Source of the DNA: Rhabditophanes sp. KR3021
Lineage: Eukaryota; Nematoda; Chromadorea; Rhabditida; Alloionematidae
DNA length: 64,000 nt
Assembly (NCBI GenBank): GCA_963281155.1
Contig: CAUJLY010000002.1
Span: 186,001 to 250,000, forward strand
Reading direction: 5' to 3'
Shown here: in pieces, positions 1-64,000 of the stretch
Numbering within the stretch: position 1 is the first letter of the stretch
Layout of the letters: each line of letters starts with the position of its first letter
Program-made: the position numbers and the translations under genes
Notes under the pieces: model-generated
Database searches by the model: none
Told to the model about the DNA's origin: nothing
The model's input: only the letters and a program-made list of their open reading frames with translations

Positions 1-2740
1 TGTTGACAGTGTAAAAAGTGGATGTGGTCATTTGAGCTTACAAGGTTTGCTTATCATTAGGGGTGACAACGTTTTTGACCATTTTGTACAAATATTATTT
101 GATACTTCTTTTTAATGGTGCTCAAATATAGGTGTTGGCAGGTGTTGTGTAATAGATTAAGTTTCTTCTTCTGTAATTGTGAATAATTGAAGGACGAGAA
201 GTAATATAAAATTGAATAATTCAAAAGAAGGTGTAATGTAACTAATTATTGGGAGGAAAAGCAAAATATTGGTGTAGTTAATGTCCTTCGTTGTCTTTTT
301 AATGAAAATAAATAGAGATCTTCTTTTTTAGTAGAAGTAATTTTTTGAAGTGCCAATAAGTATGATTATAATGGGACAAGATTTGTAGATGATAGTTGGT
401 GTGGGGATATAAATAATGTTATGGCCCAATTATAATGAACCTCTTTTTTGTTAAAATAAAATGTTTGAAAAAGAGATGAATTTTGGAGTAAATGGAAGCA
501 AACTAAAGAAGTCAACTTTAATTAACTTATTAGCATATTAATTTTTGGGTGTTTAGGCCTGTGAGTTGAAAGTACGTTATAGTATTTAAAAAATAATAAA
601 TAAATAGGAAGGTTTTATTTATATGTAGTGGAAGAAGATATATGTATTTATTAAGTTGTTTGATTGTTCGTAAAGAATGTTTTACCTCATCAAATAAATT
701 AAATGAGAAGTGATGGTGATGGGAATAATGACAAGTTTAAAACTAATTTTTGAGAATCAAAATTATTATTTTGTATTGTTTAGTAGTTGGAAGGAAATAA
801 TAGTTAAATAATAGTCGTCTAATGGTTAAATAAAAGTTAAGTGTTGTCCACAAGAAAGCAATCTCCTCTCTTTTTTAAAGTAAGTCAAGACTTGATCTTA
901 GAAACGTTAAAAAGCATTTTAATAGGCAACTTTAGCATGCAACAATAGTCTCAAACCTTAACACTTTTTTTAAGCTTATCTAATTTGTTCAAAACATGCC
1001 CAATACTGCTCCCCTTTCAACATCATTCTCTTTCTATTTCTCTTATCATAATACTTTTCCCCTAATGAACCTTATCAAAAAAGAGTTGAGGGTCATGTAC
1101 AAATATATATGCGTACAAGATGGATATATACACATTTCTTTATTAAATAACTTTTTTTATTAAAAACATCACCCTTTGAAGAGGGTATAAGAATAATATA
1201 CAAAGTGATTATATAATGGATAAATAATGAAAATTAAAATTTGTTTCAAAAGCATAAACATTCTTCAAGAAGTACATAAAAGTTTTTCGCAAAAAAGAGC
1301 TTTCATTTTTTATTAACCTATAAAGAATGGCCTCTATATTGGATGGTGAATAAAAGTGCAGTCCAAAATTTGATACAATTTTAGGTTCGAATAACTTGTT
1401 GCCCAGTACCAGAGAATTGTTTTACATATTCGGCTAAAAAATCCACAAATATCTTGAATTACTTCTTTAATCCACCAAAAAGTACAAATACTTAGTTTAT
1501 GATGATGATATTATGTATTTGGGGCATATAAGGCAAAAAGTGTGCAAATAGATGTGAGTATGTATTTAGGTAATTGAATTTCGGCGCCCCTAAACTGACT
1601 TTGTTTTTTAGACGTATGATTTTTTACAAGTTGGAATTTCTATCATGTCTTGTGATATTGTTGTAAATTTATTGGCATACCCTATAATTACAAAGCCATC
1701 TCCTTGTCTATTTTCTAAGCAAATGGCTTTGAAGGAGACAAGTGGAGATTAGGTTAAGTGCTTTCTTGTCAATGAATCATTTAAAATTGAAAGGCGAAGC
1801 GCGATTGTGTATAATTTATAATTTAAAGTTTATACTCTATCTAAAAAGGACAGTGTTCTGAGGCAAGCATCATATCACTATCAATCTGACAAAGTTTAAA
1901 AAATTATTTAAAGACCATTATCTAACTACATATACTTTCTTCTTTTAATTTGTCCAGTCTTATATTTATTTAAGTATTTACAAACTTTTGTGTCGTTTAA
2001 ATTTTTAAAAAGAGATCCCAACGGAGGAGAAGACTTTTGCTTTTGAAAGATGACCGTTTGAGCTTTTTACAATATTTCTATAATTATAAGTTTGGATGTG
2101 TTTAGTAAATGAGATTCAAATTGACTTTTATGAATCATTATCTATTTGTTGTTATCTGTTATCTGTTTTTGTAAAAATAAATGTTGCAATATTTACTTAT
2201 CATATACCTCCTCCGAACTAATGACTAAATGACTAATTTTTTACGTAAAAAGTTTTGTCGGAAACAAAATAATAGTAGCAATGTTTTTATTACATTTGCT
2301 ATTTGCATAATATATTATATTTATGATAATATATACTTCAACTTCTTTCTTCTTACACCCACAAAATAAGAGTTATCATTTTAATGTTTGACATTTTTTA
2401 CACCGCTATGTAATTCAAATGATTATAAGCTTTAGTAGAAAGGTTTAATCACATAACTCATAATAATTTGTCGTAAAGAATAAGATGTACATTCTATTTA
2501 TTTGTTTGTCATTTTATTTCAATTGTGAATAATTAATAAAATATGGTCGGTTGAAAAAATGACTCTATAATGATATGTGTATAGTTGGGAGCTTATATTT
2601 GTAAAATTACTTTGACATCCTTCAAATCAGCAAACAAAATTTTTACCTAAATCTTTTATTCTTCTTATTCACGCCTTTTGGTTCCTATATAAATAAATGA
2701 ATTTTCAGTATTTACTACATTTTTCTATTTAATTTATAAC
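1..2740. other. intergenic, no gene seen
   Basis: There is no long open frame, tRNA or recognisable repeat here. The first 850 bases of the plus strand are rich in T and G and poor in C, while the stretch around 900-1100 swings to C over G. A TATA-like stretch (CCTATATAAATAAATG) lies at about 2686-2700, 50-65 bases upstream of the next gene, and could be its promoter. Confidence 0.6.
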
Positions 2741-2751
2741 GTTCATTCCAA

Positions 2752-3592
2752 ATGAGGAAATTTATCTATATTACGTTGTTGCTAATTAACACAGTATTCA
2801 CCAAGTTTTTACAAGAAGGTGGTTATAACTCAATTGGTGATTATGATGGCTTTCAACATCTTAAATGTAAATGCACTAAAAATTCAGCCAAAAGTACTTG
2901 TGTAGAGGGAGTTTGTGTGATAGCAGATAAATATAAGGGTACGTTTTGGGGGCATACTTATAATAAGTTGGAAATGTGAGAAACCTCCAAACATCTTTTT
3001 GTTCAATGGTTGTTGAGGAAGTCTTGACTTGTCGGCATTCATACTTCAATTTAGTTGTGTGTTTGCTTTTTGTCTTAATAGAGCACAGTCTTAGTCTCGC
3101 TTCATAACAGAGAATATAATTGTCTCCGTTTTAGGATCTTGTTTGATGTTAGATCATCCCTTGACGGGGAAACACTACTCTTGTGCTCATCGTCGCTTAC
3201 CAGATGGAGTTTGCAATGTTAAGGAAACAAAGCCTGGCACCAGTGTTACAGTCTGTTCCTGTAATTCAGAGGATATGTGTAACTACAACAAATGGTCCTC
3301 ACAATATTACCAATCAAGTGAGGCAATCAGAGACGAAGCTACACTTCAAAATACAACTCCCACAAATCACCAAACTACATCTTTCCACCACAGACACCAC
3401 AACACAACTCACCACCACAGTCATGATCTAATTAAAGGTCAAAGAGAGAGTAACTCAGATAAAGCAGCTTATGCTGAAAAAATGCGTCAAAGAATTAAAG
3501 ACTTAGACAACAACAATTCATGTTCCACATCTAATAACTTTATCATATCATCAATCATGTTAACAACAACAGTTTTATGCTTCACTTTTTAA
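2752..3592 (+). CDS. Secreted, GPI-anchored Ly6/three-finger (LU-type) protein
   Basis: Two exons, 2752-2938 and 3135-3592, join in phase (donor GGTACG, acceptor TTTTAG) to give 214 residues. A hydrophobic signal peptide covers about residues 1-20. The ectodomain (about residues 37-110) has ten cysteines starting with CKC and ending CSC-x5-CN, the spacing and terminal C-N typical of the Ly6/uPAR/activin-receptor ectodomain fold. A Thr/Asn/His-rich stalk follows, with runs such as HHRHH and HHHSH, then a charged segment. The end is a hydrophobic tail (FIISSIMLTTTVLCF) with no cytoplasmic residues, as in GPI-anchor signals. Seen: cysteine pattern, signal and tail. Inferred: GPI anchoring and a cell-surface ligand or modulator role. 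The partner is unknown. Confidence 0.72.
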
Positions 3593-4362
3593 TTGACTAT
3601 GTTCTTCTAATTTATGTTTATATTTTATCTTAAAGACATTTAGTAAAGGTTTATTATTGAGATGAGTTGTTATTAAATAAAATAAATGCGTGTGTATGAT
3701 TGGCATTAGGTTAAACCAATATATGAGCGGTTATACTTTAGATTATGCTAAATGAATGTATTTGGGTTGAATAATTGGTGCATTCAATTATTCCATAGCT
3801 ATTCTTTTGAATGATGTTAGTTGAGTGAATTGGTGCATTTGTTAAAGATGTGCAAGTGTTAATAATTAATAATTTTTACACATTCTGATTTGTAAAAATT
3901 GTTATTTCAATAAGTAGAAAGAACAGCAAAGAGGTGCTTAATATTTATCAGTTCGTTTATAAAAAGCAATAGGCGAATGTATACACCAATCAAATAAACG
4001 GCAAACAGAGACATTGGTATTCTTGAAAGTTTATTAAGAAACGTGTCATCAAAATTATAGAACAATAAATAAATTGTAAAACGGCAAAACTTCGCCTTGC
4101 TATTAATCAAATCTAACAAAAGGTATTCATATTTCGGGATCATTTGGCTAGACAAGGTAATAAATGTGTTGTTTAAATCAACTTTAAACTACTAATATCC
4201 TTTATCATATTAACCAATTTTTTTTAGCACAAGATCAATTTATTACTTATTTAATTCGAAAGTTACAACATCTTAAACACTTATAGTGCCATCATGCATA
4301 AAAAGCAGTATTATCATATGTACAAACTACCAACACAATTTGTTTAATATATTATTTTTAAA
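3593..4362. other. intergenic; weak minus-strand ORF only
   Basis: A minus-strand open frame of 82 codons (3907-4155) is hydrophobic and lysine-rich but matches nothing I know and has no clear start context. The near-repeat ATTGGTGCATT occurs at about 3775 and 3830. Confidence 0.35.
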
Positions 4363-4488
4363 ATGCTGTTAATAATCTTCATACTGATATTTTTGTTTGA
4401 GCAAGTCTTGTATGCAAATGCTTTTGATGGTTGGGAAAAGTTTATTCAATATATCTTGCATAGGAATGCTTTCCATGGTTGGAAGTAA
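4363..4488 (+). CDS. Candidate small secreted peptide precursor with duplicated NAFxGW motif
   Basis: The ATG at 4363 opens a 41-codon frame. Residues 1-18 are a strong signal peptide (MLLIIFILIFLFEQVLYA). The remaining 23 residues hold two copies of a short motif, NAFDGW and NAFHGWK, separated by EKFIQYILHR. A signal peptide followed by repeated aromatic motifs is the layout of peptide-hormone or antimicrobial precursors. The stop TAA sits inside a perfect donor (GGAA|GTAAGT). Splicing to the acceptor at about 4579 (CTACTAG) would swap the end for GWKISFAK, so two isoforms are possible. It lies just upstream of the SL RNA array. The coding call rests only on composition and the repeat, so it is tentative. 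Confidence 0.4.
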   Translation: MLLIIFILIFLFEQVLYANAFDGWEKFIQYILHRNAFHGWK

Positions 4489-4825
4489 GTGCATTTGTGA
4501 ATTTGAAAGAACAATGAAGGCAAAAAAACAAACCAAGACCATATTATTCTTTTGTACAATTCAACAACTGGCTACTAGGATTTCATTTGCCAAATAAAAT
4601 AAAGAGAATTGTAATGAAAGCCATTACTTTGCTTAACCTATACAAAGTACTTCTTTTATGATTTTAGATATGCCGTCTTGATACAATTTATTGTAATAAA
4701 AGTGTTTAATCTATTTTTGTTTGATACATATTTATTGAAACATTCATAGCATTAAGAACGTGCCATTATACTACTCTTCAAATCATATTTGTATTCACAA
4801 AACCTAAGCTAAATAAAATTAAGGT

Positions 4826-4905
4826 GGTTTGAAACCTCAGTTCAGATTAGTTTACGTTTATATAACAAAACTGTTACTACATTTTGCAATGATACTTCAA
4901 AAGGC
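4826..4905 (+). pseudogene. Decayed third copy of the spliced-leader RNA gene
   Basis: The sequence from 4826 (GGTTTGAAACCTCAGTTCAG, then ATTAGTTTACG) aligns with the leader and donor of the two good copies (GGTTTAAAAAACCCAG..., then GTTAGTATGCG). It has two fewer leader bases and has lost the donor GT. About 35 bases on, ATTTTGCAA stands where the good copies have the Sm site AAATTTTGG. Neither the helix before the Sm site nor the terminal hairpin can be formed. The -30 TATA-like box is missing, and only a vague match to the -62 element is present. It lies 214 bases before copy 1, close to the 233-base array period. Confidence 0.55.
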
Positions 4906-4977
4906 CCCTTATAGAAAGCGTTTCATAAAACGCTTGTCTTAACTTAGTTAAATGTCCACCAAATTACTCTCCAACCC

Positions 4978-5001
4978 AAAGTCCTGCTTCCCATTTTCAC
5001 A
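4978..5001 (+). promoter_or_regulatory. Proximal sequence element (PSE) of SL RNA copy 1
   Basis: The element starts AAAGTCCTGCTTCC and ends CACA. It begins exactly 62 bases before the leader, and a near-identical block sits at exactly the same distance before copy 2. Conservation in otherwise divergent flanks, at the usual snRNA PSE distance, suggests the SNAPc-binding site. Confidence 0.7.
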
Positions 5002-5009
5002 TATGGGTG

Positions 5010-5017
5010 TATAAAAG
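5010..5017 (+). promoter_or_regulatory. TATA-like box of SL RNA copy 1
   Basis: TATAAAAG begins 30 bases before the leader. The identical octamer is at -30 before copy 2. Confidence 0.6.
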
Positions 5018-5039
5018 GCTGGTAAAATTAAACCAAGAC

Positions 5040-5133
5040 GGTTTAAAAAACCCAGTTTGAGGTTAGTATGCGTTCAGGATTCTATATGAATTCTGTAAGC
5101 AAATTTTGGGATGAGACTTGCAAAGGTCTCTAA
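5040..5133 (+). ncRNA. Spliced-leader (SL1-like) RNA, copy 1
   Basis: This small nuclear RNA donates its first 22 nt to pre-mRNAs by trans-splicing. The leader (5040-5061) starts GGTTTAA and ends AGTTTGAG, matching the nematode SL1 leader at both ends and at 18 of 22 positions; the middle differs. The donor GT is at 5062-5063. A short helix AACC/GGTT pairs leader to donor, as in known SL RNAs. A strong helix follows, CAGGATTC (5075-5082) with GAATTCTG (5088-5095), loop TATAT. The Sm-binding site AAATTTTGG is at 5101-5109. The terminal hairpin is GAGAC (5113-5117) with GTCTC (5126-5130). Upstream PSE and TATA-like boxes are at -62 and -30. Every element of a nematode SL RNA is present, so it is probably active. 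The 3' end is approximate. Confidence 0.9.
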
Positions 5134-5210
5134 TAAAAATATTAGGGATATAAGTGATTTGTTTTCTATAAAGGAACATCTCATTTAAATGTATACATTC
5201 TTCTCAGCGC

Positions 5211-5234
5211 AAAGTCCTACTTCCGATGATCACA
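5211..5234 (+). promoter_or_regulatory. Proximal sequence element (PSE) of SL RNA copy 2
   Basis: The element starts AAAGTCCTACTTCC and ends CACA, beginning 62 bases before the second leader. It differs from the copy 1 element at only a few positions. Confidence 0.7.
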
Positions 5235-5242
5235 CTAGATCA

Positions 5243-5250
5243 TATAAAAG
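5243..5250 (+). promoter_or_regulatory. TATA-like box of SL RNA copy 2
   Basis: TATAAAAG begins 30 bases before the leader, identical in sequence and spacing to copy 1. Confidence 0.6.
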
Positions 5251-5272
5251 ACGAACAAAAAGAGACTAAGAC

Positions 5273-5366
5273 GGTTTAAAAAACCCAGTTTGAGGTTAGT
5301 ATGCGTTCAGGATTCTATATGAATTCTGTAACCAAATTTTGGAATGAGACTTGAAAGGGTCTTAAA
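5273..5366 (+). ncRNA. Spliced-leader (SL1-like) RNA, copy 2
   Basis: The leader (5273-5294), the donor region and the helix before the Sm site are identical to copy 1. The Sm site reads AAATTTTGGAA (5334-5344), even closer to the classical nematode form. The terminal hairpin keeps GAGAC (5346-5350) but pairs it with GTCTT (5359-5363), trading one pair for a wobble. The loop differs too, so this is an independent gene copy and not a recent assembly duplicate. It lies 233 bases after copy 1 on the same strand. Confidence 0.88.
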
Positions 5367-5894
5367 TAAAATATATTATTTTTGATATTAAATTTACACT
5401 TTTTGAGAGATTACTCACCATTTTGTCAATGCAGAATTACAAACCACTCTGGCTTGGTGATTCTTTTGACGAAGTATTAAATTAAATTCTTCATTTAATT
5501 AACTGTTTGTTTGGTAATAAATCAGTGTAACAAGTATGTACAGTTGTTCCAGTAATTTTCGATTGACCTGACCGGGAGATATATACAATTTGCTAGTCCT
5601 CCTTCTTCAATTTACGGAAACATGGCAATCAAAGCAAAGAAGGAAAAAAGGCGAGGTATTATATATTTATATTGTTTCTATCATTTAATTAGGTTTTTTA
5701 TCTGTAAATAAGACACTGAGAATGACTAGTGGCCAATTTACGGCTTAACAATGTGTTAATATTTACTATAATTCAATCATATCTCTTTTAGTAATCATTT
5801 AATAAATGACTGTACCACTTTTTTATTGCTGCGTAATAAAATCCGTTTATTTAAAGTTAATTAAAACAATTACTAGTCAGTATATAACTATAAT

Positions 5895-6960
5895 CTATAC
5901 ATTTGTGTTTAAACCGGCAAAATAACTTTTGAAATACTCGTAACAACTAATCATGATAGCACATGCTGGAGAAACTTTGGCTATTCTGGGTACTATTCCT
6001 GTGAATAGTTTTGAGGCACCTTGTAATCTACATATGCTTCCCAGGGCTTCCCGTGTGGAGGTGATTGTCGTTTTACTCTTACCACTTCCAAGCGTAATTT
6101 CTTTATGAGTTTTCACAACATCAAAAGGAGTAGTCAGGGCTCCAGCTAACCCACCGCAAACAAACCCACAAAACGCATTAACAACAAAAGTCTTTTCATT
6201 TTGATTTCTCCATTTACGTATGCTTTTGTTCAAAAACTCATATGAACACCAGTAAATGCCCGAAAATGGAATATCTCTGACAACTGTAGCCGACCACCCT
6301 CTCCAAAGTGATCTTATGCCATCTGATTTTATTGTCGACATCATAGCTTGGCGAACATTTTTGTAAGAAAGTGCCTCGGATTGCATCTTGGTCCTGATCA
6401 TTTCGATTGGCGCTACTGCTGTCACTACCACGAATCGAGCGAAACTACCAGAGAATAAAGGTATTAGTGAATAGTCCCCTAAATGTTTTTGTAAGTATAA
6501 ATTGATTTGATCATAAGCAGAGTAATAAAGGACAGTCGTTGGAATGGCAGACACACTAGTAACAACAAATTTAATTAAATTAACTGAGCAACCATACTTA
6601 CATAGTAGGAGGCAACCCACTCCACAAACTGAATATACCTTCATTCTTGACAATCTTCCTAAATGCATCGAATGTTCCCCTGAAGTTTCCAGGCCTATCA
6701 AACCATTGGCAGTCTATTTGCTTTGTGTTGGGTAATTTACAGGATGAGCAGACATGTTCCATCAACCCATTGTAATACAGGAAACATTCCTCCCTTGGGA
6801 TGGCGTGCATTTGACGCTGAAGACGAATCTTCACCACATCCATCGGTGTCATAGTAAGAGATGTTATACCAGCACCCACTCCTGCTGCAATCATTTGCTG
6901 TTTGACGGTGATGCTTCCCACCTCGGACCTTGATTTGTTTTGGTCCTTTTCACCAGACAT
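5895..6960 (-). CDS. SLC25A40: Mitochondrial carrier, SLC25A39/SLC25A40 (yeast Mtm1) type
   Basis: Inner-membrane carrier of the family that imports glutathione into mitochondria and supports iron-sulfur and manganese enzymes (family knowledge). Exons 6960-6602 and 6555-5895 join across a 46-nt intron to give 339 residues. The three carrier repeats each show the Px[DE]xx[KR] signature: TPMDVVKIRLQ, APIEMIRTKMQ and TPFDVVKTHKE. The segment after repeat 1 (YYNGLMEHVCSSC) has the NGLM-x-H-x-C cysteine-rich insert characteristic of this subfamily, and GLPPT-x-VSAIPTTVLYYSAYDQ fits its second repeat. A pyrimidine-AG (CTTCTTGCAG) lies 10 bases upstream of the ATG and suggests trans-splicing. It lies 176 bases downstream of LeuRS on the same strand, so the two may form an operon. 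I cannot separate A39 from A40. Confidence 0.88.
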
Positions 6961-7136
6961 TTTCTATTGCCTGCAAGAAGACAAACTAAAAATTTGCAAA
7001 AATAAATAAGATATAAACATTTGATCAAACAAATTTGAATAACGACTAAAAACAGATTAGTCATACATTTTATTAAATAACCACTCATACAATATAATTA
7101 AAACACCAAAATAATGCCATCAAAAAATACTATTTT

Positions 7137-10100
7137 TTAATTATTCACATTTTCATAAAAGATAGAAGGTGATCCTGGACATGTAGAGTCCGTAATTTGA
7201 GGATCTACACCTTCTCCAGTTGCGGAAGCAAACACGATATCCTTAGCGTTTAAAGATTCCAAGATATAATTGTAATTCGCTTTTAGGACATCCAGTTGGT
7301 TGAATTTGCAGACATCTTCCATAGCAGACGGTCCACTCTCTTCAACATTTGCCTTGATCATTGTCACGAATGACATCAACTTTTGGGTGTGTTTCTTTAG
7401 GTCGGCAGATTGGGCTAACCGTTGCGAGATCAGCTTGTTGTCGGGCAGTTCGTTTCCATTTTCAATGTACAGACTGTTCAAGATACCAAGGGCCTCAGAC
7501 TGCAACTTTGGATAGGTGTTAGCCGTGTATACGACTGCTTTGTATGGAGCGGTCAGGGAAGTTACACCTTTCTTCTTAGACTTCATTTGAGCTTCTAATC
7601 TCTTGCGGAAGTCACGCATCGAGCTGTCCAAGAAACGGGCTTGACTTAAGATGTTTTCATCTGGAGTGCCAACTACTGGCCAGGAAGCATTCACAATGAA
7701 TCCTTCTTTTCCAATCAAAGTCCAAATCTTTTCACAGACGTGTGGGCAAATCGGAGAGAGGATGATGGCTTGGCGCTCAATAAATTTGAACAACACACTT
7801 TCTTCCATATTGGCGTCTGAACCACACAGTTCCCTGTAACGATCCCGACACGACTGAAATTCAAAGAAGGCACTTTTCAAGGCTTCTTTGTAGTTTGTCT
7901 TGACGTATCCGGCATGACCTCTATTAATCAAAAGAGTCATTTCACTTTCAAAGACGGAATCAGCAAACACGAATGGCCCAACTTCCCTTCTCAATTTTCC
8001 TTCTTTCTTCAAAGCAACTACTTCTTGGACGAATTCGATGAAGTTGTAGAGTCTCAGGATTCCGGCATCAGCCATCGATGTTTCGAAATTAGCATCTTCT
8101 ACACCATCTCCCGCATCAGCCAAGGAGAGTCTCATGCCATCGGCTGAGAATTTGTCAATCGACTCTGACAAAGTTAAGAAGTTTCCAGTACTCTTGGCCA
8201 TCTTCTCTTTGTTCAGGAGCAAATGTCCGTTTCCACGGATGCCCTTTGGCCACTTGTCCTGTCTTTCAGGCCAGATAGCAACATGGTTGAACAGGTAAAA
8301 GGATAGATGGTTTTGGATTAAATCCTTACCAGAGGCTCTCATATCAGTTGGGTACCAATATTCGAATTCGCCCCTCATTTTCAGCAACTTAGCCTCATCC
8401 ACCAACATAGTTTCACCATCAAACTGCTTCGAACAGAAAATGTAGTCCCAAACATCATCACTCATCTTGTCAGCTCCAATCTCTAGACTCCCAACTTCAC
8501 TTCCCTCCACATTGCCTTGAAGCATATGTGCCACAGTATAATAAGCATTGTAGATAGTACTGTCCGACAAAGACTCAATCAAGTATTGCTTATCCCAAGG
8601 CAATTTTGTTCCCAATCCATAAGATCTTGAGCAAGCGTACTCGTGCAACCAGTCAATAGTCCTTTCGATTTGTCTTCTGACTTCGTCTGAGAAAGTGTCA
8701 AGTGCAGCCAGACATTCCTTGGTCTTGGCTTTCCATTCTTCATCCCCGTAATTGAGGTACCATTGATCACACAGAGCAACTACACACTCATCTCCAGACC
8801 TACTAATGATCTTCTTTTCGGGTTCGGAGTAGATGGCAGCTTGGTTGGAGGCGATCAGTTCTTGTTGAATCACTTTCTTCACATCAGCAGTCTTCTGTCC
8901 TTTGTGGCTTCCGACCAACATTATGCCATCGTAGAAACCTTTCAAGTAAACTTCCTTCTTGGCCTCTTCAAGTTTGATTTTTTCATTTTGAGAGGTGATC
9001 TTTAATTTCTCACACATCACAACAGCAGCCATGTCTCCGATCGAAGGAATGTCAATGATGGGAGTGGGTTCGAAAGGCAAAACCATCTCATCGCTGATTC
9101 CGTACTTTTCTCTCAAAGGCGCCTTCTTCTTCAAGTCATTCAAAGCAGCCAAGTCATCAGGAGCATCCGAAGGCACGGAAGTCACCACCCCAGTGCCTTT
9201 GTCGTCTTTCACGGTCAACATAGGTAGAGCATACACCAAGTCATACTTGGAGAGAGGGGCTTTCACTCCCGCTCCCAGGATATCCCTTCCGTAGACAGTT
9301 TCTAATCCTTCAACAAAGTTTATCTTGTTGTTTTGGCTGGTCATGTCTTGGAAAGACATGTTTGTGGCGGCTCTTTTGGTTGCGATCCAAATTTCGTTTT
9401 CGGCATTGGTGGCATAAAAGGCTGAGTAGGCGATGTCTGGGTGGAGATAGCAATTGGTTTGCCCATACATAGTCTCAGGTCTCAAGGTAGCGGCTACCAA
9501 AAAAAGCTTCTTCCCCTCACCAGGAATATGCGCAGCCAACAAGGGCGTCTTCTTAACAACTTCCAACTTAATCAATGTGTATTCTTGTGGACCTACACCC
9601 TCTCCGCTACTTCTATCGTGATCCATGCAAGGTTGATTATCTTTGGGGGAAAAGATAGTGTATCTCTTGCCAAAGTCGATTTTCTTTGCAGTCCGCAACT
9701 TTCTGAATTGCCAGGCAACGAATGAATCGAAGTAGGGGTTGACGTCGGTGGTGATGAATGATCTCCTCCAGTCAACTTTAAGACCCATCTTTTTCAGATC
9801 TTCCGTACATTTGGGTGGAAAGTAGCCAAGCCAATGGGCGGGATCCGCGAATTGCTTGATTTGTTCGTTGTTTAGACCGAGAGATTCCATGATTTGCCAT
9901 TGGAATTTAGCTGTGCCTGTCTTGGCAACGGCTTTCGACTTTTTGCCTTTTGATTTATCTTTGGTAAGTTCAGCCAGCTCATCTTTCTCCTCGGGTGCAC
10001 CAGCAGCTGCTTCCAACTCTTCATCAGTAGGGAAGAGTGGTGGATATCCATAAGTTTCCATTTCACGGGCTAATTTGTCAGCGCAGGCCTTGATGGGCAT

Positions 10101-10424
10101 CCCGGTGCAATGGAATCCAAACGGAAACAGTACCTTCTTTCCTTGAAGACGTTCAAATCCAACAGCAAACTGAAATACGAAAATTAGGTAAAATGACGAT
10201 ATCACTTGACTTACTTCACATTTAGACAAAGAAAAGGTATGTCCTAAATGGAGACGCCCATTCATGTAAGGAAAGGGAAAAGTGGTCAAAAACTTCTGCT
10301 TTCCCTCAAAGTCAGCATCAGCCTCAAACAACTTCCCATCCTCCCATTTCTTCTGGATTTCGGCTTCGATTTTGAGTAATTCGTGGACCTTCCTGCGCTC
10401 TTTTGGAACGTCTTGTGTTGTCAT
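7137..10424 (-). CDS. LARS1: Leucyl-tRNA synthetase, cytosolic
   Basis: Charges tRNA-Leu in the cytosol. Exons 10424-10215 and 10169-7137 give 1080 residues, normal for eukaryotic cytosolic LeuRS. The class I signatures are present: [11 protein letters not shown] (HIGH motif, about residue 52) and [12 protein letters not shown] (KMSKS). Between them lies the large editing insert (HPDIAYS..., [11 protein letters not shown]), and the archaeal/eukaryotic-type C-terminal region follows. I start at the ATG at 10422-10424 ([17 protein letters not shown]), which fits the family. The open frame continues 60 codons upstream, but TTTCAG 13 bases before this ATG looks like a splice or trans-splice acceptor. 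The 45-nt intron is a multiple of three with no stop, so an unspliced message would insert 15 hydrophobic residues just after the HLGH motif. Confidence 0.95.
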
Positions 10425-10604
10425 TATCAATAATGATCTGAAATGGGACAAAGTACGATAAAATTCGAAAAGAACCCAACAAAAATGTCTACTTAACCCC
10501 CCCAAACGACACAAATAAGTCCAAAAAGATAGGAAAGAATTGGCAAAATTATTCAATAACACCCCAACCCAACAAACAATATAAACATTTCGAAATATCA
10601 CCAT

Positions 10605-11430
10605 TAGTGTATAAATTTAAAACCACCAACGTCAGTACAAATTTATTGGGGTTCGTGTCCCCACAGACAATCGTACAAAGATTACGTGGCTTGCATTGAT
10701 AGTATAGTATGTATATTTAAAACTGTTGAAAGTTCATTTATTGAGATAAGTCATTTGTTATTGTAACCTTAAATGAGGAAATTGGTGATGATTAAATATT
10801 TTCATTTGTTTACTTAATTTAAATGTTCATTTGCAGAAAGCTTTTATTACTAATCAAGTTATAATTTGGTGTGTATTTAACAGTCTAGTGTCTGAAAAGC
10901 AAATAACTATAAGCATCTTGAGATCATTGTTATTCAATTACTTAAGCATGACGTATGTTTTGCATTATTACTAGATTAACTTTTGATAGTTGGTATGATT
11001 TTTGGCTTCATATAGATTATATAAATCAGAAAGTCTAAATCTCTTTTCACTAAACAACATGCCTTTATTTATACAAGAGAAAAGGTATGGACTAAGGGAA
11101 CGTTTGGTTCAATAACGACATAACGAGAACGAAAGAATAATTATTTTGATTAAATATAATTTTATATATCAAAAGATTAATTGTTACAATTAGACATTAT
11201 TCAAAATTGAAATAACAAATGTTACGTTCTAATCCTTTTTATAAATTATTATGTCTTTGATAGCCTGGTCATAATAAAAACAAATACACACATTGAGATC
11301 ATTATTATTTATTAATTAATAACATAAAAAGAAAGAGTAAAACAATTGAAGGAAATGTTAATATAAAGTTTGGGGAAACTAAGATGTACTACCATAAAAT
11401 ATACATAGGGTGATTGAATAATCATTTTGG
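10605..11430. other. intergenic, no gene seen
   Basis: This is AT-rich spacer between the 5' end of LeuRS and the 3' end of the methyltransferase gene. I see no open frame, RNA gene or repeat. Confidence 0.6.
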
Positions 11431-14400
11431 TTAATTCATAAATTTAATACAATTGGGGCACCCACACATACAGGGAATTTTGTCTTCGCAATCTTCGAGT
11501 TCGAACTGGTAATCGTAGGTTAGTTCTTCGCCTGGACGGATTGGCCGACAGGCCAGTATGACGATTTTCTTTTCGCCATTGAATTCATAGACTTTGGTGA
11601 AGCAATTTGGATCGCATGAGTGATTGATGTAACGGGCTAGACCTCCAACAAGGGTGGCGTCATTGATGGTGTCGTCGTCTGCTCTAAACATATAAATACC
11701 TTTTCCAGCCGCGATGTATTGTCTTTCTCGGACATTTCCAACCTCTGATCTGATAACTTCGCCCTTATATTCGATTATCATGCAATGCATATCAATTTTT
11801 CTCTTGGCAAATAAACCCAACCCAGCAATCATAGACTTCGACAAATAAACCATGTCTTTCCATTCATTATCCATCTTACGAAATTGAGTGTAAGTGTTAG
11901 TATTACCTGGATCAAATTTATTCTTCCCCTCAGACAGCATATCCTCCGTAAATCCGGATGCTTTCCATTCCTTCAACTGCTTATCTGTGGCCTGGGGAAA
12001 TAAAATAGTTAATCTATTTCGAGCGCAATTACGTTTAGAGTCCCCGTAAATCTTTTTCTTTGGCGTAGTAGGGACGGCGATGTTCATGGTGTTCGAAGTC
12101 TTGATGGGTTTCTTATAGTTGGTGATGTTTTCACACCTAGCACAGCCTGCTTTGTTTTCCGCCAGAGGCATCTCCAGAAGCTCCTTCTCTCCGTACTTAA
12201 AAACATACGCCAAAATCTGACCTACACCTGGCAGGGACTCAACTATCTTTATTATAGACGGTTCCGACAAACCAAAAAGACTTTCACCTTTCAAAGAAGA
12301 ACCAAATAACTTTAGCAAGTTAGTAGAAGTGGAATCACGCATCCGTTGAATCTTCGCCATGATGTCAATGAATACTTCGGTGCAATTCGAAGATTCCCAC
12401 CTTTGTTGGTCACTAACTCTAGTTACTTTGAAGATAGGTGTCTTGTCTTTTTCAATGATCTCGAAGTCGTACAGTTCGCAAACGGATGAATTTTTGTCAT
12501 TCCAGAAAAACCTGCTCACTTTGTATCCAATTGGATAGATGTAATCCTTTGTGTAGCAGTTTTTGAAGTTCCCATGATGTAACTCACCAGCATTGTGGAA
12601 GATCAAACTTCCTACTCTCAAAACCAAATTCATGTCATGCCATCTTTGTTGGCAACTGGTAGTCAACCAATAGTTTTCATCTTTTTCGATATAAATTTTA
12701 CGGAGACATTCTAAATTATCAACCAATAAATCTTCTTTGATATCAGTATGTGAACGGCAATAGAATAATTTGTCCTTGGCAAAAGATCCATTCCTTGAAA
12801 TGGCACAAGGCAGATGGTAGCAAGACCCACATTCAAGTTTGTAACATTTCATCGAAGCCCCAACGCCATTGCAACAACTGCATTTCACTGATTGGGCTCT
12901 GTCTAAGGCATCCTCCACATTCTTCAAACATCCATTTGGTGATTCGTAGACGCCAGAAGACCACAAAGCGCAATTAACATGCACCCAAACAGAGGGAAAC
13001 ACATTGATCAAGCGTCCTAGCTTTTCTTGCTTCCCATCTCCTTTGTAAAAGCAAAATCCGCAATACCTGTTGTCTTCGATGTCGTCTTGTACTTCTCCAA
13101 CACAGTACTGCTTCCCCATTTGCCCTAGTTTCCCTTTTATTTCAAGGGAAGGACAGGAGAAAGATTCCAACAATTCCTTGCTAACTATCTTCCAAACTTC
13201 TCCTTTCCATTTAAAATCAACACTTTTGGAATTAGCTGAAAAAGGATGACCAAAAATGGGTAAATCACACATTCGTATAACCTTCTCTCGTGGAGTTCTG
13301 AAAGCAGACATAGAATCCTGATTCATATTAAAGTAAGGGTTGGGAGTGACTTGAGCAGTTGAGGTAGACCCCACATTCGAAGTTGATATTGATAGGCAAT
13401 CCTTCAAATCAGGCCTGACCACGACTTCTCTCGCCATATAATCAACTTCCACCTTGTTAGGGGTACTATTGACAGAAGACAAAAAGTCAGGATTCCCCAA
13501 ATTCTTGACGAAATGAGCCGTGCAGATTTCACTTAACTTTTCATACTTCGGCTTTTCTATGATTGGGTGGAGGATGTTGAGATGGTCTGGCTTGAGGGGT
13601 ATGTTTTTGTTGATCACATCCAGCACATAGCAATTATATCCGCAATAATTGTTGTCGTTTCTGAAGGCATACCTCAATCCTACTTCAATCAAATTACTTT
13701 CTGTAGTATATCTAGGGAAAGGTTTGTCGCAATAATTGCAACCCACAATACACTCACCAAACGAAGCATTACTCGGCAATTGAGTAGGTTGGGGGTACCT
13801 CTGGTTCCCTTCACCGAGGCATCTCTTTTTGGGGGCAATGTGATTTTGTTCGTTGTCTAGGTTTCTTTTAGTTGATACTTGGCGAACCATATCTTTCTTG
13901 CCGTTCATTTCTTTGATCTCAAACTTAAAGTGATGTTCATTGTGAACTTTCAGAATATTCTTAAGGTCATTCATAGCTGCTTCGGCATCATCCAATTCGT
14001 TTTGCTCCATTTCAATTTTGATTTCCACAACACGAGGGACAGGGGTGTGATTATAGAAGAAATCGTCACTCCCATCACAACTCACACCTTTGAAACCTGG
14101 ATACCCAGTCCTGAGAACATTAGTGGGCCCCGAACTATAAGGAAACAAGTACCTTAAATGATTGTTCTCCTGGACTGCACTCGAAGCGGGTGGGTATGTC
14201 TCATACACCTTTCTACTTTTCCCCAACAACACACCCAACGCAGGCTTTTGGTTGATCGAAGTGAACTTGATACTTTTTTTCCTGACAATGTCCTCAAAGG
14301 CCACGTTGTTGTAGATGTCTTTTAATTTGAGTTGGCCATTCGTAGACAGTGGCTTGAATATTTGTGTCAACGGCTTTGTCATCACGTCAATCGAATCTAC

Positions 14401-17400
14401 CATGAATTTGATACTCACTTTGCCATACTCACACCTCGCCACATAAAATTCCTCCTTGCGAGGGATGTCTATGCATCGGAACTTTTTATACAATTCAGTC
14501 GTGATCACTTGCTCAGGTTCACGAGCCATCCTCGAAATGAGAGGTAGGTGTTTGAGTTCGTTTTGGATGGTCGCGATTATTTGATCTCCCTCGGCTAGTT
14601 TGCCGCTTTCGACGACAGGCGTTTTGACGGTGGTGGCTTTGTTGGGAGCTCTTTTTCTTTTGACTTTGATCAATTCTTCGATTGTTTCATACTCCGGAGC
14701 CCGTTCTTTGATGTCTATTTCGTGGACCAGTTCATCCAATTTGCAGAAGACGTCTCTTTCCAGGTCGGAAGATAAGGCATCAAAGCTGATCCCACCTAAT
14801 GTCCTAGATCTTTGATATGGAAAGGCCTTTTTCCTCTTTCTAATTCTTTTAGTGACGGTGGGCTCTTCTTCGGGAGAAGGATTGTCGTCGAGTCTCGCGA
14901 ATTGCGAACACTCCCCCACCAAACTCCCATTTTCTTGGGCGACCATCTTGTCAATGCTATTCTTCTTCTCGAACTTAGAAATGTTAGCTTCCACTGCCTT
15001 TGATTCCTTCTTCAGGATGTCAAGTTCTCCTTGTTTCGAAGACAACGTACCATTCAACCCTTCTAACTGCCTCTTTTCATTTTCAGCAATCGTATCCACG
15101 TTGACGTTTTCATCGATCTCCTTCGCAGTCTTGGTCTGTGCTCTAATCTTGGCTCCCAAATTCTTCTTATTTCTCTTTATCTTGGCTATCTCCCCCTCTA
15201 ATTCGCACAATTGAGCCTGGTTATTTTGTCTCTTCTTAGTCATAATGTCATAATCCTTCGCCAAATCGGGAGGCAGTGTCTGCAGTATCGGATTGATGAT
15301 GTTCACGAAACCTTTACTCGCCCCATTTGTGCCATTGTCACAAGACAAGAAGCTCGGTTGGGCCGAGTCGTATTCACTTTTGAAAGTGCCCTCCAGCGAG
15401 TCATTCGTTCCCGGCGTAGGTGGAACTTTGAAGCCCTTGTTTGGAGGTGCTTGTCCGGCTGAGTTGTTTAGTTTGGCTTGTTTGACTTGTTTTGAGCGGT
15501 TGTCTCTGGCCATGCCCACGAACTGGTTTCTGTCTTCGGCGCTTAGTGCACGCCAGTTCCGGTGGATCAACTTGGCACGGTCGGACCAGTTGGGGTGGTG
15601 TTTGCGGAGTTCGGGAAAGTGGAGGTTCGAGTAGAGGACGGCTGCTTTTGTGGCTTTCTCGCCCAGTGGCTCGTCCTCTTCCCAATCTTTCATTGAATTG
15701 TTGCCTCTATTTTGTTGCCTCTTCCCTTCGGAAGCCATCATTTTTTGCTTGATCGACAAGTGGCCTAGTGCAATGGCTGCTGGCACATTCGGCAGCAAGT
15801 TCTCGGCGTCTTGGTCTGACAGCACAACTTGAGGTTCCATTGCATTGTCTTCGTCGTCCAGGACGGGGTCGTCGTAGTCTAGTTCTTCGAAGAATGAAAC
15901 AAAGTCTAAATCTTCGCCCTGGTTGTCAGGCAGTTGGAAATCTAGGAGATCCTTGATGTCTCTGTCATCTCGCTCAGCTTGTCTCAGTTGAGAAGACGTT
16001 TCTTTGCCCAGCATAAAACATTTATTAGCGGACATTTCTTCAATATCCGGTCTGAAAGTTTCTTCTAGTTCGGGTTCCTCCACCTCGCAATCAATGATCC
16101 CCTTCGAGTCAACACCATCGTTTCCGAAAAAAGCAGCTTGGATCGCGATGGGGTAGTTCTCTTCCATTGCAGGCTTCCTAGATCTCCGAGTCTTTCTTTG
16201 CTTCGGCTTCGAACCATCCCCAAAATCAGAAGGTGTGACAGGAATACTACTGCCAGTAGGCTCCTCCTCATCCCCCCTATCGATGGAAGTAAAGTTGGTC
16301 TTCCTAGGATTTCTGACAACAAACCCACCAACACCTAGCTTAGCCCCCCTTTTACTATTACTGGAGCAATACTGTGTCCTCAACATAGCCTTGGTAGCCG
16401 GCCCGACTGTCCCCAAATTCCTATTGCCGGCCCAATTCTGGATAGACAAATTGTCGCAATCATCCATCATCAAATTACTGCCATCCTCATTCCCCAACAC
16501 CTGGTCACCTACCCCATTCCCATTGACAGAGGCGCCTTCCGTATTGGACATGGCACTAGAAGACCTGTAAATAGAATCCTTCGTCGCATTGTAATTCAGT
16601 TGTTGTTGAAGGATCGGGTTTCCGGTTGAGCAAAACTTCTCAGTCCCAATTCTATTCATCATCACATTGTCTACTATGACAGGAAAGTTGGTTTCATCTT
16701 TAATTTTAGGCACACATAAAGAGCAGTTAAAGAAGTTCTCAGAAGCCGCCTCCAAGTGGATGTCTGTCAAGAGGTCCTCGCACTTTCCGTGCAACCAACG
16801 CATGCATCTGTGGCATTTGATGATGGCGTCATTTTCATCGTACAAAAGGGTGCACTTAGGGCACTTCCTCAAAGAATAGCAAACTTCACACAGCGAATCC
16901 ATCTTGGACAGGTCATAATTGGAAGGGACTATTTTGGAGCAACGGCAACACCGCGCACAATCCTTGCACCTATACGAGGCCGAAGGAATTTTGCCTAAAA
17001 AGAAATAAAAGTTACCTTCACACCACACCTAACTTACTCAAAGGAGGATCCATGCAATAAATGTGGAAAGAAACGTCGCACCCATCACACAGCAATAAGT
17101 TAGGTTCATCACTTCCTTTGCCACAGCCCTCGCAAACACTGCAATCTAGACACCTCCATCCTTTGGACTCCAGGGCCGAGCTCAGTTTGGTGTGCATGTT
17201 GACGCAGTACGTGTGGTAAGATTGAGCGCACGTGCAACACCTGATCATGGACCCTTCGACGCCTTTTCCGGCCGAGCCACAAATCAGGCAGATCGGAATG
17301 GTGAGGAGGTATTTGTCGTCGGCATTGGCGACGATGATTGTCCTGTTGTATTCGGTGTCTTCGGGGGAGCGGGAGGAGGTTGTGGAGAGCTTCGAAATCG

Positions 17401-18404
17401 AACTGGCTCCTCGTTCAGAACCTCCTAATATCGCTTGGAGGTTTGTGGTGGAGTTGGACTGGGAAAAAGACACCACTGCCTTTGGTTTCCGGCCTCTGGT
17501 TGCTTTGACTCCTTTGCCCGACGAGGCACCGTCTGACTTGATGCCTCGTGCCCGGGTCGCACGCACAGGCGGAGTCACCGACGTCATCACTTCTTCTTCG
17601 ATGATCACGGGAATCAAGGCTCCAACCGCTCCACCCCCTCGGCCTCTTCCTCTTTTGCCCCGACTTCCAGGACCCCCTCTCTTCACACCACCGCCCCTTG
17701 TTCGGTGAGGTAGATTCGAAAGGCGGACGGGTCGCATTATGTCCTCGTTGTCGGTGGAGCCATTGGAAAGGGTGTCCCTGGTAAAAACAACGGGACTATT
17801 CCTAAAAGAAGTCGACTCCACCGACAAGTTGTCGTTGGTCGGAGATGAGTTTGTTGAAAAGATATCGCTATCAAAGGTATCTCCAAGCATCATTTGAGCA
17901 GAGTTACCAAGTGGTTTGTATGAGGTTGAAGGCCTGGAGATAGATGGAGAGGGTGCGGAGGGAGGTTCTGTTTCGGAAGAACCTATTGTAAAGGATGGTC
18001 GTTGAGTAGTAGTGGGTTCTTGGGAAGTTTCCTTGCACCTTTTGCATTTGTATATTTGGGCTTTTTCGAGAAATGGATCGACGGTCAGGTCACAATCAAA
18101 ATGGACGGAACTAAAAGTGTTGTATGATATTATATATATAGTCTTGTTATGATCATCATAATGGGGAATGTAATAAATGTGTGGTGTGTGTTACTTACCT
18201 TTGACAGGAAGCACAGAAATGAGCAGCATCCTTTTGGGAAACGACATCATGGCAACGGTGGCACGTTTTGTCGGCAGCCGATTTGATGATGTTTCGCCTT
18301 TGCAAGGCCCGTTCACTTCTTCTGATGGGGAGGTTGAGGTCAGGAGTGGTGGGAAAGGATGAACCGGGGGAATCGCTCGACGACTCGTCAATATCATGGT
18401 CCAT
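11431..18404 (-). CDS. KMT2C: Histone H3K4 methyltransferase, KMT2C/D (MLL3/4, C. elegans set-16) type
   Basis: Catalytic subunit of a COMPASS-like complex that methylates H3K4 at enhancers. Three exons (18404-18199, 18110-17038, 16994-11431) join in phase to 2280 residues. Domain order: a cysteine-rich N-terminal segment; a PHD cluster (about 338-500); an HMG-box-like region (about 880-930, LHFPELRKHHPNWSDRAK), which points to KMT2C/D and not KMT2A/B; a coiled-coil/charged region; extended PHD (about 1738-1850, starting YCGFCFYKGDGK); FYRN (about 1880); FYRC (about 1950); a WDR5-binding Win motif GCARCE (about 2044); SET (about 2137-2260) with RYINHSCDPNC and YDYQF; and post-SET CMCGCPNC. 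The protein is far shorter than the vertebrate proteins (4900-5500). The last exon is 5564 nt and uninterrupted. TTTCAG lies 21 bases upstream of the ATG. Confidence 0.92.
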
Positions 18405-18429
18405 CTGGATAATTTAATTATTGTCCTGA

Positions 18430-20328
18430 AATCAAGACTAAACAGATTAGACAAATAATAACGACATTTATAAAAGTAGTTCGGATTATTGGGTGGAGTA
18501 GTTCGTCTTGTCTATTCAACAGGGCCTTTTTCCTAAAACGATTACTTTGTTGAACCAATGGAATAATATTTCCTTAATCACAACAAAAGCTTTGTCAACG
18601 AAGTAGCTAGAACCGGAAACAAATATAATCATATGTGAATACATTTTGAGAGAAACGTCATTCAAATGGTGTAAATGAATTATGTATTGGACAAATTAAT
18701 TGGATAAAAGAAGCAATTTGTTTGTATGACTGGCAAGGAGGACCACCATTATACAAAATAGGGCAGTGCCGGCATATCATTCCAAATGTGGGAATGAGAG
18801 TGGGCCAGGTCGATTGGATGTTTTTATGCAAATATTATTTTCATGCTATTGGACACCGTCTTATGAATTAATTACTTAAAGTGTTGCCTAAGATTATTGT
18901 AGAAGGAAACTTACATAGATGACTTAAAACTAAAACAATGGTCGAAGGTATCACACAAAAACACAATAAGGACATAGACCAGGCAATAATGGAATAAGAT
19001 CAAGTGACAGTTGTTTGGAACTTGGAAAAATTGGGGTAATTAGTGGAGGAGGTATTTGTATCCTCAGCGACTTTAAGTAATCGAAATTTGTTGTGGATGA
19101 GATGAAAACAACTAAAACGATAAAGATCGGGGACATTTGGCATTATTAATAACATTATAATTAGATCTGTCTAATGTGGTGACATTAAAATAGCATATTT
19201 TGGAACCTTCTTAGACAGGTCTGTGTACAATTAATAAAAGCCAAACCATACCACCAAAATCCTTAAAAAGCGCCAAAAGAAACGACATTGCAACAACAAA
19301 CAAACAATATTAAGGTATTTAGTATATTTAGCGACATTATAAATCTAACAAATAATATACCTCTTATTTAATGACCATTAAATCCAACAAATATCCCTCC
19401 GACAAAAAGATAAGTCGGCACAATAAGGGTGGTGTGATGCATTAGTTAGATGGACCACATGTACAGAGTCGACGGGCTTTTACATTGATTGCGTTGGGAT
19501 GGGTGCTTTTATATGGCGTTGGAGAGACGCTTTATCTTTGGTATGGAGAGTATTAGGTGGTGGCGGGACCGCGTATCTATTTTGACTTGGGCTTGGTTTG
19601 ATTTAAGATGTGGGTGTTGGTTAGGTTGGGATGTTTTTATTAATTAGGTGGTAAAGTTGTTGTGTTGATATGGAGATTTAAAATAATTGGATTGGTGTTG
19701 TTTTGGACTTTTTAATTATATAATGAATGTATAAAACAAGTGTTTATTTTGATTTGTTTATTTTATTATTTATTTATAAAATTATCTGATTGGGAGATGC
19801 GAATAATTTCGAGGAAGTACAACATTAACAGGAAATGTCTGACTTTGGTATAACTAATCTAAGCAAACACCACGTAATAAATATCCAAATTCTTTAGTGT
19901 AGAATTGATAAGTGTGCTCGATTGAATCGCTGATCTTGGTATCTTATTATTTTATGGCTGGTAAAGATCTAGAAACATCTACATTACCTAAACTGCTTAG
20001 GCGATAATACATTTGTCTTCAAGAGAATATAAAGAGACGATTTTTAATTGCAAAACAAGTACTAATATTATAAACAGAAAAAGAGATACTGTCTTTTGAG
20101 ACCATGAAAAAGACAAAAATAATGATTTTGATATCACTGGTTCAAAAAGTGATAGTTATTTTGAAAAGAATAAGCATGTGAAATATTATCCTTCAATTAT
20201 TTTAAATGATATGTACATATAAACCCCGAAATTGATGTAGCCGTTTATTAAATGTTACTATAAAAATCCATATGAATTATTACTGGAAAAATGTAATTGT
20301 TTCCCTACACTTGGTCGTTGATTAAGGT
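18430..20328. other. intergenic, no supported gene
   Basis: There is a 61-codon minus-strand frame (18951-19136) with a signal-peptide-like start (MSPIFIVLVVFISSTTN) but no other support. The stretch 19400-19640 on the plus strand is unusually G-rich (GGTGGTGGCGGGACC at about 19558). I see no RNA gene. Confidence 0.45.
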
Positions 20329-21651
20329 CTATGAAAACATTCCACTCTTTTCATTTTTTGTCTCTGAGAATACAGTCGTGAGGGCTTGTTCCATATCCTC
20401 CATCTTGACACTTTTTCTGAGCTGTCTTAGGGCAAGCATGCCGGCCTCCATGCAAATTGCCTTGATCTCAGCACCTGACATTTCCCTTTCTTTGGATATT
20501 AGTTGGTCGAATTTGATATCGTTAGCCAGGTGCATACTAGCAGAATGAACTTTAAAAATTTTAATCTTAGATTTTTGATCAGGTTTTGGAAGTTCAATTT
20601 TGCGGTCGATTCTACCAGGACGAATTAAGGCAGAGTCAAGTGCGTCTATTCTGTTCGTGGCCATGATTATTTTGACCTCTCCACGATCATCAAACCCATC
20701 TAATTCATTCAACAAAGCTAACATGGTTCTTTGGATTTCACGTTCTCCCTTGCTCGACGACTCACATCTTTTCCTCCCAATGGCATCAATTTCGTCCAGA
20801 AACAGAATACAAGGAGCATTTTGTTTGGCAACTTCGAATAGTTTTCTAATCTGCTTGGGTCCCTCTCCGGCAGTCTTTCTAACCAGATCACTTCCACAAA
20901 CTCGGAGAAACGTGGCTTTGGTGGAGTTGGCGATGGCTTTTGCCAGAAGAGTTTTTCCCGTTCCTGGTTCACCGTACAGAATAACACCCTTTGGACTACT
21001 GATCCCCATTTGCACATACAATTCCGGATGAGTCAACGGATACTCAACACTTTCCTTCAATTCCATAATTTGAGCATCCAACCCCCCAACCTCACCAAAA
21101 CTCTCAGTGGGAGCAGTTTGAACCTTATAGGCATTACCACTCGAATCAAATGAATTTGGCAGGACTCCAACCACTGCTATTGGAACATTAGCGGAACTAC
21201 CCCCAACCTTGACTAAAACAGTTGCATTCAACCTCAGCAAAGAACGATCCACAATAGACAAAATAGGAATGTAATATTGTCTTCTTGAATGTGACATTGA
21301 GACAATGGCGTGTTGTTCATCATCGAATAACTCCCAAACAGTCCCTACACCAAGTAAATGGCCTCGCAACTTGGCTATTGTCTTCTTGTCATCCAAAGCA
21401 CCTTCATCTGGATGCTCAGCTTTATTGGACATTTGGACAAATTGTTTCTCCACCAACAAATAATCATAGATGCGCTGAGTTCTTTTGAGTCGAAGGTAAC
21501 ACCAACTTTTTGGCATCACTTGGGGAACCTTTCGTAGGATATGGTCTGAACGGTCGGCCATGACAAGTTTGCAAGCTACTTTATTAGAAGCTAGTTGTGG
21601 CTTAACGACTCCGGCTTTGACTGGAGGTGGTTTGGCGAAATTGCTCCCCAT
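20329..21651 (-). CDS. Divergent 26S proteasome AAA ATPase, Rpt2/PSMC1 paralogue
   Basis: Single exon, 440 residues, the normal Rpt2 length. Rpt2 is one of six ATPases that unfold substrates and open the 20S gate. The match is clear throughout: MG at the start (Rpt2 is N-myristoylated), IYDYLLVEKQF, HAIVS, VGGLDAQIMELKESVEYPLTHPELY, Walker B ILFLDEIDAIG, GEREIQRTM and RPGRIDRKIE. Key positions differ. Walker A is GEPGTGKT instead of GPPGTGKT. Pore loop 1, normally KYLGDGP, is KTAGEGP (about residue 259), so the substrate-gripping aromatic is gone. The C-terminal gate-opening motif (normally LYL) is replaced by GMFS. Canonical Rpt2 is nearly invariant, so this is probably a second, specialised copy, with a canonical gene elsewhere. 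Lack of introns fits origin by retroposition. Drosophila has testis-specific Rpt paralogues (Rpt3R, 4R and 6R). Confidence 0.85.
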   Translation of the reverse strand: MGSNFAKPPPVKAGVVKPQLASNKVACKLVMADRSDHILRKVPQVMPKSWCYLRLKRTQRIYDYLLVEKQFVQMSNKAEHPDEGALDDKKTIAKLRGHLLGVGTVWELFDDEQHAIVSMSHSRRQYYIPILSIVDRSLLRLNATVLVKVGGSSANVPIAVVGVLPNSFDSSGNAYKVQTAPTESFGEVGGLDAQIMELKESVEYPLTHPELYVQMGISSPKGVILYGEPGTGKTLLAKAIANSTKATFLRVCGSDLVRKTAGEGPKQIRKLFEVAKQNAPCILFLDEIDAIGRKRCESSSKGEREIQRTMLALLNELDGFDDRGEVKIIMATNRIDALDSALIRPGRIDRKIELPKPDQKSKIKIFKVHSASMHLANDIKFDQLISKEREMSGAEIKAICMEAGMLALRQLRKSVKMEDMEQALTTVFSETKNEKSGMFS

Positions 21652-21764
21652 CGTAGATTAAAAATAAAAGTTAGTGTACGTTGTGGAGAGAAATCAAAAA
21701 AAGAATCACTTTATAATGTCAAAATTTTATTATTCAAATTTGATTAAATAAGTTACAAACAAAT

Positions 21765-22159
21765 TTAGGTTGAAAGGTGTTGTTTGAAAATTATTCTTCC
21801 TCCTGCGAAACATCCAATGAAGGTAATGATACCTATTACCATCCAAAAAGATACTCTAAAAGATTGATTTAAATTTTGAAAGCATCAACTTACACAAACC
21901 AAACTTCAAATTGTAAACAACACAAGTAAGGATTATCATCACAACATCTCCAATAATGAAGAAGCGAGCCAGTCCCGCAAATTTCACCTAACCCTGCCAA
22001 ACCACCAGGTCCACCTAGCCCACCACCTAATCCAAGATTAACATTATTTCTTAGACCTAATATATTCCCCTGCCCAGGACATGAAAATACAGAGGGTGTA
22101 GCTTTGATGAGCGTAATAATAAAAGCAACTACCAAAACAAACAACCATTTTCCGACCAT
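21765..22159 (-). CDS. Small Cys-rich single-pass membrane protein (Shisa/WBP1/VOPP1-like layout)
   Basis: Exons 22159-21894 and 21855-21765 join across a 38-nt intron to 118 residues. Order: signal peptide (1-20, ending IKATP), a Gly/Leu-rich linker (LGLGGGLGGPGGLAGLG), a cysteine cluster ICGTGSLLHYWRCCDDNPYLCC, a transmembrane helix (VSFWMVIGIITFIGCFAG) and a short basic tail. A YWRCC...CC cluster directly before one helix is the layout of the Shisa/CYYR1/WBP1/VOPP1 (STMC6) superfamily, whose members act as adaptors in membrane trafficking. Many nematodes have lineage-specific members. Function here is unknown. It lies 113 bp upstream of the Rpt2-like gene on the same strand. Confidence 0.6.
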
Positions 22160-22565
22160 TTTTCAAATAAAATGAGCTATTGACAAAAATAAATTCCACC
22201 AACCCATCCCTCTTTTTTGTCCTTTAGATATGGTGATTTTTTTTAAATCCATTAGTTATGCTCCAAAACAACTAAGAACTGTATTTGTTATTTAATTGTT
22301 TTTAAAGCTTGTCAACCGGATTTTTGGCAAGTACATTTGATATTTATAAATATTTTACCGATTTTTAATAATAGCATTTAATGCTTTGTGATTCAGTATC
22401 TTTGTAAGGTATTGAGGCATATTTTAACGGGAGCAACACTTCTGGTTTTGATTATTATATATCTGGGTATTAGAGGGATTTTGAGTATGAGCTGGTTTTG
22501 TGGATGGATGGAGGAGATCGATCAGTTGAGCATGACTACATCTTTTATGTTATGTAAACAAGGTC

Positions 22566-22700
22566 CAATTTAAGAGTGTCGTTGATCTGCCCACACCCAT
22601 TATTGGTATGTAAAAGTTGCAATTACTATAGTACAAGTATCCATCTGATCTGCCCAACCAATTATTATGACCCAAAAAAGTTGCAATTTAGCAGTGTTAT
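22566..22700. repeat. Imperfect tandem duplication, period about 64 bp
   Basis: GATCTGCCCA occurs at 22584 and 22647, and AAGTTGCAATT at 22614 and 22678. Flanking AATTTA...AGTG blocks share the same period. The two units have diverged by several substitutions and small indels. Confidence 0.5.
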
Positions 22701-23134
22701 GTGGCAGTACCGATTACTATTATTAGTTTGGAAACAAAAAAAGTTTCTTATCACTAGGACAAAAATATGTACATACTATAACACCAAAAAGAACCCTTCT
22801 CAATACTGTCCTTCTTCAAATAAACTAACCATTTAATTACCTGATTACTCCCTTATCTTATCAAACTTGTTCCAAAGTAAGAATATAATAAATTGACCTC
22901 TCTTTCAAGTATTCCTTCCAACATATGACAAAAAACTTAGATGGAAGAGCATTGATTTGGTATTGCCTGTTTTTTGTAAAAATGACATCTTAACTATTTT
23001 GTTTGGGTATAAGGTTAATGCAATTGATTTAGATATTACTTGTGGGGACGTTTCTTTATTTATTGTATGACTACAAAATGTACACCAATACCAAATAAAA
23101 ATCTAATTATATCCAATTTTAGGTTTATTATAAA

Positions 23135-26100
23135 ATGGACACAGATTATCTGTTGAGGCGAAGAAGAAGAGTAGGAACTCCTGAGAAATCATCAGATCCC
23201 GAGGATTGGCACTATACGAAAGAAGGCCGTAAAATATCTAATTATCATATATCTGCAACTCATTGGATTATTTTATTGGTTTTGTTTGGGGGTACGAGTT
23301 TGGTAACGTACAAACTACACATACAAGTTCCTTTGCCGAGAGATCCATCTATTTACCAAGACACATTTTCAGAAAATAGAATCTCATCTTTTTTACATGA
23401 ACTAAGTGACCTTGGGAATAAGCCAGCTGGTTCGGAAATTTGCGAGTCAGCTACTTTTAATGCCATCAAACATAAATTAGAAGGTATTCAAAAAAGTATT
23501 AGTGGAACCCATCATTCCCTACAAATACAGACTCAATATGCGTCGGGATGTTTTCCTGTTCCCAAATTCGACACAGAAGGTTTTGGTGTTTGTTATAAGA
23601 ATGTGTCTAATGTCATAGCAAGATTAAGCCCAGTTGGAAGTTCAAGAAATACTAATAGAACTTCATTATTAATTAATTGCCACTATGATTCTTGGCCAAC
23701 ATCAGATGGTGGGTCAGACGATTTAATCCAATGTGCCTTGATGATTGAATTGTTGACTGTGTTGTCGTCGACGACGTCTCCCTCCTATGCGAATGACATC
23801 ATATTTTTGTTTAATGGAGCAGAGGAGTCTTCTTTGTTGGCTTCCCATGGCTTCATCACTACACATCCATGGAGACATTCAGTCAGAGCTTTTATTAATT
23901 TGGAAGCTTCGGGATCGGGTGGAAGGGAATTGTTGTTTCAGGTATCATTTAAATTTAAAATATCTTTCAACAAAGTTTGATAGGAAGTGTTGCGAATGCA
24001 TCAAATATACATTTAAATATATTAATTCGACATTTCATTTCAGGCAGGACCTGGAAATCAATGGATTCTAGATGCTTATTTGCAATCGGCTGTTCATCCC
24101 CATTGTTCAGTTTTAGGGCAAGAGATTTTTCAAAGTGGTAAGTAACTGCACTTCATTCATTACTTTATCGATTTAATTAAGGAGTCTACCCTGGAGACAC
24201 TGATTTTAGAATCTTCAGAGACTACGGAAGGGTGCCAGGTAATAAAAAGTCTCAAATTTAAAACATTACACTTATTTATATTCGTTTCACTTATTCAAAT
24301 ATTTGCCCTGCTACTACATGTATTGGCCTTATTTATGGTTGTTAATGAAGATCAAGTTATTTAGATTATTTTTTCTTTTGAGCAGAGTTAAATGAGGAAG
24401 AGTTAAAGGATTCGATAGGAATAAGACACGATTATAATAAAATTGTGGATATTATGTGCCTGCAATTCCGTCATCACCTCACCGCCCCTCCATACACCAC
24501 TCCACCTCTCTAAGGCATCTCTTGACATTCACTCCATATCATGTCTTCTCCAAAAAGAGATTCCGATTAAGGGGAGTCCTTTACTTTGACAGTATTCATT
24601 TTATCATATCGTCTTTCTTGCTCAAAAATAACTTCTCCATTAGTATACCACGAACCTTTGAAGTGGCATTGTCCATCTATTTCAAGCACCAAATTATTAC
24701 CGATAAGGAGATGAAACCTGAATGCCCTAGAATCTCCATTTACTCCAGGATAAGTTTTGTCGAGTTCAAAGACAACTTTCACACCATTTACCTTGAACCC
24801 TTCTAGAAAGACTTTCGTAGAGTAAACTTTGAAACTCTCACACAACTTGGACACCCATATCCCCTAGTTCTGTTACAGGTTTTAGTCACGCAATGCTTTT
24901 GACACTTTTCATTACCACATACCAAAGAAGCTTTGTTGTGGTGGAGGTTGTGAGTAACTCAAAATTAGAAACTCCTCTCTTTGGACGGAAAGGATCCATA
25001 ATGGCCAAATATCTCTCGTCTTTTGCTCCTCAATGTCTTGACTCATAAAATGTAGTGCCATCACAAATATTACAACCTGAAGTAATGTTGGTGAGAGTTG
25101 ATTTGTACAAATGTTTTTATGCTTAAAATAAGAATGGGAAGTCCATTAAATGATAAAATGGTTAGTGCGTGTCTACTAAAATTGACGATTATGAAGGCAT
25201 CTTCTAAATTCATTTAAAGAACCTTTTGAAATAATCAGCATACCTTTAATTAGTAGATATTGTTATTTTTTGGTTGATACTGAAGACTTATTGTTCCAAA
25301 AAGTGATAATCTATTTAAGCCTTGTTTTAATAATTACGAAAATGTTTAAGGTCTTGACATAGCCTTTGTTCAAAACGGATATTGGTGGCACACTGAATTT
25401 GACCAAGCAAAAAGAATTTCCGTAGGAAGTTTGCAAAGAGCTGGTGATAATGTCCTAGCAACTGTTCGAAACCTGATGACATCAAAATATTTCAACAATC
25501 CCGCTGATTTCGGGGAAAAGAAATTTGTATTTTTCGATGTGCTTGGACTATTCACAGTCGTCTACTCAATGACATCGGCTTATTACTTCAACTGGGCCCT
25601 AATTATCATTGCCTTCACAATAACTACCAAAGAAATCTTAGGTGATGGAAGCAATAGATCTAAGAAATCCGCTTTATTCTGCAAATATATACTGATCTAC
25701 ATTTTCGCCCTCCTATTTACTCTTTCGATAGTTTATTTGACTACAAAATTAATAGCCTTATTAGATTTATCAATGGCATGGTATTCGGAACATGTTTATG
25801 CTGCTTTATTCTATGTTATACCTGCAATCGTGGCAAATTATGCTATTTATTCCAATTTTCTTGAATATGAAAGTCCGTTAGCTGATTTTCATAGTACTGT
25901 TTTGTATTTCGAGGCGCTTTTGTTGATGGCTTTTACGGCTTTTGAGATAGCTTCTGGGTTTATTTTGGCTATTATGTTATTCTTTAACTTGATTGCCCAT
26001 TTCGCACTTAAATTTAAGAAGTCGCCAAAGAATGTGGATGAATCGAGTGTGTGGATGTCAAAGGAAACTATTCTGTTTGGAGTGACTATTTTGACTTCAT

Positions 26101-27217
26101 TGCCTTCTTCTTTGATGATCCAATATACTTTGATAATGGTTTTATCAATCTTTATACCAATTATGGTACGTTGATCATTTTAAAAGAATCCAATCATTAA
26201 GCATCTTTTAGGGCAGAACATCTGGAAACAGTGAACTTGTTATTGGATCATTCGTTGCAATCACCGTTTATTTCATATTTTTAAGTGTGTTGCCTCTACT
26301 CCAGAAGACAAAAAAGTCGGTCCGCCAATCTGTAATTTACAGTTTATGCCTGGGATGGTTTGTGGCGATAGCTTTGATATTCTTCTTTAATCAGCCAATC
26401 TACAAATATTCGGACAATTTCCCAACCGTACGAAGAACACAATTATATGTAAGTACTAGGCAATGATTAAATAACCACACACATCTTATAGCACGTCCAC
26501 CAACAAACTTATTCCAAAAACGACATCTCTTCCCTAATGACATCCAAATTGTATGTGATTGCACAAGACAATCGAGGTGTCGCTGACATCCCATTTGTAA
26601 ATAATCCGGCTGTCTTTTCTCATCTCAAATCAAAACTAGCTTCGATTCGCTTTGAAAGCGTTCATTGCAAAGACAAAGGCAAATACTGCCAACTACCATA
26701 TTATTATCCAACAACTGATAGAATTAGTCCTAGACATATTAGAGTTGCCAAACTCGATGATGAATTAGAAGAAATGCATACGAGTATGGAATTAATTTCA
26801 AGTATTGTTGAAAAAAAGGAAGATGATTTCGAATTTTACAACGTTACCGTTAATGTAAAGGGAAGTGGTCAAATGTCTGTAGTCATGTCTTCGGTGGACC
26901 AGGAAAATTGCTTAATCTCGAAATGGGCACTTCTAGACAACAAATTAAAATTCACGTCTGATTCAAATTTTGCATTTTTAACGTGTTCTGGTGATGGTTG
27001 CGGTGATTGGACGCTTAATATCCAGATAACATGTCAACAAATTCAATTGCTTGCACAAACACCTGCAAAACAAGCTAATGCCCCTCAAAAACTCGTTCTC
27101 CTAACAACAACTTCTCATTATATGCATGGACCATCAATGATGACTCCACTATTAGATGACCTTCAGAGAGAAATTAAAAGAGGCGCCTCCAAACGCCTAA
27201 TAGTCCTTGGGCCATGA
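23135..27217 (+). CDS. ERMP1: Endoplasmic reticulum metallopeptidase 1-like (ERMP1/Felix-ina), M28 family
   Basis: Membrane-bound M28 zinc peptidase of the ER. Six exons (23135-23941, 24044-24137, 24182-24238, 25351-26165, 26212-26448, 26492-27217) all join in phase to 911 residues, matching ERMP1 (about 900). An N-terminal membrane anchor ([17 protein letters not shown]) precedes the peptidase domain. The metal and catalytic residues are visible: [63 protein letters not shown] and the late His in [11 protein letters not shown] multi-pass membrane region follows in exons 4-5, and the C-terminal luminal domain is exon 6. TTTTAG lies 12 bases before the ATG. Intron 3 is 1112 nt, against 43-102 nt for the others, and contains a foreign pseudogene on the opposite strand. 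Confidence 0.9.
24530..25082 (-). pseudogene. Decayed zinc-ribbon plus Vsr-like (restriction-fold) endonuclease gene inside ERMP1 intron 3
   Basis: Reading the minus strand through several frames gives, in family order: a zinc-ribbon start [12 protein letters not shown] (about 25075); a second cysteine block [10 protein letters not shown]...GYGCPSC (about 24950-24855), with the G-x-GCPxC ending seen in such ribbons; an open stretch with [14 protein letters not shown] (about 24680), the E-x-DG-x-x-H signature of Vsr/MutH-like nucleases; [11 protein letters not shown]; and, after a one-base frame change, [10 protein letters not shown] (about 24575), the usual final strand. The pieces lie in different frames separated by stops, so it is dead. 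From family knowledge, this combination occurs in large DNA viruses, phages and scattered eukaryotic genomes. It probably accounts for much of the intron's excess length. Confidence 0.55.
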
Positions 27218-30200
27218 CAGCATCAGGTTGGAAAGCTGAAGTGTTAACTAAATATTTCTAGACTCTCTTTATAATAAATAAACAAATATATTTTTAATCT
27301 TTTTAATAAAACAAACCAAACTCAAATCCAACATTCTTTGAAGCCCGTTTTGCTATAACATTCATAAATATAAAGTCTTTTCAACTAAAAACCTTTTCAA
27401 CAACATTAAATATCATACAAAATATCCCTTGCACGGAATATCCTTTTTTAATGTGATGTCAAGCAGAGACTGGATATATCTAATTTCATATCATTGAACA
27501 GCATTCACTTTCACACATTTAGTAGATATTACAATTAAGTGCAAAATCTTTAATTAATTTGATATACTGGTTGTAATACTTATTAATCTATTCTTATTGA
27601 AACTCATTCCATAATAATACATAATACACCACATTTTACTACTACATCCTAACAATAGCCAATTCGCATACAAGTAGTTTTGATGATGAGCCATATATCA
27701 CAAATATATTCCTACAACATATCTACCTCATCAAAAGCCTAATTATTTTTTTGTACAACGTTGAAGTACATAATACTTAACACTTCTCTGTATATAATCA
27801 AACACATGTCTTTTATATATATAGTTTATAAACCTATACATATTAGAAATCAGGTTTTTGAAGAAATAATATAAATGATATACTACATATAAAGATATAT
27901 GGATATCCTTTCTTTAGATGCGTATTTAATTATTTTTTCATTGTTAAGATAAAAATGAAAAAGTACTTGTATTTAAAAAATATTTCCATATTCGCTCAAT
28001 GTCAATATCAAGTTACAAATTTTGTAAGTTTATACATACCTAAGTCAAATTGTTTTTGATAAGAAAATCAAGAGATTGTGGTTGAAAGAGTGAAAGTTAG
28101 TAAAAAGATGGTTCTCAATTACAGAGATCACCTTCAATTTTATATAAAACAAGACTTTTTGCTTTGATAAAAGAGGTCCAGATGCATAGGCCAAAGCTTT
28201 AAGTTCTTTTTATTTCATTTAAAAAGAAACTTTCTTGTTATTTGAGGGATACCGTTATATGGTAATGCAAAGTCTTCAAGAAGAGGTGTGGATTCGAATT
28301 ATGAAACATGATATTAAGGCTTATATCTTTTAATTCTTATTTCTAATCCTAAAAGAAGCTTATGTCATTATTCTTATTTCTCCTTGAAGGCGATCATGAT
28401 GTTAGTAAAAAATAATAATATTTAATTTATCAAAAATATAAACTTACCTAAAGACTAATTTCTTTTACAAAATTTAACACTCTTTTATTATAATTCATTA
28501 AGCTTCTTCTAACCACCATTAAGCTCTGAGAAAGACTTCACCACCCAATTCACCTTGATTTTGTCATCACTTCTAATACCAACCGATCCTACCTATAATA
28601 ATAACTATTTTAAATACACATGTAAATTAAATACATATCACCATGACGGAAGCTACTACTTAGTTGCCGCTGGCATCTTTTTTATATCAAAATGATTTGT
28701 CTAAAGTTTCACTATTACTGGAAACATTTAACTTTTGTGTAGGTATGTCAACTTTTATATGGTTTTGTTTATTTATTTTGTTGATGTATTTATTTTTCTA
28801 AATAATAATAGTATTAATAGAGTCTATCAATTGTTGTCTCAAATAGTTACCAAAATTATAACACCTTTTGTGATTATAATCTTATTTTTTAAAATTTATC
28901 CCTGTTAGTGAAAGTTAGATAAATGAACATTTATCTGCTGATTCAATTTATTCATCATCTCTAATCCACATTTTTAAAATAAATGTATTCTGTAATATGT
29001 TATTTTTGAACACTTTCAAATAAATCACACCAAATCATATGTTATAGAAGATTACTTTTTTTCAACATCTTCTCTCTACATTTATCTTATTGAAGTGTCT
29101 TTTTTTCCAATCCACCCTCCAAACTGATCAACTCATTTTTTAAACCCTTTTAAGCATACCATCTCAGCTATTTTATCATACTTGACTCAAATTCAAATAA
29201 CTTTTACTTTCAAACAAAAGGTGAATTTATCGTCAAGACTAGTTACAATTAATTTTGTAAACATTTAAATCAAAACATTTATATTTATATATATTCAAAA
29301 ACACATTTTGTCCCTCGACCTTTTACCCTTTTTGCGAGGTAAAGGTTTTAGTAAGATAAAAATTACATAACAATAAACTTTAATATTCTATCATATTTAC
29401 ATAAAAAGTATTGTATTCATTTAGGTGGTACTTTGTATTAAATTAGATTTAGCGTAGCTTTTACTATTATATTAAATAATACAATTAGATTTTTGAGAAA
29501 AGTCTCTTCCCAACCACACATCATTCTCCTTCACCAAACCTTTGAGCAATCATAATGAGGTACAAAGGATTAGATTTTAGAGACATCACATATGTTTAAG
29601 GTATTTCGTGAAACGTCTTTTTAATTGAAATTGATATTGCTTAGGTATATAGATGTAATATTTTGTTTCATAATTTGATGATCTCAAACTTGACCTCACC
29701 ATCTTTAGATACAAACTTTAATTTCTTCCAAAAAGAAACTTAAAAACAACTTCTTCCCAACAACCACACACACTCTTCTCCCAAACACCTCGAATGTGTT
29801 TAGTTATGTAAAGTTGACTGATAAAAGATTCATCTGACTCACAAACAAAAGTACCTCTACCTTACTACACTTTGATATCTAATTTATACGAAACCAAAAG
29901 ATATGCAATATTTTTTAGAGAAATAACCATCCTTACATCATTTAAATGTCAACAAGTAAGGTGATTGCGATAAAGGGACAACAAGTTTTAAAACACTTCA
30001 TCTTATGTATCAAGCCATCAACAACTTCCAAACCAACTTCAACTTGGCCATACTAACTTTTGTGGTAAAAAAGGTCTCAAGTTTGGTGTAATTTGGGATT
30101 AAGTTGTAAGAACCAAATTAATTGTCACCTTTATATCAGATTCAAACCAAAAAAGTATATTTTGTTACATTATTTAGTTGTGTGTTTTGAGAAAAAAGAA

Positions 30201-31071
30201 AAGTTATTTAAGTTGGGAGGTTAAAAGGTATTTAGACAAGTTTTGGTATTAACAAAAATGAGTTACTTTTTGTATAGAATTTATTAACTTTTAAAATTTG
30301 TTAAAAGCTTTGTTATTATGATGGAAGATATATCACCCTTACTCATAGTTATTTGATCATTTTTGTCAATGTTTGGGTGTGATATGACTGATTTCGCAAA
30401 AGCACCTCATTATTACCTAATTGTCTATATTCTTTTTTACAAGGCTATCACCTACGCTTTTGACTGAATCGAATTGTGATTAATGTATTCAAAATACCAC
30501 TTCCCATGCCAACTCTCATCAAAGAACAAGCTTTATTTAATAATTGTGACATGAAGTGACGAATCCTTTTTCAAGGTTATTTTCCCATATTTATATGATC
30601 TTAGGCGGCGATGAGACACTCTTACTTTTATCGTTTCTTCCATATTTTATATTACAATAAATGTTTGGCTTCAAACAGATATGACTTTCATATCATTCTA
30701 CATACAAACCTGCAAAACTTAACCAAGATTTTTTGCAACTGATTTCAGATAAGATAATCACAAAGGTAGCTTGTTGATATATTTTGGTATTATTTTAAGG
30801 ATTTCTTAACAAGTTATTTTGTTTGTAATATAATAAAATGCAAAAACTATTATGTTAAAACATCTTTTTTGCTTGATTCATCTTTTATTCGCTTTAGTTT
30901 GTAATTAAATAATGTTCGCCAAACTATATTATGATGATTTCACTTACTTTTTAGCCTTCAAACTGAAACTTTTTTTTGTTAGGTAGAAGACGTCATTTTT
31001 TACTCTTCAACAAGCCAACATCATCTCCAGTTTACGGACGAATATACTTTATACACTACTCAACTGCCAAC
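27218..31071. other. 3.8 kb intergenic, no gene seen
   Basis: Very AT-rich, with no open frame of note on either strand. The plus strand favours C over G between about 28.5 and 30.0 kb. No tRNA, inverted-repeat element or recognisable transposon remnant was found by eye. It may hold regulatory sequence for the astacin gene. Confidence 0.55.
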
Positions 31072-33308
31072 ATGACGCTAAAGGCTTTGTCTTTCATCTT
31101 TGTGCCTTTACTGGTGGTGTTGGTTTGTAGGGTAGAAAGTAAGATTTGATGAGCCTATCTTTGCCTTAAGTGAAGATGATTTTGAGAACGGCAGTAAATT
31201 GAGTAAAGGTAATTTTTATATTTGATTGGTGGTGATAAGTTTGTTTTTAGAGGAATTAGCTCCATCACCACTTACATTAGAAATGGTTAATAATTACAAA
31301 ACAGGTTAGTTATAAAATGTTGTGAAGTATTAATTGATTTCGGTAGATATTCGCGGACCTGTTGCATCAGCCAAAAGACATCGCCGAAACGGTGTTTCCA
31401 GACCAACTAAACTGTGGCCGTCGGCTGTTATTCCTTATGCTATTTCGCCTCACTATTCATCTCATGAAAGAGCTTTGCTTGCTCGTGCAGTCAAACAATA
31501 TCACGAAAAAAGTTGTATCCGTTTTGTTCCTAGAACTCCTGGCCAGTCAGATTATTTGTTTATTGGCAAAGTTGATGGGTGTTTTTCGGAAGTTGGGCGT
31601 ACTTCGGGAGTTCAGGTGCTGTCACTTGATAATGGGTGCATGGAATATCCTACTATTATTCATGAAATGATGCATGTTATCGGGTGAGTCTTTTGCGTTC
31701 ATTGCATTCTAAATATTTATTAACGGGCATACAAATTTAAAACATATAATGGATACAATTAAAAGAGAGTACATTCACATTATTTATATCATTTTTTAAA
31801 AGCTATTTTCGTCATTTGATTCACAATTCAGCCATTCTTAACCACCTAATTGAGTTGGACTGCCCTGAAGCCTCCATATTAGTTAGGAATTTTTGTAATT
31901 TGAAGATAATTTTGCATATTCAATAGCTAATGCTTCATTAATGTGCAAGTCATCGATATAAACAACACTAATCTTTTCATTCCTTCCCAAACTTTATTGC
32001 ATCTCATTTCCTTGCCATATAGAAGGAGCTTGACAAAAAGTTCAAAAGACAAAACCTTGTGCAAGGCAAGTCTTTCTGATAGATGGTTCGGGTAACTCCT
32101 TCAGTTGTCTACATTCCTGATATTTTTAATGATTCACAAAATCCTTATAAACCTTCAATCCAGATTGACATTCTGCCCATGTGCAAGAACGGTTAGTGAG
32201 TTGGTGTGTAATCAGTCACTGTTACTCTTTTCATCTCATATTAATCACGACTAGTAAATAGTAAAAATGTTTCACATAAATTTGAGTTGAATGATGTTAT
32301 GAAGCTTGGGCATCTTTCGGTGTGGAAAATCAGTATTGATGCAATTGGCAAAACAATACTTCTTTCATACGCAACTTTTGAATAGATTACTTTTCAAATC
32401 TCTACACAAAATATGTCTAATGCCCACAACAAACATGCGGCTTAGACAAAAATGGTTAGATGTAGAGAAGACACGAGATACATACTTCATTAGGCTTAAT
32501 GATATCCATAGATAGATATGAAAAATACATAATAAAGATGGGAGATTCCAATATGAAGTGAGCCTTAACAATTTTGTTGATTTACAGCTTCTACCACGAA
32601 CACGAAAGATGGGATCGGGATAGTTTCATCGACATCATCTGGCAAAACATCGACCGTGCAGCTTTAGATCAGTTTGGAAAAGTAGATCTATCCAAAACAA
32701 GTTACTACGGACAAGACTACGATTATAAAAGCATCCTTCACTACGACAGCCTTGCTTTTTCCAAAAATGGGTTGCCGACGATGCTACCAAAAAAAGCAGG
32801 AATGGCGAATACGATTGGAAATGCAAAAGATTTTAGTGATGTTGATCTAAAAAAGATAAATCGGATGTATAAATGCAGAGATTATTTGGCGTTAGAGGAA
32901 GGGTATCAGGGAGACAAATTTATGGCCCAGCAGCCTTTGGCGCATGCTAGAGCTTTGGCCGGACCTGTATACAATGCGTATAATGTACCTATCCAACCGA
33001 CTTTCACTTATACGAGTAATCCTTATGGTGAGACGACAAATGACAACCATAATCAATGGCATTTCAATGGAAATGCACCGAATGCCCAAAATCCACACAA
33101 CTTATTTGGGAATGCGATGACGGAATATCAGTCTAAAGATGGTTACGGATCACCAAACCACATAAGTAATAATAAAGATACTCCTTCAGAAGGAGTTTGC
33201 CGAGACAAAATAACTGTCTGTTGGTGGACAAAATCAAGGTGTCGTGCCATCTCGGTAAAAGCAATGATGAAATCACTTTGTGCTCGAACTTGCGGCTACT
33301 GCAACTAG
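31072..33308 (+). CDS. Secreted astacin metalloprotease with ShKT domain (nematode NAS type)
   Basis: Zinc endopeptidase (M12A). Five exons (31072-31138, 31176-31208, 31251-31304, 31347-31683, 32588-33308) join in phase to 403 residues. Signal peptide (1-22), a propeptide ending in a furin-like RHRRN, then the catalytic domain from about KLWP. The zinc motif HEMMHVIGFYHEHERWDRD spans the exon 4/5 junction and is complete. The Met-turn reads SILHY where nearly all astacins have S-x-MHY, so the eponymous Met is Leu. After a low-complexity Asn/Pro/Gln-rich linker the protein ends with one ShKT (SXC) domain, six cysteines from VCRDKITVC to CARTCGYC. No EGF or CUB domain, as in the C. elegans NAS-6 to NAS-15 subgroup. 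The first three introns are 37-42 nt; the fourth (31684-32587) is 904 nt and holds an unrecognised 69-codon plus-strand frame (32306-32515). Confidence 0.9.
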
Positions 33309-36155
33309 ATCCCACCAAAATTAGATCTTATTGTTGAGACAAAGATTTAGGCACACGATTAGATTGTGACAATAGACAAAGGTATACTGTACAGGTTTTC
33401 AAAAAGATCTACAAAAAACAAAAGTAATATTTTGACAAAATATAAAATAATCACAAATTTAATTTTGATCGTACTTTAACACTTGATTGTTAAAGTTTTT
33501 AAATACTTAATATACACATTTCTCTTTCTTTTTGTAAATATTTCTGTATTTTCCTTTTGATATGATTTTATAATAAATTTAAAAGAAGATAAATTATATG
33601 GAATGGTTTGAAATCAACTTTATTGTGCAAATTGTATTTTTAGTTTGTAATATGAGTATTTATCCGATCCAACCACGACAAATATTCACTTTCTTTCTAC
33701 ATGGCCTAGACACCTTTTCCACAAAAGACCACACTAAGATTGCTGGAGTATTTACCATGGCACCTCTCAATTGACACAAGCATCTTTTCAATCATATATT
33801 TTTATTTGTTTAACACAATCACACTTTAGCTCCATTAAACCTCCCAACATTACCACACATTCATTGCAGTCATTAAAAGACCAAAATTATTAATGATAAA
33901 TGCATTCTTTTCCCAAGAATAACACTCACAAAACAACATTAAAAAATAAATACATTTTTAATAAAATGCAACTATATACCTATTTTACACCAAATTTTGC
34001 AATCCACACACCACCACCTCATTCCATTCACCCAAAACAAAAATAAAAACAAATCAACACTATATTCAAATTCCACCAAAAAAGAACATCCACACTCATG
34101 ACACAACAATATACAGATCTAAATAGGTATTTAAAAAATAAATCTCCCCAAACTATCCAATTCAATCAAATGTAAATACTACTCTTCCCAGACCATCATC
34201 ATTTCCTCCTCAAATTAACTAACTATTTGATTAATTAAAAAACTTTTCTACAACTGACCTTTTCCCAAAATTAATTACCACATACTTTCAAAATATAGTT
34301 TAATTGTCTTTGGATAAAATTAATGACAAAACAAAGACTAGTATTTTTGATGGCTGTCAAAATAAAAGGTCACTCGCACCAACTTTTGCTTTTAGAAAAT
34401 TGACATAAAGTGGTTTTCAATTTGGTTTCTTTTTTAGTAAAAACTAACTTATCTATCTTTTTAGGTGTTGCAACTATTTTTTTGACAATAATGATGTTTA
34501 TAACCAATTTCATAAGATAGCTTCGATGTGTGTAATTAGTTGTACATTATAAGAACTTTTTTACTCAGGTATATACTTGTAGGAGCAAAAAATTCTTTGC
34601 TCTTCAAGGATACTTGAGGAAAGTGTATAAAATAATATACAAATATTGTGTGTGTATGTGTTGATTTACTCTAGGAAGTATGAATTGTCCCACATTTTAA
34701 ACAGACAACTTTGGGAGGAAATAGGTATGAAAGACGAGAATCATTTTGATTAGACACTTTAAATGTGTTAATGGGATTTTCAAGACTTTATTCTTGTTAT
34801 CTAATTTTTTTCACCTTGCATTTCGATACCTTATTACTACTCTTCTCAACACTTTCATTATACCACACAATAATTATGTATAATAATAATAAACAATACC
34901 AATTTCTGCTAAATAAACAGCAAGCTTTATCTTTTAATAAATATTCTACTTAATCTTACACTACTCTTCTTCAAGTAACATAAATAGGTATAAACCACTC
35001 CACAATAATATATACTCCCCAAACAACACTTACAAATCTTAATTTATTTGTTGCTATTTCGAATTTACTATATCTCTTAACTGTAATAGATTTGCTTGTC
35101 TTTTTATTACATAAATGGTTTTCGTTAAGCTGTATTTTCTTAACTTTGTACATCTTTATTTTGTTGTCAAATGAGAAGGTACACAACAAAGCTTTTACAC
35201 TTATTTATTTACTCATTACTTAAAAAATTGACTAAATATTACTTTACTTATGTCGTTTTTGTTATAAACATACGCATGTATTCAAATTTGAAGCATCAAA
35301 TTTGTTGTAAAAGTAAAAACTTTACACCTTTAAATCTTGTTAGGTATCTTCTACATTCATTCCCACCAACATCACAAAACAAATCTGCGTTCATCTGGTT
35401 TTACCAAAATATATGACTTACTAAGCCACACTCATATTATTCATTCTTTCAATTTGACTCTTCTCTATATTGTCTCCTTCATCGCTTTATCCAAATTAAT
35501 GTGTCTTTTAAAAGGATAGTGGTGTAAGTTATACCTAACTCAATAATAAATACTATTTATCAAAGGGAGACACAACCACTCTTAGATCATATTCTTATTT
35601 TCTTCCTGTCAGAAGGTGTCCTCCATCTAATAAACCGTGGTCAGTTAAAATCAACATCCAAACCTTTCAAAATATCGAAACGTCATTACACATATGGTTA
35701 TGTTGTCTTTCATAACAATGCAAAACTAACTCATTTAAAAAGACAGGCCAACGCTCACATTTATCTACCCCCAAAACAATTACTTCGCGTATTCATAAAT
35801 TTTCACATATTAGATATACTCATTCTTACCACAACACATCAATCCAACTTACCTTTTCCTCACTTTGCTTTTACTCCAAATATCATTGTTCTTGTGTCTA
35901 TTGTCTGTCAATACCATCAATATACTGATTATTTTTAATAAACAAATACAATACTTTTGTATATTTTTTAGACATTCACTGTATGGCATTGCATACCTAA
36001 TTTTTGAAACCAATCTATCTGCCAACTTCATTTTACAACAATTCAAACCACTCAAACAAGCATTACAACATAATACAACTAAAACCACCATTACCAAGCA
36101 ATACTAAATTGGCCAAGATTCTGGATGCGGAATCATTTAACCTCCTTACTGACTA
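33309..36155. other. 2.8 kb intergenic, strongly C-over-G on the plus strand
   Basis: From about 33.65 to 34.3 kb the plus strand is nearly free of G (runs such as CACACACCACCACCTC). Similar bias returns at 35.3-36.1 kb. Open frames here (34765-34953, 35171-35416) have no family features and look like chance. No RNA gene seen. Confidence 0.5.
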
Positions 36156-38977
36156 ATGAATTCTGATCTCTACTACACATTTTTGATATGCCTACTAATT
36201 TCTACATCCATTCACTCCATCTGCTACCAGCCAGATATACCGGAAAATGGCCAACTCACCCTCTCCTCCAATCCTCCATTCGAGGCAGGATTAGTGGCCA
36301 GGTACAGTTGCGGAGTCGGTTTTGTCATGATCGGAGATGAGGACAGAACCTGCCAGGGGGATGGCAGATGGAGTGGCCAAGCACCTTTGTGTGTCATTGA
36401 CGTAGCCAAAGACAGACCCGCATCCCAGTCCTCCGGAACCTCTGCCATGTACGCTGTTTCCTCTGTACCAATGTGCTCAACCACAGACAATCCTATTTTT
36501 GAAAGTGCTTCCTGGACTGTCAACTTGTTGTCTCCTTACAAGATAGGTGGTTTGTCTTTTAAGGTGGGTCATTTGTCGGGCCCATTGACAGACATCATTA
36601 TGACGGACAAATTTGGCCACAACATAACTTGCCAAATTCCTAATATGCACACCATTTCAAATGAAACTTATACCATCTACTGCAAAGGTGATGACATAAC
36701 CAAGGTCAGGTTAATTGTGTCTGGTCGTTTGCATTTATGCTCTTTTTCGGCTTTTGCCATTGACGCACGTAAGTCACCAAGCAACATATCAAAAGATAAC
36801 TTTATTTCTAAGTTACTCAAAACCAACACAAACTAGTCATAAAATAACCTTAAAACCAGTAAATGGACTGCCATTTACCGTCAAAATAGATAAACCATTT
36901 TTATTATTTACTCCGCTCTTACCTGCTTTTTGGTAACATCTTTTGAAGATTGGAGGAGAGAAGGACACTTTGAGGAGATATATTTAGAATTACATATTTG
37001 CTTTTTGAAAGCGACCTTACCTACCGACCCTCTTTTGATTGTCTTGTCCTAAGTGGGACATTTGACTCGAAAAAGGTGGTATTTTATAGAAATTGAAACA
37101 ATTAAACATTCCTACATTTAACCTTAACTCAATCTTTTTTAGAAGCTCCTTGGCAATGTGGATTGGCGAAGATGGATGTATTGACAGTGTACGAAGATAT
37201 GTGTTTTTCCTCTTCTAGGTTGCAGAAACTGGACTGGAAGAGTGCACAGAATAGCTGTTACGAGATCGGAGGGACGTTGCCTATTAGGATCACTAATGTG
37301 ACGAGGGAGGTTCTGAAGTCGGCTTTGTCCACCTCTTCCTCCACTTCTTCCTTTTATTGGATCGGGTTGATGGGGTCGTCGAAGGGGTGGATTTGGATTG
37401 ATGTGAGTTGAGGCTTTTGATAAATAAAAGATATTCAAAGGCTTGGTGATGTATTTGATTTAAATATTTTAGGGAGATCCTCTAAACAACACAGAATCAG
37501 ATTGGTACGAGAAGCCACCCATCCTCCAAAGCGGCGAAACCCTGGCAGCAGCCCTGGGCCGACCGGCCCTTTACAAAATGATTGCCGCTCCCCAAGCAGT
37601 CTGGAACTCCTACATCTGCCAAACCAAACCCAAATACTGCACCTCGCCCGGTTTGAGCGAAAATGCAAAAGTAGTATTTTCCTCCCAAACATTCACAATA
37701 GGAACATTTGCCTTTTACTCATGTGAATATGGTTACAAAGTGGTAGGTGAAAGCAAACGTAGATGCAAAGACAGTGGCAAATGGTCCCACCAAATTCCAA
37801 CCTGCAAATTAATCAGTTGTCCGGAACCGTCCACTGAACATTGGCCACATGGGGATATCATCAAAGTTAATGGGTCCATTTCATTCGGCTCTTTGGTTCA
37901 GTATAAGTGTGCGAAAGGGTTTGTTTTTGATTCACAGTCCAGTCGTTCCGCGTTCCGGGTGTGTACTTCAGAGGGACAATGGTCTAATAATGCTCCTTCT
38001 TGTCAAAGTAAGTCAATAAATACACTTATACACATGTATTTGATGTTACATTTGTAATGATACTAATAACTGTCCTTAGAAATTGACTGTGGAACCCCTC
38101 CAACAATATCAAATGGAATCTTTGAGGCCCATTCTACAACTCTCAACTCGAGTGCGACTTACAATTGCGACGACAACCACCAATTGATGGGTGAGATGCG
38201 TATTATGTGCGGAAGCAATGGAATGTGGCAACCTCAGCCTCCAATTTGCTATGGCAAGTGTACATATTCAAAATAAATAAACTTTATCTTTCAGATCCCT
38301 CATCTTTCAAAAGTTTTAATGAACCAGAACAAAAGCGTGACATAGCTTTGATAATAATTATCATCGCTTTGTTGAGTATCTTGACAGTTCTTATTTTTAG
38401 GGCATCACTTTCATGTAAAAGTTATTCCCCAAACAACAAATTCCATAACTTTTTCCCAACTGTCCTCAATCATATTGGATTGAAGTCAAGAGAAACTTCC
38501 TCTGGAATGACATCTTCCACACTGGACAGATCCTCCGCCTCCCCCTCCATAGGAGTCATCTCCAAAAAGAATAGCAATCTAGTTTACGCCACTCCAAATG
38601 TAACCGTAAACTACAACACAACCGACACAGATTCCAATCAACCCATCTACTACACTCCCAACCACCTCCACCCTCAATCTCACGTCTCATTACAACAAAT
38701 TGAAATTGAGCCGCACATGCTCCAACTACATCAACTACCAAACGGCAACATCCAATTGACGATGCCAGTCTCCAGACCCTGCCTAAGACCAGCTATTCCT
38801 CTATTTACTCAAATACCACACTACCACCCTCCCCAACAACCGCCTCCATCGCAATCACCTACCAACAGCCAGATTTTATATTCATTCGATTACGAGCCTT
38901 ATTATGACACTCCCCCCGACAGTTTGGACATCTACGAGGAGGTAAAAAGCCCGACTGGCGATGCTCACTGTCTATAA
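36156..38977 (+). CDS. Selectin-like type I receptor: sushi, fucolectin-like, C-type lectin, three sushi, TM (furrowed-like)
   Basis: Five exons (36156-36768, 37143-37402, 37473-38007, 38080-38253, 38295-38977) join in phase to 754 residues. Order: signal peptide (1-21); sushi/CCP 1 (CYQPDIPENGQL...PLC); a discoidin/fucolectin-like segment (starts VAKDRPASQSS); C-type lectin domain (WQCGLAKM...SYICQ, with YWIGL and GWIWID); sushi 2 (CTSPGLSENAKV...TC); sushi 3 (CPEPSTEHWPHG...SC); sushi 4 (CGTPPTISNGIF...IC); a helix (ALIIIIIALLSILTVLIF); and a 190-residue Pro/Gln/Tyr-rich cytoplasmic tail. This mix recalls Drosophila Furrowed/CG9095 and suggests a cell-adhesion or synaptic surface receptor (inference). 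The last intron (38254-38294) only keeps frame with a GC donor (GCAAGT). Confidence 0.82.
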
Positions 38978-39139
38978 AAGTCCTTTAATTTAATGAGTGT
39001 AATGTATTATAAAAGAAAGACTAATAAATATAATTTTATTTATTTTCGTATTAAGTATTTATATAGTGGAAATATTGGTATCATTTTATATTTTAATAGC
39101 ACGCTACAAATAAATTGCAAGGGGTGCCTTGGCCAAAAC

Positions 39140-41504
39140 TTAGATCTGTTCTCTTTTGTCAAGACTTTGGGTATAGATCCAGTTGTCGTCAAACTTTTGG
39201 AAGTAAATGTTCTTCCACCCCACACCCTTTTCCTTTCTTTCTTTTGTTTCATTTCGCTGCCGTTGCTCGATGAATAGTTTGGAGTTGGTGGCAGTGGAAA
39301 TCCTGTTGTTGAAAAGAGCAGCCGTCACATGGCGCCACAGCCGTCTACTTTCACGCTCACCTTGACTACTAATAGGCTCACACTCCTTCTTCACCTCGGC
39401 CTTTTCTTTTACATCACTCAATATGTACTCGTCTCCATTTGCAGGTTTCGCATAAATGACACCATTCCATTCTCCTCGAAGAGTCAAGAAAGGCTTCTTG
39501 ACGCCTGGTTTCAGCAAACACCCCACTATCTTGTGAGATTTTCCGCCAAAGAAAGGTTTGGTCAGGAATTCGATTTCGGCCGAGTAGCCACTCTTTTCAC
39601 AGCTCACTTCGATCTTCCCACCCAGCTCGATCCACGGCGTCGACATGATCGAACGTCCGTACCCACTGGGGAAAGTTACCTTGTATTCTTCGTCGTAGTC
39701 GTGCAACCTCACCGTCCCAAACCCAATGTTCGAAACCCCAATCGACAACCCCAAGAAGGAAGACTTGGTCCAGATGTACCCATTGAAAGAAATATTCTTG
39801 CCTGGATGTTCGGCGTAAAAAGCGGAGATGGGAGGGTGGTGGGAGACTTGCTCAGCAACAAAGGACAGTTGATTCTTGTCGCTGCCGGGGAATGGGCCGC
39901 TCTTAGTCTTCTCACCAGACAACTCCAAATTCGGCAAAGACCACCGACATCTGAAAGTTTCTCCCAACACAGGGTTGTAAGGTTTTTTGGCGACTCCGCT
40001 CTTGCGGGCAGGGTAGAAGGCGTTCAAATAGTACTTGACCACACACACAAACCTCGACTCAGGAGTGTCCAGATCTGTGCCGGAGATAAAGTCGTCCGGG
40101 TGGGCGAAGAAGTCGGCGTACATTTCCAGCAAAGATCGTCTTTCCAGGATGAATGTAGGCAAGGTCACTTTTGTCAAATCCATCCCCACGCTTACCTAAA
40201 CAAGCCCAATTAAGGTTAAATTTAGGGGGTGACTTACTTGAGACAGCAGATGCATCAAGACACTTCCATGTTGTTGTTGAACGTTGCCTAGTTCGGACTC
40301 TTCGTTGTTTTCACAAATGGTGTCGAAGTCTTCGTCCTCGTCACCCCATTCGGGTTCGCCTTCGTTTGGTTTGAAGGATTTGGAGAGACCGTCCACCCCA
40401 TACTCGGAACAACTAGTAGAGGATCTTTTAATGTTGTAGGATGAAGTTTGGGGGGAAATACATTTATCACCCGGTATCGAACGAGCATCGAAAAATTCAT
40501 CCTCCTCCTCTGAAGAGGAGTAAGTAGTCCCTTCACCCATCCTTTCTTCCTAAAAAACAAAAGTTATCAAAGCCATCTAAGCAACTAAAACATATTAAAA
40601 CCAAAAAGTATAATAGAATGTGGTCAGAAGGAATGCAACACAAACAGCCATTCCGCATAACAGGAGTGGATGCAATTAAGCATTGATAAGAAACAAATAC
40701 GCAAACAATATATATTAATGGGTGGTGTGACATAAGGATGAGACTTACTTCTTTTGTTGGATAGGTCGGGGGAGCCGATTTGTCGGAGGCGTCAAGGATG
40801 TTGAGATTGACAGACTTCGAACCACCACCTCCGCGGTTTTTCCTTTTGTCTGTAGACTCGAGGTGGTTTCTTGCCGTTTGCAGGTGGATCACTGAAGTCT
40901 TGATTAAATCCACTAATTTTGAGGAACATTTTAACAGTTCGCCAACTTTCTTCTCCTTCTCTGATTCTTCGATAGACTCTAATGAGTGTATCTAAAAGGA
41001 ATATAAATAAATAATACACTAAATGTTGTGAGTACTTGTGGATGTCCTATTATTTGTTGTTGAGAATGCAATACTTACCTCGGTCAAAACTTGTCCCAAT
41101 TCTCTTTCGGCATCGGCAATATTTTCATTCAGAATTAGAAGGGGATCTTGTTCGCGAACTTTGTAGTAACCACACAAGTCATGAATTGACTTTTCTAATG
41201 CACGCACCCATTTGTCTCTTTCACTCTGATCGCGTCCCTAAATAAAAAAGACGATTAATAGTTGGAAGAAGGTTCAAACTACCTGTAGATGAAATACCTT
41301 GTTATCCACGGTAACCGTAAACAAGGAGTTGTTGACGCCATCAATGCCAATCTTAGCCCCTCTCAACCTTATACATCCGCGCTGTACTGAGCGTAGCATC
41401 TTCTCCCTCGACGTAAAATACACCAACACATCCTCCTTCAGCACAAACCACCTATACTGCCAACCATGCACCAAGTTAGTCCATTTAGATAAGGGTCCTT
41501 CCAT
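39140..41504 (-). CDS. OSBPL9: Oxysterol-binding protein-related protein, ORP9/10/11 class
   Basis: Lipid-transfer protein acting at ER contact sites. Five exons (41504-41283, 41237-41079, 40991-40749, 40549-40238, 40195-39140) join in phase to 663 residues. The N-terminal PH domain starts [20 protein letters not shown] and contains [13 protein letters not shown], distinctive of ORP9-11. A helical spacer follows, then an acidic segment with EFFDAR in an acidic context, a FFAT-like VAP-binding motif (about residue 205). The C-terminal ORD (about 320-600) carries the family fingerprint EQVSHHPP and NPVLGETF. Start chosen because TTTTTTCTAG lies 4 bases upstream of the ATG and the protein then begins exactly at the PH domain. 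The gene is convergent with the selectin-like gene. Confidence 0.92.
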
Positions 41505-41639
41505 AAGTCTAGAAAAAATAATTGCTACAAATTTGTTTGACATTCGGTGCAAAATTAATGATGTCGCAATTTTAATGTTTAGACGAAGTGATATCTTTTT
41601 CGAACACATACACACTATCTAGAAAACATATCAGAACAA

Positions 41640-43078
41640 TTTAGTGAACACAAAAGTTCTCCCCATTTTTTATAAAATAGGCCTATATGGTGGGGTCTAG
41701 CTTAAAAGGGAAACAATAAATATACAATGGGATATGTGTGTCGTACTGGTTGAGGCATCCAACCAAAGGAATGGGAATATGTGGTCAGAAGTAATGAATA
41801 GATTTTATTCTTGACACATTCAATTAAAAAAGGATAAAAATTTAAAAAAAGATAACAAGGTTAAAAATGGTTCGTAAATAATAATAATAGCGTTTATTTA
41901 TGCAAACATAGTAATGGCAATATATGATATGGGGAGAGTGTAATAGATATAAAATACGCACCCGTCTCTAAAGGGCATCAGGGTAGGAAAGAGGATGCTA
42001 TTTAATTTCACAAGTATTATCTTTGCAATTAAGAGATGTATGGAATATTGTTAGAGATCGATTTGGTTTAGAGTATGGATGGGATGATCAAAATTTGCAT
42101 TTATAAATTGAACTAATACATATTCTATACATCACAAACCAACTAAAAATGTACATGTCTCTATTTAAAGGAGACCATCGAAAATGTTGCAGTTCCAACA
42201 AACATAAATTGTCTTTGCATTTTTTAAATGATACAAGTTAAAATAATAATGGTATTGATTGGTAGTGTCCAATAAGCCGTATTTATATAAAAGATTGGAA
42301 ACACTTTACAAGTTGCAAAATTGAATTAATCAAAGTTTGGTAGGGGAATAAATATCATTCAACACGTCACCATTCGTATGGCGATATTTAGGATGGATTT
42401 GTCTTATAATGGTGAAAGGGAATCTATAAAATGGTTGTAAACAAATTACATTTCAACTTTAGAGAGTGTAATCAAATGGTTACGGAATGATCATAAACAA
42501 ATGTAGGTGGTAGGAAGAAAGCTTTTAATAGACTAAAAGTATACTTTAGTTAGACAATCCTTGAAATGGTTTTGAGATTAAGGAAAGTCCGATATCTTTT
42601 TGGTAGCACTCATTCTAATTAGTAAGTGCAAAGAGTCTCGTACAAAACAAATACTCATTCCTTCATTTTTTAACTTGTACTAAATATGATAAGTTAGAAT
42701 AGTCGATGGCATCAAATTAGACTTGACTTGAGGAGTAAATTAAATTAGAAGACACGCACTTTAAACGACATCTCCATACCCACACATACATCTCCTTTTC
42801 TCTTGGAAGATAAAGAGACTGAATGGATAGGAGAGGGGTCTTGTTGTGATTTGGTTGGAAGGTAGTTTCCTTCCATCAAGATTAAGCATGCTTAGTCCTA
42901 TGTCCCGACACATAAATTATACCGCCTATTATTTGGGACTTGTTGTGGGGTACCTTATTTAAAAGTTGTCTTATTTTGAAGGTATCCTTTCTTATTTTGT
43001 GACTTATCACCGACTTCCTCTTTTTCCCCTGCTTTTATGTACCAACACATACTATTAAATGATTGCTTGTAGGGTAAG
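41640..43078. other. intergenic, no gene seen
   Basis: AT-rich spacer between the start of the ORP gene and the divergent nuclear-protein gene. No open frame, RNA or repeat is convincing. Confidence 0.55.
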
Positions 43079-43828
43079 ATGGATAAATTGCTCCATGGTA
43101 CGAAGACAAATGCAAACTCAAAGCTACAGAAATATTCCAAGATGTTGGATAAGTTAACTCATATGTCAAGGAGTGATAATGTGGTTGCACCCAGCAACAA
43201 AGAACTTTTGAAAAGTATCCATGAAAAGGATAAAAGTAAGATGGCCGTCAAAGTCAAATTAAACTCCACAACTCAATTAAATGTCCCTTCTTCGACTTTT
43301 GATGAATCGTCCTGTGCTTTTTTTGACCAAGATACAAGTAGTTATGTATTTCCTATAACACCCCTGAAAGCCAGTCCCAAAAAAGTTGTACTTCTGGTTG
43401 AAGATACACCTGAACAAAAGATGGCCGAGTCACGCATCCAGACAGACACCACTCGCAGAGGACTGAAACGGAAACTATTCGCAACAGAAGACCCAGAATC
43501 GTCCCTTAACTCTAATCCCTTCAGCAGCATGAACGGCGACGATTTGGAAGGTGTGAGCAGTATCCTGATCTCTCCAACAAAAGTCACAACCGAACCCCTC
43601 CTACTTATCCCTAACTCAACAGTCCGTAAAAGCCCCCGTAACCACCCACCTCCAATCTTTCACACGCCTGAAGGTAAACGCAAAAGGTCCAAACTCGAAC
43701 CTACTACTATCTTGGAAACACCCGTGAACAAAGTCAGAAAACGTCGTATCTCAAAAACAGACATCAAGTTTGCTGAATTTGCTAGAAATGAAATTCTCGG
43801 GGACAAAGTAAACAGTAGAAAACGATAG
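43079..43828 (+). CDS. Basic nuclear orphan with many S/T-P (CDK-type) sites
   Basis: Single exon, 249 residues, unrecognised. It has a lysine-rich N terminus and at least six S/T-P sites, several of the strict CDK type followed by basic residues: TPLK, SPTK, SPRN, TPEGKRKR and TPVNKVRK. Basic clusters (KRKRSK, RKRR) would serve as nuclear localisation signals, and RGLKRKL has an RxxL destruction-box form. No folded domain is evident. The pattern is that of a short-lived cell-cycle or replication regulator, for example a securin-, Sld2- or treslin-like factor, but none of these signatures is present. TTGTAG lies 6 bases before the ATG. Seen: composition and motifs. Inferred: CDK control and nuclear location. 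Confidence 0.65.
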   Translation: MDKLLHGTKTNANSKLQKYSKMLDKLTHMSRSDNVVAPSNKELLKSIHEKDKSKMAVKVKLNSTTQLNVPSSTFDESSCAFFDQDTSSYVFPITPLKASPKKVVLLVEDTPEQKMAESRIQTDTTRRGLKRKLFATEDPESSLNSNPFSSMNGDDLEGVSSILISPTKVTTEPLLLIPNSTVRKSPRNHPPPIFHTPEGKRKRSKLEPTTILETPVNKVRKRRISKTDIKFAEFARNEILGDKVNSRKR

Positions 43829-44039
43829 TGTAACACTTCGAGGCTCCAACAATTAGTCTTTCCAATAAATGTACCATTTAATTATTTTTTAATATAAAAA
43901 AATTGGATAATTCGTAAATTTATTTGTTATATAATCTAAATTTATGTTGTGTATGATGTAAATTTATTTAGCATATTATTTAAATCTTGTGTGCGTAAAA
44001 GAAACTATATATTGACTATTTTGAAAGTTTAGTTTATTT

Positions 44040-45833
44040 ATGATGCCAGTTGGACGTATACTTGTGTTTGTATTGTGTCTAGGAGGCGTTTTCAGTCCTT
44101 TTGTGAAGGACCATTTTTATGATCAAGTTTATGAAAGGACTGGAGTGGAGGAGATTGCGGGATGTTTCGAACTAGGCAGTGTTGTGGATTTAGTTGGCAA
44201 GGAAGTGAATACAGAGCCAAAACTTTACATCCTAGAATATCGCAATAATTTTACAAACCAAACTCAACTTAGGATTCAACGTCGAGATACCTGTAACAAA
44301 ACTACAATTCTGAAGGTTATCGAAAAGTGGAAGAGTCAAAACAACAATCCAACTGAACTAACTCCGGCATTCCACTTAAAATGCTTCTCAAGTGGTGGTA
44401 TGGTGAGAAACGAAATGGAATGGGTTTATTCATTTGATGACACCTTCAACACAACTGTTTTAGAGTTTGCAAATTTGCTTGCTCTCAAAAATGAGACTCA
44501 CAATCACTTTCTGCCAGATATTTGCTACTTTTTGTTTAGAAAGCATAGTATGGATAAGGAAGAATATATTATGAAGTTTTACATTCTTCCTACGAATGTG
44601 GATGTCTTGGGGGGAGATGTAGTATGGCTTCCTCTGAATACGGGAATTAAAAAGATGTTTTATGTGAAGGGTGTGAAGAAAAACAAGGATTTAGTGTATT
44701 CAAGTAATTGGCCTGAAGACAAAGCAGTGTTAAGTGATCGATCAAATCTGCATTTCGATATAAAACATCAAGCTTTTCAAATCACTGCATTTCATAACGG
44801 CTATCCAAATCATTTCAACGTCACTTTTTCATTACGCGAACCCTATTACAAGACACTTCTATCCGATTTTTCTCAAAATTACTATGTTCGATATGATCCA
44901 AGCCAGAAACCTAGACGTGGCGTTGAATCACATCAGCTATCTGATCTGTTGGAATCATCAAGACATGCGCTAGATTACATTCCTCCCCCGCCACCAACAT
45001 TCCTCAAAACACCTATCTTCACCGCAACTCCTAATGGAACAACTGCAATCTACCAAGTTATAAGAAGTAAAGAAGCTACCTTTGAAAGATTAAACGTTGG
45101 GTTTTGCGATTTGAATTTTGTGGGCTTAAAGAATGAGCCTTCTGCTTTTGATATGACCACTTTTGAAAACCAATCAAATATGGGAGGCCAACTCCACACA
45201 GTCACAAGTGTAGACAAACACAAGTATTCTTTCAATCATTACGAAACCATTGAACACTTTGACTCTGGAACCAACTTTATGTTCAAGGAACGGACGTGTC
45301 TTGTTTCATACAATAATGCTTTCGATACCAAAATTTACCACCATCACTTGAGACTGTACCGAAATTTGACGACACTTCGTTATCACGAATATAATGATGG
45401 GTACCTGTATAGGAGATATGAAAAAGTATGCTTGAAAAAACCGCAACCTGACGTTGACTTAGTGAAAGTTAGTATCGCCCATAATGGGGAAGTAATAGAT
45501 GAGTTTTCACCTTCCCACCACCAAAATATTCCCTCCCTCCTAACCTACATACAAATTGAAAATAACAAAAAGAATGTGACGATTCAAATCAAATACTTAA
45601 TTTCAAATGTTAGTATGAGATGTGATTACACCTCAGCCACTCACACTCAAATAGATATCCTTACCATCCAATTAAATCCACCCGTCCAATTCAAACTAAA
45701 TTTGGGTAAGAAAAAGGAAACAGGGGTGAATTATTACGAGAGAGTTTATCAAGAATCGTCTATACTTTATTCGCTTATCAGTCTTGTCATATTTACGGAA
45801 GTGGTTGTTCTTTGTTTTCATCTTGTAAACTAA
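44040..45833 (+). CDS. Unrecognised 597-residue type I membrane/secreted glycoprotein
   Basis: One uninterrupted 1794-nt exon, unusual here for a gene of this size. A signal peptide covers about 1-19 (MMPVGRILVFVLCLGGVFS). There are many N-x-S/T sequons (NFTNQT, NKT, NTT, NET, NVT, NVS), scattered cysteines, a proline run YIPPPPPTF near residue 320, and a C-terminal hydrophobic helix (SLISLVIFTEVVVLCF) with a four-residue tail. No known domain is visible. The two halves, before and after the proline run, each contain a GCFELG/GFCDLN-type motif near their starts, which hints at two related lobes. It may be a lineage-specific surface protein. The helix could also be part of a GPI signal. Confidence 0.75.
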   Translation: MMPVGRILVFVLCLGGVFSPFVKDHFYDQVYERTGVEEIAGCFELGSVVDLVGKEVNTEPKLYILEYRNNFTNQTQLRIQRRDTCNKTTILKVIEKWKSQNNNPTELTPAFHLKCFSSGGMVRNEMEWVYSFDDTFNTTVLEFANLLALKNETHNHFLPDICYFLFRKHSMDKEEYIMKFYILPTNVDVLGGDVVWLPLNTGIKKMFYVKGVKKNKDLVYSSNWPEDKAVLSDRSNLHFDIKHQAFQITAFHNGYPNHFNVTFSLREPYYKTLLSDFSQNYYVRYDPSQKPRRGVESHQLSDLLESSRHALDYIPPPPPTFLKTPIFTATPNGTTAIYQVIRSKEATFERLNVGFCDLNFVGLKNEPSAFDMTTFENQSNMGGQLHTVTSVDKHKYSFNHYETIEHFDSGTNFMFKERTCLVSYNNAFDTKIYHHHLRLYRNLTTLRYHEYNDGYLYRRYEKVCLKKPQPDVDLVKVSIAHNGEVIDEFSPSHHQNIPSLLTYIQIENNKKNVTIQIKYLISNVSMRCDYTSATHTQIDILTIQLNPPVQFKLNLGKKKETGVNYYERVYQESSILYSLISLVIFTEVVVLCFHLVN

Positions 45834-46013
45834 GCTCATTTGTGTTTTGCGGCGATTTTTGTATTTCAATCAATTCCTAATTACATCCATCTATTTATTC
45901 AAATAATTTAAATGTTTAGAAAAGAGAGTTTAAAGTTTTTTATTTACTACACGTTTCCATCAGTAGCTATCATATTAGAGATGTAAAATGGTTAAAATAT
46001 GTACCTAGTAGTA

Positions 46014-46801
46014 CTAATAAAAAAGATAATTTACAAGTCTGTCAACCAATGAGTTTTGGCTTTCTTGGTTCCCGTTGGTAGTTGGGAAGGCCTTGAGTGG
46101 CTGGTTGATGTTGGGTCTGTTTCGAAATGATCCATCGATCTTGACTTCTTCTTCGTCGTCAAGGAAAATCTAGAAAGTAATTGTTAGTTCAATGTACACT
46201 TAACCCAACTTACCAGATCCTCACACCGTTGCACCCCAGCAATATTCTTGTCGTCGTAGTGGAAGGTCCCCCTGGCCAAAGCCTTCTTAGCATAACTGGA
46301 ACTGGCATATCTGATGTGGAAGAATGAAGCTCCCTTTTTCATAGTCTTCTTGACAATTTTTCCGTGGCATTCCATCTTCTCGAAAACACCTTTTTCAGTT
46401 TGCGCATTGATTCCAAATACCACCACCCAGAAATCTTTTTCTTCTGGTACTTTCTCATTCACGTGCTCACCATGTATGATGTTAGACATTGGTGGAGGTG
46501 GGTATGAAATAGCCCTAGTCAAATCAGTGTCTTTTGAGGGCTTGCGTGTTTTAGGCACTACCAGTGCTTCAATCTCCAACTCGTTCTCCACACTCATGAT
46601 TGGGCGTCTTGGCAGTTTGTTGGGAGGACCGTTTCTCTGGTTAGGAAAGAGAAAGGATGGCTTGATTTCGAGTACTTGATTACGTCCATCCAACTCTGAC
46701 TCTACCCCAAACCGAGACTCATTCTCATCCTTATAACTGTGGTAACTGTTGTGCATGCTTTGGCGTGGAGGCTTGTAGAAAGATACTCGGGGGACATCCA
46801 T
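46014..46801 (-). CDS. NUP35: Nucleoporin Nup35/Nup53
   Basis: Inner-ring nuclear pore protein needed for pore assembly. Exons 46801-46214 and 46169-46014 give 247 residues. After an unstructured N-terminal half, the MPPN (RNA-recognition-like, dimerising) domain runs from about 123 (DFWVVVFGINAQTEKGVFEKMECHGKI) to 195 (YDDKNIAGVQRCEDL). The C terminus (SLVDRLVNYLFY) is an amphipathic helix at the right place for the membrane-binding end of Nup53. I start at the ATG at 46801 because TTTTAG lies 14 bases upstream. The 44-nt intron has GTAAGT and TTTCTAG ends. The gene is convergent with the 597-residue orphan. Confidence 0.85.
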
Positions 46802-47089
46802 TGTCAATTAATTGTCTAAAATAGAGTACGTTTAGTTTTAAAGTTGACTTATCATACTAAGGACATGCTAATCACGAAAATATTAATAGAGGCATATTTG
46901 AAATTATGATGACCTTTTTTTGATTACAATTTCGTCATCAACAAAAGTTAGGTTGAGTAGATTTGAATTTAATTAGTTTGGGATGGTCTTGAAGTGATGT
47001 TTATATAACGTCCCTGTGCAACTTGTAAAGGTAAAGGAGATAGTTGGAAAGACTAGTTAATTTTATTTTAGCTGAATGCTGCAATAATT

Positions 47090-47131
47090 CAAATAAAATT
47101 ATTGAAAATACAAATAAAGTTATTGAAAATA
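47090..47131. repeat. 21-bp tandem duplication
   Basis: Two adjacent 21-bp units (47090-47110 and 47111-47131), both CAAATAAA-A/G-TTATTGAAAATA, differ at one base. Confidence 0.6.
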
Positions 47132-47327
47132 CAAACGGGTACATGGTTCAGGGTGTAAAGACAGTCCTTTTTTAAGATCCGCAATAAGCCACGATTCTTG
47201 TAAAAATAAAGATACATATTAAATCAACTTTGATTGGAATCTTCCTGCCTAATTTGTTAGTTTGGTCCCAATTATAATAAAATGAAGGTCAAGTACCGTT
47301 TATTAAAGTCATAACACCTTTCAATAG

Positions 47328-47579
47328 TTAATAAAATAACAGATTATGAATTGGATACAACAAAAATTGATTATTCTTAAATGTCACGAGTAAATTCTTA
47401 AAACGTTCATTATCTTTGAGAAGAGCACTGACTCGCAGGCAATTCATGCCAATATTATTAAATGCACTTTCATAAAATTCAAGGGCATTCTCTAATTCTT
47501 CAACATTGATTCCTCCATCCTTTCTGGCTAAATCAACATTTGATGGGTTTTGTTTGAAATGGAAGATTAAGTACTTCAT
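47328..47579 (-). CDS. Hypothetical 83-residue protein
   Basis: An ATG-started frame (MKYLIFHFKQNPSNVDLARK) with a helical, charged middle (VEELENALEFYESAFNNIG) and hydrophobic ends. An acceptor-like TTGTTTAG lies 19 bases upstream of the ATG. No family recognised; it could be chance or an exon of a larger gene. Confidence 0.3.
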   Translation of the reverse strand: MKYLIFHFKQNPSNVDLARKDGGINVEELENALEFYESAFNNIGMNCLRVSALLKDNERFKNLLVTFKNNQFLLYPIHNLLFY

Positions 47580-48049
47580 GTTGGCGATGAATTCAATTCT
47601 AAACAATGACCAAAAGGACACACAATTTTATATCTAGTAGTAATTAAAAGAAAGTTTAATTTTTTGGCCTAAAATTGGTTGAAATAGTCTATTTTGAAAG
47701 CGGTATCGGTAACTGATTCAATAAATTGGGTAAAAAATATTGAATCATCCATCATCATTAATTTTATTCTTATCTTCTTAATATTTGTGAAAAATTAAAT
47801 AACTTAGTAAATATTTGCATTCATAAATACTTGCAAAATGATTATTTAACTAATGATAAAATGGATAATCAACAACTTTTGTAGAAACATTCAACTCAAC
47901 CTCTTAATACGAATTATATCAAATCAATACACATTTCTCTTGTTAAGTAGCAAAAAAATATTTCTCTTATTATAAAACACTTCATCCATCAAATAAACAA
48001 AAAGCAATTTTATCTCCATTTATTATAAGGACTCTTATTACAAATAACT

Positions 48050-48446
48050 TTATGTACAACCAACCCCTCGAACAGCATTGCAACAACTGCTGATACTATT
48101 TTTTAAAGAATCTTTTAATTTTGTACAAGCATTTGTTTGGCTTAATCTTTCATAAGTAATGTATCCATTGTAAGTGGTTTGAGCATAAGATTCACAGAAA
48201 CCAGGATCTCTTCCGCTGCAATTGCTATTTTGTTCATCTCGCAGAAGTCTTTCATTATTAGAGATGATTGCATTTGTTTCTGTAGAGTTAAAAAAAGTAC
48301 GATAAGGAAAGTACATGATAGGACCATTATTCGTGGAGTCTCGTAACTGACCTTGTGGGGAACGGGTCGTAGAAGGGGCCGTATTTGCAGGGTCGTAAAG
48401 TCGAAAGTTTCCTAAATTGGCATCGTTGTCATTGAACAGGAGACCT
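48050..48446 (-). CDS. C-terminal exon of an unrecognised Cys-rich secreted protein (5' part not resolved)
   Basis: An acceptor (CCAATTCAG) at about 48447 opens a 131-codon frame to a stop at 48050. The start is Asn/Thr/Ser-rich, while the last 56 residues hold six cysteines (NCSGRDPGFCE, NACTKL, SSCCNAVRGVGC), including an adjacent pair. Two N-glycosylation sequons (NST, NCS) are present. This looks like the disulfide-bonded end of an extracellular protein. The neighbouring gene at 49.4-50.0 kb has a signal peptide and furin-like sites, but joining them directly breaks the frame. Either there is a missed exon or these are two genes. Confidence 0.45.
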
Positions 48447-48655
48447 GAATTGGGTCAAATTAATATTCAAACAAGTTATTCATTTGGAATATATCAAAGA
48501 AACAATATCCACAGTCTCGTTTAAGACTTTGTATTTTGATGTTATTACAAGCTATGTACGTGTCTATATTTAAGATCAAATATACCTTTGCTAATATCAT
48601 TCTCTTTATTTTAGTCAACAAGATCGACTTTTGTTAGGTGTTTATTAAATCTACT

Positions 48656-49012
48656 ATGGCTGATAAGAAGAAAGTAGTCTTAGTTAAAAAAAGAGAAGAA
48701 GTTATTTTTAATCATCCCAAAGAGTCAACTATTCACGGGGAGGAAAAAGTGCCCCGTTCTAACAATACGAGTCTGACCATAACAAGAAGTAAAGACTATG
48801 GATGAGAGTAAGTTTAAAAACCAATCATATTATAATCCTTACTTTAGATCGAATTACTGATGGTGGAGATGACATGCTTGTCCATGAAAATGCTGCTGCC
48901 CTACCAAATGGTGATGAAGTTGTAGGTGGTAAGTTTAAAGCTTATTATATTGTAATAAGTATTTTAAGTCAACCTGAAGGTGGAGAACATTTGTTTGATT
49001 TCTATCAAATGA
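48656..49012 (+). CDS. Candidate three-exon small gene, opposite strand
   Basis: Exons 48656-48788, 48848-48928 and 48969-49012 join in phase to 85 residues (start MADKKKVVLVKKREEVIF). The splice sites are good (GTAAAG/TTTAG and GTAAGT/TTAAG) and the introns are 59 and 40 nt. The frame closes with TGA. Further on, scraps of open frame such as CVDCGGYWK (about 49073) suggest that this may be the remains of a longer gene. No family recognised. Confidence 0.3.
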
Positions 49013-49419
49013 GGAGTTAATTGTTGAGGAAAGAAGAAGCTTGTTAAAAACACAAACTAAGTTCAAATGTGTTGATTGCGGAGGATATTGGAAATCCAAC
49101 AAATCTTAATCCCCACAAAAGAAGAAGATAATGCAAAAAGTGAATGGATATTGCTGAAGAATTCAATCAAAAAAGGCAGCTGATGTTCTTGACTTAATCA
49201 AAGGAAAGAGGCAAAAAAGGATGGTAGTGAAACTATTAACTTCGACTCTAGAATGACTCTCCACAGACCGAACTTCACACATGCTGTTGAATTGTAAATG
49301 TTGTTCGACAGAAAAGAAGTCACCTATCATCAATGATGTAGCGATATTATGCAGATAAATTGTTTGAAGCCAATAATCATATCAGACATGTTAAATATGC
49401 CCCATATTTTTAAAAATGT

Positions 49420-50011
49420 TTAGAATGTCCCCTCCTTTTTAATTTTAATAAATTCTGTGAGCTTACTAAAAAACAAAATGATTAGTTAAAGTAAAAGAAA
49501 GATAATCAAACCCTTGGTTGGCATAAGCTGTTCCTTGGAATGTATCACTTCCTGTGATAGCTTGTCTCTTTTTTCGTAAGTTTCTACTTCTTTCCCTTAA
49601 CTCAATTATATTTCTCTTTCTTCTGTTGTTTCTTTGCTCTGGTGGAAGGTACAAAGTAGCATTTCCGTTGAAAGTTGGAGGTTGATTATTGATGGCATAA
49701 TTGTATCCGTAAATATTATTGGTAAAGATTTGTCCTGCAGTGGGGTCAGGATTGAGGGCATACGCAGCCTGGATTCGTTGGTAATTTAAAGCATTTTGAG
49801 CATCATCAGTCAGGACTCCGTTTGGGTTATTAGCATTATTATTGGAATCGAATTGTGGCGAACCTCCTGGAAAGGCAGAATTTGGTCGATTTGAATATTC
49901 ATCAAAGTATTGTGTATCCAAAAACTTCAAATTAGGGTTTTCCCTAGTTGATTGGCCTAAAGTTGTAGAAAATAAGAATGCAGTTGTAGCAAGAACACAC
50001 ACAATTTGCAT
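49420..50011 (-). CDS. Secreted pro-protein with dibasic cleavage sites, unrecognised
   Basis: The ATG at 50011 begins a signal peptide (MQIVCVLATTAFLFSTTLGQ). The following 150 residues are rich in Asn, Pro and Gln and cysteine-free. They carry two strong furin-type sites, RNNRRKRN and RNLRKKRQ, so a C-terminal peptide (AITGSDTFQG...) could be released. The frame either ends at TAG 49466-49468 (181 residues) or splices at GG|GTTTGA (49511) across a 46-nt intron to a short lysine-rich end stopping at 49420. The intron length fits this genome, but the donor is weak. A hormone or growth-factor precursor is one reading. No conserved domain is visible. Confidence 0.55.
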
Positions 50012-50870
50012 TTTTCAAATATAAAGAGCAACTCAATTATTTATTCACTTTTATATCACTTTTCCCTTCCGGCAGCTATACTAGTTTTTCCTTACAAACT
50101 TAATTCGCTCTCTAAACTGTGAGTGTTGACTCCGGTAAGATTGTGAATGAGAATGTTTACCTGCTTGCTTACTCACTAACTCCGTAACCTTTCTATATTT
50201 AAAAATACTAAACTCCGGTAAATTATATTTAAAATCACGGTAAACAAGGTATTTGTATGCTAACCTAAAAATACATTATGTATTTGACTCATTCTTCCAC
50301 ATTGACATCATATTGCGTGAGAATTTTGATATACATATCCAGATAGTACCATTATTTGGAGCCTTTTAGACATATTTTGGTAATAGGATAGATAATACAT
50401 TCATTTTAATACAATTACTAACAATTTGGGGCATACCAAGCGAATAATCACAGCAGGTATGACTTGTATTTAATTTAAATGGAGACTTTTCAAAGTTACA
50501 CACAAATTTGATTATCTTGCTCATGGTAAATCATATTTAGTTGATCATTGCAAATCATAGCAAATCAATCACTTTTATTACTTCAACCAGCTAACAACGC
50601 ACCACCACACAGCTTCATCAAAAGACAATTCCATTCAAATCCCAAACGAGTTTTTTCTTTACCACGCATCTTCAAACAACGCATCCAGAGGTGCCGTCAA
50701 TTAATTAGTACCTTTTAGTGTACAGCCTTTTTTAATCATTACTTTCAACCTACTATTGACGTAACTTGACTGTCCGTTCTCTACCATCTATCTCTTTTTA
50801 TCAGTCAATGTTTTCCTAATTAGGTGGGCAATTGTTGTTTATTTTTAAATATTATTATTCTTGTTTCAAC

Positions 50871-51749
50871 ATGAATTCAAACCACTACCCCAAACATTCA
50901 GCTTTTGATGGGCATTATTATTACACTAATAAAAAAGCCTACAATGACACTCCTATTCTAGTTCCTCTAACCCCTTACAAAAGATCCCAAAGCTACAATA
51001 ACAATGGCGCAGACATCTACGCAAACATCCAAACCAATAGTTCACCCTTCTCCACCGACCAAGACCATCCCGTCTTCACCCGCAACAATCCTACACACTC
51101 TACCTTGCCACCTAAATATTTTGGTGAAGGTACCAAAAAGGAGAAAAGAGTACCCCAGCATACGGGCATCCGCTTCGCCCCAACCACCGAGCTAATTGAC
51201 GTCAATGGAGTCAAGAAATCACCCCCACTAAATGGAAGTGGCCAAGAGAACCTTCAGCCCATTTACAAATCTATCTACAAAAACAACCCCAAACCACCCC
51301 CAAACATTCAAAACAATCCCATTTCATTCAAACCAATCATCCACCACAACTCAATCACTCAAAACAATACAAACACCCACAACATTCATCAAAATAGCCC
51401 AAATATTGACGCCACACCATTTACAACCACCACCCTTCCCCAACGTGCCCACCACCACCAATCTCCACGCTCATTACTGAGATACATTTGGTTGGAGCCG
51501 TTGGTGAATAATCAGAGTGGAGTTACCAATCAATTCCATTACCTTCCTCACTCGTCTCCGTATGAGTTGAGAAAGAAGGGTGGTGATAACAACAAACAAT
51601 ACCGCATCCATTTTTGCTGCCTTTCATTCCGGTGGCCGCCATGGAGGATTGAAACAATAGACGAGAAGGGGGAAGTTAAACCAAACATCGATCCCTCAAT
51701 CCCTTCTCATAGACGCAACCACCACTACCCATCTTCTCACCACATCTAA
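50871..51749 (+). CDS. Low-complexity protein of unknown function
   Basis: About 292 residues from the ATG at 50871 (MNSNHYPKHSAFDGHYYY), in a single exon. It is rich in Asn, His, Pro and Thr throughout and largely disordered. Near the end, YRIHFCCLSFRWPPWRIE is the only ordered-looking segment, with an adjacent cysteine pair that could be palmitoylated. No signal peptide, no known domain. Coding potential is supported only by length and absence of stops in a C-rich stretch. Confidence 0.45.
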   Translation: MNSNHYPKHSAFDGHYYYTNKKAYNDTPILVPLTPYKRSQSYNNNGADIYANIQTNSSPFSTDQDHPVFTRNNPTHSTLPPKYFGEGTKKEKRVPQHTGIRFAPTTELIDVNGVKKSPPLNGSGQENLQPIYKSIYKNNPKPPPNIQNNPISFKPIIHHNSITQNNTNTHNIHQNSPNIDATPFTTTTLPQRAHHHQSPRSLLRYIWLEPLVNNQSGVTNQFHYLPHSSPYELRKKGGDNNKQYRIHFCCLSFRWPPWRIETIDEKGEVKPNIDPSIPSHRRNHHYPSSHHI

Positions 51750-52006
51750 TCAAAAGAACAAACTATCCTTGTATATGTAATATCTTTATTAATAATTGCA
51801 TTGTAATAATAAAAAAGACTACCACTTGTAGCCCATCGACTTAAGCTTCATTTTCAAAGTACAAAGCTTAGTGGGGTTGTTTAGTCAAAGTACCAGGGGG
51901 ATCTTTCTTTTTTTGTCGAAGTTAGCAAATAGATATTATTCATTTGAATGTACTTTTTATCTGGATTTAAAGTGGATGAGGGAAGGTTATGAGGGCTTAG
52001 ACTTTA

Positions 52007-52385
52007 TTAAGCTTGGTGGTTTGTTTCGTCGTCGGTTGATGAGTCAGATGAATCGGTGAGCCAGATGATATCGTTGTTGGTGGGATTAATCTGATCTTCT
52101 CTTCCTAGTAATTCCTTTTTGTATTGGAGTAGTTGTTGTTCTGTGAGTTGAGGGTTGATTTGATGTTGCCAATATTGCTTTAGATTAGGCAAATTGGTTT
52201 GTAAAGTTTCAACACCACTAATGAATGAAGTCATTGCCTCGACTTGAGTGGTGCCTTTTAAGGCTGTCCATGCATGCCAAATCTCGTTGCCATGAATCCA
52301 ACGCCACACTGAATGGGTATTTAAAACAAAATAAAAGACCACTTACTAAAAGATTTCCCCTCTGCCCACAAGCAATCCTCCTTTT
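52007..52385 (-). CDS. C-terminal half of an acyl-CoA-binding (ACB) domain protein, 5' exons missing
   Basis: Exons 52385-52347 (39 nt) and 52308-52007 join in phase. The segment IWHAWTALKGTTQVEAMTSF followed by ISGVETLQ matches the second half of the acyl-CoA-binding domain (consensus KWDAWN-x-LKGTS-x-x-x-AM-x-x-Y-I-x-x-VE). An acidic Ser/Asp-rich tail (SSDSSTDDE) follows. The first half, including the LY-x-LYKQAT helix, should lie upstream, but I find none in the 260 bases before the first exon, where a different gene ends. This may be a fragment, a gene with a distant first exon, or one disrupted by a local rearrangement. Confidence 0.5.
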
Positions 52386-52707
52386 CTATAAAAAATGATG
52401 TACTTTTAATCTTCACTCAACCACATTATATTTAATCCAACTAAAAAGTACTCTAAACACATCCATCGCAAACAACCAAAAAAGTTGAACTTTTAATATT
52501 TAATTAAAAAGAACATAAAACAGTATAATCATTTATAAACTTTTAATATAATTAATTTATAAGAATATTACGTCAAAAAAGAGTTGCACTCAAAGATATT
52601 TAATACTATGAAACAGAATATCACCGCCATTTAATTAAACGACCCTTGTTAACTAATACAAATGAGAGTTAATTTGATTAGGCAATATCAAAGGTACCAG
52701 GAAAGGG

Positions 52708-54886
52708 TTAACGCAACAAACTATGAAGTTCATTGTATTGGTTTTGGGTGGTATGAGGGGCAGGAGGGATGATGAGGTGGTTGTGGTTGTGGTTGTTTTT
52801 GGACTCTTCCACCCGAAAACTCTTTTCCCCGCAAATTGGATGATTCGGATTTGCTTTTTGCAGTTTGTGTAGGTTCGCTCTTTGCAGACGTAATAAATTA
52901 TTTGAGAGCCATTTAGGAACTTTTTGGAGTGACATTTGAAGGTTGGGTTGGTTTTGGTGAGGAAGTCGGTGGCTTCGGTTAGAGTTTTGAAGTCGGTGTG
53001 GGGGAGTGTTTTGAAACGGTACTTTGTTAGGAGTTTCCTTCTTTTGGTGGTTCTGGGGGGAGAAGAGGTTTGAGATTCACTTACTTCCATCGTGCTGTTT
53101 TCTGTATTATTGTCATCGTCAGTGTACCTTCTCTTCCCAGAGTCTCTTTCGACCTTGGCGACAGCACTTTGGCATCTGGCAGTGAGTAGATGTGGGATGC
53201 GTTGCTCTGGAAATGCACTTTCCTCGTGGTTATGTTTTTCTAGTGATTCTTCTACCAGCACTTCCTCTCTGCTACCATAAAAAGTAATGCGCAGGCTTTT
53301 TAGACATGACGACAAGTCGAGTTGTTGGGTGGGGGTAAATGAAGTAGATGATGTTGGCTGGGAATGATATGCACAAAAATAGTATTTCACACTCTTTTCC
53401 TTCTCGTATTCTTTGCTCTTTTTGATCCACTTGTGGGCAATATTATTGAACCACTCTCCGAAAACATGTTTGTTGCGGAAAGTCGCCAAGAACTGATATG
53501 ATGTACCAGAGACGGGAGCTGAACGTGGTCGTGACATCTGCGGAGGTATTGAGCCGACTGGAACCCCATTATTTGTTTCCTCGCCGCGTAAAATTTTAAA
53601 AAGCAAATTTTGTTTATATTGGGTGTCAAGTTTAGTTGTTTGTTCAAAAGGAGCAACAGTTGAAACATGGGAGGAAGGTCTTTTTCTGTGGCCACCAAAC
53701 CTCGAAATCGGCTCTGATTTGGGACTCTTGATTTCGGAGCCATCATTGGTGGAGTCACTGTCAGCTTCTAGGGAAGACACACAATCCGTGTAACTTTCAA
53801 CCACCCCTTTACTACCCCCATCACTAGTACCCTTTTCCTCTGCACTTTCAAAAGACACACACCCATTTTCGGCACAAAATGAATGTCTCATGCTATTCAC
53901 ATCCTCCTTTGATTGCGATATCAACGAATGGTCGTGGTCATTGTCTGACTCTTCTAAGGTATAACTATCCTCATTCTGACACTTAATAAGCCTAATTGAC
54001 TTCAAACAGTCTGTCCTAGCCTTTCGTGAAAACTTGCACCGATAATTTTGAATGATTCTGTCCTTAAGTTCATTTTTTGTGCCTCTAAAAAAGAAATGTT
54101 ATCAAGTATGGTTCATCAAAAAATATATGTTGGTTCGAGTTTGTGTGTGTGTATGTTTATTTTAGGAATTTTGTCTTAACTTGTTGAAAACACTTTTTGT
54201 GGTCGTCAAAAATGAATGTAATTTCGTCACCAACATAACTTTTTTTTCTTCCTTGGGGATATGAAAAGACAAAAATGAAGAGAATCTGGTTGTAATAGTG
54301 GATATAAGGGTACTTTTTTGATGTCGTCGCAAAAAACGACTGACTTACTAAATTAACTAACAAACAAAATCATAAGAACTAATTGAATGTGATCTGATAT
54401 GTGTGATTAATTGATGGTATTGACTAAGATAAAAATGTTACTTTTTTAATGAACTCTTTTATTGGTCTGAAAGGAGATTAACAGGACGTTTGTTTTGGAG
54501 AAATAAAATATTTAGATGAATGATAATGTTCTTTTGAAGATAATCAATACATTTTTATACAAATTTCAGATAAATTGAAAAATGTTTAATTTAACTTACA
54601 CGGACCACATTTTTTGTTCAACCAACCAGTTTTCGAATTTGGGATAACTTTCAAAGTGAGCGATTTTGTTGAAATTTCTAATAACACGACTTTTTCTTCT
54701 TTGTTTAATATTGTTGTCTTTATTGGAATTGTTGTAATTGAGATGGTGATGGGATGGATGAGTCTCAAGAAAATGCTTGTTAACTTGCCCCCCACTTGAT
54801 TCTTCCAAGTTAGAAAACAACAAACTCAATAATTCTCGATTATTGGTATTAAACCCAATATCATTGAAAGGTTCAGTCGTTGACAT
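52708..54886 (-). CDS. Protein with three FLYWCH/WRKY-GCM-like zinc modules, with frameshift
   Basis: Exon 1 (54886-54594) starts MSTTEPFND. The main exon runs from 54084 to the end; a short middle exon near 54.2-54.35 kb is unresolved. Three modules share one pattern: an aromatic-Cys (YRC, YYFC, YYVC), a second Cys followed by K-S/Q-I/L-R, and EES-x3-H-x-H. Examples are DCLKSIRLI...LEESDNDHDH, SCLKSLRIT...VEESLEKHNH and NCKKQIRII...VEESKNNHNH. This C2H2 order is that of the FLYWCH/WRKY-GCM fold, common in MULE-type transposases and nuclear factors. In module 3 the two halves lie in different frames: the frame must step back one base at the GGGGAAAA run (52823-52830). Without the shift, the protein reads on into a low-complexity end at 52653. 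A basic region PPRTTKRRKLL may be a nuclear signal. Confidence 0.5.
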
Positions 54887-57800
54887 TTGGGAGGAGGTAA
54901 AGCAAATACAGAAATAGTGGCGGTCTTAATATTTATGGTGGAGGAAGAGTTTCGAGTACCAATTTTTATTTGATTCGGCACCAAATAGTTAGAATATAAA
55001 GATTTTACAAAATATATTTGCAAATTGGGGTGATTACACTTAAATTAAATTAAAATAAAATAAAATAAGGAAGTAAATGATAATATACGAGATATTCGGG
55101 GGATATAGTTTAGTTAAAGGACGGTAATTTTGTTAAAACAGATCAGAAGTATAAAAGGTAGAGTATAATGTATTTTTGAAATCAAAAAAATCATTCTTAA
55201 AAGGATAATAATCATTTGAGATAATTTGGTAAGATATGTTGTGTAGTCTGGACATGTGTGGTGTTTGTGGTAGTAATGAAGTGATTTAAGAACTATATAA
55301 AAAGTTTGCACTGTGATATAGAAAAAGTGCAAATGAATACAGGAAAATTAAATGAGAGCTTATAGGATGGTGGAAAGTTGTGGGTATCAATTAAATTATT
55401 TTAAAATTAGAATACACCAAGCCGTTTCAAAAGTAGGTAGTTAGGCTTATTGATGTTATAAAAAGGCAAAGTTTAACTTAGTACAAACTATGATAGAGCA
55501 TCAAAAGGTGGGGAATAATAAAAAGACACACACAATATTATACTTATTATTTATACAGATATTGGAAAAGCTTATTATTAATAATAAGAATGGCGATGAT
55601 GATAACAACAATAGTACCTACAACACTAATTATTACAACCTAACAACAAGTACATCTTTAAAAATATACTGCATTCTAAATACTAAATATTCAAATACTA
55701 CCCATTAAAATACTAAATGTCAAAATACTAAAATAAGTATACGCTACTTGCAATTACTTCCATACTTAATACGAAGTTATTTACACTTACAATTACTTTT
55801 ATAATTAATGATGCACGTAATCACCATTCTAGCTATCAGTATCTTTATATAGTAATAAATTAATTGAGTCGTTACTTGCACAAATTGAACTAAAACATTT
55901 TTAATTTAAATTCATCCTTTTTTCGGATACGTTAAGCACCGCCTGATTTTTTATAATTTTCGTCAAAGTGAATATCTTAGTACATGGTGAATGAGGAGGC
56001 CCCCCCACTTTTCGACATGCTTATATTAGTTGTTGTATCAGTACAAATGGCAATCAACGTCCTTTTTGATATTAAAATAATCGTCACCACTATTAAATGA
56101 GCTTCGCCTTCTTTTTCAAGAACACACTGACGCGAACCAAGTGCAACACTAATGACGATAAAAAAAAGAAAGGACCCGACGTCTGATCAAATATTATAAC
56201 ATTTTTAAGCAGGTTAACCTTTTCTTTAATATTACGTTAAATATGGAGTGAGGGAAAGATTTTAATTTGTTTACCAAATAAATTGTTTTAAATAAATTGT
56301 TTAAATGTGTAGTATAAATATTTCAACAAACACAACCATTTTATTTTCTTCTTTATACACATTTGTATTTGTGTGTAGATGGTTGTGTTTTAGTGAACAA
56401 TTAATATGATTAATTGACATCCACAAAAAGATTATGATGCAATATCAAAAAAATGATGATATATATCCTTAGATGTATTAAGTAAGAGTGTGTGTTTGTG
56501 TATGATTATAACGATCATTACACCATGACTACGATTCTACTAGCAACAAAAGTCTCGAACAAAATCAAACAATCAGTGAACCTTCCTATAAGTCAGTCAC
56601 CAACTAAATGTAATATCAAGTATTTAAAATTTGCCTATTTTTTATCAAATTCTTTTAGTACATTTTGACTTAAAGTGCAAAGTAACCTGGCCGCGCCTAC
56701 TCCTAACCAAAAAACGAACTTTAGGAAGAATAATGTGAAAAGTAGTCCTGGTTCGAAGGAAATGTTAAAACGAAAAATATTATCTGTATAATACGTATAT
56801 ATAAAAAATATTAAATAAATGGTTTGGTCCCTTATTTGTATGTATGTTTTAATGAAAAGGCAATTTGTGAAAAGTGCATCAATGAATTACCATGGACATG
56901 AATCTTAACGAGATTCTGTTGACAAAGTGCAACCTTCACATATGACGTCTTTTTTGTTTATTTTAGTTGTTTTATTTGAAGTATATAGATACCGTCAAGT
57001 ACAAAACACAAGATATGTAGTGTATATCTTTCTCCACGACTACTCACTACATTATTTGTACTAAGGGCAAATATTTATTATCAGTAGACGGATCGTGATG
57101 ACCTTAAACTTCCTAACTAAAAAAAGCTCAATCTAGTAGTTGATGCCAATTGTATAAAAAATTAAAATGTACGCATTCCAAATAGACTATGTCTATCAGT
57201 GCATTCCAAACATTCAAAAATTACCACTACACATGTTCTTAGATACTCTATTCCCGTCCTCAACATCCTTTAATCTAAACCATATGTGTGTTGTTTAGTG
57301 TAAATTGTGTGTTAAAAATAAAAATGTACAACATCACAAATAATTAAACTTTTTTATAGAAAGTACAAAAAAGTACGCCATGTTTATGTAGTAATTTGAC
57401 ATGTGGTTTGAAGTTATGATATAATGGAAATAAATATGTGTATGTGTATAATATGTAGTACTTAATATCAATAATGTCAGTTGATAATAAAAAGAAGTTT
57501 CAAAAAATAGTTAACCACCCAAAAGAAAGGAGGATGGGGATGTAAGTGGTGGTGTTTGTATCTATTTTTGATATTTCCTATTTTTTGTTCAATATTTAAA
57601 GTACAACAACACCAACTAATTTCACTAAAAGTGCAACTCTAGCTAACTCCATCTAAATGTGATAATCAAAAGTTTGATAGCATTAATCAAAAGTTTACAC
57701 ATTGCCATTTTTGGGCGTCAACGACCTTAAAGGCGATTAGTGAGAGGTGTCTTGTAAGTTATTAAAATTGAAATGTTTATTAAAAAGGGATTGGCGAAAG

Positions 57801-58382
57801 ATGTAATCACTATTAAGGGATAAACTCAAAACTGGTATCTTATGCAACACTCAATTAATAAATATAAAGCTAAATAAATACAAGCATATTTGGAAAGGGA
57901 ATTAAATAAAGGCGATCATCTTCTATTTCTTTATTAAATTAAGTTGGTTTGATTTTTTAAAGTAATATCTGGTCCTAAAGTTTAAGGGTAATACACAGAT
58001 GAATGAATATTTATTGAATACGCATTAATAATGCACATTAAGAAAGTTGATTTTTTAGAAACTATAAAAAGCAACTCTTTATATTGAAAGCACTTTTGGA
58101 TAACTTTTTAAGTTGTCAAATTTGATTGTTTATCCAAATTAAAGAATGATTCTCTCTCCTACTTATGCCAATTTATTATTTTTATCCAAACTGGCAATCG
58201 TACTTTAAAAGTATTTGTTTGTATAAAAAATGCACTTTCCCAAGTTTGCCAGCCCATTTTAAGACTGTTTTGTGTTGAAGCAAGGAAGTTACATGCTTCA
58301 CATATCATTTTACTCTTTTTGGAACGATTAAAACTATTACACTTTCAAAGTACAATGGCGTAGTGGTGAATAAATTGGAGCT
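54887..58382. other. 3.5 kb intergenic, no gene seen
   Basis: AT-rich with no credible open frame. The 72-codon plus frame at 55490-55708 is Asn/Thr low complexity. No tRNA or transposon ends noticed. Confidence 0.55.
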
Positions 58383-58667
58383 TTAAAACTTACGGATCGT
58401 TATGTCGCCGCGTGTTGCTTGTAAGTAGAAGGCACGGAGGGGGTAAGATTCTCTGAAGTAATTAATAAAATACTCAAACCCATACTTCTCAATCTTGATA
58501 TTGCCCTTTAGAGTATCGTGCATTTCCCCCAACGCCACAGCTGATTCTTCGAATTGCTAATTCCTCATAATTAATTGATTAAACTTTCATTTGCAACGAA
58601 CCTGTCTAATAGTTCCTGAAACCTCATCACAAAAGACCACATCTTTAGTATTTAAATGATTCATCAT
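58383..58667 (-). CDS. Small two-exon gene, 79 residues, unrecognised
   Basis: Exons 58667-58602 and 58556-58383 join in phase 0 across a 45-nt intron (GTTCGT...ATTAG). The protein begins MMNHLNTKDVVFCDEVSG and continues as a regular helical, mixed-charge sequence (FEESAVALGEMHDTLKGN, YGFEYFINYFRESYPLRAF), which looks genuinely coding. GC content is higher than the flanks. The stop follows at once after a possible donor (ATCC|GTAAGT), so more exons downstream cannot be excluded. It lies 186 bases downstream of ALIX on the same strand. Confidence 0.5.
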
Positions 58668-58852
58668 ATAATAAATAAGCAGACAAGTACAAGAAAAATT
58701 TTATTTCTAACAATACGTTTTATACAAAAGTCTCGTATGACTGTTTTTAAAAATATAGGGACAAATTAATAATAGTTATTACACAAATGACAGCCACTTT
58801 ACAAACATAAAGATAGGCAATCATCACCCAATTAAATATTGAGACTAATTAG

Positions 58853-61800
58853 TTACGTGAATGGGTTGGTGTTTGTGCCACTGCCTGGTGGTGGTTGTTG
58901 GGGTGGATATCCTCCTTGTTGAGGTTGTTGTTGATGGTATGGTGGCGGTGGTGGTGCCCCAGTCCCTCCCCCACTATTATTTTGATAACCACCTTGATAA
59001 CTATTAGGGTAATTAGCTGGGTAAGGTAGACTATAATATTGCGGTTGCTGTGGATAATTGCCGTAAGCATTGCCGTATGGGTTATATGGTTGGTAAGGTT
59101 GGTGAGGCATGTAACCTTGTTGGTATTGCGGCGTAGGCATACTCGAATATCCTTGTGGGAGTGGCATGTGCTGACTTTGTTGAAGAGTCGGCATTTGGGG
59201 TGGAGGCGCGCGAGGAGCAGGGGTTGGAGCCGTTGCGTCTACGGTTGGAGTCACACCTGATCCTATACTACTACCGGGTACAGATGGGGGTGGTGGTCTT
59301 GGTGGAACAGCAGCTTTACCTCCAGCAACTATAATGGTGTAAAATTGTAATTTGCTGTATAAAAATTGAATAAAGATGTTTATAGAACAAAAATGATGCT
59401 ACGAATAGAACTAAAAAGAAACACGATCCCTACCATTTTCAGTATGAATTTTAGAAGCCAGAGTACGGCGCTGGTCATCAATTTGTTGCTTAACAAACCC
59501 TTGAAACTCTGTCATTTTTTTGGAGACCATCGAGGACAATCCTTTTCCTGAATAAATAAATTTATTTTTGTCTTATTAAAAAACTTAAACACATCATGTA
59601 CTACTCTTGGATCTTTTAAAGGTAGTGACATATAAATAAGCAGTAAACTTACCACTAATAATACTCTGCTGGACTTGTTTCATAAGATCTTCCTTTTCGG
59701 TTTGTCTAGCAAAGCAGAAGTCCGACACATTTTGCTGAAGGGAAACAAGTAGGGGAACCAGGTCGTTGTAAAACTTTGTTCCTTCCTTAAGATTTGATTC
59801 CAAGGTAAAGTAGGTGTCGGCAGCCGTAGCGAGGCTCTTCAGCAGTTGGTCGCGTTCAGCATTCCCAGCAGACCCCTTTTCCTGGACGAATAGCCTGTTT
59901 GTAACCTCAATTTCAGCTAATACTTGCTCCTGCTTCCCGATAGACTTTTCTACCTCACCCTTCAATTCGGAGAAGGCAACAGCTAATTGTCTGTTTGAAA
60001 CTTCTTGTTCGTCGAAGGCACCAGCGCCTGCTTCTCGTTTTGCTTTGAGGAATGTATCACACATGTCACACTTTACATTCTTGAACTTCTCTTCTAATTT
60101 GATCCTTTCTGCGCAAATTTCCCGAACTTGAGTCAGCAAGTTACGAAGTTTGTTGGTGGTCTCCGAATTTTGAGCAGCTCCCCCTTGGATTGCGGGAATG
60201 GATTGGACCAGGTCTACTTCTGGTTTGCTGAGAATTTCTATTCCAGACCGAGCTTCATTAAACTTGTTGCGGACTAATTGGTCAGCATTCGAAGCAGTGT
60301 GCATGATTCCTTTGTATTTGCCCACTTGCTGCAACAATGGCGGAGTCAATTCATCGGACTTAGTTCTTGTCCATCTCTCCTTGAATTGAGCGCGTAGGTT
60401 GTCATCTACTTCCTTTTCCTCCCGATCAACTTTTCCGTTTCATTCAGGATTTGTTCGTTGTTTTTGAATAGATCGGGAATGTCGTTCATCATCCGATTCA
60501 GTGCACTCAGCCCCCCAGCATTTCGAATCTTCATTCCTTTTTGGCGGATGCTTTCTGGGCATTTTTCATGGTTAGTGACGTCGTCTAATGCAGCTGGAAG
60601 ATTAAGGGAGACCAAGATTGCATTCATGACGTCAGTATACTCCCTCAACCTACTCGTTTCGATGTTGACGAGTTCCGCTTTCCGACTTTCAAAGGCGGAA
60701 ACAGCAGTCTGGATTTCGATTGGAACCAGTGCCTCAAACATATCCTTGAATCTTGTGAACAGAGGTGGCGTGTACCCAGTAGCTCTAACCAAAGCCGCCT
60801 TCTTCAAAGGAGGCAATGCCTTGATGTCTGCCACGGCTTCATGATAAATCATGTCATTATGTTTTTTGGAAGTCTCGTAAGCTGCTTTGATCTGGTCTGT
60901 TTCCCCAGAAATAGAAGAAGGCGCAATATACTCTCCACTCTTCTTCAGGATCGAAAGAGACTCCAGCAAGCGCGACAAAACTTCTCCGTAGTTTTTTTCA
61001 TTTTCTGCGACTTGGGACTGGTGGTATTGGGCAAAGCCAAGCATCGTCATTTCCTTGCCAGTGACTGTTGCCATCCACTCCTTGTCCCAAATGCCCTTCA
61101 CGATGTCCCGTGACATCAACCTTTTAGCCTCACCGTAGAACTCTGCGCACTGGGCGGCAATTTGAACCAAAGACCCTTGCTTCATAGCATCTTTCTTGCC
61201 TTTAATATAGATGGCTTCCTGGGCTTGTGCTAACATCAAAGCAGACAACGAAGCCAATGTATCCGGCATCAAATCAGGGGTGGGATCTTGAGGCAACATG
61301 CCAAGGACTCTTTCCTGGAGATAGTGAAATATCCCAGCCGACTGTTGAAACAATTTGGCGGCAGACTTCAACTCCTCATCCGTATTCATCAATTGCCCAG
61401 CTCCCACGATGGACATCATGGCAGCGCAGTTGAAAAGGACAGCCGCACGTTCAAAAGAACTATCATTGATTGCTAAATAGGACAGAATAATTAAAAATCA
61501 ACCAATACTGATAACTTACTGAGGGAAGCTCTACTAAAAAAGACGGATCCTTTATCGAAAGCATCCTTCCACTTGAAGGCAACTGGGTTTGTAGTAGGGT
61601 TGATGGTGAGTTTATTCTCTATTGCCGCTAATTGGTCCGAGTATCTGAGAAGTACCTCCAGAGCTGCTTGGCTTCTTTCGTTTGGCTGGCAGCAAGCTTT
61701 ACTTCTAAGCTTGTTAAGTTCCTGGATAGCTTCGTTGACTTCATTACTCTGCTCGTCGTTAAGTTTATAAAAAGTCTTAACGAAATTGCGAAGAGGCTTG

Positions 61801-61853
61801 ACAAAATCAACCTCCGTTGTAGATTTTAATGGGACAGATATGAATTGTACCAT
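58853..61853 (-). CDS. PDCD6IP: ALIX/PDCD6IP (BRO1-domain ESCRT adaptor), one-base frame break
   Basis: Links ESCRT-I and ESCRT-III in endosomal sorting, membrane repair and cytokinesis. Exons 61853-61520, 61472-59653, 59547-59434 and 59328-58853 give about 914 residues if frame is kept. The Bro1 domain is residues 1 to about 360 (starts VQFISVPLKSTTEVDF; FERAAVLFNCAA, TPPLFTRFKDMF). The V domain is about 360-720 (RAQFKERW, LKEGTKFYNDLVPLL, FARQTEKEDL). A Pro/Gln/Tyr-rich tail (PYQPYNPYG, APPPPPYHQQQPQQ) follows. At about 60418-60424 the frame ends in KLIGRKRK-stop while the true continuation (EEKEVDDNLRAQF) is one base back; one more G in the GGG run would restore it. TTTTCAG abuts the ATG directly, an ideal trans-splice acceptor. 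Confidence 0.9.
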
Positions 61854-61859
61854 CTGAAA

Positions 61860-63711
61860 AGAAATACATCATTAAAAGAAGATAAAGAATATATTTTAGG
61901 CAAAGAAATGATCGATAAGAAATAAATACCACATTTGAGCTTCGAACAAAAGTCCCGAACACCATTAAGTAATAATGAAATATTTGGTAACAAAAAATAA
62001 AAACACACCAAAATAAAATATAATGATTAAAAGCAAGCAGCATCTCTACTTTAGTTGTTAACTCTACGTCCGATGTTTGTGTGAATGATTCATCACTTTT
62101 GATCATCTACTTTGATGACTAATATCCCAAAGTCATTGAGTGTCGATAAGACACATGCTTTCAAAGGGGGCTACAGCAAGATAATGGGTAGTCAGTTTGA
62201 TGTAAAGGGCAGAAGTATCAAATAAATACCTTCATTATTAATTGGTGGGAAAAACAACCAAGGAACGGTGGTTGGAAAAGTGTTATAGGCAAGTTAGGAA
62301 GATTGTTTGGATGTACAATGACAAACCAAAGTCAAGAAATTGTAATGAGTATAAAAAAGATGTGATGATTCAGGGTAATGAACTAAGGTTTGGAATGATG
62401 TTATGCAGGAAAATGATGGTGTTATTTTAAATTAACATTGGCCATCCTTTTTGTTTGCTGTTAATTAAGGGTAAAGCTAAGGAATGGAATGAAGCCAAAA
62501 AAGGTCGCCTGTACTACGCAAACAATGATTACGTGGAAAGGTGGTATATGCCAGTTATAAAGTTATTTGCATGTACGTTGGGAAGAGTTTAATAATTTAG
62601 ACTGCTTCAGCTCAAAGTATAAAAAGTGAACTGCAACAACAAAGTTCATCTGCAACGAGGAGTAAGAAATACTTTAGAAGGTGTGTGTAATGCAAAGTTC
62701 TTCTAAATTTAGATTAAGACAGTGACAAGATGATCCGTTTGATTGGTTTAGGAAAGTGATGAATGTTCAATATTAAGTTATACCAAAACACACTGGTAAT
62801 AACCCAAAAAGGAATCACTTTAAGCAAATATTTTTACATTTATCACTCGCATGACTTTAAAAAAGCGCAATCGATTAAATAACAAACACAAACGACCTTT
62901 AACAAACAAAATCGCACTACATCAATACTGTCTTAACATTCCCAAATAACTTCCAACTTAATTACATCTTAACTGGTACTTTTTGATACAAACTTTGACA
63001 ATAAACGTACTTTAAAAGACAAAATGCCACATAAAATAGGGTTAGTTGATGTATTTTGACACGAAAGAAACGACTTCATTCTTCCAACATTTGTTTATAG
63101 TAAACATAAACTCAAAAATACATTTTTGGAATTTGTTTCTTTTGATTTTGACTTAGTATGGTGATAAATTAAAGAGGTGGTTGTATTTGATGGTTGAGTA
63201 GTTGTTTGTGATCGAGACTGAGTCTTTTTGTATGTTTTTGAGATAATAAGATGCGTTGTAAGTTGAGATTTGTCTTAAGTGACTTATAGTATAGCGTTGT
63301 TGTATGATATGTATTATTGGTAGCCGATAAAATGCGTACTTTTGGATCCATAAATCTACAGCTTTCTCAGATGATCTCTTCTTTCTGCCTCGCAAACACC
63401 TATATTTGTGTTTTTTCTTAATTAATGCAAGTACCTACGATTATTTATGTTCTTATTATTAGGGATTGGTTCGTTGAAGAGACTTAAAAACAACCCAGAC
63501 ACCACAGCACCATACTATTTTACTTTCGGTCATATCACAATATTTTGTATTGGTTTATAATATTTTTTGATTATTTTTATAGTTAATATTGAATTGTATC
63601 AGGCGTTAGTTGGCATAAAATATATTAAAGAAATGCTTGTGTTATTGTAATAATTTGGTAGAGCTATATTTGTACTATTGACTAAAAAATATTATTTGTT
63701 AATAATTGGGT
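61860..63711. other. intergenic, no supported gene
   Basis: The plus frame at 62242-62430 has a non-ATG start and is Lys/Met-rich with no family. A minus frame at 63169-63351 (MDPKVRILSATNNTYHTTT) is open for 60 codons and divergent to cyclin Y, but without other support. Nothing else seen. Confidence 0.4.
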
Positions 63712-64000
63712 ATGGGTAATACTGCCTGCTGTATGCGTGGAAAACGTTCATCCGAAGGTAATGGCAAACTAAAGAAAAACAGACAAAAGGTATGTTTTTG
63801 GATCATAGACACTTTTTAATTAATTTTATTTAGGTTTTGCAAAATAATTGCACAACGGAAACATCAGTAAACTTTTTACCCCATATCAGTGAGCGGGAAA
63901 TACCGGATGATGATGTTGATGAAGATCCATCTACTCATCCTTCCGTCAAAACTGTCTTTATGGAAAGGTCACAAAGTGAAATGAAGTTGAAAGACCATTA
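63712..64000 (+). CDS. CCNY: Cyclin Y, N-terminal part (cut by window end)
   Basis: Membrane-anchored cyclin that recruits PFTAIRE kinases (CDK14/16) and acts in Wnt receptor phosphorylation and synapse remodelling. Exon 1 is 63712-63789 and exon 2 runs from 63834 past the window end (44-nt intron, GTATGT/TTTAG). The start MGNTACCM has Gly2 for N-myristoylation and a Cys pair for palmitoylation. Exon 2 carries the family-specific block LPHISEREIPDDD...HPSVKTVFMERSQSEMKLKD, matching the cyclin Y pattern HISDREN...HPRASTIFLSKSQTD. The cyclin box itself lies beyond the window. Confidence 0.85.

Follow-up and report, generated by a model that had tools for sequence, protein, structure and literature searches.

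Two spliced-leader (SL) RNA genes lie in tandem in the window, the 64,000-nucleotide stretch of Rhabditophanes sp. KR3021 DNA analyzed here (Table 1). Both are 94 nt long and laid out in the same order: the leader GGTTTAAAAAACCCAGTTTGAG, the donor GTTAGT, a helix with arms CAGGATTC and GAATTCTG, the predicted Sm site AAATTTTGG, and a terminal hairpin. A preliminary description of this locus had reported two copies spaced 233 bp apart that share a 22-nt leader, donor GT, helix, Sm site, and terminal hairpin; we read the copies at 5040 and 5273, with every one of these parts present in each. It had also let the feature begin at 5040, which is where the first gene itself begins; the promoters (from 4983 and from 5216) belong to the feature too, and that of copy 1 precedes this start. 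The leader exon has the form expected of a nematode SL RNA (22 nt, GG at the start, AG at the end, and a GT donor immediately 3′), as does the placement of the predicted Sm site between donor and terminal hairpin. The pair appears in the window as a duplicated 167-nt block with 83% identity, and MFE z-scores against shuffles were -3.04 and -2.16 for the two copies. A possible decayed third copy at 4524-4539 (repeat D2) was rejected as a chance match, no leader following the repeat.

Table 1. Features of the two SL RNA genes, their upstream regions, and the neighboring gene pair (window coordinates; positions relative to the gene start in brackets).
Feature	Position	Strand	Basis or remark
Upstream element, copy 1 (PSE-equivalent position)	4983..4998 (-57 to -42)	+	CCTGCTTCCCATTTTC, two letters off consensus CCTACTTCCGATTNTC
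TATAAAAG box, copy 1	5010..5017 (-30)	+	Upstream motif comparison, matrices
Start-site motif ACCAAGAC, copy 1	5032..5039 (-8 to -1)	+	Consensus ACTAAGAC
SL RNA gene, copy 1	5040..5133	+	Sequence read, family membership, structure
22-nt spliced leader exon, copy 1	5040..5061	+	Donor GT at 5062-5063
Helix II, copy 1	5075..5095	+	CAGGATTC/GAATTCTG, 5-nt loop
Sm site AAATTTTGG, copy 1 (predicted)	5101..5109	+	98.7% pairwise identity in family
Terminal hairpin, copy 1	5113..5130	+	6/7 pairs changed on both sides
Upstream element, copy 2	5216..5231	+	CCTACTTCCGATGATC
TATAAAAG box, copy 2	5243..5250	+	Upstream motif comparison
Start-site motif ACTAAGAC, copy 2	5265..5272	+	Upstream motif comparison
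SL RNA gene, copy 2	5273..5366	+	Leader 5273-5294, Sm 5334-5342
Operon-like pair, LeuRS then mitochondrial carrier	5895..10424	-	Candidate leader acceptors

We searched the assembly (44.85 Mb, six contigs) of this strain, a clade IV bacteriovore with meiotic parthenogenesis and a genome given as 47.0 Mb in passages of PMC9071541. The loose pattern GGTTTAA...AGTTTGAG matched 125 places, against 9 for the reversed pattern, and the genome-wide copy count that the preliminary description had called for thereby comes to a family of more than 100 genes. We listed 100 of the 125 matches in contig order; the other 25 should fall on contig C6 beyond 720 kb. The exact 22-mer made up 93 of the 100 listed, where an order-2 Markov model of the window predicts 3e-5 copies on both strands of the genome. 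Sequence was fetched for 98 of these places (the omitted two were matches of 17 and 18 nt), and 96 of the 98 passed a filter for the Sm site, the exceptions being L015 and L022. Five further genes, one beside a listed place and four from matches to the Rfam SL1 model (RF00198), brought the set to 101; three duplicates in another register were removed from the gene set. One leader sequence is common to 95 of the 101 genes, and the other six show five variant forms. A DNA search with copy 1, in which the best 40 of 150 candidates were scored, returned identities of 94-100% throughout and also reached places on C6 beyond those in the pattern listing. All six contigs carry SL genes, some standing alone and others in short tandem clusters with a spacing of about 240 bp. 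Linkage was examined for 107 SL genes (the 101, L015, L022, and four places on C6); 74 of them are no more than 1 Mb from a contig end, a share that is too high because the remaining pattern matches should lie further inside C6. L015 (C1:2587971) and L022 (C1:8477870) have altered Sm sites and L051 (C4:1985280) is an SL copy with unrelated upstream sequence, suggesting that some family members, these three, are probably dead.

Conservation within the family follows the parts of the gene. Pairwise identity among 81 distinct RNAs reached 99.0% for the leader, 97.8% for the donor, and 98.7% for the Sm site; helix II stood at 90% and the terminal helix at 79%. In the 95 distinct genes for which long upstream sequence was available, the leader was 98% identical, and upstream identity was 32-34% from -160 to -80, 70% from -59 to -42, 86% from -30 to -23, and 87% from -8 to -1. 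With the flanks diverged and the working parts kept, the spread of the genes is therefore old enough for flanking similarity to have been lost.

The given structure has 94.9% of cells paired across the 81 distinct RNAs, versus 25-49% when the 3′ partners were slid by 1-3 columns, a comparison that favors the unslid register as the structure was drawn from the same sequences. Of the 22 pairs, nine show changes on both sides, and the terminal hairpin accounts for six of these; pair 31-61 (columns 32-62 of the alignment) is G-C in 72 sequences and A-U in five. None of 500 shuffles, which ignore relatedness, matched any of the five structure measures. Two named pairs are weak: 18 of 80 sequences fail to form one and 24 of 81 the other. 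Stem I, formed between leader and donor, has 98.8% of cells paired, and its four pairs show too little variation in the family for covariation to be informative; the 33-nt leader-donor piece folds no better than shuffles (z 0.40). Compared with SL1, the stem does compensate, leader AACC facing donor GGUU where the SL1 consensus has UUACC and GGUAA.

The interior of the leader had been called non-standard, which is borne out by an ungapped comparison: 4 of 22 positions (8, 9, 11, and 14) differ from canonical SL1. When up to three mismatches were allowed over the whole genome, canonical SL1 matched one place, itself a variant of the Rhabditophanes family, and a single C. elegans SL2 leader matched none; the window leader is therefore lineage-specific and SL1-like. 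Rfam at gathering scores gave no match in the entire window. The SL1 covariance model that the preliminary description had proposed running aligned end to end with both copies, yet in a lax search of 601 bases it scored only 21-22 bits (E 0.16 and 0.26) against a cut-off of 75. Two unrelated Rfam families reached 23.9 and 22.3 bits in the lax search, so the SL1 score alone proves nothing. Genome-wide, the best RF00198 match had 26.5 bits (best 50 of 14192 candidates scored), again below 75.

Set beside known systems, the RNA resembles C. elegans SL1 RNA (RF00198) in its 22-nt leader of the form GGTTTAA...AGTTTGAG, its Sm site AAUUUUGGAA, its putative leader-donor stem, and its terminal hairpin, and the roughly 110 copies there are comparable to the family here. 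It differs in that leader interior and donor have changed together, helix II is different, the genes are not in a 5S tandem array, and scores are 20-26.5 bits against the cut-off of 75. C. elegans SL2 genes are likewise scattered in the genome (passages of PMC11822377), and one SL2 leader (an excerpt of PMC7986045) contains AACCCAGTT, as the Rhabditophanes leader does, whereas the 3′ part of the latter is the SL1-like GTTTGAG. Strongyloides is the next closest genus by LeuRS protein, and S. ratti uses SL1-like leaders exclusively, operons included, its operonic transcripts being resolved by SL1-related leaders (Guiliano and Blaxter 2006; passages of PMC1657053). According to the same passages, these leaders have 5-8 nt from GGTTT to CCCA and 5-6 nt from CCCA to AG, and all but four of the 19 end in GAG. 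The leader described here has spacings of 6 and 5 nt and a GAG end, a likeness of spacing rule and ending rather than one drawn sequence by sequence across the 19. The two species differ in variety, with 19 leader variants in S. ratti RACE products (PMC1657053, in those passages) and one leader in 95 of the 101 Rhabditophanes genes examined.

This variety in S. ratti bears on whether ours might be a minor leader beside a different, dominant one that escaped us, the more so as the other leaders sought were those within three mismatches of SL1 or of one SL2; against more than 100 copies with a near-uniform leader, we regard this as highly unlikely. The suggestion that the leader might be undescribed holds among the PMC texts searched, the 19 S. 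ratti leaders standing in Table S4, a supplement outside that text. Neither the 22-mer nor its 13-nt core was found in these PMC texts, which number 5.39 million; shorter leader strings brought up no nematode title, and Rhabditophanes together with spliced leader brought up unrelated mentions only, in both cases among the matches listed.

Upstream, the SL genes have in common a PSE-like element CTACTTCCGATT (also written CTACTTCCGATTNTC) from -56, a TATA box at -30, and ACTAAGAC starting at -8 and ending at -1. Using matrices self-fitted on 90 distinct SL upstream regions, we found the first element best at -57 (first matrix letter) in 85 and the TATA box best at -30 in 89; strict TATAAAAG at -30 is present in 50 of the 90 and strict CTTCCGAT at -53 in 45. 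Promoters were also read for U1 (15 of 16 genes), U2 (12 of 13), U4 (4 of 4), U5 (7 of 7), and U6 (4 of 6, the two weakest omitted). In all 33 distinct upstream regions of U1, U2, U4, and U5, CTAACCCA or a one-letter variant lies at about -58 to -62; in the four strong U6 genes, a related element, TAACCCACC or GGCCCACC, is accompanied by a box resembling TATAAAAG at -26. CTAACCCA is absent from all 90 SL upstream regions, and ACTTCC is absent from every snRNA upstream region scored. On this mutual absence the SL genes are, as judged by upstream motifs, a promoter class of their own in the Rhabditophanes genome. We also observed a strong snRNA element, CTAACCCAGTCG, near -60 of U1, U2, U4, U5, and U6 (L075-L090, L093-L118), unlike the SL element. 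In vertebrates a TATA box combined with a PSE marks Pol III genes, and TTTT should stop Pol III; because such a run lies within the Sm site of the SL RNA, Pol II is the likelier polymerase.

These motifs also bear on whether the window copies could be silent or decayed paralogues, with other copies supplying the leader. A family of more than 100 that includes damaged-looking members (L015, L022, L051) leaves room for this, as does the two-letter departure from consensus in the upstream element of copy 1. Both copies, however, retain leader, donor, Sm site, hairpins, and TATAAAAG, and closely match the other two upstream motifs, and we consider silence or decay unlikely. Copy number, conservation, covariation, and promoter support the original reading, in which the SL RNA genes stand in tandem and their SL1-like leader is specific to the lineage. 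We are confident that both copies work and are members of a dispersed family of SL RNA genes, more than 100 in number, whose SL1-like leader replaces canonical SL1.

An SL gene is found no more than 1 kb from nine of the 16 U1 genes, and in every case U1 is upstream on the same strand; when the SL positions were shifted randomly 300 times, the mean was 0.06 such U1 genes and the maximum was 1. The corresponding figure was 8 of 47 scored genes for 5S (control mean 0.18, maximum 2) and 2 of 13 for U2 (control mean 0.09, maximum 2), the latter not strong; no U4 (0/4), U5 (0/7), or U6 (0/6) gene was this close. The 5S and snRNA counts are of scored matches, and one of the 16 U1 genes falls below the cut-off. 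In five of the nine SL-linked U1 cases the gap is an identical 275 bp, which suggests a single duplicated unit, so five separate U1-SL arrangements remain; three of the 275-bp cases that we compared (L040, L041, and L043) are 97-98% identical over 8 kb. This 8-kb duplication, carrying U1, two SL genes, and 5S, is found at C3:1138800-1147000, C3:1236700-1244700, and C3:2007200-2016500. The order U1-SL-5S occurs at C6:505595-506311 and U1-SL-U2 at C5:57770-59082, and U1 is also upstream of SL at C1:4171794-4172869 and C5:1773998-1774344.

Dispersal over all six contigs, together with the placement of some copies inside a unit duplicated at three places, might be expected of a SINE-like or transposon-borne repeat that merely resembles an SL RNA. 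Such a repeat is very hard to reconcile with conservation confined to the gene with its promoter (identity is about 33% farther upstream), with helices that covary, and with an L041 unit whose only ORFs of at least 120 aa are one that we take to be major sperm protein-like (MSP-like) and its antisense; we give this reading almost no credence. A transposon as carrier was rejected as well, there being no transposon-type ORF of at least 120 aa in L041, the one duplicated unit examined.

The 47 scored 5S rRNA genes are dispersed over the six contigs and not arrayed. The C. elegans arrangement, a 5S tandem array with SL, was not found in this genome, and Rfam detected no 5S in the window. The statement that no 5S gene adjoins the pair accordingly stands for the window but does not extend to the genome, where the eight linked 5S genes are found. 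In Euglena, SL RNA genes are linked to another small RNA gene, 5S, and are partly dispersed (passages of PMC2784804); compared with this unrelated lineage, the most strongly linked neighbor in Rhabditophanes is U1, upstream and on the same strand.

Within the window, the SL pair lies downstream of a mitochondrial carrier gene that forms an operon-like pair with LeuRS. On the minus strand, LeuRS has its ATG at 10424 and its stop ending at 7137 (ORF 7140-10616), and the carrier its ATG at 6960 and its stop ending at 5895, with 176 nt from the LeuRS stop to the carrier ATG. AATAAA at 7074-7069 stands about 100 nt before the end of a candidate acceptor CTTCTTGCAG at 6971, and the carrier ATG follows this acceptor by 10 nt; TTTCAG, a hexamer found 33 times in 128 kb (both window strands), stands 19 nt before the LeuRS ATG. 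These putative acceptors fit trans-splicing but neither prove it nor name the leader. For the LeuRS protein, identity to Rhabditophanes sp. KR3021 is 99% across 94% of the query, the next match being Strongyloides venezuelensis (71%). In a predicted protein of Ostertagia, LeuRS is fused with Utp11 and with a carrier that is 40% identical, over 237 residues, to the one in the window; the comparison suggests that the LeuRS-carrier order, and perhaps an operon with it, extends to clade V. As evidence against trans-splicing, SmY RNA was not found in the genome (best 56 of 9481 candidates scored), and a weak match (22.8 bits against a cut-off of 39) was rejected as it overlaps a U5 gene.

We infer a mechanism in which each SL gene would be driven by its own promoter (PSE-like element, TATA box, and start motif) and would yield an RNA of about 94 nt, most likely made by RNA polymerase II. 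Sm proteins would bind this RNA at AAUUUUGG to form an snRNP, which would donate its capped 22-nt leader in trans to the 3′ acceptors of pre-mRNAs, including those of internal genes of operons; an SL1-like, lineage-specific leader would have taken the place of canonical SL1. Judging from sequence, the family very probably supplies the leader that is spliced onto many Rhabditophanes mRNAs.

The family is of a known kind, that of nematode SL1-like SL RNA genes, and is a well-supported addition to it with an unusual arrangement. New are the dispersal of the SL genes, a promoter unlike that of U1, U2, U4, and U5, and the proximity of 9 of the 16 U1 genes to SL genes. We lean slightly toward the view that the SL locus was rebuilt: SL1 and the SL1-5S array would have given way to more than 100 dispersed genes for one SL1-like leader, part of whose spread would have been as small-RNA cassettes carrying U1 on the upstream side and 5S or U2 on the downstream side, and the promoter class, being separate from the U1/U2/U4/U5 PSE, would allow SL RNA to be controlled independently. 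The Rfam SL1 model misses this family. More generally, in Rhabditophanes, a free-living nematode related to Strongyloides, the leader provides a means of locating the 5′ ends of mRNAs, true starts, and operons. The divergence of SL from snRNA promoters and the U1-SL linkage open two questions to testing: how the supply of SL RNA is regulated separately from the spliceosome, and how SL genes disperse.
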